Shown here piece by piece: positions 1 through 43,072 of a stretch of DNA of 43,072 bases. The DNA comes from a virus. Both the position numbers and the translations under genes were made by a program. The DNA is taken from IMG/VR virus record IMGVR_UViG_3300015245_000020, positions 1 through 43,072 of that record, one strand, 5' to 3'. Within the stretch, counting starts at the first letter, position 1; each line of letters starts with the position of its first letter. The notes beneath the pieces are model-generated. The model saw only the letters and a list, made by a program, of their open reading frames with translations, had not been told where the DNA came from and ran no database searches.

Positions 1-77
1 GCCATGCGAGTAGCCCTAAAACAATGGCGAAATACAGAGCCCAAAAGATACCTGTTTCAGTGAGTGCACGCATTGAA
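1..77. repeat. Left copy of 77-bp terminal overlap
   Basis: These 77 bases are identical to the last 77 bases of the window (42996-43072). A perfect overlap of exactly this size is what a de Bruijn assembler leaves when it closes a circle, so the contig is a complete circular or circularly permuted genome. A real short direct terminal repeat would look the same but is less likely, because genes run uninterrupted through the join. Confidence 0.9.
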
Positions 78-194
78 CATTACCTCCAACCATTCGGGAA
101 CTTCAAGACATTGGCACTCTTCTTGATAGGAGAGTTTACCAAAGATCTCCATAAGCTCCCAAACTTGTTCCCTACTTGCGAAATGCGTGACCAT
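57..194 (-). CDS. Small early protein, 45 aa, unknown function
   Basis: This 45-codon frame begins MVTHFASREQVWEL and ends just before a TGA at 57-59. Its ATG shares bases with the TAA of the preceding gene (TAATG, 192-196), so translation is probably coupled. The product is acidic and looks helical, with Glu- and Trp-rich stretches and two cysteines close together (CQC). It matches no family I recognise. Near its 3' end it contains the GGAGG that serves the next gene, the 27-aa membrane peptide. The overlapping arrangement supports coding; the short length limits confidence. Confidence 0.5.
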   Translation of the reverse strand: MVTHFASREQVWELMEIFGKLSYQEECQCLEVPEWLEVMFNACTH

Positions 195-439
195 TACGCA
201 ACTCGCATCCGCAGAGAAAGATCGTATATCTGGGTGTGCTCTTTGTACTCCTTGCGGACATGCGCCGCATGCTGCTCCGCCCGCACCTTCGTGTCGAGCG
301 TGGTGTGCGTGCTCGCCTGTTTCTTTTCATTGAAGCCCAACAGAAGAAATCCTGCTTTCTTGTCCGATCGCAGAGCGGCAATGTTGCCGATTTTCGCTTC
401 GTTGCATTCCACTACGAGTTGCTTTCCGACGCTAGCCAT
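194..439 (-). CDS. First gene of leftward early operon, 81 aa, unknown function
   Basis: The start is the second of two in-frame ATGs. The upstream AAGGAG (446-451) lies about six bases before ATGGCTAGC, whereas the first ATG touches the Shine-Dalgarno sequence. The protein begins MASVGKQLVVECNEAKIGNI, has a short hydrophobic beta-like stretch (AGFLLLGF) and then a basic, His- and Lys-rich helical C-terminus. No known family is recognised. It is the first gene after the leftward promoter at 699-727 and sits directly behind a stable hairpin (457-479). First genes of such operons often act against the host early in infection; that is inference from position only. Confidence 0.75.
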   Translation of the reverse strand: MASVGKQLVVECNEAKIGNIAALRSDKKAGFLLLGFNEKKQASTHTTLDTKVRAEQHAAHVRKEYKEHTQIYDLSLRMRVA

Positions 440-456
440 TTTCATCTCCTTATAAA

Positions 457-479
457 CCCGAGGGCAACATGCCCTCGGG
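457..479 (-). terminator. Hairpin with short T-tract ahead of the first early gene
   Basis: Ten-base-pair stem CCCGAGGGCA / TGCCCTCGGG with a three-base loop. Read leftward it is followed by TTTAT and then immediately by AAGGAG of the next gene. It could be a weak terminator or attenuator, or a 5'-stabilising or processing hairpin. The T-tract is short, so partial read-through is likely. Confidence 0.55.
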
Positions 480-538
480 GTACAACCTTCAAGGTGTCAT
501 TCAGATGAGTTGAACTTTTTCAGTGAGGTGTACGCCCT

Positions 539-556
539 TTAGGACATTCGGCGCAT
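539..556 (-). CDS. Possible leader peptide (MRRMS)
   Basis: A five-codon frame ATG CGC CGA ATG TCC TAA stands six bases behind an excellent Shine-Dalgarno sequence (AAAGGAG, 563-569) in the untranslated leader of the leftward transcript. The same frame opens further upstream at 619 (26 codons), but only the inner ATG has a ribosome-binding site. It could be an attenuation or translation-initiation leader, or the relic of a lost gene whose start region survives. Confidence 0.3.
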   Translation of the reverse strand: MRRMS

Positions 557-585
557 AAAGTTCTCCTTTCGGTCAACTCTTACAT

Positions 586-614
586 TTGCCATTGAGCGCC
601 GCACGGCGCATAAT
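586..614 (+). promoter_or_regulatory. Rightward sigma70 promoter overlapping an operator-like repeat
   Basis: TTGCCA (586-591) and CATAAT (609-614) are separated by 17 bp, five of six matches to each consensus hexamer. Initiation near 621 would give an approximately 120-nt leader before the primase-helicase at 740. The promoter lies exactly on the inverted repeat at 587-618, so a protein bound there would block it. Confidence 0.55.
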
Positions 615-618
615 GGCA
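587..618. promoter_or_regulatory. 32-bp inverted repeat, candidate operator
   Basis: The sequence is TGCCATT-ga-GCGCC-gcac-GGCGC-at-AATGGCA: two nested stems of 7 and 5 bp separated by symmetric mismatches. It covers the rightward promoter and lies in the leader of the leftward transcript, where it could also fold as RNA. A dimeric repressor site is the simplest reading. The 177-aa winged-helix-like product (40692-41225) is a candidate ligand, by inference only. Confidence 0.45.
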
Positions 619-698
619 TTTGCGCTCAGGTACTTAGCTTCTCTGAGCGCTGGAGGAGGGGAGCACGCTGCTTCTAGCCGCGCTGCCCACCAGATGCT

Positions 699-727
699 AG
701 TATAGCGCAGACCAAGCAAGATTACAA
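699..727 (-). promoter_or_regulatory. Leftward early sigma70 promoter
   Basis: On the minus strand TTGTAA (727-722) and TATACT (704-699) are separated by 17 bp. Transcription would start near 692, giving an approximately 250-nt leader that carries the nested hairpin (587-618), the MRRMS frame and the 457-479 hairpin. Apart from these elements nothing coding is visible between 440 and 739. Confidence 0.55.
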
Positions 728-739
728 GGGCGACTATAA

Positions 740-2743
740 ATGACTACCGAATCACCAGTACAACTGGTGACATTCAGATCTGTACACGATTATGCGAGAG
801 AAAGAGGGTTTGAAGAAGCTGATTTTGAGAAGGCTGGATGGCAAGTATCTCCTCTCGTTAAGGCAAAAGAGGTTTTAGGCCATGAAATCTTCCCTGGTGA
901 CTCCAATGCTTTCGCTCTTGTCTTCCACTACTACACCCCCGATGGCATACCGATGCAGTACGCCACTATCCGGATTGTCCGGAATCAATCGGTGGGATTT
1001 GTCGCATCAACAAATTCTGGCCCAAAGATGCTTAATCCGGCTAGAAAACCTCCGAGGGTGTACTTCTCGAGGAATGTTAGATGGACAGATTTGCCAGAGA
1101 ATACCGAGATCCAAATTCATGAATCAGTCATTAAAGCCGAAGCCGCAATCAAGAAAGGCTATACGGCGATCGGTATATCTGGTTGCTGGGGTTGGCTCAG
1201 CAAGGCCCACCGTATTCCGCTTCTTAATGACTTCGGATTACTACCTTGGGCTTCGAAAGGACTGAAACCTGTTGTAGTCTTTGACTCTAACACTACTCGT
1301 GGATACCCCGAATTTCAAGATTTGCTTGAACTCGCTATACAGCGATTGGCAGGATCCTTTGAGTTGGAACACCACGTTCCTATGCGATTGCGAGTTTTGC
1401 CTGCTGGTCCGGCAGGCAAGTCTTGGGGATATGATGACTGGTGCGTGGCTGGGGGAGGACAATGGCAAGGTGATTCAGGAGAAATAGATAGTGACCAATC
1501 CAGAGCCTGTCTTGAAAAGATAAACACGGAGTTTTCGTATGACCACATCCTACACAGAATCATTCAGATTAGTCCCCCACACTCGGTTATCTCTATTCGG
1601 GATTTCAAGGATAAAATCAAGCCTCTTAGATATCAAGACTCAGAAGGAGACCTTAAACCCGCCAGTGAAGCATGGCTCGTGTGGGATAAACGAACTGAAA
1701 CTTACGGTCCAGTGTACGCTCCAGGGAAAGCGACATTGTTTGACAAGCATATCAATTTCTGGGATGGCTGGGGATGCGAATCTGTACGAGGGGATATTGA
1801 ACCTTTTACGAAACTCTTGTCAAATTGTCTTAATGTCGAAGAACAAAAAGAATTCCTCGCATGGTGCGCATTCGGCATCCAGAAATGCACGCAAAAGAAA
1901 AGCTCAAAAGTCCCAATCCTTGTAGGGGCTGAAGGAGTAGGGAAAAGTGCGATTTTCAGAGTGCTAGGTAGTATCCATGGAGCTAAGAATTGCACATACA
2001 TCAATACGGGGGAGCTAGAGTCAAATTTCAATTCTTATCTCGCCAACAAGACTCTCGTAGTGGTTGATGATTTCACTAAAATGGATGGGAAGACTAATGC
2101 GAAGCTTCGAAACATCTCCACTAATGAAACGATACGCGTCAACTCAAAATTCACACCTGAATACGAAATCCAAAACACTGCGGCCCTTGCCTTCACTGGT
2201 AACGAGTTTGACGGTATCAAGATGGATGAGGAATCGCGCAGGTATCTGGTTCTACGAATGCAACCAAAGGGGCCTACGGATTGGAAAGTATTCTGGGCAT
2301 GGGCCGAGAGCACTGGCCCTTCACATCTCCGCTTTGCTCTTGAAGTGCTTGACATCTCGCAGTTCGATCCGTACGCCCCCGCCATGCTCACTGAAGGAAA
2401 GAAGGTTATGGCAGCGGCATCTCAGTCTGCTCTATACTACTGGCTTCAGGACGTACAGGACCATATTGGAGGACGAGCTGTGGCTACTTCTCGGGAGCTT
2501 GACTTCTTATACGTTCGCTCGGGAGGTGGGTCACAAGATACTACCCCGAATCGTGGGAAGGCTATCTCAGATTGGCTCGCAGCAAAGGGTTACAATCTCG
2601 CAGCATCAGGTGTGAAATTGAAAATTGATGGAATACCAACTCGCGTGTGGGCGATTAAGGCGGAGGCGGCTGGATGGGGAGGAGATAAAGTACGGGCGGA
2701 TATTAGAGAATTTCCTCTGATGAATCTTGTAAAAGGAAGCTAA
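740..2743 (+). CDS. DNA primase-helicase (TOPRIM-like DUF3854 plus SF3-type helicase)
   Basis: The 667-aa protein has two parts. Residues about 90-245 look like a DUF3854/TOPRIM primase domain: HESVIKAEAA with E128, VVVFDSNT with D182, then KSWGYDDW with D232/D233. Residues about 360-510 are a superfamily-3/D5-like AAA+ helicase: Walker A GAEGVGKS (396-403), Walker B LVVVDDF (439-445), sensor TGNE (486-489) and arginines 500/501. It should prime and unwind DNA at the phage origin. It is the only rightward replication gene, and the candidate origin lies directly downstream. The start at 740 follows a weak AAGGG. Confidence 0.8.
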   Translation: MTTESPVQLVTFRSVHDYARERGFEEADFEKAGWQVSPLVKAKEVLGHEIFPGDSNAFALVFHYYTPDGIPMQYATIRIVRNQSVGFVASTNSGPKMLNPARKPPRVYFSRNVRWTDLPENTEIQIHESVIKAEAAIKKGYTAIGISGCWGWLSKAHRIPLLNDFGLLPWASKGLKPVVVFDSNTTRGYPEFQDLLELAIQRLAGSFELEHHVPMRLRVLPAGPAGKSWGYDDWCVAGGGQWQGDSGEIDSDQSRACLEKINTEFSYDHILHRIIQISPPHSVISIRDFKDKIKPLRYQDSEGDLKPASEAWLVWDKRTETYGPVYAPGKATLFDKHINFWDGWGCESVRGDIEPFTKLLSNCLNVEEQKEFLAWCAFGIQKCTQKKSSKVPILVGAEGVGKSAIFRVLGSIHGAKNCTYINTGELESNFNSYLANKTLVVVDDFTKMDGKTNAKLRNISTNETIRVNSKFTPEYEIQNTAALAFTGNEFDGIKMDEESRRYLVLRMQPKGPTDWKVFWAWAESTGPSHLRFALEVLDISQFDPYAPAMLTEGKKVMAAASQSALYYWLQDVQDHIGGRAVATSRELDFLYVRSGGGSQDTTPNRGKAISDWLAAKGYNLAASGVKLKIDGIPTRVWAIKAEAAGWGGDKVRADIREFPLMNLVKGS

Positions 2744-2947
2744 ATGTTCTTGACCCTGTCTGAAGTGGGTTGGGTGTACGCTAAGTTCCGAGGTAGCCAT
2801 GGCTACCTTGTCCAGCTTAATCTTATTGCGGCGCAGCAACTCGCTAAGGAGATCAGAGAACGTAATGGATGGTTTGTGAGGCATAGGATGGCTACCATGG
2901 CTACCTGGAGGCTACCTTCTAAGTACTTGTTTTTAAAGGGGGAGTAG
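2744..2947 (+). CDS. Doubtful 67-aa frame downstream of primase
   Basis: The ATG directly follows the primase TAA, an arrangement that permits re-initiation, and the first 45 codons read as an ordinary helical protein (QQLAKEIRERNGWF). The C-terminal third is made of the GGCTACC repeats of the candidate origin, translating to HRMATMATWRL, and has no independent Shine-Dalgarno sequence. It may be a small origin-proximal gene or chance. Confidence 0.3.
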   Translation: MFLTLSEVGWVYAKFRGSHGYLVQLNLIAAQQLAKEIRERNGWFVRHRMATMATWRLPSKYLFLKGE

Positions 2948-3131
2948 CCATGGTAGCCATGGTAGCCATCAATTTAATATATTAATGTGTGTATATAAAG
3001 AGGTATCTAAAGATGATAATAGTAGTATATAAGGTAGAAAACCATGGCTACCGGCTACCTTGGCTACTCTTGCTTAATAAACAAGTACTTGAAAGGTAGC
3101 CATGGGGTTTTTAGAGCAAACCATGGCTACC
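2792..3131. repeat. Cluster of GGCTACC / CATGGCTACC iteron-like repeats
   Basis: At least ten copies of GGCTACC or its complement lie in 340 bp. They include a perfect 16-bp palindrome GGTAGCCATGGCTACC (2792-2807), copies at 2890, 2896, 2910, 3043, 3053, 3095 and 3122, and three tandem 9-bp units at 2944-2969. They occur in both orientations and nowhere else that I noticed. Such clusters next to a replication initiator are typical protein-binding iterons. About 210 nt from 3132 to 3345 carry no gene, only the promoter and hairpin listed next. Confidence 0.8.
2910..3101. other. Candidate replication origin: inverted repeat around an AT-rich core
   Basis: A roughly 55-bp imperfect inverted repeat (2910-2969 against 3043-3101) contains GGCTACCTT, AAGTACTTGTTT and GAGTAGCCA on both arms. 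The 73 bp between the arms are about three-quarters A+T (AATTTAATATATTAATG and similar), like a DNA-unwinding element. The position directly behind the primase-helicase supports an origin. A recombination or regulatory site is the main alternative. Confidence 0.5.
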
Positions 3132-3271
3132 TGGGACCGCCCTAGACACACGCAGCGCCAAAAGCAGCACGTAGAATATTCGATATTTAGCATATCAAAC
3201 CCGAGGACGACGAGGTGTGTCTGTCCCTCCCGTGTAAGTGGGCGCTAACTTCAACTGTTACAATTTCCCGC

Positions 3272-3300
3272 TTGCATTTGGCCGATCGCTGTGGCATACT
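3272..3300 (+). promoter_or_regulatory. Promoter for the 100-aa protein (TGTGGCATACT type)
   Basis: TTGCAT (3272-3277), a 17-bp spacer ending TGTGG, then CATACT (3295-3300), with the TGn of an extended -10. An almost identical arrangement precedes the gene at 32271-32639 on the other strand. Initiation near 3307 would place the next hairpin at the very 5' end of the RNA. Confidence 0.5.
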
Positions 3301-3307
3301 TGGGTCA

Positions 3308-3326
3308 CCGTGGCAGCCTGCCACGG
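3308..3326 (+). promoter_or_regulatory. 5' stem-loop at predicted transcript start
   Basis: A perfect 8-bp stem CCGTGGCA / TGCCACGG with a GCC loop, followed by ATTTTAAGGAG. It begins at the predicted +1, so it more likely protects the mRNA end than terminates transcription. It could also stop read-through from the primase unit. Confidence 0.55.
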
Positions 3327-3345
3327 ATTTTAAGGAGCTAGGAAA

Positions 3346-3648
3346 ATGAGCAAAAAGCAGAAGGCCGAAGTGGTTGCGCCTGCGGGTGAAGTGGTGGCGG
3401 AAACCGTGCCAGTGGTGGAAGTGGCCAAGCCGGTGGACATCACGCTGGTCCTCGGACCCAAGGCGCCCAAGCATCGCGTCGGGCACAATTCCGCGGCATG
3501 GGCCGTTATCACGCCCATGCTCCCCTGTGGCGCGACCAAGCTGGCCGAGGCTGTGGGCAAGGTCCCCAACATCGGCGGCCCCAAGGGCAACGGGATGCTG
3601 TACGTGTCGTACGCCATGCGGCGAGGCTGGCTAGCCAAGCAGGCATAG
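3346..3648 (+). CDS. 100-aa protein from a strongly expressed single-gene unit, unknown function
   Basis: AAGGAG lies eleven bases before ATGAGCAAAAAGC. The N-terminal 30 residues are a flexible Ala/Val/Glu/Lys tail; residues about 33-100 look folded (HRVGHNSAAWAVITPML, MLYVSYAMRRGWL). Base composition is much richer in G+C than neighbouring genes. It has its own promoter, 5' hairpin, strong ribosome-binding site and terminator, so it should be abundant and made apart from both large blocks. No family is recognised. A nucleic-acid-binding or host-interaction role is possible but unproven. Its expression design is shared with the gene at 32271-32639. Confidence 0.85.
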   Translation: MSKKQKAEVVAPAGEVVAETVPVVEVAKPVDITLVLGPKAPKHRVGHNSAAWAVITPMLPCGATKLAEAVGKVPNIGGPKGNGMLYVSYAMRRGWLAKQA

Positions 3649-3661
3649 TCCTTGCAATAGC

Positions 3662-3693
3662 AAATCCCATGCCAGAAGTGGCATGGGATTTTT
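3662..3693 (+). terminator. Rho-independent terminator after the 100-aa gene
   Basis: A 13-bp perfect stem AAATCCCATGCCA / TGGCATGGGATTT with a GAAG loop, continuing into a five-T run. It separates this unit from the late promoter. The bases from 3694 to 3849 hold no gene that I can support; a terminase recognition site could lie there, but nothing shows it. Confidence 0.9.
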
Positions 3694-3849
3694 CACGTCT
3701 AAAATCAACGACTTCGCGCTACCAAGCAAAAGTCATGCCCGGGGTCGTCAACCCCCATCGTGAGGTCAGGACGTCCCGTTCCACCCCTAGCTCCTAGAGA
3801 GTGAAAATAGTAACCATACACTCAGTAGGGGTAATAGCGCATATAGTAC

Positions 3850-3878
3850 TTGCTCCTCTACACTGGGTATGCTATAAT
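3850..3878 (+). promoter_or_regulatory. Late (morphogenesis) promoter, near consensus
   Basis: TTGCTC (3850-3855), a 17-bp spacer, and TATAAT (3873-3878) preceded by TGC, an extended -10. This is the best sigma70 match seen in the window. The predicted start, 3884-3886, coincides with the ATG of the small terminase gene. It probably drives the whole 23-kb virion and lysis block, since no other strong rightward promoter was noticed. Confidence 0.75.
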
Positions 3879-3885
3879 CCGCGCT

Positions 3886-4227
3886 ATGGGGACAATTGTC
3901 GAATTCATACCTGCTGAACAAGCTGCGAAGGAAGATTCACTCCAGCAACTCAGCAAGGCTCCCAATCTCGCCTTCCTCAAGATTTTCCCAAAGAGGGGAC
4001 CCCTTTCAAGGCAAGCAGTCATAGATGCCTTCAACGAGGCATTTCAACAAATCGGGGGTGTAGCTAGGCTCTCCCTCTGGGCAGATGCTCACCCAGAAGA
4101 ATTCTTCAAGCTGTACGCGCGTCTTCTCCCACCTGCCTCCCACCCTGATCTTGATGGAGCGAAAGAATTTATAGTACGGCATATTCTACCTCCTACAGAG
4201 TTGGATAAGCCGAAAAATGGGCCGTGA
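3886..4227 (+). CDS. Putative terminase small subunit
   Basis: The 113-aa protein starts MGTIVEFIPAEQ. The region about residues 45-80 (AFNEAFQQIGGVARLSLWA, then HPEEFFKLYARLLP) matches a conserved phage protein commonly found just before the large terminase and annotated as its small subunit. It would recognise phage DNA for packaging. The ATG sits where transcription is predicted to start and no Shine-Dalgarno is visible, so it may be read from a leaderless mRNA. An in-frame TTG at 3850 lies inside the -35 box and is unlikely. It overlaps the next gene by 11 bases. Confidence 0.65.
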   Translation: MGTIVEFIPAEQAAKEDSLQQLSKAPNLAFLKIFPKRGPLSRQAVIDAFNEAFQQIGGVARLSLWADAHPEEFFKLYARLLPPASHPDLDGAKEFIVRHILPPTELDKPKNGP

Positions 4228-5329
4228 ATTCGACGAGGTAAGCGAGACACAACCGAAGTATCCGGTCCTCAAGACTATTGGGGACTATCTCAAGAGTGCA
4301 GATCTGACGCCTACGGCCAAGGAATTTCTATCTGGACCGGCGAAACTCTTTGAAACATTGGCGTACGATGAACCTTTGACTACAGGTAAGGGCGAGACTC
4401 TACACCTGAAACCCGAAGCCTTAGAACTTTCAAACTTCATACCACCTCTTAAGGGGGCGGGAGCAATGGCGAGTATCGGGCCTATAGGGCTTAGAGCATT
4501 GGGAGAAGCGGACCCGCTTCTGTGGAAGACAGTACTGAAAATCAAGGAAGCCTTGAGTAAAGCGCCTGCGGAGGATTGGAAACTTCAGAAATCAATAGTA
4601 GAGCAATATCCGAACTTCTTCGCAGTGCCTCGTGGGAGAGATCAGTATAAGAGTGTGATGGAGGCCCCCGCTGTCAAATTCGGTATGGAGGCGCCGGAAG
4701 CGAAATTACATGAATCTGGATTAGACAAACTAACTCCAGATGCCCACGTACCAATCTCAGAAGTCTTTGATTCCCCAAGACATTACAAGGCGTATCCTTC
4801 TCTCAAGGCCTTCTCGGTAAGGTACGAGCCGAAATTGGGAAGTGATGCGGGGTATATGAATCCACAAAATGGGATTATAGGAGTGGGTTCCCACAGCACG
4901 CCACAAGATCTTCTAGATACCCTAAACCACGAGGTCACCCACGCAATTCAACGAAAAGAAGGGTGGCCTTCGGGAACTACGACTCAAAGTGCGAAAGAGG
5001 CACTCCAGCAATTTGACATATTCGCGCGCACGGGAGAGGTGCTGCCTAAGGAAATAGATAAGCAGTTAGATCTCGTACATAGGCTGCGAAATTTAGATTC
5101 CACGGATAAGATGTTAGGGATAACTGAAGGCACGCTGGCTCACAACGAGTATCGCCGAGCCGCTGGTGAGCAGTTGGCGGAGGCGGTAGCGCAGAGTGCG
5201 AGACAGGGTGGAGGACATGTCCCATATCTCTATGATCAGCCACTTAGTAAGATGTACGATCCTAGAGTACAGAAGTCAGCAGTGGATTACATGATAAATG
5301 TACTGAATGATATGGCGGGGTTGAAATGA
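4217..5329 (+). CDS. HExxH-containing protein between the terminase genes
   Basis: A 370-aa protein. The N-terminal half is hydrophilic and unrecognised. Residues about 195-290 resemble the metallopeptidase-like domains of large polyvalent phage proteins: DLLDTLNHEVTHAIQRKEGW contains H238-E239-V240-T241-H242, a zinc-binding HExxH, followed by EGWPSG. It may be a virion protein injected with the DNA, or a maturation protease. It overlaps its neighbours at both ends (11 and 4 bases), so it belongs to the late operon. Placement between small and large terminase is unusual. Confidence 0.7.
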   Translation: MGREFDEVSETQPKYPVLKTIGDYLKSADLTPTAKEFLSGPAKLFETLAYDEPLTTGKGETLHLKPEALELSNFIPPLKGAGAMASIGPIGLRALGEADPLLWKTVLKIKEALSKAPAEDWKLQKSIVEQYPNFFAVPRGRDQYKSVMEAPAVKFGMEAPEAKLHESGLDKLTPDAHVPISEVFDSPRHYKAYPSLKAFSVRYEPKLGSDAGYMNPQNGIIGVGSHSTPQDLLDTLNHEVTHAIQRKEGWPSGTTTQSAKEALQQFDIFARTGEVLPKEIDKQLDLVHRLRNLDSTDKMLGITEGTLAHNEYRRAAGEQLAEAVAQSARQGGGHVPYLYDQPLSKMYDPRVQKSAVDYMINVLNDMAGLK

Positions 5330-6384
5330 CTGATCAAGAAGAACAAGAAATGAAAGCTCAAATTCTAAAGTATGGAGAGGTGAAAGAGTCCCCCGCGAAT
5401 CGTCCTGGTCTGCTTTTGTCCCAACTTCTCCGTAAGGGCAGAGATTTTGTAAATGACTCCCCCATGTTTGGCTCTTCTGATTTAGGAAACCTCATAATGG
5501 GGAAAGCCCCAGAGGCTATAGAGGACTATGCCTACGGAAGTTCTCCCCTTCGTGGTAAGGGTTGGACGACGTATGTGGATCCGCGAGTGTTGGACATTGC
5601 TGCGATGCCCTTTGTAGGCGGAACTTTGGCGAAGACATTTAAGAGTGTGAAATCACCATTGGCTAAGGCGTTGGTTGGAGAAGAAGGTGTCGCCGTAAAT
5701 GAAGAACGAAGAAACTTCTTGAAACAGGGCTCCGCCCTTGCTGCGAGCGCAACTGCCGGGGGAGCCGTGCCTGATGCTGTAAAACTTCTATTAAAGGAGG
5801 TGGCCCCCGCTGTTGGAGTACAGGGGGCTAAGATTGGTATGGGAACTTTAGCAGCCACTCTTGCTGCGAACAGTATGAAGTGGGCTAAACTTCATGGAGA
5901 GAAATTCATGGAGGATGCTGGGTGGCAAGAGTACACTCATAAGGAGTTGGTGAACCAAACTAAAGAGGTGGCCTCATCTCCTGAATTTGTAAAGAAGTTG
6001 TCGCAGGCTATAGGGGACATTTCTCCAGAAAATGTAGACCCAAATTTCCTGACTAGACTTCATGGGCAGATGTCTCACAATGATTTTTACAGGGGTACAG
6101 AGCGAGAAATAAAAATTCCGGATGTACCTGATTGGGCAAATAAACCTGGGAAGAAAAGTTATGAGTATTGGGAGAAAAGAACAAGTGATTTAAGGAATAA
6201 GATTGAAAATAATGCGGAAACTGCAAAGCAATTTGAAGAACTAGTAATAACCGGAAAACTTCCTAAGGATGCAGATCCTGTTTTGGCTACTTTTGGTAGT
6301 TGGGATGCCTCCCCTAAAAATTCTAAGTTGGCAGATTTGATGGAGGAAATACAGCACTCTATGAGCCATGGGGGTCATGAGTGA
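5326..6384 (+). CDS. 352-aa late protein with internal twin-arginine-like motif
   Basis: No family is recognised with certainty. Residues 128-133 read RRNFLK and are followed by a weakly hydrophobic Ala/Gly segment (136-147), the order of a Tat signal but buried in mid-protein. Residues about 165-185 form another small-residue, possibly membrane-active segment. The C-terminal half is charged, helical and Lys/Glu-rich. It overlaps the previous gene by 4 bases (ATGA) and terL by GTGA. With its HExxH neighbour it may be an ejected or capsid-internal protein. Confidence 0.6.
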   Translation: MTDQEEQEMKAQILKYGEVKESPANRPGLLLSQLLRKGRDFVNDSPMFGSSDLGNLIMGKAPEAIEDYAYGSSPLRGKGWTTYVDPRVLDIAAMPFVGGTLAKTFKSVKSPLAKALVGEEGVAVNEERRNFLKQGSALAASATAGGAVPDAVKLLLKEVAPAVGVQGAKIGMGTLAATLAANSMKWAKLHGEKFMEDAGWQEYTHKELVNQTKEVASSPEFVKKLSQAIGDISPENVDPNFLTRLHGQMSHNDFYRGTEREIKIPDVPDWANKPGKKSYEYWEKRTSDLRNKIENNAETAKQFEELVITGKLPKDADPVLATFGSWDASPKNSKLADLMEEIQHSMSHGGHE

Positions 6385-7697
6385 AAACAGTTTCAATCCC
6401 GTACACTCCCCGCCCACAGTTTCTACCTTTCCATCAAAGAAGTCAGCGTTGGGCAGTTCTGGTTTGTCATCGACGTGCCGGGAAAACTGTCGCGACAATT
6501 AACGATCTTTTAACCAAAGCGTGTTATTCTCAACAGGAGAGACCCCGCTATGGCTATATCGCCCCCTACTACTCGCAAGCGAAACAAATCGCTTGGGACT
6601 ACCTCAAGCACTACTCCAAAGAAATTGCAGTCAAAACCTCAGAATCTGCTTTATCAGTCGAGCTTTTCAACGGTGCGAGGGTTACGCTATATGGTGCAGA
6701 TAATCCGGACGCCTTTCGGGGTTTGTATTTCGATGGAGTTGCGGTTGACGAGTACGGAAATTGCCGACCAAATCTTTGGTCAGAAATCCTACGGCCTGCG
6801 CTTGCTGATCGACAAGGTTGGGCGCTCTTTATTGGGACCCCTAACGGACCTAATCATTTCTACGACATATGGGAAGAAGCTGGATTCAACCAAAAATGGT
6901 ATAGATTCATCCTCCGAGCCTCCGAAAGCGGAATAATCAATAAGGATGAATTGGAGGAAATGAAATCCTCCATGCCTGCCGATGAATGGGAATCGGAAAT
7001 GGAGTGCAGTTGGTTCGCCGCCGTAAAGGGGAGTTACTACGGCACAGAAATGAAGAATGCGAAAATAGGGGATTTTCCGCCTGTCGCAGGAGTAGCCAGC
7101 CACTATGTCTTCGACCTTGGATACACGGATACTACGGCGGTCTGGCGTTGGCAGGAATTCCCAGACCACACTCTTACAACGCTGGCTCAGGAATGGAGTG
7201 CTCGCAGTATTGATTTCTATATCAATTGGTTGCACGCCCAGCGAGAAGCAGGATTCAAAATCGGAAATGTCTGGGTGCCGCACGATGCCCGAGCAAAAAG
7301 CCTGCAAACCGGAAAATCGATTCTTGAACAACTACTCAACAACGGGGTCCGTCCGAGGTTAGTGCCAAATCTCAGTGTGCAGGATGGCATAAGCGCAGCC
7401 AGAATGATGTTTCGTCATGATGTATTTGATGAAGGTGGTTGTTACGATGGTTTGAAAGCTCTAAAATCCTATAAGCGGGAATTTAATGAAGACAAGAAAG
7501 TCTTCACGGATAAACCCCTGCACGATTGGTCAAGCAACTTTGCAGATTCCTATCGATACAAAGCTCTAGTGTCGAAGATGCAAGCCCTTCCGCCCCCGCC
7601 TGAGGCGCAGAAGCCCTTCGCAGTTCCTCTCCATTACTCATTTACGCTCGATCAAGCGTTTAAGTGTGGACCCATTCAGAATGGTAGAATCAAATAA
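6381..7697 (+). CDS. terL: Terminase large subunit
   Basis: The 438-aa packaging motor has an N-terminal ATPase with an arginine-rich Walker A (CHRRAGKT, 29-36), Walker B YFDGVAVDEY with D123/E124, and coupling segment IGTPNG (151-156). The C-terminal RNase-H-like nuclease has HYVFDLGYTD with D245 and D250 and later HDARAKS. It cleaves and pumps DNA into the prohead with the portal. The GTG start overlaps the upstream TGA; the stop overlaps the portal ATG. Length is typical of the podovirus-type family. Confidence 0.95.
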   Translation: MKTVSIPYTPRPQFLPFHQRSQRWAVLVCHRRAGKTVATINDLLTKACYSQQERPRYGYIAPYYSQAKQIAWDYLKHYSKEIAVKTSESALSVELFNGARVTLYGADNPDAFRGLYFDGVAVDEYGNCRPNLWSEILRPALADRQGWALFIGTPNGPNHFYDIWEEAGFNQKWYRFILRASESGIINKDELEEMKSSMPADEWESEMECSWFAAVKGSYYGTEMKNAKIGDFPPVAGVASHYVFDLGYTDTTAVWRWQEFPDHTLTTLAQEWSARSIDFYINWLHAQREAGFKIGNVWVPHDARAKSLQTGKSILEQLLNNGVRPRLVPNLSVQDGISAARMMFRHDVFDEGGCYDGLKALKSYKREFNEDKKVFTDKPLHDWSSNFADSYRYKALVSKMQALPPPPEAQKPFAVPLHYSFTLDQAFKCGPIQNGRIK

Positions 7698-10018
7698 TGG
7701 CCACCTATGATGTGAAGTATTGGCAAGGGGAAATTCAGGTTTCCAAGAAGGATTTGGAGCGATTTCATGAGGCGGGTGAGAAAGTAGTCAATAATTATCT
7801 TGATTTGGAGCAATCTGCTCAAATCAATGAAGGTATTGGCGCTCGGAAGTACAATATGTTCTGGGCGAATATCGGCATTCTTAAATCTGCTCTGTACGGA
7901 AATCCTCCAAAACCTCTAGCAAAGAGGGAATTTCAAGACCCAGATGATGAAGTGGGTCGAGTGGCTGCATCCATGATGGAGAGACTTCTCTCTACTGGTC
8001 CGAATGGTAGTGGATCCGATATGCACTCAGCCTTCCAACAATCAGTAGAAGATAGGCTGCTGCCGGGGCTAGGACAGATTTGGTTGCGATATGATGCCAA
8101 AATTATCGACAATGCAGTAGGGGAAGTGCAAGCTTCTGAAATACAAGATGAAAATGTCTGCACAGACTATGTGTATTGGAGAGATTTCTTCTATTCTCCT
8201 TCTAGAAACTGGGCGGAAGTTTCGTGGGTCGCTAAACGGGTTTGGATGACAGTAGAAGCAATGAATAAACGCTTTGGGGATAAGGCCAAAGATGTGAAAT
8301 TGGTAATTCCCAAGGACGGAAAATCTTACGATGCCCAAACTAGCCAAGCGGATAGTTTGAAGCGCGGCGAGATTTACGAAATTTGGTGTAAGCCCACTAG
8401 AAAGATTCACTGGGTTTCTCCAGACTGTGAAACTTTCTTGGATGAACAAGACGATCAACTCTACATTCCAGGATTTTATCCCTGTCCTCGTCCATTGGTG
8501 GCGAACATCACCACGACTAGATTTATTGGGCGTGCTGATTACACGATGGTGCAGGATCAATACACGCAGCTTAATGATATCAATATTCGCCTTGGGTATT
8601 TGATTGAAGCGTGTAAGGCAGTAGGCGTATATGATAGGACTGCGGATGGTGTTCAAAAGATGTTGGTCGATGGAGTAGAGAACCAACTCATCCCAGTAGA
8701 TAGCTGGGCGGCATTTGCTGAAAAGGGTGGCATTAAGGGAGTAATAGATTGGCTACCAGTTGATGCCATTGCGGGAGTCATTGAGAAGTTAAGAGAAACT
8801 CGTGCAGATATTGTTCAACAGATATACGAACTTACCGGCATAAGCGACATTATGCGGGGAGTTACGAATGCGCGTGAGACTTTTGGTGCACAGAAACTCA
8901 AATCTCAATACTCTAGTTCTAGACTTCAGCTTTACCAGATGCAAGTCGCCGAATTTGTTTCAGAAGCTCTAAACATAAAGGCTTGGATAATCTCCAAACA
9001 CTTCCAACCTGAGACTATTATTAAAAAGTCTTTGGTGATGTACACTCCAGACAATCAGTATGCACAGGCCGCTGTTCAACTCATTAAAGATTCTTGGGAG
9101 TTGATGTATCGTATCAACATTTCCAGCACTCAAATGTCCATTCCGGATTATAATGCTGAGAAACAAGATCGTCAAGAATTCATCACTGCGATGGGCCAGT
9201 ATCTTTCGCAAGCATCAGAATTCATACAAATGAATCCTAAGGGTGCACCATTCCTATTGAAGATTCTTCAATGGGGTGCAGCTAGTTTCGCCGGTGCAGA
9301 TCAAGTTGAAACTTTATTTGACAACTACATTAGAACTCTAGAGCAACAACTTCAGCAGCCGCCGCAGCCCAATCCTGAAGCACAGAAAATTCAAGCGGAA
9401 ATGGCGGATAGAGATAAACAACGTCAATTCGAGCAAAATAAGGCCCAGTTTGATGCCGGTGAGAAGAAATCTCTGGCGCAATTTGATGCTCAAACTAAGA
9501 CGCAACTTGCTGACATTGATGGTAAGGTTACTTCTCAACTTGCTGAGATTAATAATGCCTCTAAAGAGCGCATTGCGGCTGAGAATAATCGCACGCAATT
9601 ACAAATCGCCGAAGGTAAGCAGGCAGACATGTTTGTTGAGCAAGCGCGTGGTCTTGACGATAAACAGCGCGAACTTGATGCCCAACAGGGTGAATCTGAT
9701 CTTCGTGCTCGAGCAGATGAAATGCGGGTACAGCATATCTTGGATAGTGCAATGCTTGAAGTTAAGCGCCTTGCTGACGAACATGGAATTAAGGTAAAGG
9801 ACAGCATCATGAAGGCTCAGAATGATGCCGCTAAGAAAGATAATCAGGAGGGCAAGCAACAGTCTGCTACAGACATCAAGGCTATGCAGAAAATGCACAC
9901 AGATTTGATGGGGGTAGTGGGTGAAATGGTTAAGAGTATGAAAGGTAAGAAATCCGTTAGTATAACGCTCCCCGATGGTGGGGAAGCAAAAGCAGAAGTA
10001 ACCCCACATAAGGAGTAG
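7697..10018 (+). CDS. Portal protein
   Basis: The 773-aa protein resembles the P22-like class of portals. Diagnostic text around residues 375-420 is YELTGISDIMRGVTNA followed by ETFGAQKLKSQYSSSRL. Residues about 545-720 are a very long, Gln/Lys/Glu/Asp-rich coiled coil, suiting the barrel or crown that projects into the capsid. It forms the dodecameric vertex through which DNA enters and leaves. The start overlaps the terL stop (TAATGG). The C-terminal 50 residues are basic and flexible. Confidence 0.9.
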   Translation: MATYDVKYWQGEIQVSKKDLERFHEAGEKVVNNYLDLEQSAQINEGIGARKYNMFWANIGILKSALYGNPPKPLAKREFQDPDDEVGRVAASMMERLLSTGPNGSGSDMHSAFQQSVEDRLLPGLGQIWLRYDAKIIDNAVGEVQASEIQDENVCTDYVYWRDFFYSPSRNWAEVSWVAKRVWMTVEAMNKRFGDKAKDVKLVIPKDGKSYDAQTSQADSLKRGEIYEIWCKPTRKIHWVSPDCETFLDEQDDQLYIPGFYPCPRPLVANITTTRFIGRADYTMVQDQYTQLNDINIRLGYLIEACKAVGVYDRTADGVQKMLVDGVENQLIPVDSWAAFAEKGGIKGVIDWLPVDAIAGVIEKLRETRADIVQQIYELTGISDIMRGVTNARETFGAQKLKSQYSSSRLQLYQMQVAEFVSEALNIKAWIISKHFQPETIIKKSLVMYTPDNQYAQAAVQLIKDSWELMYRINISSTQMSIPDYNAEKQDRQEFITAMGQYLSQASEFIQMNPKGAPFLLKILQWGAASFAGADQVETLFDNYIRTLEQQLQQPPQPNPEAQKIQAEMADRDKQRQFEQNKAQFDAGEKKSLAQFDAQTKTQLADIDGKVTSQLAEINNASKERIAAENNRTQLQIAEGKQADMFVEQARGLDDKQRELDAQQGESDLRARADEMRVQHILDSAMLEVKRLADEHGIKVKDSIMKAQNDAAKKDNQEGKQQSATDIKAMQKMHTDLMGVVGEMVKSMKGKKSVSITLPDGGEAKAEVTPHKE

Positions 10019-10020
10019 AC

Positions 10021-10500
10021 ATGGCATCCGGTGACGTGCACGTCTCTGCAAAATTCGTCAGCAATATGACGAAAACGGCGCTCGCCGCGTTGTGGGCGAG
10101 TGATGTAGTGAAAATGGGAATCATAACAAATGCTCAAACTCCCAACATTACGGACAGTGATCCCCGATGGGGAGCTGGTGGCACTCAGAACTATTCTACT
10201 GCTGAAGTCACACCCGGAGGTAGTTATAGTGCTGGTGGTATCTCTCTTGCTGGCACTACTTCCACTCTTTCTGGTGCTGTAACTTCTCTCAATGCAACAA
10301 GTCCAATCGCGCTTGCGGCGAATGCTGCAAATCCTACTGGGGCATTCTGGGGAATTTTCTATGATTCTACCAGTGCAGGTAAGGAAGTTTTCGGCTTTAT
10401 AGATCTTGCGGGTTCTCTTAGTTTGGTGAGTGGACTTTCGATCAATATCAATGGGGTGAGTTCAGGCACACAACCTTTACTCGCTGGTACGGCAAACTAG
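10021..10500 (+). CDS. Small virion protein, 159 aa
   Basis: It starts MASGDVHVSAKFVSNMTKTAL. The segment WGAGGTQNYSTAEVTPGG, followed by SYSAGGISLAG, matches a recurrent phage structural protein type rich in Gly/Ser/Thr beta strands. It lies two bases after the portal gene. A capsid-surface or tail-associated beta-sandwich is likely; the exact role is unknown. It opens a run of five virion-like genes placed between portal and scaffold. Confidence 0.65.
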   Translation: MASGDVHVSAKFVSNMTKTALAALWASDVVKMGIITNAQTPNITDSDPRWGAGGTQNYSTAEVTPGGSYSAGGISLAGTTSTLSGAVTSLNATSPIALAANAANPTGAFWGIFYDSTSAGKEVFGFIDLAGSLSLVSGLSININGVSSGTQPLLAGTAN

Positions 10501-10503
10501 AGT

Positions 10504-11127
10504 ATGGCCGTTCTGTATTCAGCCGACTTTGTCGGCGCCGACACAGACCCGATCGGGGGAAACTACTCCACGATTACGGGGTTGACTTCCTGCCAGCGGC
10601 TATCGAACGCGCTGGCAGGCTCGTCCAGCGGCGACTGCGGAGTTTACGTCAACTCGATCACCACCCCCAACGACTGCTACTGTGAAACGACAGTGCCGCC
10701 GGGAAACACGCCGCCCGATGAAGGCGGTTCGATTTGTCGAGTAGATGAGGTGAATAACAACTTCTATCTCGCGATGTGGGTTGGCACAGGCGGTGGATCT
10801 GAGGTCCACCTCTACCGCTGGAATAACGGCACCAAGACTTTGCTAGATAATCAGCCATTCTCCCCCGGTGCACCCTTCAAATTAAGAATTTCTGCCCTTG
10901 GTAGCCTTATCCGCGCTTATGTCAACGGTGCTCTCAAGTGCACTGCTACAGATGGGAACTTCGCTACTGGCAAGGCTGGGTTTTTCATCACGCGCGGTGC
11001 CGATCCGACAATTTTTACTGCTTCGACGATTGAGATAGGTGACTTAATCGTACACAGTGGAACGATCTATAGTAACTTCAAGACTTCTCACCGCCCCGCT
11101 CCATTCATGCCAGGAAACGCTAGATAA
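10504..11127 (+). CDS. Virion protein with lectin-like (LamG/concanavalin) fold, 207 aa
   Basis: The beta-rich sequence includes NNFYLAMWVG, EVHLYRWNNGTKTLL and FKLRISALGSLIRAYVNGALKC, the strand order and 'V-N-G' turn typical of concanavalin-like carbohydrate-binding domains. It ends in a short Arg/Pro tail. It probably decorates the particle and may bind glycans on the host or environment. G+C and codon use are higher than in the portal gene, suggesting separate acquisition. Function is inferred from fold-like patterns only. Confidence 0.6.
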   Translation: MAVLYSADFVGADTDPIGGNYSTITGLTSCQRLSNALAGSSSGDCGVYVNSITTPNDCYCETTVPPGNTPPDEGGSICRVDEVNNNFYLAMWVGTGGGSEVHLYRWNNGTKTLLDNQPFSPGAPFKLRISALGSLIRAYVNGALKCTATDGNFATGKAGFFITRGADPTIFTASTIEIGDLIVHSGTIYSNFKTSHRPAPFMPGNAR

Positions 11128-11137
11128 GGAACATAAA

Positions 11138-11704
11138 ATGAGTCGACAATTCTTCACAGAACTTCTCTGGTGGGCCACTGCTGATGGAGCGCAGATTGTA
11201 TCTTCCGCTGCCGAGACAATTATCTTTCCGGATGTAACGATTCCGGCGAACTATATAGCAGATGGTCGCGTACTTGACATCTATGCTTCGGGTCGCTGGA
11301 GTAACGTGGTTACGTCGGTTCCAACACTCACGTTCTTTCTTCGTTGGGGTGGGGTCGCTGGTACGATCCTCGCCCAATCTCCAGCTATCGTAACGCCAGC
11401 CGCTGCGACGACCTCGGCTCCCTGGGAGTTGCGTCTACGACTGCAAACTCGGACGAACGGAGCGACCGGTTCACTGTTCGTAATGGGCTCTGTGACTATG
11501 ACCGATGGCGCAGCACCGACTTTCGGAACAGTTACGAACTATGGAGTAACTGCCGCGATGCATTCTGCGGGTACTACGGTTCCCGCAGCAGTCACTGTAG
11601 ACCTTACTGCGGATACCGCCCTTTCGCTCACCGCGAAGTTCAGCGCGTCGAATGCGGCGAACAACCTCACCGGCCACATTTACAACGGTATTTCGATGAA
11701 CTAA
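11138..11704 (+). CDS. Virion beta-sandwich protein, 188 aa
   Basis: The start is placed at ATGAGTCGACAATTC (11138), which has AAGGAAC upstream; an in-frame upstream codon at 11057 lies inside the preceding gene and lacks a ribosome site. The protein is rich in Ala/Thr/Val beta strands (DGRVLDIYASGRW, FFLRWGG, GSLFVMGSVTM) and ends in Asn-rich strands, as in head-decoration or fibre-head domains. No specific family is recognised. It belongs with the adjacent 229-aa gene. Confidence 0.65.
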   Translation: MSRQFFTELLWWATADGAQIVSSAAETIIFPDVTIPANYIADGRVLDIYASGRWSNVVTSVPTLTFFLRWGGVAGTILAQSPAIVTPAAATTSAPWELRLRLQTRTNGATGSLFVMGSVTMTDGAAPTFGTVTNYGVTAAMHSAGTTVPAAVTVDLTADTALSLTAKFSASNAANNLTGHIYNGISMN

Positions 11705-11716
11705 CTATGTGCTCCG

Positions 11717-12406
11717 ATGGCTTCTCGCTTTTACTTTCACGCATCTGGTAGCATCCTCACACCCAATAATCCGGGTTTTGATGCGAACTGGGAGCAGACC
11801 GGTCAGGCGGTGAGGCTACCTCTCGACCTGAAGCCGCAGCAGGGGCCGCAGACTGCACTCGCCAATTCTACAACGATCACAGTTCCGATCACGACAACCC
11901 AGGACATTCTGTGCTACCAGTTCGTCTCAAATCAGGTATTCCAGCCAGTGAAACTGGATACTTCGGCCCTATTCTCAATTGTGATGCGATTTATCGAAAG
12001 TTCGACCAATGCGAATGTCACGATCGCATGTAGTCTTCGAGCATTTGACGTACGGGGTTCGACTTCGCTAGGGACGTTATTCTCTCAGTTCACGGGCGGA
12101 ACGGAATTTGGAACGACCGCTGCAACGCGGATTATTGGACCTTCGGCTATCACTGCACTCCAGATCGACCAACTCTGGCGACCTGTGATAGAAATTGGGG
12201 CGCACGCTGCCGCTCCAGCCGCCGCTGCGACGTATAACGGCCGCGCCGGAACGAATGCAGCGACAGATTTTGCTCTTACCAGCGCTCTTACAACTGACTT
12301 AAATCCTTGGTTCGAGTTGAGTCGGAACCTCAATGCGGTCGTTTTGAACAACTTTCAAAATGTCCGCGCAGGGAGTGGAATTTCAGTAACTGAGAAAACC
12401 CGATGA
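11717..12406 (+). CDS. Virion beta-rich protein, 229 aa
   Basis: It starts MASRFYFHASGS and contains beta strands, Ala-rich turns (HAAAPAAAATYNGRAG) and a C-terminus NFQNVRAGSGISV. No Shine-Dalgarno is obvious; re-initiation after the gene ending 12 bases upstream is plausible. The last four bases overlap the next gene (ATGA). The sequence type fits a structural surface protein; no enzyme motif is visible. Confidence 0.6.
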   Translation: MASRFYFHASGSILTPNNPGFDANWEQTGQAVRLPLDLKPQQGPQTALANSTTITVPITTTQDILCYQFVSNQVFQPVKLDTSALFSIVMRFIESSTNANVTIACSLRAFDVRGSTSLGTLFSQFTGGTEFGTTAATRIIGPSAITALQIDQLWRPVIEIGAHAAAPAAAATYNGRAGTNAATDFALTSALTTDLNPWFELSRNLNAVVLNNFQNVRAGSGISVTEKTR

Positions 12407-13227
12407 GTTTTAGGCAGCTTCGATCGAAGTATTTTAAATTCCCACATGGGACTCCCGTAGCTGGAGTTACCACTATCAATGCCACGGTAGGAACTTACTC
12501 CTGGGTGGGTAAGAATTCACCCCTAACTAAGATAATTAATGCCTCTGTAGGCGCGTATTCCTGGCAAGGAAAGACTTCTCCCCTTTCTAAGATGATAAAC
12601 GCGGGGGTAGGTACTTACTCTTGGTCTGGCAAAAGTTCCCCGCTTTCTAAGATGATCAATGCCAGTGTGGGAACTTACTCCTGGGCTGGTAAGAATTCGC
12701 CGCTTACTAAGATGATTAATGCATCTGTGGGGGCGTACACTTGGCAAGGAAAATCTTCGCCTTTATCTAAGATGATTAACGCCAGTGTGGGAACTTACAC
12801 TTGGCTAGGGAAAACTGCTTCCTTAGATAATGTAATACGGATTAATGCTCAAGTCGGGCAATATTCTTGGAGTGGTGTACCGGCGCAAATCCAGCAAATA
12901 ATTACTATTGACGCCAAAATAGGAGTATATTCTTGGGCTGGCGTGACCGCTACGGTGACTGCCACTGTTCAACCCCAGAAATCTATGGGGTTTTATGGGG
13001 TAAGTTTCCGTAGAAAACGTAGTCAAATAGATGAAGCCCCAGATTTAGATGTTCGGGGTGCGCTGCAAGAAGTTCTAATTAAGAAGGGGTTGATAGATAA
13101 GGTTGAGTACTCTATCAACACTAAAGCAGTAAGTGAAGAAGAGGAAATAGTGGAAGTTAAGGCTTCTGGTCTCTCTAAGAGAGATTTAGAGGCAATCATC
13201 ATAGCCATCTTAGTGAGCGAACTATGA
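12403..13227 (+). CDS. Virion protein with eight INASVGTYSW-type repeats
   Basis: The 274-aa protein has three parts: a basic N-terminus (1-24); eight repeats (25-190) of the pattern I-N-A-x-V-G-x-Y-x-W-x-G-K-x-S-P-L-x-K-M, the first six 20-22 aa and the last two degenerate; and a charged helical tail (about 200-274) beginning KSMGFYGVSFRRKR. Repeats of this G-x-Y-x-W-x-G type occur in phage surface proteins and probably form a stacked beta structure such as a head fibre or decoration. Overlaps of 4 bases with both neighbours show operon membership. Confidence 0.75.
   Translation: MSFRQLRSKYFKFPHGTPVAGVTTINATVGTYSWVGKNSPLTKIINASVGAYSWQGKTSPLSKMINAGVGTYSWSGKSSPLSKMINASVGTYSWAGKNSPLTKMINASVGAYTWQGKSSPLSKMINASVGTYTWLGKTASLDNVIRINAQVGQYSWSGVPAQIQQIITIDAKIGVYSWAGVTATVTATVQPQKSMGFYGVSFRRKRSQIDEAPDLDVRGALQEVLIKKGLIDKVEYSINTKAVSEEEEIVEVKASGLSKRDLEAIIIAILVSEL
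12475..12972 (+). repeat. Coding tandem repeat, 60-bp unit with 180-bp higher order
   Basis: Eight units lie end to end. Units 1 and 4 share TYSW-x-GKNSPLTK, units 2 and 5 share AYxWQGK, and units 3 and 6 share a Thr-Tyr start. The array therefore probably grew by duplicating a three-unit block and not one unit at a time. Units differ at many synonymous positions. Confidence 0.85.
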
Positions 13228-13538
13228 GACGACGTTGGATTCAAATAAATGGGGAGTTGATAGAAGTCACGAGAGATTATCAACAACCATCTCCAGATTC
13301 GGCAAAGAATGCCGGGGTGCTTTGGAATGACCGAGAATACCAAGATATGGGAGATTCTAGATTCACCTCCCGATCTCAGCATAAGGAATACATGAAGGCC
13401 AAGGGAATAACCACGGCTGATGATTTTTCAGGAGAGTGGAAGAAGAAAGAAGCACTTCGGCTCCGACAGAAAGAGGGTTACGATCCCACCCGTAGAGAGG
13501 ATCTAGAACGAGCGTTGTCAACTTTATCAAAAGGATAG
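13224..13538 (+). CDS. Conserved phage head-region protein, 104 aa
   Basis: It starts MRRRWIQINGELIEVTRDY and contains SRSQHKEYMKAKGITTADDF. This combination is familiar from a conserved podophage family encoded just before the scaffold or capsid gene; its function is not established. The protein is basic and helical, fitting a capsid-internal or assembly-accessory role. It overlaps the repeat-protein gene by 4 bases and is followed 4 bases later by the scaffold gene. Confidence 0.65.
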   Translation: MRRRWIQINGELIEVTRDYQQPSPDSAKNAGVLWNDREYQDMGDSRFTSRSQHKEYMKAKGITTADDFSGEWKKKEALRLRQKEGYDPTRREDLERALSTLSKG

Positions 13539-13542
13539 AGCC

Positions 13543-14712
13543 ATGGCCGAAGAAAGTCTGCGAGAAACACTTGAAAAATCAATGGCTACCGTTGAATCTG
13601 CTGCGGTAGATTCTGGTGGCACCGGGGATAGTTCCGGTGCGGATACTGTAGGGGAGGCAAATGAGGCCGCTTCTGCTGAATCGCAAGATAAAACCCCAGT
13701 TGAAGGACAAGATAAGGCAACTACGGAAGGCCAAGAGAAAGTTCCTGCGGAAGGAGCAGATAAGGCTCCAGTAGAGGGTGATAAGAAACCAGTAGCTGAG
13801 GGAGACAAGAAACTAGCAATTGAAGGGGATAAAAAGCCTGCCGTAAAGGTAGAAGCCAAGGGTGTTCGGGCGCCTGAAAGTTGGAAACCCGCCATTAGGG
13901 ATAAGCACTGGAAAACCCTCCCTACAGAAGTACAGATGGAGATTCTTCGTCGTGAACGTCAAACTGATGAAGCACTCCAAGGTTCTGCTGAATCTCGTAA
14001 AGGTATGGAGCAAGTGCAGGGAGTCTTTGGTCAGTTTAAAGACTTCTTTGAGTTCGAAAAGCTTTCTCCTCTCCAAACTGTACAGAATACACTGAATATG
14101 ATGCGAGCTTTGCGGTTCGCCCAGCCTCCGCAGAAAGCTCAAGTCATGGCTCAAATGATAGCGGGCTTTGATGTAGATGTTACGTTGCTTGACAAAGCTC
14201 TCTCCATGGTTGTTAAACCTTCTGATCCTGCAACTGCGGCGCAGCGAGAAACTAGCAGTGCAGTTCAAGCAATTCTTCAGCGAGAATTGGCGCCTCTTAG
14301 GGATATGATGAAGGGAGTCACAGCCCAAAGAGAACAACAAAGGCAGCAAGAACACAATGTAATGGTGTCTGAAATTCAAACTTTTGCTGATGATCCGCAG
14401 AATGTTTATTTCGATCAAGTACGAGAATCCATGGCAGATATCATGGAAGCTGGCGCAGCAAGAGGACAAAAAATTACCTTGTCAGATGCATACAAACGTG
14501 CTATACTCGCAAATAATGACTTGGCTGAAGTCTATAGTCAAGACCAACTGAAGCAAGCGGCTCGTAAGGTGAATGCGCCCGCTGAAGCTGCTAGACGTAG
14601 AGCGGCTCAGAGCGTAACAGGATCACCTTCTACGGCTGTTTCAGCGGAAGTTGGAGGCTCTATAAGGGATGCATTAGAGGCAGCCATAGTCGCCCACAGT
14701 GGGCGAGCGTAA
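13543..14712 (+). CDS. Putative scaffolding protein
   Basis: The 389-aa protein directly precedes the capsid gene. The N-terminal 110 residues are disordered, acidic and repetitive (EGQDKATTEGQEKVPAEG type units), then RAPESWKPAIRDKHWKTLP starts a long helical region (about 115-350) with coiled-coil stretches. This architecture and position match phage scaffolds that guide capsid assembly and then leave. Residues 275-310 contain DDPQNVYFDQVRESMADIM, a segment also seen in such proteins. Confidence 0.75.
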   Translation: MAEESLRETLEKSMATVESAAVDSGGTGDSSGADTVGEANEAASAESQDKTPVEGQDKATTEGQEKVPAEGADKAPVEGDKKPVAEGDKKLAIEGDKKPAVKVEAKGVRAPESWKPAIRDKHWKTLPTEVQMEILRRERQTDEALQGSAESRKGMEQVQGVFGQFKDFFEFEKLSPLQTVQNTLNMMRALRFAQPPQKAQVMAQMIAGFDVDVTLLDKALSMVVKPSDPATAAQRETSSAVQAILQRELAPLRDMMKGVTAQREQQRQQEHNVMVSEIQTFADDPQNVYFDQVRESMADIMEAGAARGQKITLSDAYKRAILANNDLAEVYSQDQLKQAARKVNAPAEAARRRAAQSVTGSPSTAVSAEVGGSIRDALEAAIVAHSGRA

Positions 14713-14809
14713 GCAGGAAGCTTAGGCTCATCCTGAGAAGTAAGACGAAGCCGGTTACGGTCCATCGTGATGTAAAACGGGCTTTTTCTCAACTTTTTAG
14801 GAGACTTAA
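14713..14809 (+). promoter_or_regulatory. Structured leader of the major capsid gene
   Basis: The 97-nt gap contains an imperfect stem (AAGCC-G-GTT against AAC-G-GGCTT) followed by TTTTTCTC, then CAACTTTTTAGGAG and the capsid ATG. It resembles the hairpin / T-rich / ribosome-site elements before four other genes. It may partially terminate, or form a processing or stabilising site that raises capsid output. No promoter is convincing. Confidence 0.4.
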
Positions 14810-15817
14810 ATGGCATTCCCAAACGTCACAGATATTGTGACGACTACCATTGAGTCGCGTACCCGGAAGATTCAGGATAACGTCCTGAATAACAACGCCG
14901 GACTCGCGTACATCAAGGAAAAAGGGAACGTCCGCACAGTCTCAGGTGGTTCGACTATCCTGGAAGAACTCAGCTTCGCGGAGAATGCGAATGCGGGGTG
15001 GTATTCGGGATATGACTTGCTGCCTGTCGCTGCACAGGACGTACTCTCGGCTGCACAATTCTCTCTGAAGCAAGCGGCTGTCCCCGTCGTTATTTCCGGC
15101 CTGGAAGAACTGCAAAATTCGGGCAAGGAACAAATGATGGACCTCATGGAAAACCGCATTACCGTTGCGGAATCCACGATGGCCAACCTGATTGCCCAGA
15201 GTTTCTACAGCGATGGAACCACTTTCGGTGGCAAAACAATCGTTGGCCTAGAAGCCGCGACTCCTGCCAATTCAAGTGGAACTAGCGGGCGTATCGCCAC
15301 AGCTACATATGGCTCAATTGACCGAGTTACGTGGGCTTTCTGGCGTCCGTGGGCTTCACATCCAACCACAGCGCTCACTGCCGCAACCATCCAGGATGCC
15401 ATGAACACTGTCTGGGGAAATCTCGTACGTGGGCGCGATCGGCCCGACGTGATTATCTCGGATACGTTCATGTGGGGGATCTATCTGCAATCACTTCAAT
15501 TGCAGCAGCGTTTCACAGATCCTTCCAAGGCGAAACTGGGCTTTCCCACTATGATGTACATGGACGCAGATGTGGTGCTTGACGGAGGTCTTTACTTCCC
15601 CTCCAGTGCCTTTGGCTCTGGCTCGGTAGCGAAGACGATGTACTTCCTCAACACCAAGTATCTGAAGTGGCGTCCACATGCCAGCCGAAACATGGTGCCT
15701 CTGTCTCCCAACCGTCGTTACTCTGTAAATCAGGATGCCGAAGTTACCATCCTGGCCTTTGCAGGCGCGATGACGTGCAATGGACAGGCGTTCCAGGGTC
15801 GTCTGACGAGCAACTAA
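14810..15817 (+). CDS. Major capsid protein
   Basis: The 335-aa protein begins MAFPNVTDIVTTTIESRTRK; the segments VSGGSTILEELSF and NAGWYSGYDLLPV, then a long helix and PDVIISDTFMWGIYLQSL, are typical of an HK97-fold capsid family of podophages and related phages. Length fits the family. It follows the scaffold and has a strong AGGAG. Codons are richer in G/C-ending, highly expressed types than in neighbouring genes. Confidence 0.9.
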   Translation: MAFPNVTDIVTTTIESRTRKIQDNVLNNNAGLAYIKEKGNVRTVSGGSTILEELSFAENANAGWYSGYDLLPVAAQDVLSAAQFSLKQAAVPVVISGLEELQNSGKEQMMDLMENRITVAESTMANLIAQSFYSDGTTFGGKTIVGLEAATPANSSGTSGRIATATYGSIDRVTWAFWRPWASHPTTALTAATIQDAMNTVWGNLVRGRDRPDVIISDTFMWGIYLQSLQLQQRFTDPSKAKLGFPTMMYMDADVVLDGGLYFPSSAFGSGSVAKTMYFLNTKYLKWRPHASRNMVPLSPNRRYSVNQDAEVTILAFAGAMTCNGQAFQGRLTSN

Positions 15818-15829
15818 GGAGATACCGAC

Positions 15830-16336
15830 ATGGCATACCAAGTTGTTGATGATCAAATCGGTGCCCCTCCTCTTACCGATGTTTCTACCACGCAGAAAGT
15901 TCCGTTGGGGACTATTGTCAAGATTCAAGACAATGCCCTTGCTGTTCCGACTGCGGGCGAGGCTCTGTACTTTAAAGCCTCTGGTGCCAGCATTGTCGCT
16001 GGTTCCATGGTGGACTATGACTCTTTTCTTGCGACAGGAGTCTTGTCTCCCGCCACGGCTGGAACTGGCCCCGTAGGAATCGCGTTTGCTACGGTTCTTT
16101 CGGGTTCATTCGGTTGGCTGCAAATCTCTGGAAAAGCAGCTGTGAAAGCTCCGAATGCGGTGGTGGCAGGTGCCGAAGTGTGGTCTCTGGCGGCAACTCC
16201 GGGAAGTGTAGATGATGCGGTGGTAGCAGGGGAGCAAATCCTCAACGCCAAGTTCTCTTCGACTACTCCGGTTCCCGCTGCGGGCTTCGCATGGATGGAA
16301 ATGGATCGTCCATTCCATCAAGGTGGAATCACGTAA
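15830..16336 (+). CDS. Putative capsid decoration protein
   Basis: The 168-aa protein is encoded 12 bases after the capsid gene. It starts MAYQVVDDQIGAPPLTDVSTTQ and continues with VPLGTIVKIQDNALAVPTAGEALYFKASGA, a beta-rich pattern like small head-stabilising proteins. GFGWLQISGKAAVKAPNAV-like strands and a C-terminus DRPFHQGGIT follow. It should bind the outer capsid lattice. AAGGAG with suitable spacing supports the start. Confidence 0.7.
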   Translation: MAYQVVDDQIGAPPLTDVSTTQKVPLGTIVKIQDNALAVPTAGEALYFKASGASIVAGSMVDYDSFLATGVLSPATAGTGPVGIAFATVLSGSFGWLQISGKAAVKAPNAVVAGAEVWSLAATPGSVDDAVVAGEQILNAKFSSTTPVPAAGFAWMEMDRPFHQGGIT

Positions 16337-16342
16337 TCTAAC

Positions 16343-16669
16343 GTGAGCAGTCTGACAGGAGTCTACGGAACAAACGGTCGTATAACAACGACTGCCGGGG
16401 CTCCTGTCATTTTTCATAGTGGCATCCCTTTTGATGCCGCAGGTGCTCTCTGTATAGTGGCTTCAGCACCTGGAGGAATATTTGATGGGTCAGTAATGCT
16501 TGATCCTGTAACTGGTGGAATGATGGCTTCCCTCGTAGCGGCAATAGATCACTATCAGGGAGGGTTACCTTTAGATGTTAATGGAGCACTCTGTACAGAG
16601 GTTGCAGCCCCAGTGATATTTGAAGGTGGTGTGGGAATTACGGCTGCGGGTCGCGTAGCTGTCAACTAG
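16343..16669 (+). CDS. Small virion protein with internal repeat, 108 aa
   Basis: A GTG start lies six bases after the previous stop. Two related blocks, SGIPFDAAGALCIVASAP and GGLPLDVNGALCTEVAAP, followed by GVGITAAGRVAVN, show a 'G-hydrophobic-P-x-D-x-x-G-A-L' repeat common in small phage structural proteins. Function is unknown; association with the capsid or a tail fibre is likely from position. Confidence 0.65.
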   Translation: MSSLTGVYGTNGRITTTAGAPVIFHSGIPFDAAGALCIVASAPGGIFDGSVMLDPVTGGMMASLVAAIDHYQGGLPLDVNGALCTEVAAPVIFEGGVGITAAGRVAVN

Positions 16670-16678
16670 GAGAATTGT

Positions 16679-17065
16679 GTGATAAATATGATGCAACCCG
16701 GGATGATTAAGGCGGCATTTCAGCAAGCCCAAAATCCTGCAGCAATTCCTCCCCGTACTACAATGCCTGTGGCTCTTCCTGGAATGATTCCTCCTGGAGG
16801 AGGCGGATTTATGACTCCCCCTAAGTATTCCGCACAACCTGTAGCTTCTACGGGAGGAATGCCTTTACGCACGGGAGGTCCTGTTCTGCCTCCGGCATAT
16901 TCCGCATCTCCGCCGCAGTACGGCCCGCAGTCTCCTGTTCAACCAATGAGAACTGCTGGGCCTGTCGCGCCGCCAATGGCTCAAGCAACGCCTGTTCCCA
17001 ACATGCCGCGATATAATGCTTTTCAACAGCAGATGGCGCAGGCGCAAATGCTTAGAGGTAGATAG
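16679..17065 (+). CDS. Pro/Gln/Met-rich low-complexity protein, 128 aa
   Basis: The start is GTG at 16679 or ATG at 16688 (both follow AGGAG). Composition is dominated by Pro, Gly, Gln, Met and Ala with PPxYSA-like segments (TPPKYSAQP, LPPAYSASPPQYGPQ); the C-terminus is QQQMAQAQMLRGR. It is predicted to be largely disordered. In this position it may be a linker or internal virion protein. A hairpin of unknown role (17073-17093) follows. Confidence 0.6.
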   Translation: MINMMQPGMIKAAFQQAQNPAAIPPRTTMPVALPGMIPPGGGGFMTPPKYSAQPVASTGGMPLRTGGPVLPPAYSASPPQYGPQSPVQPMRTAGPVAPPMAQATPVPNMPRYNAFQQQMAQAQMLRGR

Positions 17066-17072
17066 ACCCTAA

Positions 17073-17093
17073 GTTGACTGGGGATCAGTCAAC
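17073..17093 (+). promoter_or_regulatory. Perfect 8-bp hairpin between virion genes
   Basis: GTTGACTG-ggggat-like loop-CAGTCAAC forms a perfect 8-bp stem with a five-base loop (GGGAT). No T-tract follows, so it is not an intrinsic terminator. TATACT at 17102 has no -35 at proper distance. It may be a processing site between transcript halves. Confidence 0.4.
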
Positions 17094-17125
17094 AACCGAG
17101 TTATACTAAGGTCAGGAGACACGAT

Positions 17126-17713
17126 ATGGTAATCGGAGAATTGGAGTATGATCACAATGTTTTCAAACAAGATCAAGCAGGGGATGAAAAGCTAGCTATT
17201 CGTTTCTTCCGTAAGGCAAAACAGGATTCAGAATCTTCAATCAGGGAAAATCGCCCTGTTTTCATGGAGATAGACTACATTCAGATTGTAGTCCCTGGAG
17301 ATAGAACCAGCACAATTGTCCGCCCTGTAACTGATTCAGATATAGGGCGTTTCGGCAAGCAATACGAGCATTGGAAGAAGACTAATCAAGAAGAAATGCT
17401 CAATGGTACTCCTCTTGATGCTTGGGGTATCCTAAATCTGGCACAAATCGAAGAATTTCGGTACTTTGGTGTTCGCACTATTGAACACATGGCAAATCTT
17501 CGAGATGATATTTGCCAAAAAATCATGGGAGCCACTCAGCTTAAGCAGAAAGCCACGGCATTTCTAGAAATGGCTAAGGCGGATGCTCCCCTCAAGAAAG
17601 TCCAAGAAGAACTGGACAAGCGAGACACCACCATTGCTTCTCTTGAAGAAGCTGTCAAGCAACAGGGTAAATTGATCGAAGAACTTCAAAAAGCAGGCGC
17701 TAAGAAAGGGTAG
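17126..17713 (+). CDS. Conserved virion-region protein with C-terminal coiled coil, 195 aa
   Basis: The sequence includes LAIRFFRKAKQDSESSIREN, FMEIDYIQIVVPGD and IVRPVTDSDIGRFGKQY, a conserved pattern in many podophages next to connector genes; the function is not known. Residues about 145-190 are a coiled coil (KVQEELDKRDTTIASLEEAV). A good AGGAGA precedes the ATG. It is probably a minor structural or assembly protein. Confidence 0.7.
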   Translation: MVIGELEYDHNVFKQDQAGDEKLAIRFFRKAKQDSESSIRENRPVFMEIDYIQIVVPGDRTSTIVRPVTDSDIGRFGKQYEHWKKTNQEEMLNGTPLDAWGILNLAQIEEFRYFGVRTIEHMANLRDDICQKIMGATQLKQKATAFLEMAKADAPLKKVQEELDKRDTTIASLEEAVKQQGKLIEELQKAGAKKG

Positions 17714-17715
17714 AT

Positions 17716-18465
17716 GTGACCACTACGATTACAGATTACACCTATGGCTCAGCCATTCAGGAGATCTGTAAGCTGGTGGGCCATACCTCTATTCCTACTG
17801 ATCCCGCAGGGTCTAGCGACCCTGCGATTCAGCAGATGGGTTCAGCCATTAAGATTGCTTTGGATGAACTACTCACCATTATGGATTGGCAGGATCTTAC
17901 AGTTCGTGCCACCATTTCGGTTGTAGGTGATAATCCTTCTCAAATAGAGAAAGGGTTTGCGCTACCCTCAGATTTTGAAAGATTTATAGATCAGAGTCAG
18001 TGGGCGGGTACTCAGCAACTTCCCGCTGGAGGTCCAATAACGAATATGGATTGGATGGCTTATGTCATTCAAACCGCCTCGCTGAAACTTTCTCTGTATT
18101 GGCAGATGCGCGGAGATCAAATTTTCTTTTTGACTCCCCCATTTCCTACTCCTTCTGCATTTAACTACATGTATGTCTCAAGAGCACAGGTGATTGCCTC
18201 TAATGGGACAGATTTTAAGAACTATCCGACAGCCAATTCAGATACTTTCAAACTCGCAAGTAATCTAGTGATGTTGCTTGGACGAGCAAAGTATCTTGAA
18301 TTAAAGGGTTTTGACGCCACAGGCGCTACAAGGGACTATATTACCGCTCTCGATTCTAAGATAAGCGGCAACAAGGGGGCGCAAGTTCTTAGTCTTGCAA
18401 GAAGGCGAGTAATTCCGCTCCTTAATCCGGCATCTAATTTGCCGAATACTGGTTTCGGAACCTAA
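17716..18465 (+). CDS. Putative head-to-tail connector (adaptor)
   Basis: The 249-aa protein has a GTG start; the overlapping ATG two bases earlier meets a stop at once. Text such as GFALPSDFERFIDQSQW and FNYMYVSRAQVI is shared with adaptor or tail-tube A type proteins that bind below the portal in podophages. Its position directly before the nozzle-like gene, with a one-base overlap (TAATG), supports this. The family match is moderate. Confidence 0.6.
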   Translation: MTTTITDYTYGSAIQEICKLVGHTSIPTDPAGSSDPAIQQMGSAIKIALDELLTIMDWQDLTVRATISVVGDNPSQIEKGFALPSDFERFIDQSQWAGTQQLPAGGPITNMDWMAYVIQTASLKLSLYWQMRGDQIFFLTPPFPTPSAFNYMYVSRAQVIASNGTDFKNYPTANSDTFKLASNLVMLLGRAKYLELKGFDATGATRDYITALDSKISGNKGAQVLSLARRRVIPLLNPASNLPNTGFGT

Positions 18466-20144
18466 TGCCCGGACTTGCTCTCGCTAAACCGACGCGCAAG
18501 GCATCCAGGTATGCCGCGCAGGTTCAGAATCATAAGTATGCCATCTTTCCTGCCCCAGTTATGGGGTTGGATGTGTCCGCCCCATTTACAGAACAAGATC
18601 CCCGGACTGGCACAGTTCTTGAGAATTTTATTGTTCGTCGTTTAGGCAGTGAACTTCGTGGGGGGTATAAGAGGCATAATTCTAACCTCGGTGGTATAGG
18701 TTCTGAATCTGGTGTGGCTACGATGATGGCCTACCAGCCGCCTCGTGGTCCTGGAAGTGCCGCAGCTTCTAAGCTCTTTGCTGCCTGCCAGAATGGAAAT
18801 ATCTATGATGTAACCTCAATTTCTAATGAGGCTACCACTCTTGGAGTTTCTAAAGCTGTTCCAGGACAAACTGAACCCGGATTCTTTAGTTTTATCAATT
18901 TTGCTACGGCGAACACAAATTACCTCTGCGCTGTATCTGCTGGAGGAGGTTACTTCACTTACGATGCAGCAGGAGGGTGGATTGATCGTACTGCCGCTGT
19001 GACGGGAGTCACTGGGGGTGCGATTACCTTTGACTTCATTATGGCGTGGAAGAATAAACTCTGGTTCATCCAAGAGAATTCAACTGTAGCCTACTTCCTT
19101 CCCACTGGTTCGATTGTAGGGGCTGCATCTCTCTTTGACTTTGGTCCTCTCTTGGTGCATGGTGGCGAATTGCGCTCCATGGCCTCTTGGACTCTTGATG
19201 CTGGAGATGGAGTTGATGATAAACTCATCATTGCCGGGGCTCAAGGAGATATCCTCATATACGGTGGAACAGATCCCACTACAGCCGCCACTTTCGGATT
19301 GATTGGTCGCTGGTTTGTTGGGCCTCCGCCAAAAGGTCGTCGGTTTATGACTAATTACGGAGGGGATATGGCTATTCTCTCCGAAACTGGGTTGACTTTT
19401 ATCTCACAAGTTACTCAGGCTCTTGGCCTTGTTGATCCTGAAGGTCCCTCTCAGGATACAGAGGCGCGCAGATTTAATGAAGTTATCTCGCAGTATGTTA
19501 GAGATAACCGAGATCTAAACGGCTTTGCGATGTGCTTTGTGCCCTCTTTGGAGGCTTTAATTCTGAGCACTCCTGATCCGCACAATATCACTACCTTTGG
19601 ATTTCAGTTTGTGTACTCTACAATTCCACAGGGATTTTCTACGTTTATAAACGTCCCTATGATGGCTATGGATGTGTTTGATGGAGATTTGTTCATAGGC
19701 ACTCCTTTTGGAATTGTGGCCCGAGCCTTTGCCAATGATAGTGATGGTGAACTATCTGATGGTACTATCGGAAACACTGTGGTAGGATCTCTTCAAACTG
19801 CCTTTGTTGCTCCGCCTGATGACCGAGCTAGTTTGAAGCGCCCCCTGCTCATAATGCCAATGGTACAGTCCAGTGATACCCCTAGTATGAGCGCTAAGGT
19901 CAACACTGAATGGTCAGGAGCTTCCATAGCTGGTTCCCCATCATTCAACCCCAATACTACATCTACCTGGGATAATGGTAAGTGGGATACAGCTATCTGG
20001 GCTGGAGTAGCTGCCACTTTCTTTTTATGGATTGGGGCTACAGGTCTTGGGGCTTACTTTGCTCTTCGTCTTCAACTTATCGGGAAACGTGGAACTACTT
20101 TCACCAGTTGGAAGTTGATCTATGAACCCGGAGGGATAATGTAA
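18465..20144 (+). CDS. Putative tail nozzle / DNA-stabilisation protein
   Basis: The 559-aa protein starts with a basic tail, then PAPVMGLDVSAPFTEQDPRTG and LENFIVRRLGSELRGGYKRH, typical of long beta-propeller-like nozzle proteins that plug the podovirus tail. Repeated strand pairs such as NYLCAVSAGGGYFTYDAAGGW and ENSTVAYFLPTGS follow. One-base overlaps link it to both neighbours. Location after the adaptor supports the role; sequence alone would allow a tail-hub alternative. Confidence 0.65.
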   Translation: MPGLALAKPTRKASRYAAQVQNHKYAIFPAPVMGLDVSAPFTEQDPRTGTVLENFIVRRLGSELRGGYKRHNSNLGGIGSESGVATMMAYQPPRGPGSAAASKLFAACQNGNIYDVTSISNEATTLGVSKAVPGQTEPGFFSFINFATANTNYLCAVSAGGGYFTYDAAGGWIDRTAAVTGVTGGAITFDFIMAWKNKLWFIQENSTVAYFLPTGSIVGAASLFDFGPLLVHGGELRSMASWTLDAGDGVDDKLIIAGAQGDILIYGGTDPTTAATFGLIGRWFVGPPPKGRRFMTNYGGDMAILSETGLTFISQVTQALGLVDPEGPSQDTEARRFNEVISQYVRDNRDLNGFAMCFVPSLEALILSTPDPHNITTFGFQFVYSTIPQGFSTFINVPMMAMDVFDGDLFIGTPFGIVARAFANDSDGELSDGTIGNTVVGSLQTAFVAPPDDRASLKRPLLIMPMVQSSDTPSMSAKVNTEWSGASIAGSPSFNPNTTSTWDNGKWDTAIWAGVAATFFLWIGATGLGAYFALRLQLIGKRGTTFTSWKLIYEPGGIM

Positions 20145-21202
20145 TGGGATTCAGTCTAGGCAGCATTGGCGGATTCTTAGCTGACCCTATAGGATCTACT
20201 GTCGGAGCTATTACAGGAACTCCTTCTGTTGGAGGAATTGCGGGGAATATTCTGAATGGACCTCCCCAAGCCCCGCCGCCTCCAGACTATACTGGGGCGG
20301 CTAATGCTCAAGGTGAGCAAAATCAGGCTGTAAATGCTCAGCAAACGGCGGCAAATCGCCCAGACCAAACCACTCCATTTGGAACTTCTACTTGGACTTC
20401 TTCAGCAGGAGTTGATCCTGCCACTGGCACGCCCATTACGAATTGGGCGCAGAATATATCTCTTGATCCATCACTGCAAAGTGCTTTAGATAGTCAAACT
20501 GCTCTGCAAGGGGGTAGGTCTGCTCTTGCTGGCGACATGATGGATCGCGTGGCTAATGACTTTAGCACACCATTCGACTTCTCTGGAGCGCCTGCGGCTG
20601 GAACTGCTGCTTCGCCTACTACTGGACCGATGAATGCTGATGATTTCTCAGCACAGAGAGATCAGTATATAAATCAACTTCGCCAACAACAGCAGCCTGA
20701 ACATGATATTCAGACTGAACAAACTCGTACCATGTTGGCGAACCAAGGGCTTACCCCTGGAAGTGATGCCTACAATACCGAATTGCGTAGGTTGAGCGAA
20801 GCACAAGGGCGTGATGATATCAATGCTGTCACGGCTGGCAATACTCTACAGCAACAAATGAATGCCCAGAAACTGGCTACTGAAGGTCAGCAATTTGGGC
20901 AAGAGAGTACACAATTTGGACAGCAAAATCAAGCTCGCCAGCAATCCATCGCTGAAGAAGCCCAGAAACGTGGAATGTCTCTAAATGAGATGAATGCACT
21001 TCTCTCTGGGCAACAGGTCAATGAGCCTCAAATGCCTTCCTTTCAAGGAGCGGCAGCAGCTACCCCGGCACCTATCTTCCCCGCCGCTGTAGCTCAAGGA
21101 AACTATGCACTGGGGGCTGCTGGAATAAATCAAGCAGCCTACGGTTCTCAAATGCAGGGTCTCGGGCAGCTAGGTGGAATGGCTGCTATGGCGATGATGT
21201 AG
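20144..21202 (+). CDS. Putative tail/ejection protein, 352 aa
   Basis: A Gly-rich, hydrophobic N-terminus (GFSLGSIGGFLADPIG) is followed by Pro/Ala spacer and QQTAANRPDQTTPFGTSTW, a motif common to podophage proteins that sit at the tail tip or are ejected with the DNA. The middle and end are Gln-rich helices (QQFGQESTQFGQQNQ) and an Ala/Met-rich C-terminus. It probably helps DNA cross the envelope. Confidence 0.6.
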   Translation: MGFSLGSIGGFLADPIGSTVGAITGTPSVGGIAGNILNGPPQAPPPPDYTGAANAQGEQNQAVNAQQTAANRPDQTTPFGTSTWTSSAGVDPATGTPITNWAQNISLDPSLQSALDSQTALQGGRSALAGDMMDRVANDFSTPFDFSGAPAAGTAASPTTGPMNADDFSAQRDQYINQLRQQQQPEHDIQTEQTRTMLANQGLTPGSDAYNTELRRLSEAQGRDDINAVTAGNTLQQQMNAQKLATEGQQFGQESTQFGQQNQARQQSIAEEAQKRGMSLNEMNALLSGQQVNEPQMPSFQGAAAATPAPIFPAAVAQGNYALGAAGINQAAYGSQMQGLGQLGGMAAMAMM

Positions 21203-21210
21203 GAGAGAAA

Positions 21211-21588
21211 ATGACTGAAGAAGACATCAAACTACAGTACCCCGGGATTTCTAATGAACTTGTACAGCAAATCCTATCTCTTCATGAGGGTGATCCCTCA
21301 CACTACGCCAAGCAGTATGAACAAGGGGCGTACCTTCGTAGATTTGCTACTGGAGATTCCGCGCATACCGGGGCTGGGGCCATTGCTCAGACCATAGCTG
21401 GTGCTCTATCTGCTAAGAAAGACAAGGAATACGCGGACTTGCTTCGTGGATATCAGGGTAAAGTCACCAAAGCTCGTAAGAATTGGTGGGAATCACGTTA
21501 TCCAGAATCAGTAACTGGAATGCCCGAACAACTGAGCGGCCCTACTGAGGATATGCAGGGTTCCTCTATTGGTGATGCGGTGTACTAA
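21211..21588 (+). CDS. Small ejection-module protein, 125 aa
   Basis: A good GGAG precedes the ATG by five bases. The protein is helical and charged (EEDIKLQYPGISNELVQQIL) with a Gly/Ala-rich middle (AHTGAGAIAQTIAGALSAKKDKEYADLL). No family is recognised. It is located inside the ejection module and overlaps the next gene by one base (TAATG). Confidence 0.6.
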   Translation: MTEEDIKLQYPGISNELVQQILSLHEGDPSHYAKQYEQGAYLRRFATGDSAHTGAGAIAQTIAGALSAKKDKEYADLLRGYQGKVTKARKNWWESRYPESVTGMPEQLSGPTEDMQGSSIGDAVY

Positions 21589-22598
21589 TGCCAGATACAG
21601 CCTACACTCCTAGAATCTTGAAACTTTCTGCTCAATTAGCGGATATTCAAGATGAGCCTGCTGGCCCTATGTTTTCCCCAGAAGAAATTGCTGCCCGTAA
21701 GGCGAAGCAATTTAAGGATGAACAACTAAGTATCCTTGGAAAACTTTCTGGGGATAAAGAACTTGAAACTGTGGGAGCGGCCTTGCTTCCTCATGCTTTG
21801 AAGGCAGCAGAACCTCGCTATACTGAGCATGGCGAGTTTGATCCCCTTTCGGGAGAACTTCGCACTTTCCCAGAGTATGAGCGCCGCCGTAAGGAAGAAC
21901 GCACGGCTAGGGAATTGCAGGGCCTTCAAATGAAGGATGAGATTGCCCGCCAAACTCAGCCTTATAAAGATGCCAAGCAGGCAATGGATGAGGAAAAACT
22001 CCGTTTAGCCCAGGAGCGTCTTGATTTGGCGAAAGCTAGGGCGGCTAATTCACTTCAAGGAAAGCCGCTTACAGGCCAAGTCTATAAGGATGTTAAGCGC
22101 CTTGGTGATGATGCACAGAATTTGTCTATGATTCGCAACAATTTTGATGCGAATTTTACTGAAACCTCTAAAGGGATTTCTCCTCTAGGGGCATTGCAAG
22201 ATCGAGCAGCGGCATTAGCTCCAGGATTTGCTCCCGATGCATGGGTTAGAAATCGTGATGCATGGGCAGATCTCCAACGCCTTAAGGAAATGAAGTCGCG
22301 TTATGATCTCTTTGGTGCCACTCTCACTGGGCACGAAAAAGCGTCATGGGAATCGGTTACGCCCCCACGTGGATCTACAAAGGATGAATTAAATCAGTGG
22401 TTCACCAAACAGCATGAACTTCTGCAAAGGGCTATTAATCGAGGAGCTTCTGCCGCAGCGGCAGGAGGTTACAACCAGCAGCAAATCGAGGAAATGACTG
22501 GAGGTTCTTGGAAAGCTCCGCGTAAAAGTGGGGGTCTAAGCCCAGAGCAACAGAAGGAAATGGACGACCTAGAAAAGGAGCTTGGCGGTGGACGATGA
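21588..22598 (+). CDS. Helical internal virion protein, 336 aa
   Basis: A long charged helical protein: AEPRYTEHGEFDPLSGELRTF, then a continuous Glu/Arg/Lys coiled coil (about 100-150, RKEERTARELQGLQMKDE) and a globular-looking C-terminal half with SRYDLFGATLTGHEKASWESVTPP. The last segment resembles a pattern seen in phage ejection proteins. No catalytic motif is visible. It is probably injected or core-forming. Confidence 0.6.
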   Translation: MPDTAYTPRILKLSAQLADIQDEPAGPMFSPEEIAARKAKQFKDEQLSILGKLSGDKELETVGAALLPHALKAAEPRYTEHGEFDPLSGELRTFPEYERRRKEERTARELQGLQMKDEIARQTQPYKDAKQAMDEEKLRLAQERLDLAKARAANSLQGKPLTGQVYKDVKRLGDDAQNLSMIRNNFDANFTETSKGISPLGALQDRAAALAPGFAPDAWVRNRDAWADLQRLKEMKSRYDLFGATLTGHEKASWESVTPPRGSTKDELNQWFTKQHELLQRAINRGASAAAAGGYNQQQIEEMTGGSWKAPRKSGGLSPEQQKEMDDLEKELGGGR

Positions 22599-24297
22599 AG
22601 AGCGCCTAGCTAAACTGAGGCGTCTAAAAGAACTTCGGGAACTGGCAGCAGCCGCTGACGCATCGCCAGCTATAACCCCTACCCCGGGCCTACCTACACC
22701 CCCGCAAAGTGGTCCTGACGCGTCTACGCCTTACGGCGGTGTATCTACCAAGGGCTACAGGTTTGGTGCGCTAGACCAAACTCTTAAGCAAATGGGTGAA
22801 GAAGCGTCTCCTCTGAGTAAAATCGGCCTTGGCGCATTAGAGTCTGGTGCCCGGACTGCTAGAGCTTTTGGTCTTCCACAATCTCTTCGGGCTATGGGCG
22901 TGGACCTTGATCCTCAAGGTGATACTGCTCTTGATAAAGTAGGAAAAGGTACAGGATTTCTAGGCGGCGTGGGTGATTTAGCTGGTACTCTAACACAGGC
23001 TGTACCTCTAGGAGCTAGAATGGCAGCGATGGGGGCAAAAATGATGCCTGCCAGAGTGACTGCTTTCCTTGAGGCTAACCCTAGATTAGCAGCATATCTT
23101 GGAGCTTCCACAGGTGCCGCAGGCACTACGGCAGTTATGACTCCTGGAGATGTGGGTGAGCGTGGTACTCAGGCTATGTATGCTGCCGGACTTGCTCTTC
23201 CACTTACTGCGGCTGCGAGAAATATCTCCAAGCCTGTAGAATTGAGTGATATAGGACAGCAAATCAAGGCTGCCACTGGGGAGACACCCCCTGTTCACAT
23301 TGGAGCCGAAAGCAAAATGCTCCGAGATATTGGCAGCCTAGAAAAGAATCTTCCTATGGTTGGGAGTCGTCTTCAAGAAGGTGAGCGCAGAGTATTCGAT
23401 GCTGGAGTTAAGCAACTCTGGTCGCATGCTACACCTCCTGGAATGCCAAGTCTTGTTGAACATGCAAGCGAGGTAAAACGTGGCCCCATCTTTTCACAGC
23501 TCGAGGATCAGTTTGACCAAGCGTATTCTTCGCTACTTAAAGGGCAGCGAATCCCGACTACTAATGCTGATCGAACAGCTATTACTAATTTAGTAGATCG
23601 TGAACTTGTTCCTGCTGACGCAGCTAAAGTCCATAAGATTCTTGGTGACTATTTTCCCAAGGGTAATTTCATGGGCGGAGAGTCTTGGAAAGAACTTCAG
23701 GGCATTATTCGCTCTAAAGCCTCTAAATTCAATGCTAGCGATGATGAGGCCACTCAGCTTGTGGGCCAGACTCTTGATAAGGTAGAGGGTTATCTCGTCA
23801 AAATGCGAAATAAAGCGCTTCCTAAGGATATAAGTCGCCAGTTGGATGCTACAGATCAGGCGCATTCTGTTCGGCAACTTCTTGAAGATGCTATTTCTTC
23901 AAAAGGTGGCGAAAAGGGATTGACGCCAGAAATGTTGTCAAATGCCTTGCGTTCACGCACTACTGACGCTACAATAGCGAAAGGTGGCGGAGTAGGGCAG
24001 CCTCTAATTGACCCTCTCTCCGCTACTCTAGGATCTATGGCGGAAAAGTCACTCCCCAGTGCAATGTGGGGAGCTGCAAAGGTGGCTGGATTGGGAGTCG
24101 CTGGATCACAAGCTGGAACAGCAGCTCCACTCATGACTCTTCCTATCCTAGCTCCATGGCTTGGAGCTAGTAGAACTGGAGCTAAGGCGGCATTTGGGGA
24201 ATTTGAAATGCAGAAGGCTTTGGCAGAAGCAATGAGAAATCACCCCACCAGATTACCTTCTGGTGCGGCAGCGTTGGAACTTCAATCACAGGAGTGA
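22588..24297 (+). CDS. Large internal/ejection protein with hydrophobic segments
   Basis: The start is assigned to GTG at 22588, seven bases after AAAAGGAG; the in-frame TTG at 22582 touches the ribosome site. The 569-aa product has a helical N-terminus (LAKLRRLKELRELAAAAD), Pro-rich linker, and Ala/Gly-rich hydrophobic stretches around residues 135-200 and 470-530 that could insert into membranes. A large protein with membrane-active segments at this place fits an ejection protein that helps form the trans-envelope channel. It overlaps the preceding gene by 11 bases. Confidence 0.65.
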   Translation: MDDEERLAKLRRLKELRELAAAADASPAITPTPGLPTPPQSGPDASTPYGGVSTKGYRFGALDQTLKQMGEEASPLSKIGLGALESGARTARAFGLPQSLRAMGVDLDPQGDTALDKVGKGTGFLGGVGDLAGTLTQAVPLGARMAAMGAKMMPARVTAFLEANPRLAAYLGASTGAAGTTAVMTPGDVGERGTQAMYAAGLALPLTAAARNISKPVELSDIGQQIKAATGETPPVHIGAESKMLRDIGSLEKNLPMVGSRLQEGERRVFDAGVKQLWSHATPPGMPSLVEHASEVKRGPIFSQLEDQFDQAYSSLLKGQRIPTTNADRTAITNLVDRELVPADAAKVHKILGDYFPKGNFMGGESWKELQGIIRSKASKFNASDDEATQLVGQTLDKVEGYLVKMRNKALPKDISRQLDATDQAHSVRQLLEDAISSKGGEKGLTPEMLSNALRSRTTDATIAKGGGVGQPLIDPLSATLGSMAEKSLPSAMWGAAKVAGLGVAGSQAGTAAPLMTLPILAPWLGASRTGAKAAFGEFEMQKALAEAMRNHPTRLPSGAAALELQSQE

Positions 24298-24300
24298 CGC

Positions 24301-25647
24301 ATGGCTCGTAACGCTGCCGGAATATACAGTCTACCCGATGCCCCAGTGGTGGCAGGGACTACCATTACTTCTGCAGATGAAAACACCACGCGCAATGACA
24401 TAGCCGCAGAAATCACCAATTCCCTAGATCGTAATGGACGTGGAGCGATGCTCGCCCCATTGCTGATTCTTGATGGCGTAGTTGGTCAGCCAGGAATAGC
24501 CTTCGGCGCTGATACCAACACAGGTATCTATAGAAGTGGCACAGATACGATGGTGCTGGTCGCTGGTGGTGGTGCGGTTATCACCATCACCACTGCGGGA
24601 GTAGCTGTAACTGGAACTCTTTCCAGTGGTCAAATCACAGCTAACCTTACCGGCAATGTCACTGGAAATGCTTCTACAGTTACGACAAATGCGAATCTTA
24701 CAGGGCCAGTTACCTCTGTAGGAAATGCGACCACTATCGCATCTGGCAATACCTATGTGAATCCTACACTGAGCGGTACAGTGTCAGGAACGCCTACTTG
24801 GGCGAGTACGCAGTCGCTCAACACAAGTGGAAACGCGGCAACAGTCACAACGAATGCAAATCTGACTGGCCCGATTACTTCTGTGGGTAACGCGACCACA
24901 ATTGCATCGGGCAATACCTACACTAATCCCACTCTAAGTGGGACTGTATCAGGGACTCCCAGTTGGGCAAGCACTCAATCTCTTAATACGAGTGGGAATG
25001 CTGGTACAGCGACAACTCTACAAACTGCTAGAAACATCAACGGTGTCTCTTTCAATGGCAGTGCAGATATTACGATAACCGCCGTGGCAGCAGCAGGAAC
25101 TCTTACAGGGGCGACTTTAGCCGCAGGAGTAACTGCATCTTCATTAATCTCTGCTGGTACTAGTTTTGTTTGGGGAACTGGAGTAGCTAATTTCGGTACA
25201 ATCACAAGGCGTAAAACTGCAGATGAATCCGTTACATCCTCTACAACATTTCAGGATGATGATCACCTCACCTTCCCGATCGGCGCGAATGAAGAATGGG
25301 TAGCCACTTATGAAATAGATGCAGGAGCATTTTTATCCACATGTGGAGTAAAAACAGCAATCACTGTTCCATCTGGCGCAACTATGAATGCTACTGGATC
25401 TGTTGTAGGCTCTAGTTCTGCTAGTAATACAGTGGGCCAAACTGGAAGAGGCACAACTAGCGGAGGGAATGTTTTGCTTGCCAGTGTGGGAGCTGGAAAT
25501 ACAGATGCTATTGTTCGAATGTCAGTTTGGGTTCTTAATGGAGCCACTCCTGGAAATGTAACCCTTCAATGGGCGCAAACTAATTCTAGTGCGACCTCTT
25601 TGACATTTCGCAAGGGATCATACATGCAGGCCACGAGAGTGGCATAA
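24301..25647 (+). CDS. Tail fibre protein
   Basis: The 448-aa protein starts MARNAAGIYSLPDAPVVAGTTI, a conserved N-terminal fibre anchor pattern (virion attachment). Residues about 110-240 are Thr/Ser/Asn-rich fibre repeats (two 55-aa copies), followed by TARNINGVSFNGSADITIT, a motif widespread in phage tail fibres. The C-terminal 170 residues are beta-rich and likely hold the receptor-binding tip. It should determine host range. Confidence 0.85.
   Translation: MARNAAGIYSLPDAPVVAGTTITSADENTTRNDIAAEITNSLDRNGRGAMLAPLLILDGVVGQPGIAFGADTNTGIYRSGTDTMVLVAGGGAVITITTAGVAVTGTLSSGQITANLTGNVTGNASTVTTNANLTGPVTSVGNATTIASGNTYVNPTLSGTVSGTPTWASTQSLNTSGNAATVTTNANLTGPITSVGNATTIASGNTYTNPTLSGTVSGTPSWASTQSLNTSGNAGTATTLQTARNINGVSFNGSADITITAVAAAGTLTGATLAAGVTASSLISAGTSFVWGTGVANFGTITRRKTADESVTSSTTFQDDDHLTFPIGANEEWVATYEIDAGAFLSTCGVKTAITVPSGATMNATGSVVGSSSASNTVGQTGRGTTSGGNVLLASVGAGNTDAIVRMSVWVLNGATPGNVTLQWAQTNSSATSLTFRKGSYMQATRVA
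24688..25017 (+). repeat. Two 165-bp (55-aa) fibre repeats
   Basis: Residues 130-184 and 185-239 of the fibre are nearly identical (NANLTGPVTSVGNATTIASG against NANLTGPITSVGNATTIASG) while many third codon positions differ. The duplication is therefore old and held by selection on the protein. Confidence 0.85.
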
Positions 25648-25898
25648 TGGGGAATAACATGGATGCAGACAACCGAAGGCGTAGAGGATTGTTTGAACAA
25701 CGGGTACAGACTGTTCTTATGACAGTCGTCACAGCCCTTATCCTCTGGGTGGGGAACAGCCTACTAGATGTAAGAGATCGGCTAACCCGCTTAGAAATTT
25801 CTTCCAGAGCTGAAATTCTAGCCCTAAGTCTTGAGGTGGAGCGCCTCAAAGCTCTAACTAACCCACATGAACGAAATCTTCGTAACCACATGCCATGA
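25647..25898 (+). CDS. Holin-like or i-spanin-like membrane protein, 83 aa
   Basis: A basic N-terminus (NRRRRGLFEQR) precedes one transmembrane helix (about residues 21-40, TVLMTVVTALILWVGNSLL) and a coiled coil (LTRLEISSRAEILALSLEVERL). One membrane span with a coiled coil fits either a small holin of the type often found before endolysins or an inner-membrane spanin. It begins a tightly overlapping lysis cassette. The start may be the first or second ATG (25647 or 25659). Confidence 0.65.
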   Translation: MGNNMDADNRRRRGLFEQRVQTVLMTVVTALILWVGNSLLDVRDRLTRLEISSRAEILALSLEVERLKALTNPHERNLRNHMP

Positions 25899-26176
25899 CT
25901 GAACCGGAGCAATCCTCAGTTGGATTTTGGTGTCTTGTGGCTCGCAGATTGTCGGATTTCTGGGAGTTTATTGATAAACGAGACATCGACAAGCACACTC
26001 TCGTATGGGCTGTCTACGCCCTTACAGGATATTCAGTGTATTGGTCCATGGAATTTGTCTGGGAACATCCGGATAAACCCGGTATCGAAATTGGGGTCAT
26101 AGTGGGAGCCGTTAATCTTCCGCTTTCATGGGTTCTCACCAAGGTGACCGATTTCTACTTTAGGGCCAGATCATGA
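25895..26176 (+). CDS. Putative holin, 93 aa, two transmembrane helices
   Basis: Two hydrophobic helices (about residues 36-55, HTLVWAVYALTGYSVYWSME; and 66-85, IGVIVGAVNLPLSWVLTKV) are flanked by charged ends. It overlaps the preceding membrane gene by 4 bases and the endolysin by 4 bases. The hairpin topology resembles class II holins, which release endolysin through the inner membrane. Assignment rests on topology and position. Confidence 0.7.
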   Translation: MTEPEQSSVGFWCLVARRLSDFWEFIDKRDIDKHTLVWAVYALTGYSVYWSMEFVWEHPDKPGIEIGVIVGAVNLPLSWVLTKVTDFYFRARS

Positions 26177-26523
26177 CTCTAGGAGAAAAGCAGCGTCTAT
26201 TCATGCAACTCTTTGGGCAATTCCTAGTGTGGATTTACGAGCAACCGGGGTATGCGGTGACTGGAGGAGAACTCGAGCGTTCTCAGGCACAAGCGGACGC
26301 CAATGCCGCCAGCGGGGCTGGAATTTCCAATTCTCTGCATTTGAAGCGCCTAGCTGTTGATCTGAACTTTTTCATCCATGGCGTGTACCAAAATCTAAGC
26401 GAGGCTTATCGCCCACTTGGAGAGAAGTGGAAATCAATGCACGAACTTTGTCGGTGGGGTGGAGATTTCCAGACTCGCCCTGATGGAAACCATTTTTCTC
26501 TGGAACATGAGGGAGTACGATAA
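26173..26523 (+). CDS. Endolysin, M15-type peptidoglycan peptidase
   Basis: The 116-aa enzyme has the VanY/L-Ala-D-Glu peptidase pattern: S54-x-H56 ... A61-V-D63 (SLHLKRLAVDLNFF) and a second metal-binding histidine in PDGNHFSLEH (H107). The KWKSMHELCRWGGDF segment is typical of short phage M15 endolysins. It cuts peptide cross-links after holin opening; no signal peptide is present. The usual Gly of S-x-H-x-x-G is Arg or Leu here. Confidence 0.85.
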   Translation: MTLGEKQRLFMQLFGQFLVWIYEQPGYAVTGGELERSQAQADANAASGAGISNSLHLKRLAVDLNFFIHGVYQNLSEAYRPLGEKWKSMHELCRWGGDFQTRPDGNHFSLEHEGVR

Positions 26524-26867
26524 TGAAACGAGTTCTTTTCTTACTAGTATTCATTTCTTTACCCGCATTCAGCGCCCCGCACGTTGTTACCGACGTGTTA
26601 GCGAGTGGCACTGTTCAGTGCGGGGTTTTCTTAGATGCCAACGCCAAGGTTATCAGCCCTGTAGTCCCTGCCGCGCCTCCAGCAGTGGGAAACATCTGCT
26701 CTTTCGATGTGTCGACCGTAACTCCCGGAGCGCACACAATTTCCATGACAGCCATTGCAGTGAATGATCCAGTTTGGGGCAGTCAGGAGTCTGCCAAGTC
26801 TAGCCCTTTATCTTTCACGAGGCCAGCGCCTCCGGCGACACCGGGAAACCTGCAAATCCTTCCATGA
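26523..26867 (+). CDS. Secreted protein of the lysis region, 114 aa
   Basis: A clear signal peptide (MKRVLFLLVFISLPAFSA, cleavage near residue 18) leads to an approximately 95-aa beta-rich domain ending with Pro/Ala (PAPPATPGNLQILP), the kind of linker that flanks fibronectin-III-like domains. It should be exported to the periplasm. A single-base overlap with the endolysin stop shows coupling. The role is unknown; superinfection or lysis control are possibilities. Confidence 0.65.
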   Translation: MKRVLFLLVFISLPAFSAPHVVTDVLASGTVQCGVFLDANAKVISPVVPAAPPAVGNICSFDVSTVTPGAHTISMTAIAVNDPVWGSQESAKSSPLSFTRPAPPATPGNLQILP

Positions 26868-26914
26868 GTCGTTGGCGTAGGTTTATCGAATGGCTGCTAG
26901 ATTTGTTCAACTGA
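26864..26914 (+). CDS. Possible 16-aa amphipathic peptide
   Basis: ATGA overlap with the preceding stop opens MSRWRRFIEWLLDLFN, an arginine/tryptophan-rich peptide that would form a cationic amphipathic helix. The frame fills the gap to the next gene. Its place in the lysis cassette suggests a membrane-active helper, but so short a frame can arise by chance. Confidence 0.35.
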   Translation: MSRWRRFIEWLLDLFN

Positions 26915-26924
26915 AAGGTATCAC

Positions 26925-27296
26925 ATGAAACATGTAATCTGGTTCATAGCAGGTCTCACAGTAGGGTGCGCTGCTCTAGGACTTCAACCCGCCACCACTT
27001 TCGAGGATAAACTCGCCTACGCCTACGGTCAGGTAACTGCTGCCAGAAAAGGAGCATTGGCAATAATTCAGGCTAGGTGTCCAAATGAAGCGTCACTAGC
27101 AACGCTTCCTTGTCAATCTGCTGCGAAAGATGGGCAACATATTCAAGCCATGGCGGATCAAGCCCGCACAGGGCTTGATCAAGCAAAGAACTATGCCGCT
27201 CTGGGTAATCTTACTCAGGCAAACGCCCAGCTACAGCTTGAGAGTGCCGCTCTTCAAGCGCTCTCTACCTACCTTACTTCTCAGGGAGTTAAGTAA
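26925..27296 (+). CDS. Periplasmic or lipoprotein-like protein, 123 aa
   Basis: The N-terminus MKHVIWFIAGLTVGCAALG is a signal sequence with cysteine 15 in a lipobox-like context (T-V-G-C). The remainder is a helical, Ala/Gln-rich domain (QARTGLDQAKNYAALGNLTQANAQ). It could be an outer-membrane spanin-like lipoprotein or an unrelated periplasmic factor; it is longer than usual Rz1. AAAGG precedes the ATG. Confidence 0.6.
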   Translation: MKHVIWFIAGLTVGCAALGLQPATTFEDKLAYAYGQVTAARKGALAIIQARCPNEASLATLPCQSAAKDGQHIQAMADQARTGLDQAKNYAALGNLTQANAQLQLESAALQALSTYLTSQGVK

Positions 27297-27490
27297 TGGG
27301 AACTCTTACAGCACTGGCAATTATTCAGCAATCTCTGGCCACGGCTTCTGCCATTTCTGCACTCATGGCTACGAGACATGGTGAAGGAAAAGCCATTACG
27401 ATGGAAGACTTAAACGGTCTTGTTGCAGATGATGATCTTGCTAAGGCCGCTCTTGATTCTGCTATCAAAAAGGTCAATCCTCCAGCATAG
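27296..27490 (+). CDS. Small last gene of the rightward operon, 64 aa
   Basis: It overlaps the preceding stop by one base (TAATG). The N-terminal half is moderately hydrophobic (ALAIIQQSLATASAISALM); the C-terminal half is acidic, then basic (VADDDLAKAALDSAIKKV). No family is recognised. Its final 17 bases overlap the 3' end of the convergent gene at 27474, with no terminator between the operons. Confidence 0.55.
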   Translation: MGTLTALAIIQQSLATASAISALMATRHGEGKAITMEDLNGLVADDDLAKAALDSAIKKVNPPA

Positions 27491-27827
27491 GTTCCAGTGA
27501 TTCAAGAGAAGCGGGAGAAATTGCCACATTTTCGAATGCGTCCCGCTTTATCTTTTGCACAGCAGGCACGGTAATCATTTCTTCGAGGTAAGGGTCTATC
27601 TCTTTCTTGTAGGCTGCGTCATTTTCACGCGCTACGGTTATTTCGCCTTCTTTGCAGTATTTCTTGATGATTTCATTTCGCTTTTCGTAGACGAGATTAA
27701 TCGTGGGTTTGAATGCTTTCCGCACTAGCACTAGCCATGACGCTACTCGCAGGGGTAAGCGATCATTGCGCATAGCGATAAGTGCTTGATTCAAAGCAAA
27801 TACATCATCCACTTTCATTTCGGGCAT
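27474..27827 (-). CDS. DUF1617-like protein, 117 aa
   Basis: The pattern VFALNQALIAMRNDRLPLRVASWLVLVRKAF, followed by YEKRNEIIKKYCKEG and a C-terminal ISPASLESLEPML, resembles the small phage DUF1617 family, whose function is unknown. It is the last gene of the leftward operon. AGGAG stands seven bases before the ATG. Confidence 0.65.
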   Translation of the reverse strand: MPEMKVDDVFALNQALIAMRNDRLPLRVASWLVLVRKAFKPTINLVYEKRNEIIKKYCKEGEITVARENDAAYKKEIDPYLEEMITVPAVQKIKRDAFENVAISPASLESLEPMLED

Positions 27828-27836
27828 GGCTAGCTC

Positions 27837-28697
27837 CTAGAGGTCTACAGGGGAACGCCAGCCCAGAAAGACTGGATGGCGGGGCTTATCTTTCACACCA
27901 ATGGGGAGGTACTTGAACTTAGCTATCTTCCCACTATACTTTTCGCGATTTTTCCAGATCTCATCACGCATCGCATCTGAAAATCCGGTGCCGATCCCAA
28001 ACTCCAGGCTATGCCAGAGTACACGCAGTGCTCCCAGTGTACCACGACCCACGAGGTTGGCTTTGTGAGAAGAATGCTCGGCGTATCCGAGTTCATTTCT
28101 TGTTTCTGGATTTCCATTGTGCATGAGTTCATCGAACCCCACTATGACTCCCTCGGAGTCTTCAAATCGTTTAAGCTTTAGCATCCCTTGTTCAGAAAGG
28201 GTGCTGCGACCAAACTTATAGGTGCCGAGTGGATTGCGAAGGATTACTCCTTCGTAGCCCATTGACAGAGCCTCTTCCTCATACTGTATGAGTTCTTCTG
28301 AATTTCTTATGTAGGTTTGGCTGAGCGGGTTAACCCCATCTTCATAAAAGAGTTTTGCTCTCCTAGAGTTGAAAGAATTTCCTGGAAATTGTAGATGGTC
28401 GAACACCATGTATTTCACATGTGGTTCTCCATCTCTAGACATTACTCCGGAGACAGTTTCGCGGTAGACATCTTTAGCAGTGGGGGAGCCAACGATAAGT
28501 TCACCATCGAAGTACTCAAACTCCTTGAATACTCTCTGGCAGTGCAAATTCGGAATTGGCTTACGCGAGCGAGAGAGAAGTACCCCATTCTCCACAAAGG
28601 CGCGAACACCATCTAGCTTGGCGCTAGCCAGTAGCGGGTAGCGAAGAGTGTGCACATCCTTCACCGTGGCGGCTAGCATGGGCTTCATTTCTTTCAT
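27837..28697 (-). CDS. ATP-dependent DNA ligase
   Basis: The 286-aa ligase carries the nucleotidyltransferase motifs: I, AKLDGVR with adenylated lysine K27; III, YFDGELIVG with E66; IV, YEGVILRN (148-155); V, LKLKRF (about 173-178). The C-terminal OB-like part is short, as in T7-type phage ligases. It would seal nicks in replication and repair. ATGA overlaps the preceding stop. Confidence 0.9.
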   Translation of the reverse strand: MKEMKPMLAATVKDVHTLRYPLLASAKLDGVRAFVENGVLLSRSRKPIPNLHCQRVFKEFEYFDGELIVGSPTAKDVYRETVSGVMSRDGEPHVKYMVFDHLQFPGNSFNSRRAKLFYEDGVNPLSQTYIRNSEELIQYEEEALSMGYEGVILRNPLGTYKFGRSTLSEQGMLKLKRFEDSEGVIVGFDELMHNGNPETRNELGYAEHSSHKANLVGRGTLGALRVLWHSLEFGIGTGFSDAMRDEIWKNREKYSGKIAKFKYLPIGVKDKPRHPVFLGWRSPVDL

Positions 28698-28912
28698 GTC
28701 ACCACCGTCAATTTGGGTTTGGCTTCAGAGTAATCCCCACACCAGCGAAATTCTGGTGGAATAGATGGAAAGTACCCCATATGCATCGGACCTTGCTGAG
28801 TCATTATTGTGGCCCCCAGCAATCTACGTCTGCAAACCTCCAACCTTGGCCCTAGATCCTTTTGAATCGGTCCTTGTGTGAAGTAAATGCAAGTGTCGCA
28901 GGAAGCGCTCAT
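28694..28912 (-). CDS. Small cysteine-rich (zinc-binding-like) protein, 72 aa
   Basis: The start is ATG at 28912, which overlaps the stop of the 51-aa gene (ATGA); an in-frame TTG at 28933 is less likely. It has cysteines C5-x-x-C8, C27 and C58 in SASCDTCIYF, EVCRRR and RWCGDY. Small phage proteins with this C-x-x-C ... C ... WCGD arrangement are common next to replication genes and may bind zinc. Function is unknown. Confidence 0.65.
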   Translation of the reverse strand: MSASCDTCIYFTQGPIQKDLGPRLEVCRRRLLGATIMTQQGPMHMGYFPSIPPEFRWCGDYSEAKPKLTVVT

Positions 28913-29064
28913 TGTTCTGTTGCCTTTAGCCAAGCGTCTCTAGCTTCCGTGGTAGCTACACGGTCTTCCACATTGCCGCGACCTAGCGCATTATTCACTG
29001 TTTCCTTGACTTTACAATCAAGGTAGTGTTCGAAGGCAGCAACTATTTCATCTTCAGTTAACAT
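28909..29064 (-). CDS. Small acidic protein, 51 aa
   Basis: ATG at 29064 follows GGAGATAGGA with good spacing. The frame runs 51 codons (MLTEDEIVAAFEHYLD ... WLKATEQ) to a TGA that overlaps the next ATG. It is fully helical in appearance and acidic. No family is recognised. Ribosome site and coupling make it a likely real gene. Confidence 0.65.
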   Translation of the reverse strand: MLTEDEIVAAFEHYLDCKVKETVNNALGRGNVEDRVATTEARDAWLKATEQ

Positions 29065-29146
29065 TCCTATCTCCATGTAAGTGGGAGGGTGCCGAGTACC
29101 CCGCCCTCCCGGGCGAGTTTAAGGGGTTCCACGCAAGCAAGAAGAG

Positions 29147-29195
29147 GCGGGGGCTGTCGTGGATTCGAACTGGCTTCGAATGGATGGTTCCCCGC
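29147..29195 (-). ncRNA. Structured 5' element behind an internal promoter
   Basis: The outer stem GCGGGG / CCCCGC encloses a perfect 7-bp hairpin ATTCGAA-gccag-TTCGAAT (minus strand). It begins two bases after the start predicted from the promoter at 29204-29233. A further stem CGCCC/GGGCG follows near 29103-29116, and there is no coding frame between 29065 and 29215. The TTCGAAT loop recalls a tRNA T-arm, but no tRNA can be folded. It is a candidate riboregulator or mRNA-protecting leader. Confidence 0.35.
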
Positions 29196-29203
29196 GTGCA
29201 TTT

Positions 29204-29233
29204 ATTATAGCTTGTCTATTGTGGGACGGTAAA
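29204..29233 (-). promoter_or_regulatory. Internal leftward promoter
   Basis: A perfect TATAAT (29209-29204) has TTTACC (29233-29228) 18 bp upstream. The promoter lies over the stop codon of the DUF3310 gene and would start transcription near 29197, serving the 51-aa, Cys-rich, ligase and DUF1617-like genes. Confidence 0.5.
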
Positions 29234-29461
29234 GTTCTTATTTTGTTCTCTCAACTTTTGCAGGAAGTGTTCTGCTTTTCTAAGATCATTAAGACCGCCT
29301 TTCTGGCGCCATCGCATGACATATTTTATGATCTGAGCTTCCATGTATGGAATGCCGTGCATGTGCACGAAATCCCAGTGCTCTACAGTGGCTCCTTTGT
29401 AGTGTGATCCGCCAATTTGGCGCTGGTTGGCGGTTTTCGGCTTTAGGACGGTTTTTGGCAT
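29216..29461 (-). CDS. DUF3310 (SaV-like) protein, 81 aa
   Basis: The start at ATG 29461 follows AAGG. Text QIGGSHYKGATVEHWDFVHMHGIPYMEAQIIKYVMRWRQKGG is characteristic of DUF3310, with H-Y-K, 'I-KY-RW' and 'DL-KAEHFL' elements (split here for brevity). The family is found in phage nucleotide-metabolism clusters and is sometimes called nucleotide-kinase-like; no activity is firmly established. It follows the thymidylate-synthase homologue, fitting a nucleotide role. Confidence 0.85.
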   Translation of the reverse strand: MPKTVLKPKTANQRQIGGSHYKGATVEHWDFVHMHGIPYMEAQIIKYVMRWRQKGGLNDLRKAEHFLQKLREQNKNFTVPQ

Positions 29462-29516
29462 GGTCAGGACCTTGTGTGACGCGTCAACGCGGGGTGGGTA
29501 AGGGGTAGGTATGCAC

Positions 29517-30428
29517 CTAAATGCTCTCTTTACGTGCTCTATAGCGCTCGCAAACAAGACGCCAGTCCGAGGCTTGGCAATTTTGATAATCTCCATTCAG
29601 AATTGGCATGGCTACTTCATTGAAGAAAGGTTCTCTTAAATGCCCTTTCATGCCAGCCACTACATGCTCACACTCTTGCAACCAGTTCTTTAGTGAACCT
29701 TGAATTAGCGGATAAGGTTTCACCCCGGCTTCGTGATAAGTTTCGCAGTACGGCGGCATGTCTACGAAATGCCAGTGGCGCTCATAGACATGCAGATTGT
29801 TTGTGAATTGATACATCTTTCCCACTTCCAACCCTACTTCATGGGCTATAAGCTCCATGAGAAAGCTAAAGTGCACAATATTCGAACCTAGTGCTCCCCA
29901 CACTAAATCATTTGATCTATTGCACACGGTCATATCTAGACTAGTGCCATTCCTACGAAAATAGATATGCGTGTTACAGGGAAGATCTTTTTGAGTCTGA
30001 TCTAAATCTAATGCAGTATCCCACATGGATATTACAGCTCTACGAGTCCATGGATCCTTCTTTATGAGGTTGCATATTGCCAAGATTTGATCAATGCCCC
30101 ACAGAATTCTCCACCTGTACCCATAGGCTCCATGGAAAATGCCTGATTCATTTGCAAAATCTCTCATGCGTGGGTTGAATTTTGAAATCCACTCGGAATC
30201 ATCTCTTCCTGACATCATCCATAGGCATTCGGCAAAGTGGAATACTGGATTTTCCATTCTCTCTTTACAGAGGATAACCCGCTCTGTAGGAAATAGAGTG
30301 CACAAGAGAGTTGGCTCTCTTAGAGTTTTGACCTTGCCGTTGCGCGATTCTTCCTCTATGGCAGCAGATCTTACGTACCATAGGGCTTCAGGAAACAGAC
30401 TATTGACGTTACTCCCCACTATTTCCAT
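29517..30428 (-). CDS. Thymidylate synthase / dUMP hydroxymethylase-type protein
   Basis: The 303-aa member of the ThyA superfamily has the catalytic Cys in DLPCNTHIYF (C151), phosphate-binding R129/R130, CNRSNDLVWGALGSN (R171, D174, N183) and HVYERH (H213, Y215). Spacing from C151 to R171 and D174 equals that of E. coli ThyA. The segment between D174 and N183 has one extra residue, so it belongs to a divergent phage branch. Retaining Asn favours dUMP over dCMP as substrate. It may make dTMP or 5-hydroxymethyl-dUMP; context with modification enzymes favours the latter or both. GAGG lies nine bases before the ATG. Confidence 0.85.
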   Translation of the reverse strand: MEIVGSNVNSLFPEALWYVRSAAIEEESRNGKVKTLREPTLLCTLFPTERVILCKERMENPVFHFAECLWMMSGRDDSEWISKFNPRMRDFANESGIFHGAYGYRWRILWGIDQILAICNLIKKDPWTRRAVISMWDTALDLDQTQKDLPCNTHIYFRRNGTSLDMTVCNRSNDLVWGALGSNIVHFSFLMELIAHEVGLEVGKMYQFTNNLHVYERHWHFVDMPPYCETYHEAGVKPYPLIQGSLKNWLQECEHVVAGMKGHLREPFFNEVAMPILNGDYQNCQASDWRLVCERYRARKESI

Positions 30429-30588
30429 CTGGAAGTTCCTCGTATTTTAGATCATTTCGATCAGCAAAAGCCTTAGCGGCTTCCTTTGAAGGAAAAACCT
30501 CTGTTTTCCATTCATCTTCAACTGTGATAGTGGCCGTAAGTCTACCATCTGGGTAGATATACCTCACTATGAGATTACCGACTGGCAT
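30409..30588 (-). CDS. Small protein, 59 aa, overlapping the thymidylate synthase gene
   Basis: It starts at ATG 30588 (MPVGNLIVRYIYPDG); a TTG at 30612 would add eight residues. Beta-strand then helix pattern (LTATITVEDEWKTEVFPSKEAAKAFADRN) suggests a small compact domain. It overlaps both neighbours by 14-20 bases, an ordinary packing for this operon. No family is recognised. Confidence 0.55.
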   Translation of the reverse strand: MPVGNLIVRYIYPDGRLTATITVEDEWKTEVFPSKEAAKAFADRNDLKYEELPDGNSGE

Positions 30589-31402
30589 GGTATCTCTGCT
30601 TTGGTCTTCCAAGACCAGCGTGGGCTCTCCAGTATTTGGAGAACTCGCATAGACAATTCTGGAAATCTTGCATACAAATCTCCAATTTTTCTCCTCGTAT
30701 TTCTTCCACCTGTGCTTTTACTTTTTGTGCAACTGCTAGAAATTGGCCTTGGGGAAGGTCAGATTGCGCTGTGACCGCTCGCAAGCCCTTAAGGCTACCG
30801 GGGCCTACAGCCGCCCACGTCCAGTAGTCTGGGGCCATTGCGAGGGGGTTGACCATTGTATTCTTAAGGTCAGCCACTACTTGAGCAGCGAGAAAATTAC
30901 CTAATCCTTTGAATTGCATGAGCCGTGTGTGAAAGGACTCCAGAGATTCTAAAGGGCGCGGTTCAACTTTAGAATTATGAACTACGCACGCAATATCCAC
31001 TATGTAGTCCATCTTATCCATCTGCACGCCGCAAGTGGTGACAAGATAGGCGGGGTTGAGCCATGTACGACCTGAATTTCTTTGATGACGAATACCTTCG
31101 CGAATCGTATACCAATCCCAGGGATCTGGGAATCCTACTTTAGCTAGGGTTTCTGGATTATTAATAAGTCGAGCCAAAACCATAGCGGCAGTGAAGTTTG
31201 AGCTATCTCCATGTGGCTCTCTCCAATTCTTAGCAAGCCAGCGAGTAACTTTATCATCTTCTCTTCGCACATTACAGAAGCGATATGCTTGTAAGATTGG
31301 GTCTTTAGTCCACGGTGGGGGAGCTTGGTCATCTTCTTTACGGATACGTATAGCTTCGCGTTCTCGTATCCAGTATTCTAAGAGCCTTACGCGCTCATTC
31401 AT
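30575..31402 (-). CDS. Alpha-glutamyl/putrescinyl-thymine pyrophosphorylase family protein (HMUDK helical domain)
   Basis: The 275-aa protein matches the clade by YWIREREAIRIRKE (10-23), PPPWTKDPILQAYRFCNVRR (28-47), FKGLGNFLAAQVVADLK helix-hairpin-helix (164-180), VGPGSLKGL (199-207) and the C-terminal DFQNCLCEFSKYWRAH. In phages such as SP10 and phi-W-14, relatives replace pyrophosphate on 5-hydroxymethyl-dU in DNA; the fold resembles helix-hairpin-helix DNA glycosylases. No Walker A kinase is fused to it. The start at ATG 31402 (GGAGAGCGAG before it) overlaps the upstream glycosyltransferase stop by 8 bases. Confidence 0.85.
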   Translation of the reverse strand: MNERVRLLEYWIREREAIRIRKEDDQAPPPWTKDPILQAYRFCNVRREDDKVTRWLAKNWREPHGDSSNFTAAMVLARLINNPETLAKVGFPDPWDWYTIREGIRHQRNSGRTWLNPAYLVTTCGVQMDKMDYIVDIACVVHNSKVEPRPLESLESFHTRLMQFKGLGNFLAAQVVADLKNTMVNPLAMAPDYWTWAAVGPGSLKGLRAVTAQSDLPQGQFLAVAQKVKAQVEEIRGEKLEICMQDFQNCLCEFSKYWRAHAGLGRPKQRYHASR

Positions 31403-32210
31403 CTCGCTCTCCATGACCATAGTGTGGAAGATCTTGTTTGCGAAGCCCTTCAGCATAGGCTTTCTTCCAATAAATTATGACATCTGTACGGGGTTTTCCG
31501 CCCCATGCAGTCTTGGTTTCTTTTTGCACTATCTTCACAAAAGCGGGGAATCGATCATGCAGAGCTTGGGCAGCGGCAGTCTGCACTTCAGAAGTGCGAT
31601 AAGTAGAACATCCACCAGAAGTATCACTGCCATGCTGATTTTGTACTATCCAGTTGATATTTATAACTGGATAACCGCGAGTTAGAAGTTCTAGCACTAC
31701 GCCAAAGTCATTCATGACATCAGCTACAGTGGCTTTGATGCATAGATTTTCTAAAGTATCTGCTCTGTACCCCAGTACTCGCATGAGACGAGTATTTTTA
31801 CAGTATGGTTCGGTATTTCGGTTGGCACCTTCGCGTCCGGATACTCCCACCATGTCGAATTGATCTAGCAAGCGGCTTATATCTTCGAACATATCCAAGA
31901 TATCCGAATCTACCGCATTTCTGAATTTAGTGGGGTCATCGTGGCGACGTCTGGCGAATGTTAAATCATCATCGAGCATCACCACTTTGTGTTCCCCACA
32001 GCGCAGAGTTTCTTCTAGAATCCACTGACGTTTCTCGGCAATGCCGTGAACAGTGTGAGGTACAACCATGCGAAGACCGGGGTTTATTTCATATGCGCCC
32101 AGTTCCTCTGGATAAATGCAAAGGAATGTTTTCTTGCGAAGTTCCTCTGGTAGGGAATTTAGTGTTGTTTGGCGAGTAGCTCGCCCTTTGCTCGGAATAA
32201 CTATGAGCAT
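31395..32210 (-). CDS. GT-A glycosyltransferase, probably TET-associated (TAGT) type, acting on modified DNA bases
   Basis: The 271-aa enzyme starts MLIVIPSKGRATRQTTLNSL, the nucleotide-sugar-binding strand of GT-A folds, then HGIAEKRQWILEE and KVVMLDDDLTFARRR with metal-binding D80-D81-D82. NINWIVQNQHGSDTSGGCS is a probable acceptor or active-site loop. This set resembles the TAGT family that lies beside base-modifying enzymes in phages. It would transfer a sugar to a hydroxylated pyrimidine in DNA. AAGGAG directly follows the terminator hairpin at 32221-32249. Confidence 0.7.
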   Translation of the reverse strand: MLIVIPSKGRATRQTTLNSLPEELRKKTFLCIYPEELGAYEINPGLRMVVPHTVHGIAEKRQWILEETLRCGEHKVVMLDDDLTFARRRHDDPTKFRNAVDSDILDMFEDISRLLDQFDMVGVSGREGANRNTEPYCKNTRLMRVLGYRADTLENLCIKATVADVMNDFGVVLELLTRGYPVININWIVQNQHGSDTSGGCSTYRTSEVQTAAAQALHDRFPAFVKIVQKETKTAWGGKPRTDVIIYWKKAYAEGLRKQDLPHYGHGERDE

Positions 32211-32220
32211 TGTAACTCCT

Positions 32221-32249
32221 TAAAAGACCTCAGCCCCGAAGGGCTGAGG
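32221..32249 (-). terminator. Intrinsic terminator with TTCG tetraloop
   Basis: Leftward: CCTCAGCCC-TTCG-GGGCTGAGG then TCTTTTA, and directly AAGGAG for the glycosyltransferase. The C(UUCG)G loop is unusually stable. It ends the single-gene transcript of 32271-32639; downstream genes need read-through or processed RNA. Confidence 0.85.
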
Positions 32250-32270
32250 AACGCGCAGGAGCGTTGAAAC

Positions 32271-32639
32271 TTAGGCAGCGGGAGTTTCGGGCTGTGCCTC
32301 GGCCTTGGGTGCTTTCGGGGCCTTGGCTTTCTTTTCGACCATCTTGGGGGTGTACCCTTCGACGGAAACAAAGCCACGCGCAGCATCCCATTCCAGGGCG
32401 CCGTAGAATCCACCGTTGGCGATGAATTCGCCGACAGTGGCGGACTTGCTGTACAGTTCGAATGTCGCATGGGCTTTCGAACCGACGCGCTTCGGATTCT
32501 TTTCCGCAAGCAGCGTGATTTTCTTGCTGGCTTCGAAGACTTTGCTGGTACGGGCCTTCGGGGCGGCAGTTTCTCCGCCATTCTTGGCCTTCTTTTCCTT
32601 CTTGGGGGTTGCCTTGACTTCTTGCTCGGGTGCAGTCAT
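32271..32639 (-). CDS. 122-aa protein with Lys/Ala/Pro tails, strongly expressed single-gene unit
   Basis: ATG at 32639 follows AGGAGAACGAA. Flexible Lys/Ala/Pro/Glu tails (residues 1-30 and about 95-122) flank a compact core (TSKVFEASKKITLLAEKNPK, ATFELYSKSATVGEFIANGG, ALEWDAARGFVSVEG). Charge and tails suggest a nucleic-acid-binding or chromatin-like protein, but no family is recognised. G+C and codon use resemble the 3346-3648 gene. Promoter, strong ribosome site and terminator predict high output. Confidence 0.8.
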   Translation of the reverse strand: MTAPEQEVKATPKKEKKAKNGGETAAPKARTSKVFEASKKITLLAEKNPKRVGSKAHATFELYSKSATVGEFIANGGFYGALEWDAARGFVSVEGYTPKMVEKKAKAPKAPKAEAQPETPAA

Positions 32640-32677
32640 TTCGTTCTCCTGTAGTTGGTATGGGATAGTGCATTGTG

Positions 32678-32706
32678 AGTATGCCACAGATCCAAAAGTG
32701 GTGCAA
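32678..32706 (-). promoter_or_regulatory. Promoter for the 122-aa protein (TGTGGCATACT type)
   Basis: Leftward TTGCAC (32706-32701), 17-bp spacer ending CTGTGG, CATACT (32683-32678). It shares TTGCA and the 12 bases CTGTGGCATACT with the promoter at 3272-3300. The -35 starts directly after the helicase stop codon. Predicted start is near 32671. Confidence 0.55.
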
Positions 32707-34149
32707 CTACTTTCGCTTGAATGTACGGAGAAGGGACATAAAGCCACTTTGTCCCTTATCTTTATTCTTTAGAGCCTCTAGCACTACTTCATCTAGTGTA
32801 TCTTCTGCCACTATCCGATACACCATAACGTGATTTGCTTTCTGTCCTTGGCGGTATACTCTACGGATAGCTTGATCATAGAACTCTAAGTTCCAAGTTA
32901 GCCCAAACCAGCAGACTCTAGAGCAAGCTTCTTGCAAATTCAATCCATGACTCATACTGGCGGGGTGCCCGATTAGCACTGGGAGCGCCCCAGTGTTGAA
33001 TGCTTCTATGTATTCAAGGCTCTTCTTGGTGGATGTTCCTCCACCAATAACTGGAGTTCCTGGCAATGCTTTGAGAATTCTCTCATAATCATGATCAAAT
33101 TCGTACATTACGAGAAGGGGCTGGCCTTGGAGTTCATCAACCAAGTCAACAAGAGCATCGACTTTGGCATCGTGAATGGTATGATAGAGACGCTTACCAG
33201 TTCCGGGTCCGAGATTCGCACTGTATAGCGCCCCATTGGTGATTTGACGACATTTACCCCCGGCGACAGCGGCATTGGCAGCGACAATAGTCTCATTTTG
33301 AATGTCTGTAATGAACTGATCTTCTACTTCCCTGTATGTTTTTCGAGCTGCTGGCGGCAAAGTCACATTGATGTCACTAAAAATCAATTCAGGCATCTGA
33401 AGCCAGTCCTCGGCCTTGAGCCGAAGAACCATAGGGGCTATTCTGGCAGCAATTACTTCAGCCACTCCAAGTTTAGGCTTCCATTCATATCCACCATAGC
33501 CGCTTGGATAGAAGAATTCTTGCTTGTAGTGGGAAATGAAACGACCTAGGGCATTGCCCTGATCGAGAATATAGATTTGACCGAAAAGGTCAAGAAGACC
33601 ATTGGGGGTTGGAGTTCCTGTAAGAATCCACCGGCGAGTGAAAGTTCCCAGCATTAAGCGAAGAGCTTTAAATCTCTTAGATGTCCCATTCTTGAACTTA
33701 GTGCTTTCATCTACACAGAGAATATCTGCATGGAGCTTACGCCATCTTCCGTTCTCATGAAGCCAAGGCACAGCTTCAGGATTTATAAGGAAGATGTCTG
33801 CATCTAGATCAAGAACTTCTTCCTTATCATCCCCATGAATTATGGCGTAAGTCAATCCCTCAAAATCTTTCCACTTTTTAAGTTCAGCGGGCCATGTCGC
33901 CACCATGGGGCGCAAAGGAGTGATAACTAGCAACCTCTTGTTGATCTTCTTGTTCTTTAGGATCGCGAAGGCACAGAGGGCAATAGCTGTTTTCCCAAGT
34001 CCGGGATCTAAAAGGAGACCTCCACAACCTTGCGATATCAGCAACTTTACTGCATCTTTCTGGTATTGCCGCGCAGGCCAGAATTGCTTTTGCGGATTCG
34101 AAGCTGTAACAGACCCAAACTTCGATACCAAATCTTCGGATTCGTCCAT
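32707..34149 (-). CDS. SNF2-type DNA helicase/translocase
   Basis: The 480-aa superfamily-2 protein has ARQYQKDAV (Q-motif-like, 26-34), motif I DPGLGKT (48-54), Ia ITPLRPMVATW, II D147-E148-S149-T150 (DEST in place of DEAH), III LTGTPTPNGL, then lobe two with PVLIGHPASMSHGLNLQ (V) and QAIRRVYRQGQ (VI). It would remodel or unwind replication and recombination intermediates. AGGAG seven bases before the ATG supports this start, although it lies inside the VRR-NUC frame. Confidence 0.9.
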   Translation of the reverse strand: MDESEDLVSKFGSVTASNPQKQFWPARQYQKDAVKLLISQGCGGLLLDPGLGKTAIALCAFAILKNKKINKRLLVITPLRPMVATWPAELKKWKDFEGLTYAIIHGDDKEEVLDLDADIFLINPEAVPWLHENGRWRKLHADILCVDESTKFKNGTSKRFKALRLMLGTFTRRWILTGTPTPNGLLDLFGQIYILDQGNALGRFISHYKQEFFYPSGYGGYEWKPKLGVAEVIAARIAPMVLRLKAEDWLQMPELIFSDINVTLPPAARKTYREVEDQFITDIQNETIVAANAAVAGGKCRQITNGALYSANLGPGTGKRLYHTIHDAKVDALVDLVDELQGQPLLVMYEFDHDYERILKALPGTPVIGGGTSTKKSLEYIEAFNTGALPVLIGHPASMSHGLNLQEACSRVCWFGLTWNLEFYDQAIRRVYRQGQKANHVMVYRIVAEDTLDEVVLEALKNKDKGQSGFMSLLRTFKRK

Positions 34150-34354
34150 GTATGTGCTCCTGAAGCTTCGTGGGCACTTCCCCCACGCGCTTAAATTCTA
34201 TGAAAATTGCACCTCTGGGGGTGAGAAATTGCCTATCAGGCCATCCCCTTCTACCCTGCACATTAATCTTTAATTGAATTCCTTTGCGTTTCTCCCACCA
34301 TGCCACTGTAGCATATTCCGCTATACTCTCACGCGGATTTATGCGACTAGACAC
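33884..34354 (-). CDS. VRR-NUC nuclease with long out-of-frame overlap into the helicase gene
   Basis: The VRR-NUC core is complete in residues about 5-95: RESIAEYATVAWWEKRKGI, GRRGWPDRQF (D40), FIEFKRVGE (E53, K55) and PTKLQEH (Q65). Such enzymes cut branched or flap DNA. The start is taken at GTG 34354 (AAGGGTGG before it; 16-base overlap with the upstream gene); TTG at 34393 is the alternative. After the core the frame continues about 60 codons as low-quality sequence read out of phase through the helicase N-terminus, which is unusual (266-bp overlap). Confidence 0.75.
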   Translation of the reverse strand: MSSRINPRESIAEYATVAWWEKRKGIQLKINVQGRRGWPDRQFLTPRGAIFIEFKRVGEVPTKLQEHIHGRIRRFGIEVWVCYSFESAKAILACAAIPERCSKVADIARLWRSPFRSRTWENSYCPLCLRDPKEQEDQQEVASYHSFAPHGGDMAR

Positions 34355-34980
34355 GGCCCACCCTTGAGACGAGAATAATTGCACCAGCGACAATGTTGTC
34401 CTGGGCGTGGAGAAAAGAATGTATCGTTGAGCATTGGGGTGACTATATCTTGCCAGCGCCTTTGCTCCTCTGGAACTTGTTCTCTAAGGAGTACATCTGG
34501 CACTGCGTAGTCCAAATCGGCATAGATAGTTTCGATTTCTGCACTAATGGCTTGGGGGAAGGCAGACATAGTCAAGCACAGATAAAGACGACGTTGGGTG
34601 GCATGGTCTTCATACTGCTTGCCCGTTTTCCATTCACCCATCTTTATTCTATCATCAGCACAGAGAAATGCGTCTATCACACAACGCACCCATGCGTCTG
34701 GGGATTTCCAATCTACTACTTTCCAGTCTTTATCTAGGGCTAGCTTTAATTCTGGTTGAAAACTAGAGCCACGCATTCCTTCAGCCTTTTGCCGCGTGAA
34801 TGAACGAATATTACCATGCCATTCTCCGGTTTGGAGGTAGGCTTCAAGTTGTCCATGAATCTCTGTACCACGAGCTGCGGCAGGGCCTGATGGGTCAGGT
34901 ATTCTTTGTACGACCCGGAAATTGTACGCACTCGGGCATTTCTTGTAGAGTCCATGCTGGCTAAGGCTCCAGGGTAGCAT
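34339..34980 (-). CDS. Cas4/RecB-like PD-(D/E)XK exonuclease with four cysteines
   Basis: The 213-aa protein (ATG 34980, GGAG upstream) has SQHGLYKKCPSAYNF (C15), RGTEIHGQLEAYL (H42), PELKL (E77), CVIDAF (D103), GEWKTGK (E116, K118), TQRRLY (Q129, Y133) and a C-terminal HCRWCNYSRLKGGPC (C198, C201, C211). One N-terminal plus three C-terminal cysteines is the iron-sulfur arrangement of Cas4/AddB-like nucleases. It probably resects DNA ends in replication-recombination. No CRISPR genes are nearby. Confidence 0.85.
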   Translation of the reverse strand: MLPWSLSQHGLYKKCPSAYNFRVVQRIPDPSGPAAARGTEIHGQLEAYLQTGEWHGNIRSFTRQKAEGMRGSSFQPELKLALDKDWKVVDWKSPDAWVRCVIDAFLCADDRIKMGEWKTGKQYEDHATQRRLYLCLTMSAFPQAISAEIETIYADLDYAVPDVLLREQVPEEQRRWQDIVTPMLNDTFFSPRPGQHCRWCNYSRLKGGPCLVA

Positions 34981-36745
34981 GTAATTCTCCGAAATTGTCG
35001 CCCATGAAGCCCTCGCTGAGCATAGGCACATCAAGACGATCGCGATTCATTACTTCTTTAAGATGCGCCATGGCTGAAAATCTATCTTCAGTTGGCACGC
35101 TAAGATTCATTTCATCGTGCAGCGCCGCTAGGAAGAAACCATCACCACAATACATTTCGTGCCAATCAATTATGGTTTGCTTCGTGAGGTCTGCTGAACT
35201 GGGCTGCACAAGATAGTTGAGTAACTTGTACAGGAAGTCCATCATTCGTCCATTCACAATTCTAGGGGGTTCGGGCAGATAGAGTCTTCCACCCCAAGTT
35301 CTTAAAGGCAAACCGGCCCTACCACGGTCTCGAAGAGCATTGCTTACTATGCGTATTCCAGGATACGCTGCCATGTAAGCTTCACGAATATCTTTTGCTC
35401 GACTATATTCACAACCGAGTTGATCTGCGAGGCCCGACACACCTGAGCCATAGATAATACTGAAGGCGACAATTTTTACTTCTTTGCGATTGAGTTCAAT
35501 ACTAGAAATTTCCTGTATCGCCTGTTTCGCCCTACCATGAGGATCAAATGCTGGATTTTCTATGTAGGACTTCATTAAAGGCCCATCTTCGTAATGGGCG
35601 AGTACCCGTATTTCTTGGGAAGAAAAGTCGCGTTTCACCCATGTATGCCCCTCTTCAGGGAGAAGAAAGCGCCGCATAAGAGGAATTTCAGGTAATCCTG
35701 GAGGAGCCTTGGCTTTCATTTCATTTGGTGGATTGGTGAGATTCGGATGATCACAGCTCAATCTACCTGTGCGAGTTCCCTTAAATGAATTCCCATATCC
35801 TTCTTGGCGAACTTGGTTCCAACTTGGATGCAGTCGCCCATGGGACTCATAAGCTTGATTGTACCAGCCCAGTCCAAATGTGTTCAGACATGTGTCTAGG
35901 CCACTGCGGTATAGCAGCAAGGCTAGCACTTCCGGATTGCTCACAGCCTTTTGTAGTGCGTCCTTAGCCACACTTCTACGCCCAGTTGGGGTAAGGGGCC
36001 AATCTTTTACGACGCCTGCTTTCTCCAGCGCGGCGGCAAGTTCATCATTTGCCCCCACATTGAATACATACCCCAGAAGTTTGTGAATACGATAATCTGT
36101 TTCACTAAGGGCATTAGCCATGTCTGAATTAGCTTGGCTCAATGCATCCATATCTACGCGCAGGCCACGCAATTCTGCATCATACAGGATGGGCATGAGC
36201 TTTTGCTCACGCCTGTATGCTTCATTCATGCCTCTCTGCACTATGGAGGGCATGAGTTTTTCAAAGAGGTTATACGTTCTATCTACGTCCCCTATGGCGT
36301 AGGGTGCCACGATTTCTAGTGGCGCTTTGCAGATGTACGCCCCGAAATTCTTTTTCGTAGCGCCGGGGACATGAGCTAAAATCCAATCTCGCAGAGTATC
36401 TTGCTCTGTAGGCGCTTCCCCTAGTAGTCTTTGAGCTGAGGGTTTCAAACTCAGACTAGGGGCGTGTGGGTCATCTAGAAAAATGAGATACTGCGTGTCA
36501 TTGATAGTAGTGGCCTCGGGCATGGCAAATGTGAACCAATGCATCGCCACTGCTATATCAAACTTGGAGTTATGGAAAAGTTTTGGTTGGAGCCACGCTT
36601 CTTCTAAAATATGGCCCATTCTTTCCCAATCTGTTTCGTAGTGCTTGCTTCCATCAGGAAAGCGAACTGCTAGTCCGATTGGCTTGGGAGGGAAAGCACT
36701 GACATTTCCCTCTATTGCCTCTGTTTCAAAATCAAGTGTCCACAT
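34961..36745 (-). CDS. DNA polymerase, family A, with 3'-5' exonuclease
   Basis: 594 aa from ATG 36745 (MWTLDFETE); upstream in-frame ATGs at 36766 and before lack ribosome sites. Exonuclease: D5/E7 (Exo I), NSKFD (D63), and GDVDRTY (Exo III). Polymerase: motif A VKRDFSSQEIRVLA (D373), motif B RKEVKIVAFSIIYG (R420, K424, F428, Y432), motif C LHDEMNL (H543-D544-E545). It is the replicative polymerase. The residue equal to E. coli Pol I 762 is Phe. The next gene overlaps its end by 20 bases. Confidence 0.95.
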   Translation of the reverse strand: MWTLDFETEAIEGNVSAFPPKPIGLAVRFPDGSKHYETDWERMGHILEEAWLQPKLFHNSKFDIAVAMHWFTFAMPEATTINDTQYLIFLDDPHAPSLSLKPSAQRLLGEAPTEQDTLRDWILAHVPGATKKNFGAYICKAPLEIVAPYAIGDVDRTYNLFEKLMPSIVQRGMNEAYRREQKLMPILYDAELRGLRVDMDALSQANSDMANALSETDYRIHKLLGYVFNVGANDELAAALEKAGVVKDWPLTPTGRRSVAKDALQKAVSNPEVLALLLYRSGLDTCLNTFGLGWYNQAYESHGRLHPSWNQVRQEGYGNSFKGTRTGRLSCDHPNLTNPPNEMKAKAPPGLPEIPLMRRFLLPEEGHTWVKRDFSSQEIRVLAHYEDGPLMKSYIENPAFDPHGRAKQAIQEISSIELNRKEVKIVAFSIIYGSGVSGLADQLGCEYSRAKDIREAYMAAYPGIRIVSNALRDRGRAGLPLRTWGGRLYLPEPPRIVNGRMMDFLYKLLNYLVQPSSADLTKQTIIDWHEMYCGDGFFLAALHDEMNLSVPTEDRFSAMAHLKEVMNRDRLDVPMLSEGFMGDNFGELHATLEP

Positions 36746-36764
36746 ATACCCTCTAGTATATCTC

Positions 36765-36788
36765 ATCCCCGGCCCGCAGGCCGGGGAT
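36765..36788 (-). promoter_or_regulatory. Very GC-rich hairpin before the polymerase gene
   Basis: A perfect 10-bp stem ATCCCCGGCC / GGCCGGGGAT with a CGCA (TGCG leftward) loop lies between the 74-aa gene and the polymerase ribosome site. No T-tract follows leftward (GAGATATAC), so it is not a classical terminator. It could pause RNA polymerase, protect mRNA or regulate polymerase translation. Confidence 0.55.
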
Positions 36789-36797
36789 TCTAATGAC

Positions 36798-37022
36798 TTA
36801 CAACTTCGCACCGCAGGCTATCTCCCAAAGAGCTTCTTCAGCATCTCCGTGAATAAACTCCGCCGCGTAGGCGAGAGCTTCCAGCTTGTGCGCCCTCCGC
36901 CGTAGGGCATCTACTTGATCAAGAAGTTGATCTTTGGCCCTTTGACGACAGGCTATTCCCCCCATGTTTTGCATCTGTGCAGTAGATGGGGGATCGGGTT
37001 GATTGTGTTGGTTTCCGTGCAT
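36798..37022 (-). CDS. Small helical protein, 74 aa
   Basis: AAGGAG stands before the ATG. The N-terminus is His/Gln/Pro-rich and flexible; residues about 25-65 form an amphipathic helix (AKDQLLDQVDALRRRAHKLEAL). No family is recognised. Location between the polymerase and a putative ssDNA-associated gene suggests a replication accessory. Confidence 0.6.
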   Translation of the reverse strand: MHGNQHNQPDPPSTAQMQNMGGIACRQRAKDQLLDQVDALRRRAHKLEALAYAAEFIHGDAEEALWEIACGAKL

Positions 37023-37031
37023 TTCTTCTCC

Positions 37032-37805
37032 TTAGTATTTCTTCGATACCGGGGCCGCTGCCTGAGGCTCCGCGTTTTGAGAAGTCACGTATGGAGCAAG
37101 CAGGTAGTTCTCTGCCATCACGATTTTCTTCCGCAGCGCACCGATTAGATCATTTGAAATCGGCTTTACCATCGTGAAATGTACGTGAAATTGATGCTTG
37201 GGGTGCGGCTCTGTGTAGATTTCTGAAACCACCCCGTAGGTCGGTCGCTTCACCGTGGCGGCAAGCTGGTTGACGTATGCCGCCCAGTATCGCACTGAAG
37301 TAACTGGGAGTTTCATAAGGGCCATTTCAGCCTTTATGATGGACTCTTCATTTTCCAGTGCATTGTCAGGCATAATAATCAGCCTGCGCGTTTGCGAGCA
37401 CGCCTTACCACGACTTCCTGGCCTTGGATCGGATCCCCATGCATTCTTTGGGCATGTTTCGCACTTGCCTTCTGGACCGCCTTGAGGCTGTTCTGCCTCT
37501 TCATGCGGTTCAAGCTCCTCTTCCGATCGCGAAAGCGCGAAGCATACGGGGTTTGCCGGGACATTGGGATTGTAGGGAGTGTTGTACCAGCGATTTTCGA
37601 AAACGGCATCCAGAACTACGCACTTGAGACGATTTCCTGGAATTGGATTGCCCTGCCACGACATCATTCCGCCGAGTAGGGAGATTGCTCCCCCTGTAGG
37701 ACGCTCCAACAGAGCAGCGTTTCTGGCTTGATTTGCCAATTCTTCTTCAACGCTGATTACTGCCGTACCTTGGGGAACTATTACTTCCTTCTTTGCTTCG
37801 GGCAT
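37032..37805 (-). CDS. Replication-region protein with putative zinc-binding cysteines (possible ssDNA-binding protein)
   Basis: The 257-aa protein contains LLGGMMSWQGNPIPGNRLKCVVLDAV (split: positions 43-68) and EGKCETCPKNAWGS with C115, C118 and later C136 (GKACSQTRRLII). This arrangement recurs in phage replication clusters beside DNA polymerase and is often left as hypothetical. OB-like strands and a flexible C-terminus (QNAEPQAAAPVSKKY) would suit an ssDNA-binding protein, which this genome otherwise lacks. The assignment is inference. Confidence 0.6.
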   Translation of the reverse strand: MPEAKKEVIVPQGTAVISVEEELANQARNAALLERPTGGAISLLGGMMSWQGNPIPGNRLKCVVLDAVFENRWYNTPYNPNVPANPVCFALSRSEEELEPHEEAEQPQGGPEGKCETCPKNAWGSDPRPGSRGKACSQTRRLIIMPDNALENEESIIKAEMALMKLPVTSVRYWAAYVNQLAATVKRPTYGVVSEIYTEPHPKHQFHVHFTMVKPISNDLIGALRKKIVMAENYLLAPYVTSQNAEPQAAAPVSKKY

Positions 37806-37819
37806 TTCGTAACTCCTGA

Positions 37820-38116
37820 TTAGGTTTTTCGGAGAGTTCTTGGAGTGTCTAGACCCAGCTGAGAAATACTGATGCTAGTGAACTGGTCTATAACTCGCAC
37901 TAGTCTGTCTCGCTCTGCTACAGCGATCGAACGAAGGTTTTCAGTGGCTGCGATTTGTGCATCACGAGCACCAATAACTTTCATGCGATCTGCATCGCGT
38001 TCATCAGCTCGAGTTACCTGACCAACAAGATTCCTGTTGGCCGTGGTGAGGTTTGTTACTTCAAGAGCTAACTGCTTGACTCTTTGCTGCGTTCTTCTTA
38101 TCCGCTTCTTGGCCAT
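37820..38116 (-). CDS. Coiled-coil protein, 98 aa
   Basis: GGAGG lies six bases before ATGGCC at 38116. The N-terminus is strongly basic (MAKKRIRRTQQRVKQ) followed by a continuous heptad-like helix with Asn/Asp/Arg (TANRNLVGQVTRADERDADRM). No family is recognised; it is probably a dimer that could contact nucleic acid through the basic end. Confidence 0.6.
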   Translation of the reverse strand: MAKKRIRRTQQRVKQLALEVTNLTTANRNLVGQVTRADERDADRMKVIGARDAQIAATENLRSIAVAERDRLVRVIDQFTSISISQLGLDTPRTLRKT

Positions 38117-38124
38117 GTTGCCTC

Positions 38125-38490
38125 CTACACTTGTGAGATGCTGAGTTTTTCTACCGGGATCCAATCAATACCCGGAACGTCAACTCCCAAATCCTTTCTT
38201 TCCTTAATAGATTTGGGATTGATTCGGCGATAGAGGAGTTCAAACTCCCCCGTTGCGCGGATATGGGCGTAGTATTTGTCCCAGTTTCCGACTGTTGGCT
38301 CATTGTCTATCTTGAGACGCACGCTACCAATCTTTCCCCCTATGCTGGAGGCCTTGGCATCTTTCATAGCCTGGATTAACTGCGCCTTGAGCGTATGCTC
38401 TGAAGCTTCTTGCTTTTCTACTTCCTTAGCAGCGAGAAGCCTCTGCGCTCTAGTGGTTATGTACTGATCTACAAGCTCTGCAAGTTCCAT
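38125..38490 (-). CDS. Conserved phage protein, 121 aa, unknown function
   Basis: The start at ATG 38490 follows GGAG. A helical N-terminal half (LVDQYITTRAQRLLAAKEVE, KQEASEHTLKAQLIQAMKD) is followed by a beta part SVRLKIDNEPTVGNWDKYYAH and INPKSIKERKDLGVDVPGID. Small phage proteins with this 'r-is-...-vPGid' ending are common; the function is not known. It overlaps nothing but is tightly spaced. Confidence 0.6.
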   Translation of the reverse strand: MELAELVDQYITTRAQRLLAAKEVEKQEASEHTLKAQLIQAMKDAKASSIGGKIGSVRLKIDNEPTVGNWDKYYAHIRATGEFELLYRRINPKSIKERKDLGVDVPGIDWIPVEKLSISQV

Positions 38491-38492
38491 GA

Positions 38493-38702
38493 CTATAGCT
38501 CCAGAATGGATTCGAGACACATCAGGGCAGTTTGAATGCCCTTTTCGGCTGAAACCAAGAGTTCTACATTGGCTTCAAAATCAGGATTGCCTGAATCTTC
38601 AGCTTGCTCTTGTTCAGATTTTCTGATTTTTTCAGTGGGTTCTTGCAGATTTTCTAGCGCTTCTTTGATAATTTCTAGCTGCTTTCTTCGCACATCATTC
38701 AT
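38493..38702 (-). CDS. Small acidic coiled-coil protein, 69 aa
   Basis: It starts MNDVRRKQLEIIKEALENLQ with AGGGG upstream. The protein resembles a widespread small phage family of the 'MN-RRK-L--I---L--L' type, highly helical and acidic; the function is unknown. The candidate promoter at 38750-38758 lies just upstream. Confidence 0.6.
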   Translation of the reverse strand: MNDVRRKQLEIIKEALENLQEPTEKIRKSEQEQAEDSGNPDFEANVELLVSAEKGIQTALMCLESILEL

Positions 38703-38749
38703 AGTAACCCCTGGATTAGTTAGCCTGCACGCTAGGGTAGCACAGTCCT

Positions 38750-38758
38750 AGTATGACA
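38750..38758 (-). promoter_or_regulatory. Possible extended -10 promoter
   Basis: Leftward TGTCATACT is an extended -10 of the same type (TGn-CATACT) as the promoters at 3295 and 32678, but no good -35 hexamer lies 16-18 bp upstream. It would start transcription about 40 bases before the 69-aa gene. Confidence 0.25.
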
Positions 38759-38766
38759 GGCTAGCT

Positions 38767-39201
38767 TTACTTGACCTTGTGCTCGCGGGCGGAGTCGATC
38801 AGATTATCCATGACTTTCTCGCGCACCAGCTTTGCCTCTAGGAAGCGATTCCAGAATTCGTAATAGCGGGGCTCAGTGCAGACTTCTTCGGAGCGCAGCC
38901 ATCTATACCTCTCCGCATCGGCACGCAGTCCGGCGAGTTCGGCTTCGGCTTTCTCAGCGCGTTCGACTTGACGCATCCATGCGATATTCGACTGTGATAC
39001 CTCGCGCTCCAGTTGGCGGGCGATAGCGACATCTACCACATCGATAAACTCGTTCATCCCATCGGCGTCCGTGGTGAACATGGCAGCATCCGTCCTCGGC
39101 GTCCCTCCCACCGGCTCGGCGGGGGCTAGGGCAGTACACCGTCCAAGTTCTTCGCACATTTCTGGAGCCTCGCACCCGGTTAGTAATCTGCACTTGCTCA
39201 C
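38767..39201 (-). CDS. Cargo protein of proteobacterial-phage type, 144 aa
   Basis: GTG at 39201 follows AAAGGATCGAC. The sequence has an N-terminal Cys-containing part (SKCRLLTGCEAPEMCEELG), GGTPRTDAAMF and a C-terminal ADAERYRWLRSEE, a signature common in small proteins of Burkholderiales and related phages. The middle is a coiled coil. Function is unknown. It is the last gene of a GC-richer block. Confidence 0.6.
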   Translation of the reverse strand: MSKCRLLTGCEAPEMCEELGRCTALAPAEPVGGTPRTDAAMFTTDADGMNEFIDVVDVAIARQLEREVSQSNIAWMRQVERAEKAEAELAGLRADAERYRWLRSEEVCTEPRYYEFWNRFLEAKLVREKVMDNLIDSAREHKVK

Positions 39202-39437
39202 GTCGATCCTTTCTGCGGTGGGAGGGGCTTGATCTTGGCGCGAAGATCAGTAGCAAGAAGCGGATATTCCACCTGACAAGATTCGGCATAGGCTAGTAAC
39301 GCTGCTGGAGCGTGCTTGTCATGGTTAAGGTCGAGCACGAAATATTCGCAATGGTCATGCTTTCCACCTTCGCTGCTGCTGCCATCTGTCCGCTCGACGG
39401 TGAATTTATCGTAAAGACCTCTTGTAGAATCTCCCAT
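39198..39437 (-). CDS. Conserved small protein (FTVERTDGS type), 79 aa
   Basis: ATG at 39437 follows AAAGGAG. LYDKFTVERTDGSSSEGGKH, then CEYFVLDLNHDKHAPAALLAYA, is a conserved small-protein signature in proteobacterial phages and prophages; function is unknown. GTGA overlap connects it to the 144-aa gene. Confidence 0.65.
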   Translation of the reverse strand: MGDSTRGLYDKFTVERTDGSSSEGGKHDHCEYFVLDLNHDKHAPAALLAYAESCQVEYPLLATDLRAKIKPLPPQKGST

Positions 39438-39447
39438 AATTTCTCCT

Positions 39448-40146
39448 TTAGGTTGGCTTGATCTTGGCGCGGATGGCGTCACAGGCTTGAGGAATGCCGC
39501 TGCTCAGAGAGACTATCTCCAACGCATCCTCCAGCCCCCTAGCGTGGGCAGCTTGTTCAAGCAACCCAAAAGCGGCGATGTTATCTTCGCGTGCGTCCTC
39601 AACTAACTTTAGCGCTTGCATCGCTTCAGTGAATGCAGCGTCCCTTTGCTCGGCAGTAAGTGATCCACCCTGTTCGAGGTATAGAGACTCCCACTTGTTG
39701 TGAATCCTGTCGTGCATCGCATAGCCCACGGAGGGTTCGGGTGCAGGCTTGGCTATGTCGGCTGGTTCATGGTACAGATTTCCGTGGCTATACCGCACAA
39801 CCTGTGGCCCCAAATCTGGTACTCGCCTTGGAGCGCCCGGTTCTGCGCGGGAGGCATACTCCTCGTGATGGCCAAGATCACCACAGGGCTCCCAACACTG
39901 CTTACGATTCTTGCAAGCGTGCTTGCCCATCACTTGAGGTCTCGGGCATGCGAGCGCTTCCAGCACCTCGCTGCGGCTCTCCTGGGGGGCGAGGAGATGC
40001 TCCAGCATTTGCCGCGCTTCAATTGCTGAAAGGAGATTTGTGCCGGTGCGGCCCAGCCCTTGCTTCGTAGCGCAAGGGTCGGCGCACACGCTTTCGGGGA
40101 GGGGCCATGTAAGAAAGCGGTCCACCATAGCGCCAGTGACGATCAT
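39448..40146 (-). CDS. Conserved early protein (MVDRFLTWPLP type), 232 aa
   Basis: The N-terminus MIVTGAMVDRFLTWPLPESV and GRTGTNLLSAIEARQMLEHL is a well-known signature among proteobacterial phages, usually uncharacterised. The central part contains four clustered cysteines/histidines (MGKHACKNRKQCWEPCGDLG) that could bind zinc. The C-terminal third is helical. The mosaic look suggests two or three small domains brought together. GC-rich codons support recent exchange. Confidence 0.65.
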   Translation of the reverse strand: MIVTGAMVDRFLTWPLPESVCADPCATKQGLGRTGTNLLSAIEARQMLEHLLAPQESRSEVLEALACPRPQVMGKHACKNRKQCWEPCGDLGHHEEYASRAEPGAPRRVPDLGPQVVRYSHGNLYHEPADIAKPAPEPSVGYAMHDRIHNKWESLYLEQGGSLTAEQRDAAFTEAMQALKLVEDAREDNIAAFGLLEQAAHARGLEDALEIVSLSSGIPQACDAIRAKIKPT

Positions 40147-40481
40147 TTCTTCTCCTTCTCGAAATTGGGCTCGACCACGCCTGGAGCCAGTGAAATTAGA
40201 AACGCTCGGAGACGGTCGTATTGCTTTTTCCGTTGATGCCGTGGCGCGCCAATCTCCATGAAGTTGAGCAACTCCAGATCGGTGAGTAGATCGGCAATCT
40301 TCTCCTCCCCCGCCCCACCAGAGCTATCTTGGCGGAGGGCGGAGAGGGCGAGGTCGCAGAGCATGACTTCTTGCAGGATGGTTAATTTGGTCGGGGGCGG
40401 TGCGTCAGAACTTCCCGACATCATCCAGAACAATCGGCGCTTATGTCCTTCTACCTGCTCCCGCGTCAGCCTATTGTCCAT
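40143..40481 (-). CDS. Hypothetical protein, 112 aa
   Basis: Helical protein starting MDNRLTREQVEGHKRRLFWM with a middle KLTILQEVMLCDLALSAL and a basic C-terminus. Its stop overlaps the next ATG by 4 bases and its start overlaps the upstream frame by 11. Not recognised. Confidence 0.6.
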   Translation of the reverse strand: MDNRLTREQVEGHKRRLFWMMSGSSDAPPPTKLTILQEVMLCDLALSALRQDSSGGAGEEKIADLLTDLELLNFMEIGAPRHQRKKQYDRLRAFLISLAPGVVEPNFEKEKK

Positions 40482-40695
40482 TGGTTAGCTGACTTCTCTT
40501 GTGCCGGGGCGCGTGGCGCACTCTAGCTGTACCACACGAATTGGTCCACTGTTGTCCTGATGATCGTGAAGAGGCGCTCCAGTTGGCACCGGGGCATAGC
40601 GCCTGTCTCTGCTGCGCGGTTATCACAGGTGACTGACTCTGCCAGTCACCTGTGATAGGATTTGCTAGAATTACAGCGAAAAGTACGGTTTTCAC
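40471..40695 (-). CDS. Possible small exported or cysteine-containing protein, 74 aa
   Basis: A GTG start overlaps the upstream stop (GTGA), and the end overlaps the next start by 11 bases, so the frame fits the operon exactly. The product begins MKTVLFAVILANPITGDWQ, a weak signal-like start, and is Ser/Gln/Arg-rich. A perfect 15-bp inverted repeat falls within codons 13-25, which could mean that the DNA element and not a protein is what matters here. Confidence 0.4.
   Translation of the reverse strand: MKTVLFAVILANPITGDWQSQSPVITAQQRQALCPGANWSASSRSSGQQWTNSCGTARVRHAPRHKRSQLTNGQ
40621..40657. repeat. Perfect 15-bp inverted repeat
   Basis: TATCACAGGTGACTG, a 7-base spacer (ACTCTGC), then CAGTCACCTGTGATA. 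This is the longest perfect hairpin noticed in the window. It lacks a T-tract in either direction. Operator, RNA processing site or transposon scar are all possible. Confidence 0.7.
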
Positions 40696-41225
40696 TCGAA
40701 TATCGCCTTGAGCTGTTCGTACAATTCTTTCGCCTGCTTCGGCTCAAGAATAACCGTATCTTTTTCTCCAAGAGCAAAAAGCATCTTGCTGCCCTTCACC
40801 ACGGTAGGGGTTTCCCTACCAAAGATTTGAGGAATGGATGGATCAATCTTTGGCATGGCTTCACGACGCCCTTCTTCTCGGGCCATTGCGAGCTCTTTTT
40901 CTTTCCGCAGTTTTCGGCTTTTCATGCCCCGAGCACGAATCATGTTAAGCTCCAACTCCGTAAAACTCTTGAGATGAAAGTATCTCTTCACCCCGTAGCT
41001 GGTTGTATGCTTGATACACCCCACCGAAGTAAGATTGGAAAGAGCGGGTGAAACGCTCTGGGCTTTCCACTGGGTAATGTTTTTCTGGAACATTCCCACG
41101 AGATCTTCTAGAGTGGCGCCTTGATCTCCGAAATGCTTCACCAAACGCGAAACGCAATCGTAAATATTGATCGGCGGTTCTTCAGAAAAGTCCAATTGTG
41201 AAATCACTTCTCTCATGATGACCAC
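40692..41225 (-). CDS. Putative winged-helix DNA-binding protein, 177 aa
   Basis: GTG at 41225 follows a very strong AAGGAGGTAAC. Residues about 20-85 read like a winged helix (IYDCVSRLVKHFGDQGATLEDLVGMF, ALSNLTSVGCIKHTTSYGVKRYFHL, each quoted in part). The remainder is basic then globular, ending QAKELYEQLKAIFE. It may regulate phage transcription or act in replication. A structured 44-nt hairpin sits just upstream. Confidence 0.6.
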   Translation of the reverse strand: MVIMREVISQLDFSEEPPINIYDCVSRLVKHFGDQGATLEDLVGMFQKNITQWKAQSVSPALSNLTSVGCIKHTTSYGVKRYFHLKSFTELELNMIRARGMKSRKLRKEKELAMAREEGRREAMPKIDPSIPQIFGRETPTVVKGSKMLFALGEKDTVILEPKQAKELYEQLKAIFE

Positions 41226-41246
41226 GTTACCTCCTTAGAAAGTTGG

Positions 41247-41290
41247 CCTTGCAACCTCGAGCATACACCTGAGTGTACCGAGGCGCAAGG
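41247..41290 (-). promoter_or_regulatory. Three-tier hairpin ahead of the winged-helix gene
   Basis: Leftward: CCTTGC and GCAAGG (outer), CCTCG and CGAGG (middle), TACAC and GTGTA (inner) form a continuous interrupted stem around a short loop. It lies between the DUF932 stop and AAGGAGG. A CTTTCT stretch follows. It may be an attenuator, autoregulation site or RNA-stability element. Confidence 0.55.
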
Positions 41291-41303
41291 TTATTCGGCC
41301 GAT

Positions 41304-42080
41304 TTATGCCGCCAATTTCTCTGCAAAGTCCCACAATCCACGATTAATGTGAATCTGTTCTTTGATCGCCTTTACCGCACGTATATGGCTGCGGCGTCCG
41401 GTATAGCTACGACCATCGTGGGTTCTGGAAAGTAGGTTTTCTTGCAGTACGTTGAAAACTGTCCATGCATCGTTAGATTCATCTTGTGGACGATGCCTTG
41501 TCAGAACTTGGTTGGATGTAAGCAATGGGGCTAGGCCCTTGTACCTCAAATCAAGGGCCGTAGACGCAAACCTGACTAACTCAGCAGGTGTCAACTGCCT
41601 GTTGGCCATGCGCTCTACGCTGCCACGCAGAAGGGGCATTTCCTCGTTAATGATTTTACTTGCACCACTCTGCACGGCTTCCATCGTAGCTTGGAAGCCG
41701 CTGTGCCGAATACTGGCACCTGCGAACATGCTTCCCACTACGAGGCCATTGAGGCACAGGAAAGAAAAGAGCCCTGCGTAAAGCCGATACGTGGCCGAAC
41801 CATCATGGCCATTGACAAGTACCAATTCTTCCCACAACGGGGATCCTCTAGGATCCTGAATGGGCTTTCCGTCGTTATGGCGCATACGTATCATATGACG
41901 CGCGTAGGGAGCTCTCTCCGCATGGCGAGATTTCGTTTGCCTCGCATCAACAATCGCCCACCCTGAATCTACCAGCTTGCTGAGGATGGGCTCCGTGGGG
42001 ATAAAGACGTAGCTGGATGAAGTCCCAGGGTAGGGGCGCGTGGCGAAAATTGCCGGTAAATCTTTGAGACTTGGCATCAT
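41304..42080 (-). CDS. DUF932 family protein, 258 aa
   Basis: The YVFIPTEPILSKLVDSGWAI start, RHMIRMRH, EELVLVNGHDGSATYRLYAG and FLCLNGLVVG, and the C-terminal DAWTVFNVLQENLL are typical of DUF932, a family spread among phages and plasmids with no settled biochemical role. AAGGAG precedes the first of two ATGs; the upstream stop overlaps it. It is usually expressed early. Confidence 0.85.
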   Translation of the reverse strand: MMPSLKDLPAIFATRPYPGTSSSYVFIPTEPILSKLVDSGWAIVDARQTKSRHAERAPYARHMIRMRHNDGKPIQDPRGSPLWEELVLVNGHDGSATYRLYAGLFSFLCLNGLVVGSMFAGASIRHSGFQATMEAVQSGASKIINEEMPLLRGSVERMANRQLTPAELVRFASTALDLRYKGLAPLLTSNQVLTRHRPQDESNDAWTVFNVLQENLLSRTHDGRSYTGRRSHIRAVKAIKEQIHINRGLWDFAEKLAA

Positions 42081-42241
42081 GATTTAACTCCTTGGAGACG
42101 AGCTTGTATTTTGGCTCGCTGGCGCTTCGCACCATGTGGGAAGTTTTTGTTGAGGTAGGCTAGGCGCTCTTTGTCACTCATAGCTGCCCATTTCGCATTA
42201 CGAAAAATAGCTTCTTTGACCTTTTGGTCTCTGCTTTTCAT
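42077..42241 (-). CDS. Small basic protein, 54 aa
   Basis: ATG at 42241 overlaps the preceding TGA; its own TGA overlaps the DUF932 start. The product is basic and helical (MKSRDQKVKEAIFRNAKWAA ... KRQRAKIQARLQGVKS), suggesting nucleic-acid contact. Coupled at both ends, it is likely a real gene although short. Confidence 0.65.
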   Translation of the reverse strand: MKSRDQKVKEAIFRNAKWAAMSDKERLAYLNKNFPHGAKRQRAKIQARLQGVKS

Positions 42242-42417
42242 GACTTGGGCTCCAGAATGGTTAGCGGCTTTGGGCTGAAAAGAGTCACCTCTACTTCAGA
42301 GTTGGCATCTTTGGTTGTGATGTAAAAGCGAGTAGTACAAAACTCATCTGCTTTTCCCTCATTGTGCAACATTTTCTCTACTCGCACTTCAGACACGTAG
42401 TGTACGGAAAGATTCAT
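42238..42417 (-). CDS. Small beta-rich protein, 59 aa
   Basis: ATG at 42417 (AAAGGA upstream, TAATG overlap with the preceding gene) begins MNLSVHYVSEVRVEKMLHNE. Alternating strands (FCTTRFYITT, SEVEVTLFSPKPLTIL) indicate a small beta-sheet domain. No family is recognised. Confidence 0.6.
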   Translation of the reverse strand: MNLSVHYVSEVRVEKMLHNEGKADEFCTTRFYITTKDANSEVEVTLFSPKPLTILEPKS

Positions 42418-42665
42418 TACAGTTTTCCTTTGAGTATATCCCCTAGAGTGGAAAGAGCATAGGGCGGAATTTCGCAGTACATCGCCCTGCACTGGGCATC
42501 AAATTCATCCACCCAGTCCTTGGCTTCGCGAAGACCCACATTGCCCATTCGCTCGCGCAGCAGCTTGATGGCTTGGATTTTACCTTCATTCAAACGGGTA
42601 TAAATCACCTCTAACTGCACTTCCGTAGGAATGACCTGCCTTACGTTGATGTAGTCTTTTATCAT
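42417..42665 (-). CDS. Protein with ribosomal L7/L12 C-terminal-like motif, 82 aa
   Basis: The segment KIQAIKLLRERMGNVGLREAKDWVDEF (residues 29-55, quoted in two parts: KIQAIKLLRERMG and VGLREAKDWVDEF) follows the bL12 C-terminal helix-turn-helix pattern K-I-x-V-I-K-x-V-R-x-x-T-G-L-G-L-K-E-A-K-x-L-V. That domain contacts translation factors in bacteria. AGGAG precedes the ATG. It may mimic or bind host translation factors, or share only the fold. Confidence 0.6.
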   Translation of the reverse strand: MIKDYINVRQVIPTEVQLEVIYTRLNEGKIQAIKLLRERMGNVGLREAKDWVDEFDAQCRAMYCEIPPYALSTLGDILKGKL

Positions 42666-42769
42666 CTCAGTAACTCCTATTTGGGTTGGTTGGAGGTGAA
42701 CGAGGCAAGAGACCTGGCGCCAACTCTGTGTACTCAGCCCCGCCCACCAGTAACTATTGTACTGCTGAT

Positions 42770-43000
42770 TTAATGGACGGTTTGGTAATTTGCAGGATCT
42801 CCGGCGAATAGATAATCTCCGCAGAAGAATATTTGGAAGGGAATTTCGGGATACGCAGTCTTAAGAAGTTCAAGAGCCTGCTTGGCTCCATGAGGACCAT
42901 TAAGACGATCGAAATACTGAAGAATCGGTGCGCCCTCCACATCTATACGTGAGATGGAGAAGGCCCACCGAAAATCCTCATCATCTATGCGAGCAGCCAT
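42770..43000 (-). CDS. Early hypothetical protein, 76 aa
   Basis: ATG at 43000 is preferred (AGGG upstream); an in-frame TTG at 43039 would add 13 residues. It starts MAARIDDEDFRWAFSISRID and has a helix GAKQALELLKTAYPEI then FQIFFCGDYLF. No family is recognised. Its start overlaps the end of the 27-aa membrane peptide by 16 bases. About 100 bases without a gene follow (42666-42769), in which I see only a weak TACAAT. Confidence 0.6.
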   Translation of the reverse strand: MAARIDDEDFRWAFSISRIDVEGAPILQYFDRLNGPHGAKQALELLKTAYPEIPFQIFFCGDYLFAGDPANYQTVH

Positions 43001-43068
43001 GCGAGTAGCCCTAAAACAATGGCGAAATACAGAGCCCAAAAGATACCTGTTTCAGTGAGTGCACGCAT
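42985..43068 (-). CDS. 27-aa single-span membrane peptide across the contig join
   Basis: ATG at 43068 (equal to position 73) has GGAGG nine bases upstream, visible only in the left copy at 82-88. Seven polar residues (MRALTET) precede a hydrophobic helix GIFWALYFAIVLGLLAWLLA that runs to the stop. It should insert in the inner membrane. Its place among early genes argues against lysis and for a host-membrane or exclusion role. Splitting by the contig ends would make automated annotation miss it. Confidence 0.6.
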   Translation of the reverse strand: MRALTETGIFWALYFAIVLGLLAWLLA

Positions 43069-43072
43069 TGAA
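42996..43072. repeat. Right copy of 77-bp terminal overlap
   Basis: Identical to positions 1-77; see that entry. Features lying here are listed once, with coordinates at this end where they are whole. Confidence 0.9.

Follow-up and report, generated by a model that had tools for sequence, protein, structure and literature searches.

What is the function of a dense array of short repeats directly behind the primase-helicase gene of an environmental phage, and which protein reads it? The array (2792-3131) is located in a viral record of 43,072 bp, which was analysed over its whole length and is called the window below. To our knowledge the replication origins of most environmental phages are unknown. 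A first-pass annotation had taken it for an origin in which initiator sites flank an unwinding element. A conserved layout, iterons which change in concert and the counterpart in phage Sfi21 support this proposal at the sequence level, and the element most probably is the replication origin of the phage.

The record has a 77-bp direct terminal repeat (1-77 is identical to 42996-43072). Thus, it very probably represents a full genome of 42,995 bp which was assembled as a circle. The phage carries its own terminase, portal and polymerase genes. On the minus strand, genes for thymidylate synthase, a 5-hmdU DNA kinase helical domain and a TET-associated glycosyltransferase stand in a row (29517-32210). 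Judged by this gene row, the phage DNA probably contains hypermodified thymine, which could include the iterons. tRNA genes and Rfam families were not found in the 43,072-bp window. The GC-skew minimum is near the record ends, about 2-3 kb from the array. As the genes change direction close to this minimum, the skew is confounded by the divergent gene layout and was not used as evidence.

Anatomy of the repeat array

The gene in front of the array (740-2743, plus strand) codes for a protein of 667 amino acids. Its designation as a primase-helicase was borne out by Pfam: DUF5906 matched with 71 bits and DUF3854 with 22.6, just below the cut-off of 23. The first iteron is 49 bp past the stop codon at 2743. 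Between 2792 and 3131 the word GGTAGCC is present in eleven exact copies, four forward (starting at 2792, 2952, 2961 and 3095) and seven reverse (2801, 2890, 2899, 2910, 3046, 3053 and 3125). Two AGTAGCC copies with one mismatch each (2943, forward; 3062, reverse) bring the total to 13; at least ten GGTAGCC/GGCTACC copies had been claimed. The Poisson probability of eleven GGTAGCC within 340 bp is about 2e-25. In the whole record 18 copies were found versus 3.5 expected from shuffles. The seven beyond the array are single and scattered over the remaining 42.7 kb, i.e. a crr-like second iteron region was not found.

The array starts with a palindromic iteron pair, GGTAGCCATGGCTACC (2792-2807), which is the perfect 16-bp palindrome noticed earlier and occupies the same relative site in the related locus L020. 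It is followed by a reverse triplet (2890-2916; copies at 2890, 2899 and 2910), also present in the relatives L020 and L034. A 26-bp spacer with AAGTACTTGTTTTTAAAGGGG (2917-2942) leads to the forward triplet (2943-2967), the previously described tandem triplet. It has a 9-bp period, its first copy is AGTAGCC, and a triplet of three forward copies is also found in L020, L034 and L047. Next is an AT-rich core of 73 bp (2968-3040), the putative unwinding element. With 79.5% A+T it is the AT-richest 73-bp stretch of the record, the runner-up elsewhere having 71%. On its right side is a second reverse triplet (3046-3068; copies at 3046, 3053 and 3062, the last with one mismatch), and L020, L034 and L078 have reverse copies at the same place. 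The core is thus flanked by opposed triplets. Two outer iterons, one forward (3095-3101) and one reverse (3125-3131), complete the array.

The element had also been described as a large inverted repeat with mirrored arms of about 55 bp. A mirror does exist, yet the arms have 49 nt with 84% complementarity (2910-2958 versus 3053-3101) and are separated by an interval of 94 nt. Outside of the iterons, AAGTACTTGTTT at 2921-2932 is mirrored on the opposite strand at 3079-3090, and this mirror copy was absent from nine relatives. As a unit the large inverted repeat is not conserved. Its non-iteron part, AAGTACTTG, and the mirror thereof occur in this phage only, which makes a long hairpin unlikely as the signal. 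By sequence comparison the conserved units are the iterons with their number, spacing and orientation, not a long hairpin.

A frame of 67 amino acids on the plus strand (2744-2947) overlaps the array and probably is no gene. It had no match in Pfam or PHROGs and no convincing counterpart in the loci of the relatives; the best tblastn hit, with an E-value of 0.02, was an unrelated bacterial locus.

Iteron arrays beside other primase-helicases

A DNA relative of the region 740-3400 was not present among phage records in the phage and plasmid collections, and when viral contigs were scanned with the single primase sequence none was retrieved. A search with a primase alignment, i.e. with the protein alone, yielded 22 loci. 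Most of those which extend far enough downstream carry an array of GGTAGCC, GGTTGCC, CAGTAGC or GGGTATTC. The primase of L020 (genome G005) is 62.6% identical and the gene order is as in this phage. Its array (14414-14692) consists of a palindromic pair, a reverse triplet, a spacer, a forward triplet, about 79 bp and a reverse triplet; the flanking DNA cannot be aligned to this phage. Because other genes are in between, the L020 array is about 4.5 kb away from the primase gene. The plan is also retained in L034. The spacer element, AAGTRCTTG, recurs in this position in L087, L089 and L034, and in looser form in L092. The gap between forward and opposed reverse iterons was 64-114 bp in 15 of 17 arrays, and in most of them it is enriched in A+T relative to the locus.

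The iteron word is exchanged between close relatives. The nearest one, L086, has a primase with 76% identity and at the same syntenic place an array of GGTTGCC. GGTTGCC is also used in L087 and L099, GGTAGCC in L096, L103 and L104, and CAGTAGC in L092. The 17 tabulated arrays were each purely GGTAGCC or purely GGTTGCC; none was mixed. The supported branches of the primase tree force at least three changes between both words. Such a concerted change of all sites in a phage points to one trans-acting, phage-borne reader. An unrelated word, GGGTATTC, forms an array of opposed pairs in L094 (12219-12459), about 3.2 kb downstream of the primase relative. According to the first-pass annotation, absence of the repeats beside homologous primases would speak against an origin. 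Arrays were mostly found; L100-L102, three near-identical distant relatives, had none within 5-7 kb of the primase. TTGACGA clusters beside their primases were rejected as they look like coding matches. With a 7-mer cluster method no clear array emerged near the primases of L069-L071.

IMG/VR was further scanned at the DNA level only, for two iterons of equal orientation plus one of the opposite. Loci with only two or three clustered iterons were left out (L005, L007, L009-L012, L014, L015 and L017), and collagen-like and other coding repeats from scans for GGTAGCC triples were set aside after Pfam searches. A search behind other DUF3854 primase genes had been suggested, and GGTAGCC arrays indeed adjoin DUF3854-like/DUF5906 primase-helicases in L072-L074. 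Other arrays of this word are 2 bp past the stop codon of a Prim-Pol/VapE gene (L078), beside a Prim-Pol/D5_N/DUF5906 gene (L022), beside a D5_N/DUF5906 gene (L038) and, in Acetobacteraceae, beside a PHROG primase family (L047, L057 and L058). In L075 (6667-6781) nine GGTAGCC copies of mixed orientation are next to a C5-cytosine methylase and an AAA_25 ATPase, which is not a P4-type primase.

The same shape with GGTTGCC retrieved 31 loci, 30 of which were new. Among the 30, local HMMs detected 22 loci with a VapE/DUF5906 primase-helicase. The gene ends 0-27 bp from the array in 21 of them, the exception being L118 with 1.07 kb. Ten large neighbours were assigned by Pfam, nine as VapE/DUF5906 primase-helicases and one as an AAA_25 helicase. 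These counts include near-identical phages and are not all independent; still, they cover primases of at least six distinct sizes and types. L125, L127 and L130 have at most five copies each and may be due to chance. L119, L124, L128 and L129 contain full arrays, with no primase detected in the stretch of DNA examined. In one phage, G016, about 13 kb separate two full arrays of GGTTGCC, near 4.1-4.3 kb and 17.2-17.6 kb (L124, 4071-4317, and L126, 1311-1637). One is behind the primase-helicase gene, the other between amidase and integrase genes; the arrays of L119 and L129 are in the same kind of place. The arrangement in G016 recalls ori and crr of P4. In L128 (7669-7873) twelve GGTTGCC copies are inside an open frame with a GcrA-like domain. 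As a control, a scan for the reversed word in an identical arrangement found five loci with maximally four copies.

Bacterial genomes were covered by a species-representative collection. Only two of its 14 triple-repeat hits were mixed-orientation arrays, both from Acetobacteraceae and both beside a replication gene. This argues against a mobile element scattered through host genomes, which had been named earlier as a finding that would speak against an origin.

The primase-helicase as candidate reader

An AlphaFold model of the primase-helicase was built with 16 relatives (pLDDT 82). The modelled helicase part matched best the C-terminal region of NrS-1 (Z 25.9), and further the SaPI5 primase-helicase (Z 17.8); the N-terminal part matched DnaG primases (Z about 13). 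From these predicted structures the protein appears to be a DnaG/Toprim-like primase (residues about 1-250) joined to an SF3 helicase with DUF5906 (residues about 250-540). The match to TIGR01613, the P4-type primase, was weak. By the DUF5906 score and the SaPI5 and NrS-1 matches, the putative initiator is of the D5/VapE/DUF5906 SF3 class, as in origins of the Sfi21 and PICI type. The similarity to NrS-1 polymerase (6k9c) is confined to the helicase part; the primase part is of another kind.

The last 127 residues (541-667, coded by 2360-2740) were modelled alone (pLDDT 79). They matched mostly winged-helix domains, all weakly, with a best Z of 6.8. A C-terminal winged helix is therefore likely, short of proven, and it is our candidate for the domain that reads the iterons. 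The P4 origin-binding domain was not among the structure matches, all of which were weak.

Does a residue in this domain follow the iteron word? In the primase family, column 721 of alignment A2, i.e. Pro633 in the predicted wing, is Pro in all GGTAGCC phages and Thr or Ser in all GGTTGCC phages. No other column is invariant among the GGTAGCC phages and differs in those with GGTTGCC. Taken alone this is not significant, as five of 16 phylogenetically matched labelings yield one or more columns of this kind. Within the VapE group, a neighbouring wing position sets the single GGTAGCC phage apart from all those with GGTTGCC. Because the switches are so few, we consider the correlation a lead, not a result.

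On this lead we formulate a wider proposal. GGTAGCC and GGTTGCC may be the two states of an origin code used by unrelated phages. A shared C-terminal winged-helix reader, fused to differing helicase and primase types, would recognize both, the wing residue (Pro633 versus Thr/Ser) would help to set the centre base, and the arrays would switch together with the initiator. Based on sequence comparisons, we hold this to be possible and on balance doubtful. A shared C-terminal module would be the simplest reading of the same words beside differing helicases. Perhaps switching of the array allows the phage to escape resident phages or satellites that interfere with it, or defences directed at the origin.

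Known origins and other readings of the array

The first-pass annotation had not recognized the layout from well-known phages. In fact, the layout itself is already known. In the Streptococcus thermophilus phage Sfi21 (NC_000872) the region 34487-34784 is annotated as 'origin of replication, 302 bp non-coding region'. It is directly behind the primase gene, and pairs of AGTTACT are opposed across an AT-rich core. PMC6356513 cites it as an independent origin. Sfi21 thus shares the position behind the primase gene and the opposed paired short repeats around an AT-rich core. It differs by the AGTTACT repeat, an 8-bp spacing, fewer copies and a Prim-Pol part that is a separate gene. In the origins of phage-inducible islands, two sets of iterons surround an AT-rich region immediately 3' of pri-rep, and these origins sustain plasmid replication; the plan was said not to be shared by other known bacterial replicons (PMC6092414). 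SaPI Rep and SCCmec Cch2 read such sites via the C-terminal domain (PMC7581432). The resemblance to the PICI/SaPI pri-rep-ori unit concerns the layout and the SaPI5 helicase match. The islands are satellites, and the SaPI primases are of the AEP type, whereas here we deal with a 43-kb phage and a Toprim-like primase part.

Arrays, each with a word of its own, are also right behind the primase-helicase or helicase genes of the cultured phages LunBun, phiCDKH02, phiFL4A, 2638A and PH15. In Streptococcus phage PH15 (L145, 4664-4934) eleven copies of GGTAGCA, mostly as CGGTAGCA, follow a VapE helicase gene. The word is close to GGTAGCC; the PH15 record lists no origin feature there. By the 7-mer cluster method, the primases of VP2, FoX4, Epa5, Emery, Javan100 and NatCom_26447 were not followed by a clear array. 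A cluster of DnaA boxes was absent from the array, and the whole window has a single TTATCCACA, at 25333.

The P4 alpha protein has a winged-helix origin-binding domain and the type-I iteron of P4 is GGTGAACAG. The similarity to P4 alpha with its ori1 and crr consists in the iterons and the P4-type primase-helicase (TIGR01613), a weak match here; of the P4 iteron no exact copy was present on either strand of the window.

We consider it very likely, on comparative sequence evidence, that the element is a replication origin with GGTAGCC as its iteron, and that the adjoining primase-helicase binds it and opens the core. Binding would most likely be mediated by the C-terminal winged-helix domain, as suggested by the co-divergence of primase and iterons and by the related systems. 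The opposed triplets would place helicase rings on both sides of the AT-rich core, and ATP-driven melting would open it (2968-3040). The SF3 rings would then engage the single strands and travel outwards while the primase part lays the first primers. Ring loading, melting, outward movement and priming are modelled here on SF3 helicases in general.

Could the iterons be initiator sites of an origin which is read by a separate phage or host protein? In favour of this, both words adjoin quite different helicases, i.e. Toprim-like/DUF5906, Prim-Pol/VapE, Prim-Pol/D5_N and once AAA_25, and between the DUF5906 and VapE groups there is only a weak alignment of the C-terminal domains (probability 12%). 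Against this, the iteron varies between close relatives and tracks single phage lineages, a change that a fixed host protein would not explain. Further, no second gene is consistently adjacent, the 67-amino-acid frame is not conserved, and related systems have an initiator helicase which does the binding itself (PMC7581432). Therefore, we regard a separate reader as unlikely. A function as one large hairpin or cruciform, of the kind suggested for the stem-loop origins of pRN1 and BIP-1, is quite improbable for the element. The complementary arms of this phage would be compatible with it, and pRN1, which like BIP-1 has its origin behind a gene for primase, SF3 helicase and winged helix, requires a 100-nt stem-loop at this place (PMC4234260). 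Yet what defines these origins is a stem-loop, and in the present array the conserved feature is another one: outside of the iterons, this phage has no inverted repeat of at least 9 bp in common with nine relatives, and the AAGTACTTG mirror is private.

A role as operators of a phage repressor or another regulator, with no part in replication, is very improbable. A promoter-like match (2954-2983) does overlap the forward triplet; one such match is expected by chance. In unrelated phages the arrays go with the genes for primase-helicases and not with those for repressors. The annotation of Sfi21 calls the counterpart an origin, and a simple operator has no use for an AT-rich core between opposed iterons. 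For a mobile element, a repeat of coding origin or a cluster formed by chance, the probability is negligible. Tandem GGTAGCC runs do arise by coding bias in collagen-like and similar genes, but mixed-orientation arrays of at least five copies were not of that kind, with one exception (L037). Scattering as a mobile element is contradicted by the two bacterial arrays among 14 hits and chance by the Poisson probability given above; as it stands, the linkage to primase-helicase genes refutes all three.

A replication origin read by its own primase-helicase thus remains the preferred reading. A link of GGTAGCC or GGTTGCC to phage origins was not found in open-access papers. The word GGTAGCC, its spread over many unrelated phages and the all-or-none switches by one letter appear not to have been described before. 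As opposed pairs, the two 7-bp words locate origin-like arrays and the adjoining initiator gene in numerous phages without gene calling. With pure arrays of either GGTAGCC or GGTTGCC, close relatives whose primases are 76% identical constitute a natural series in which the specificity between initiator and origin, and the cost of switching all iterons together, can be studied. Together with Sfi21, these phages show that the plan known from the phage-inducible islands is common in phages, too.
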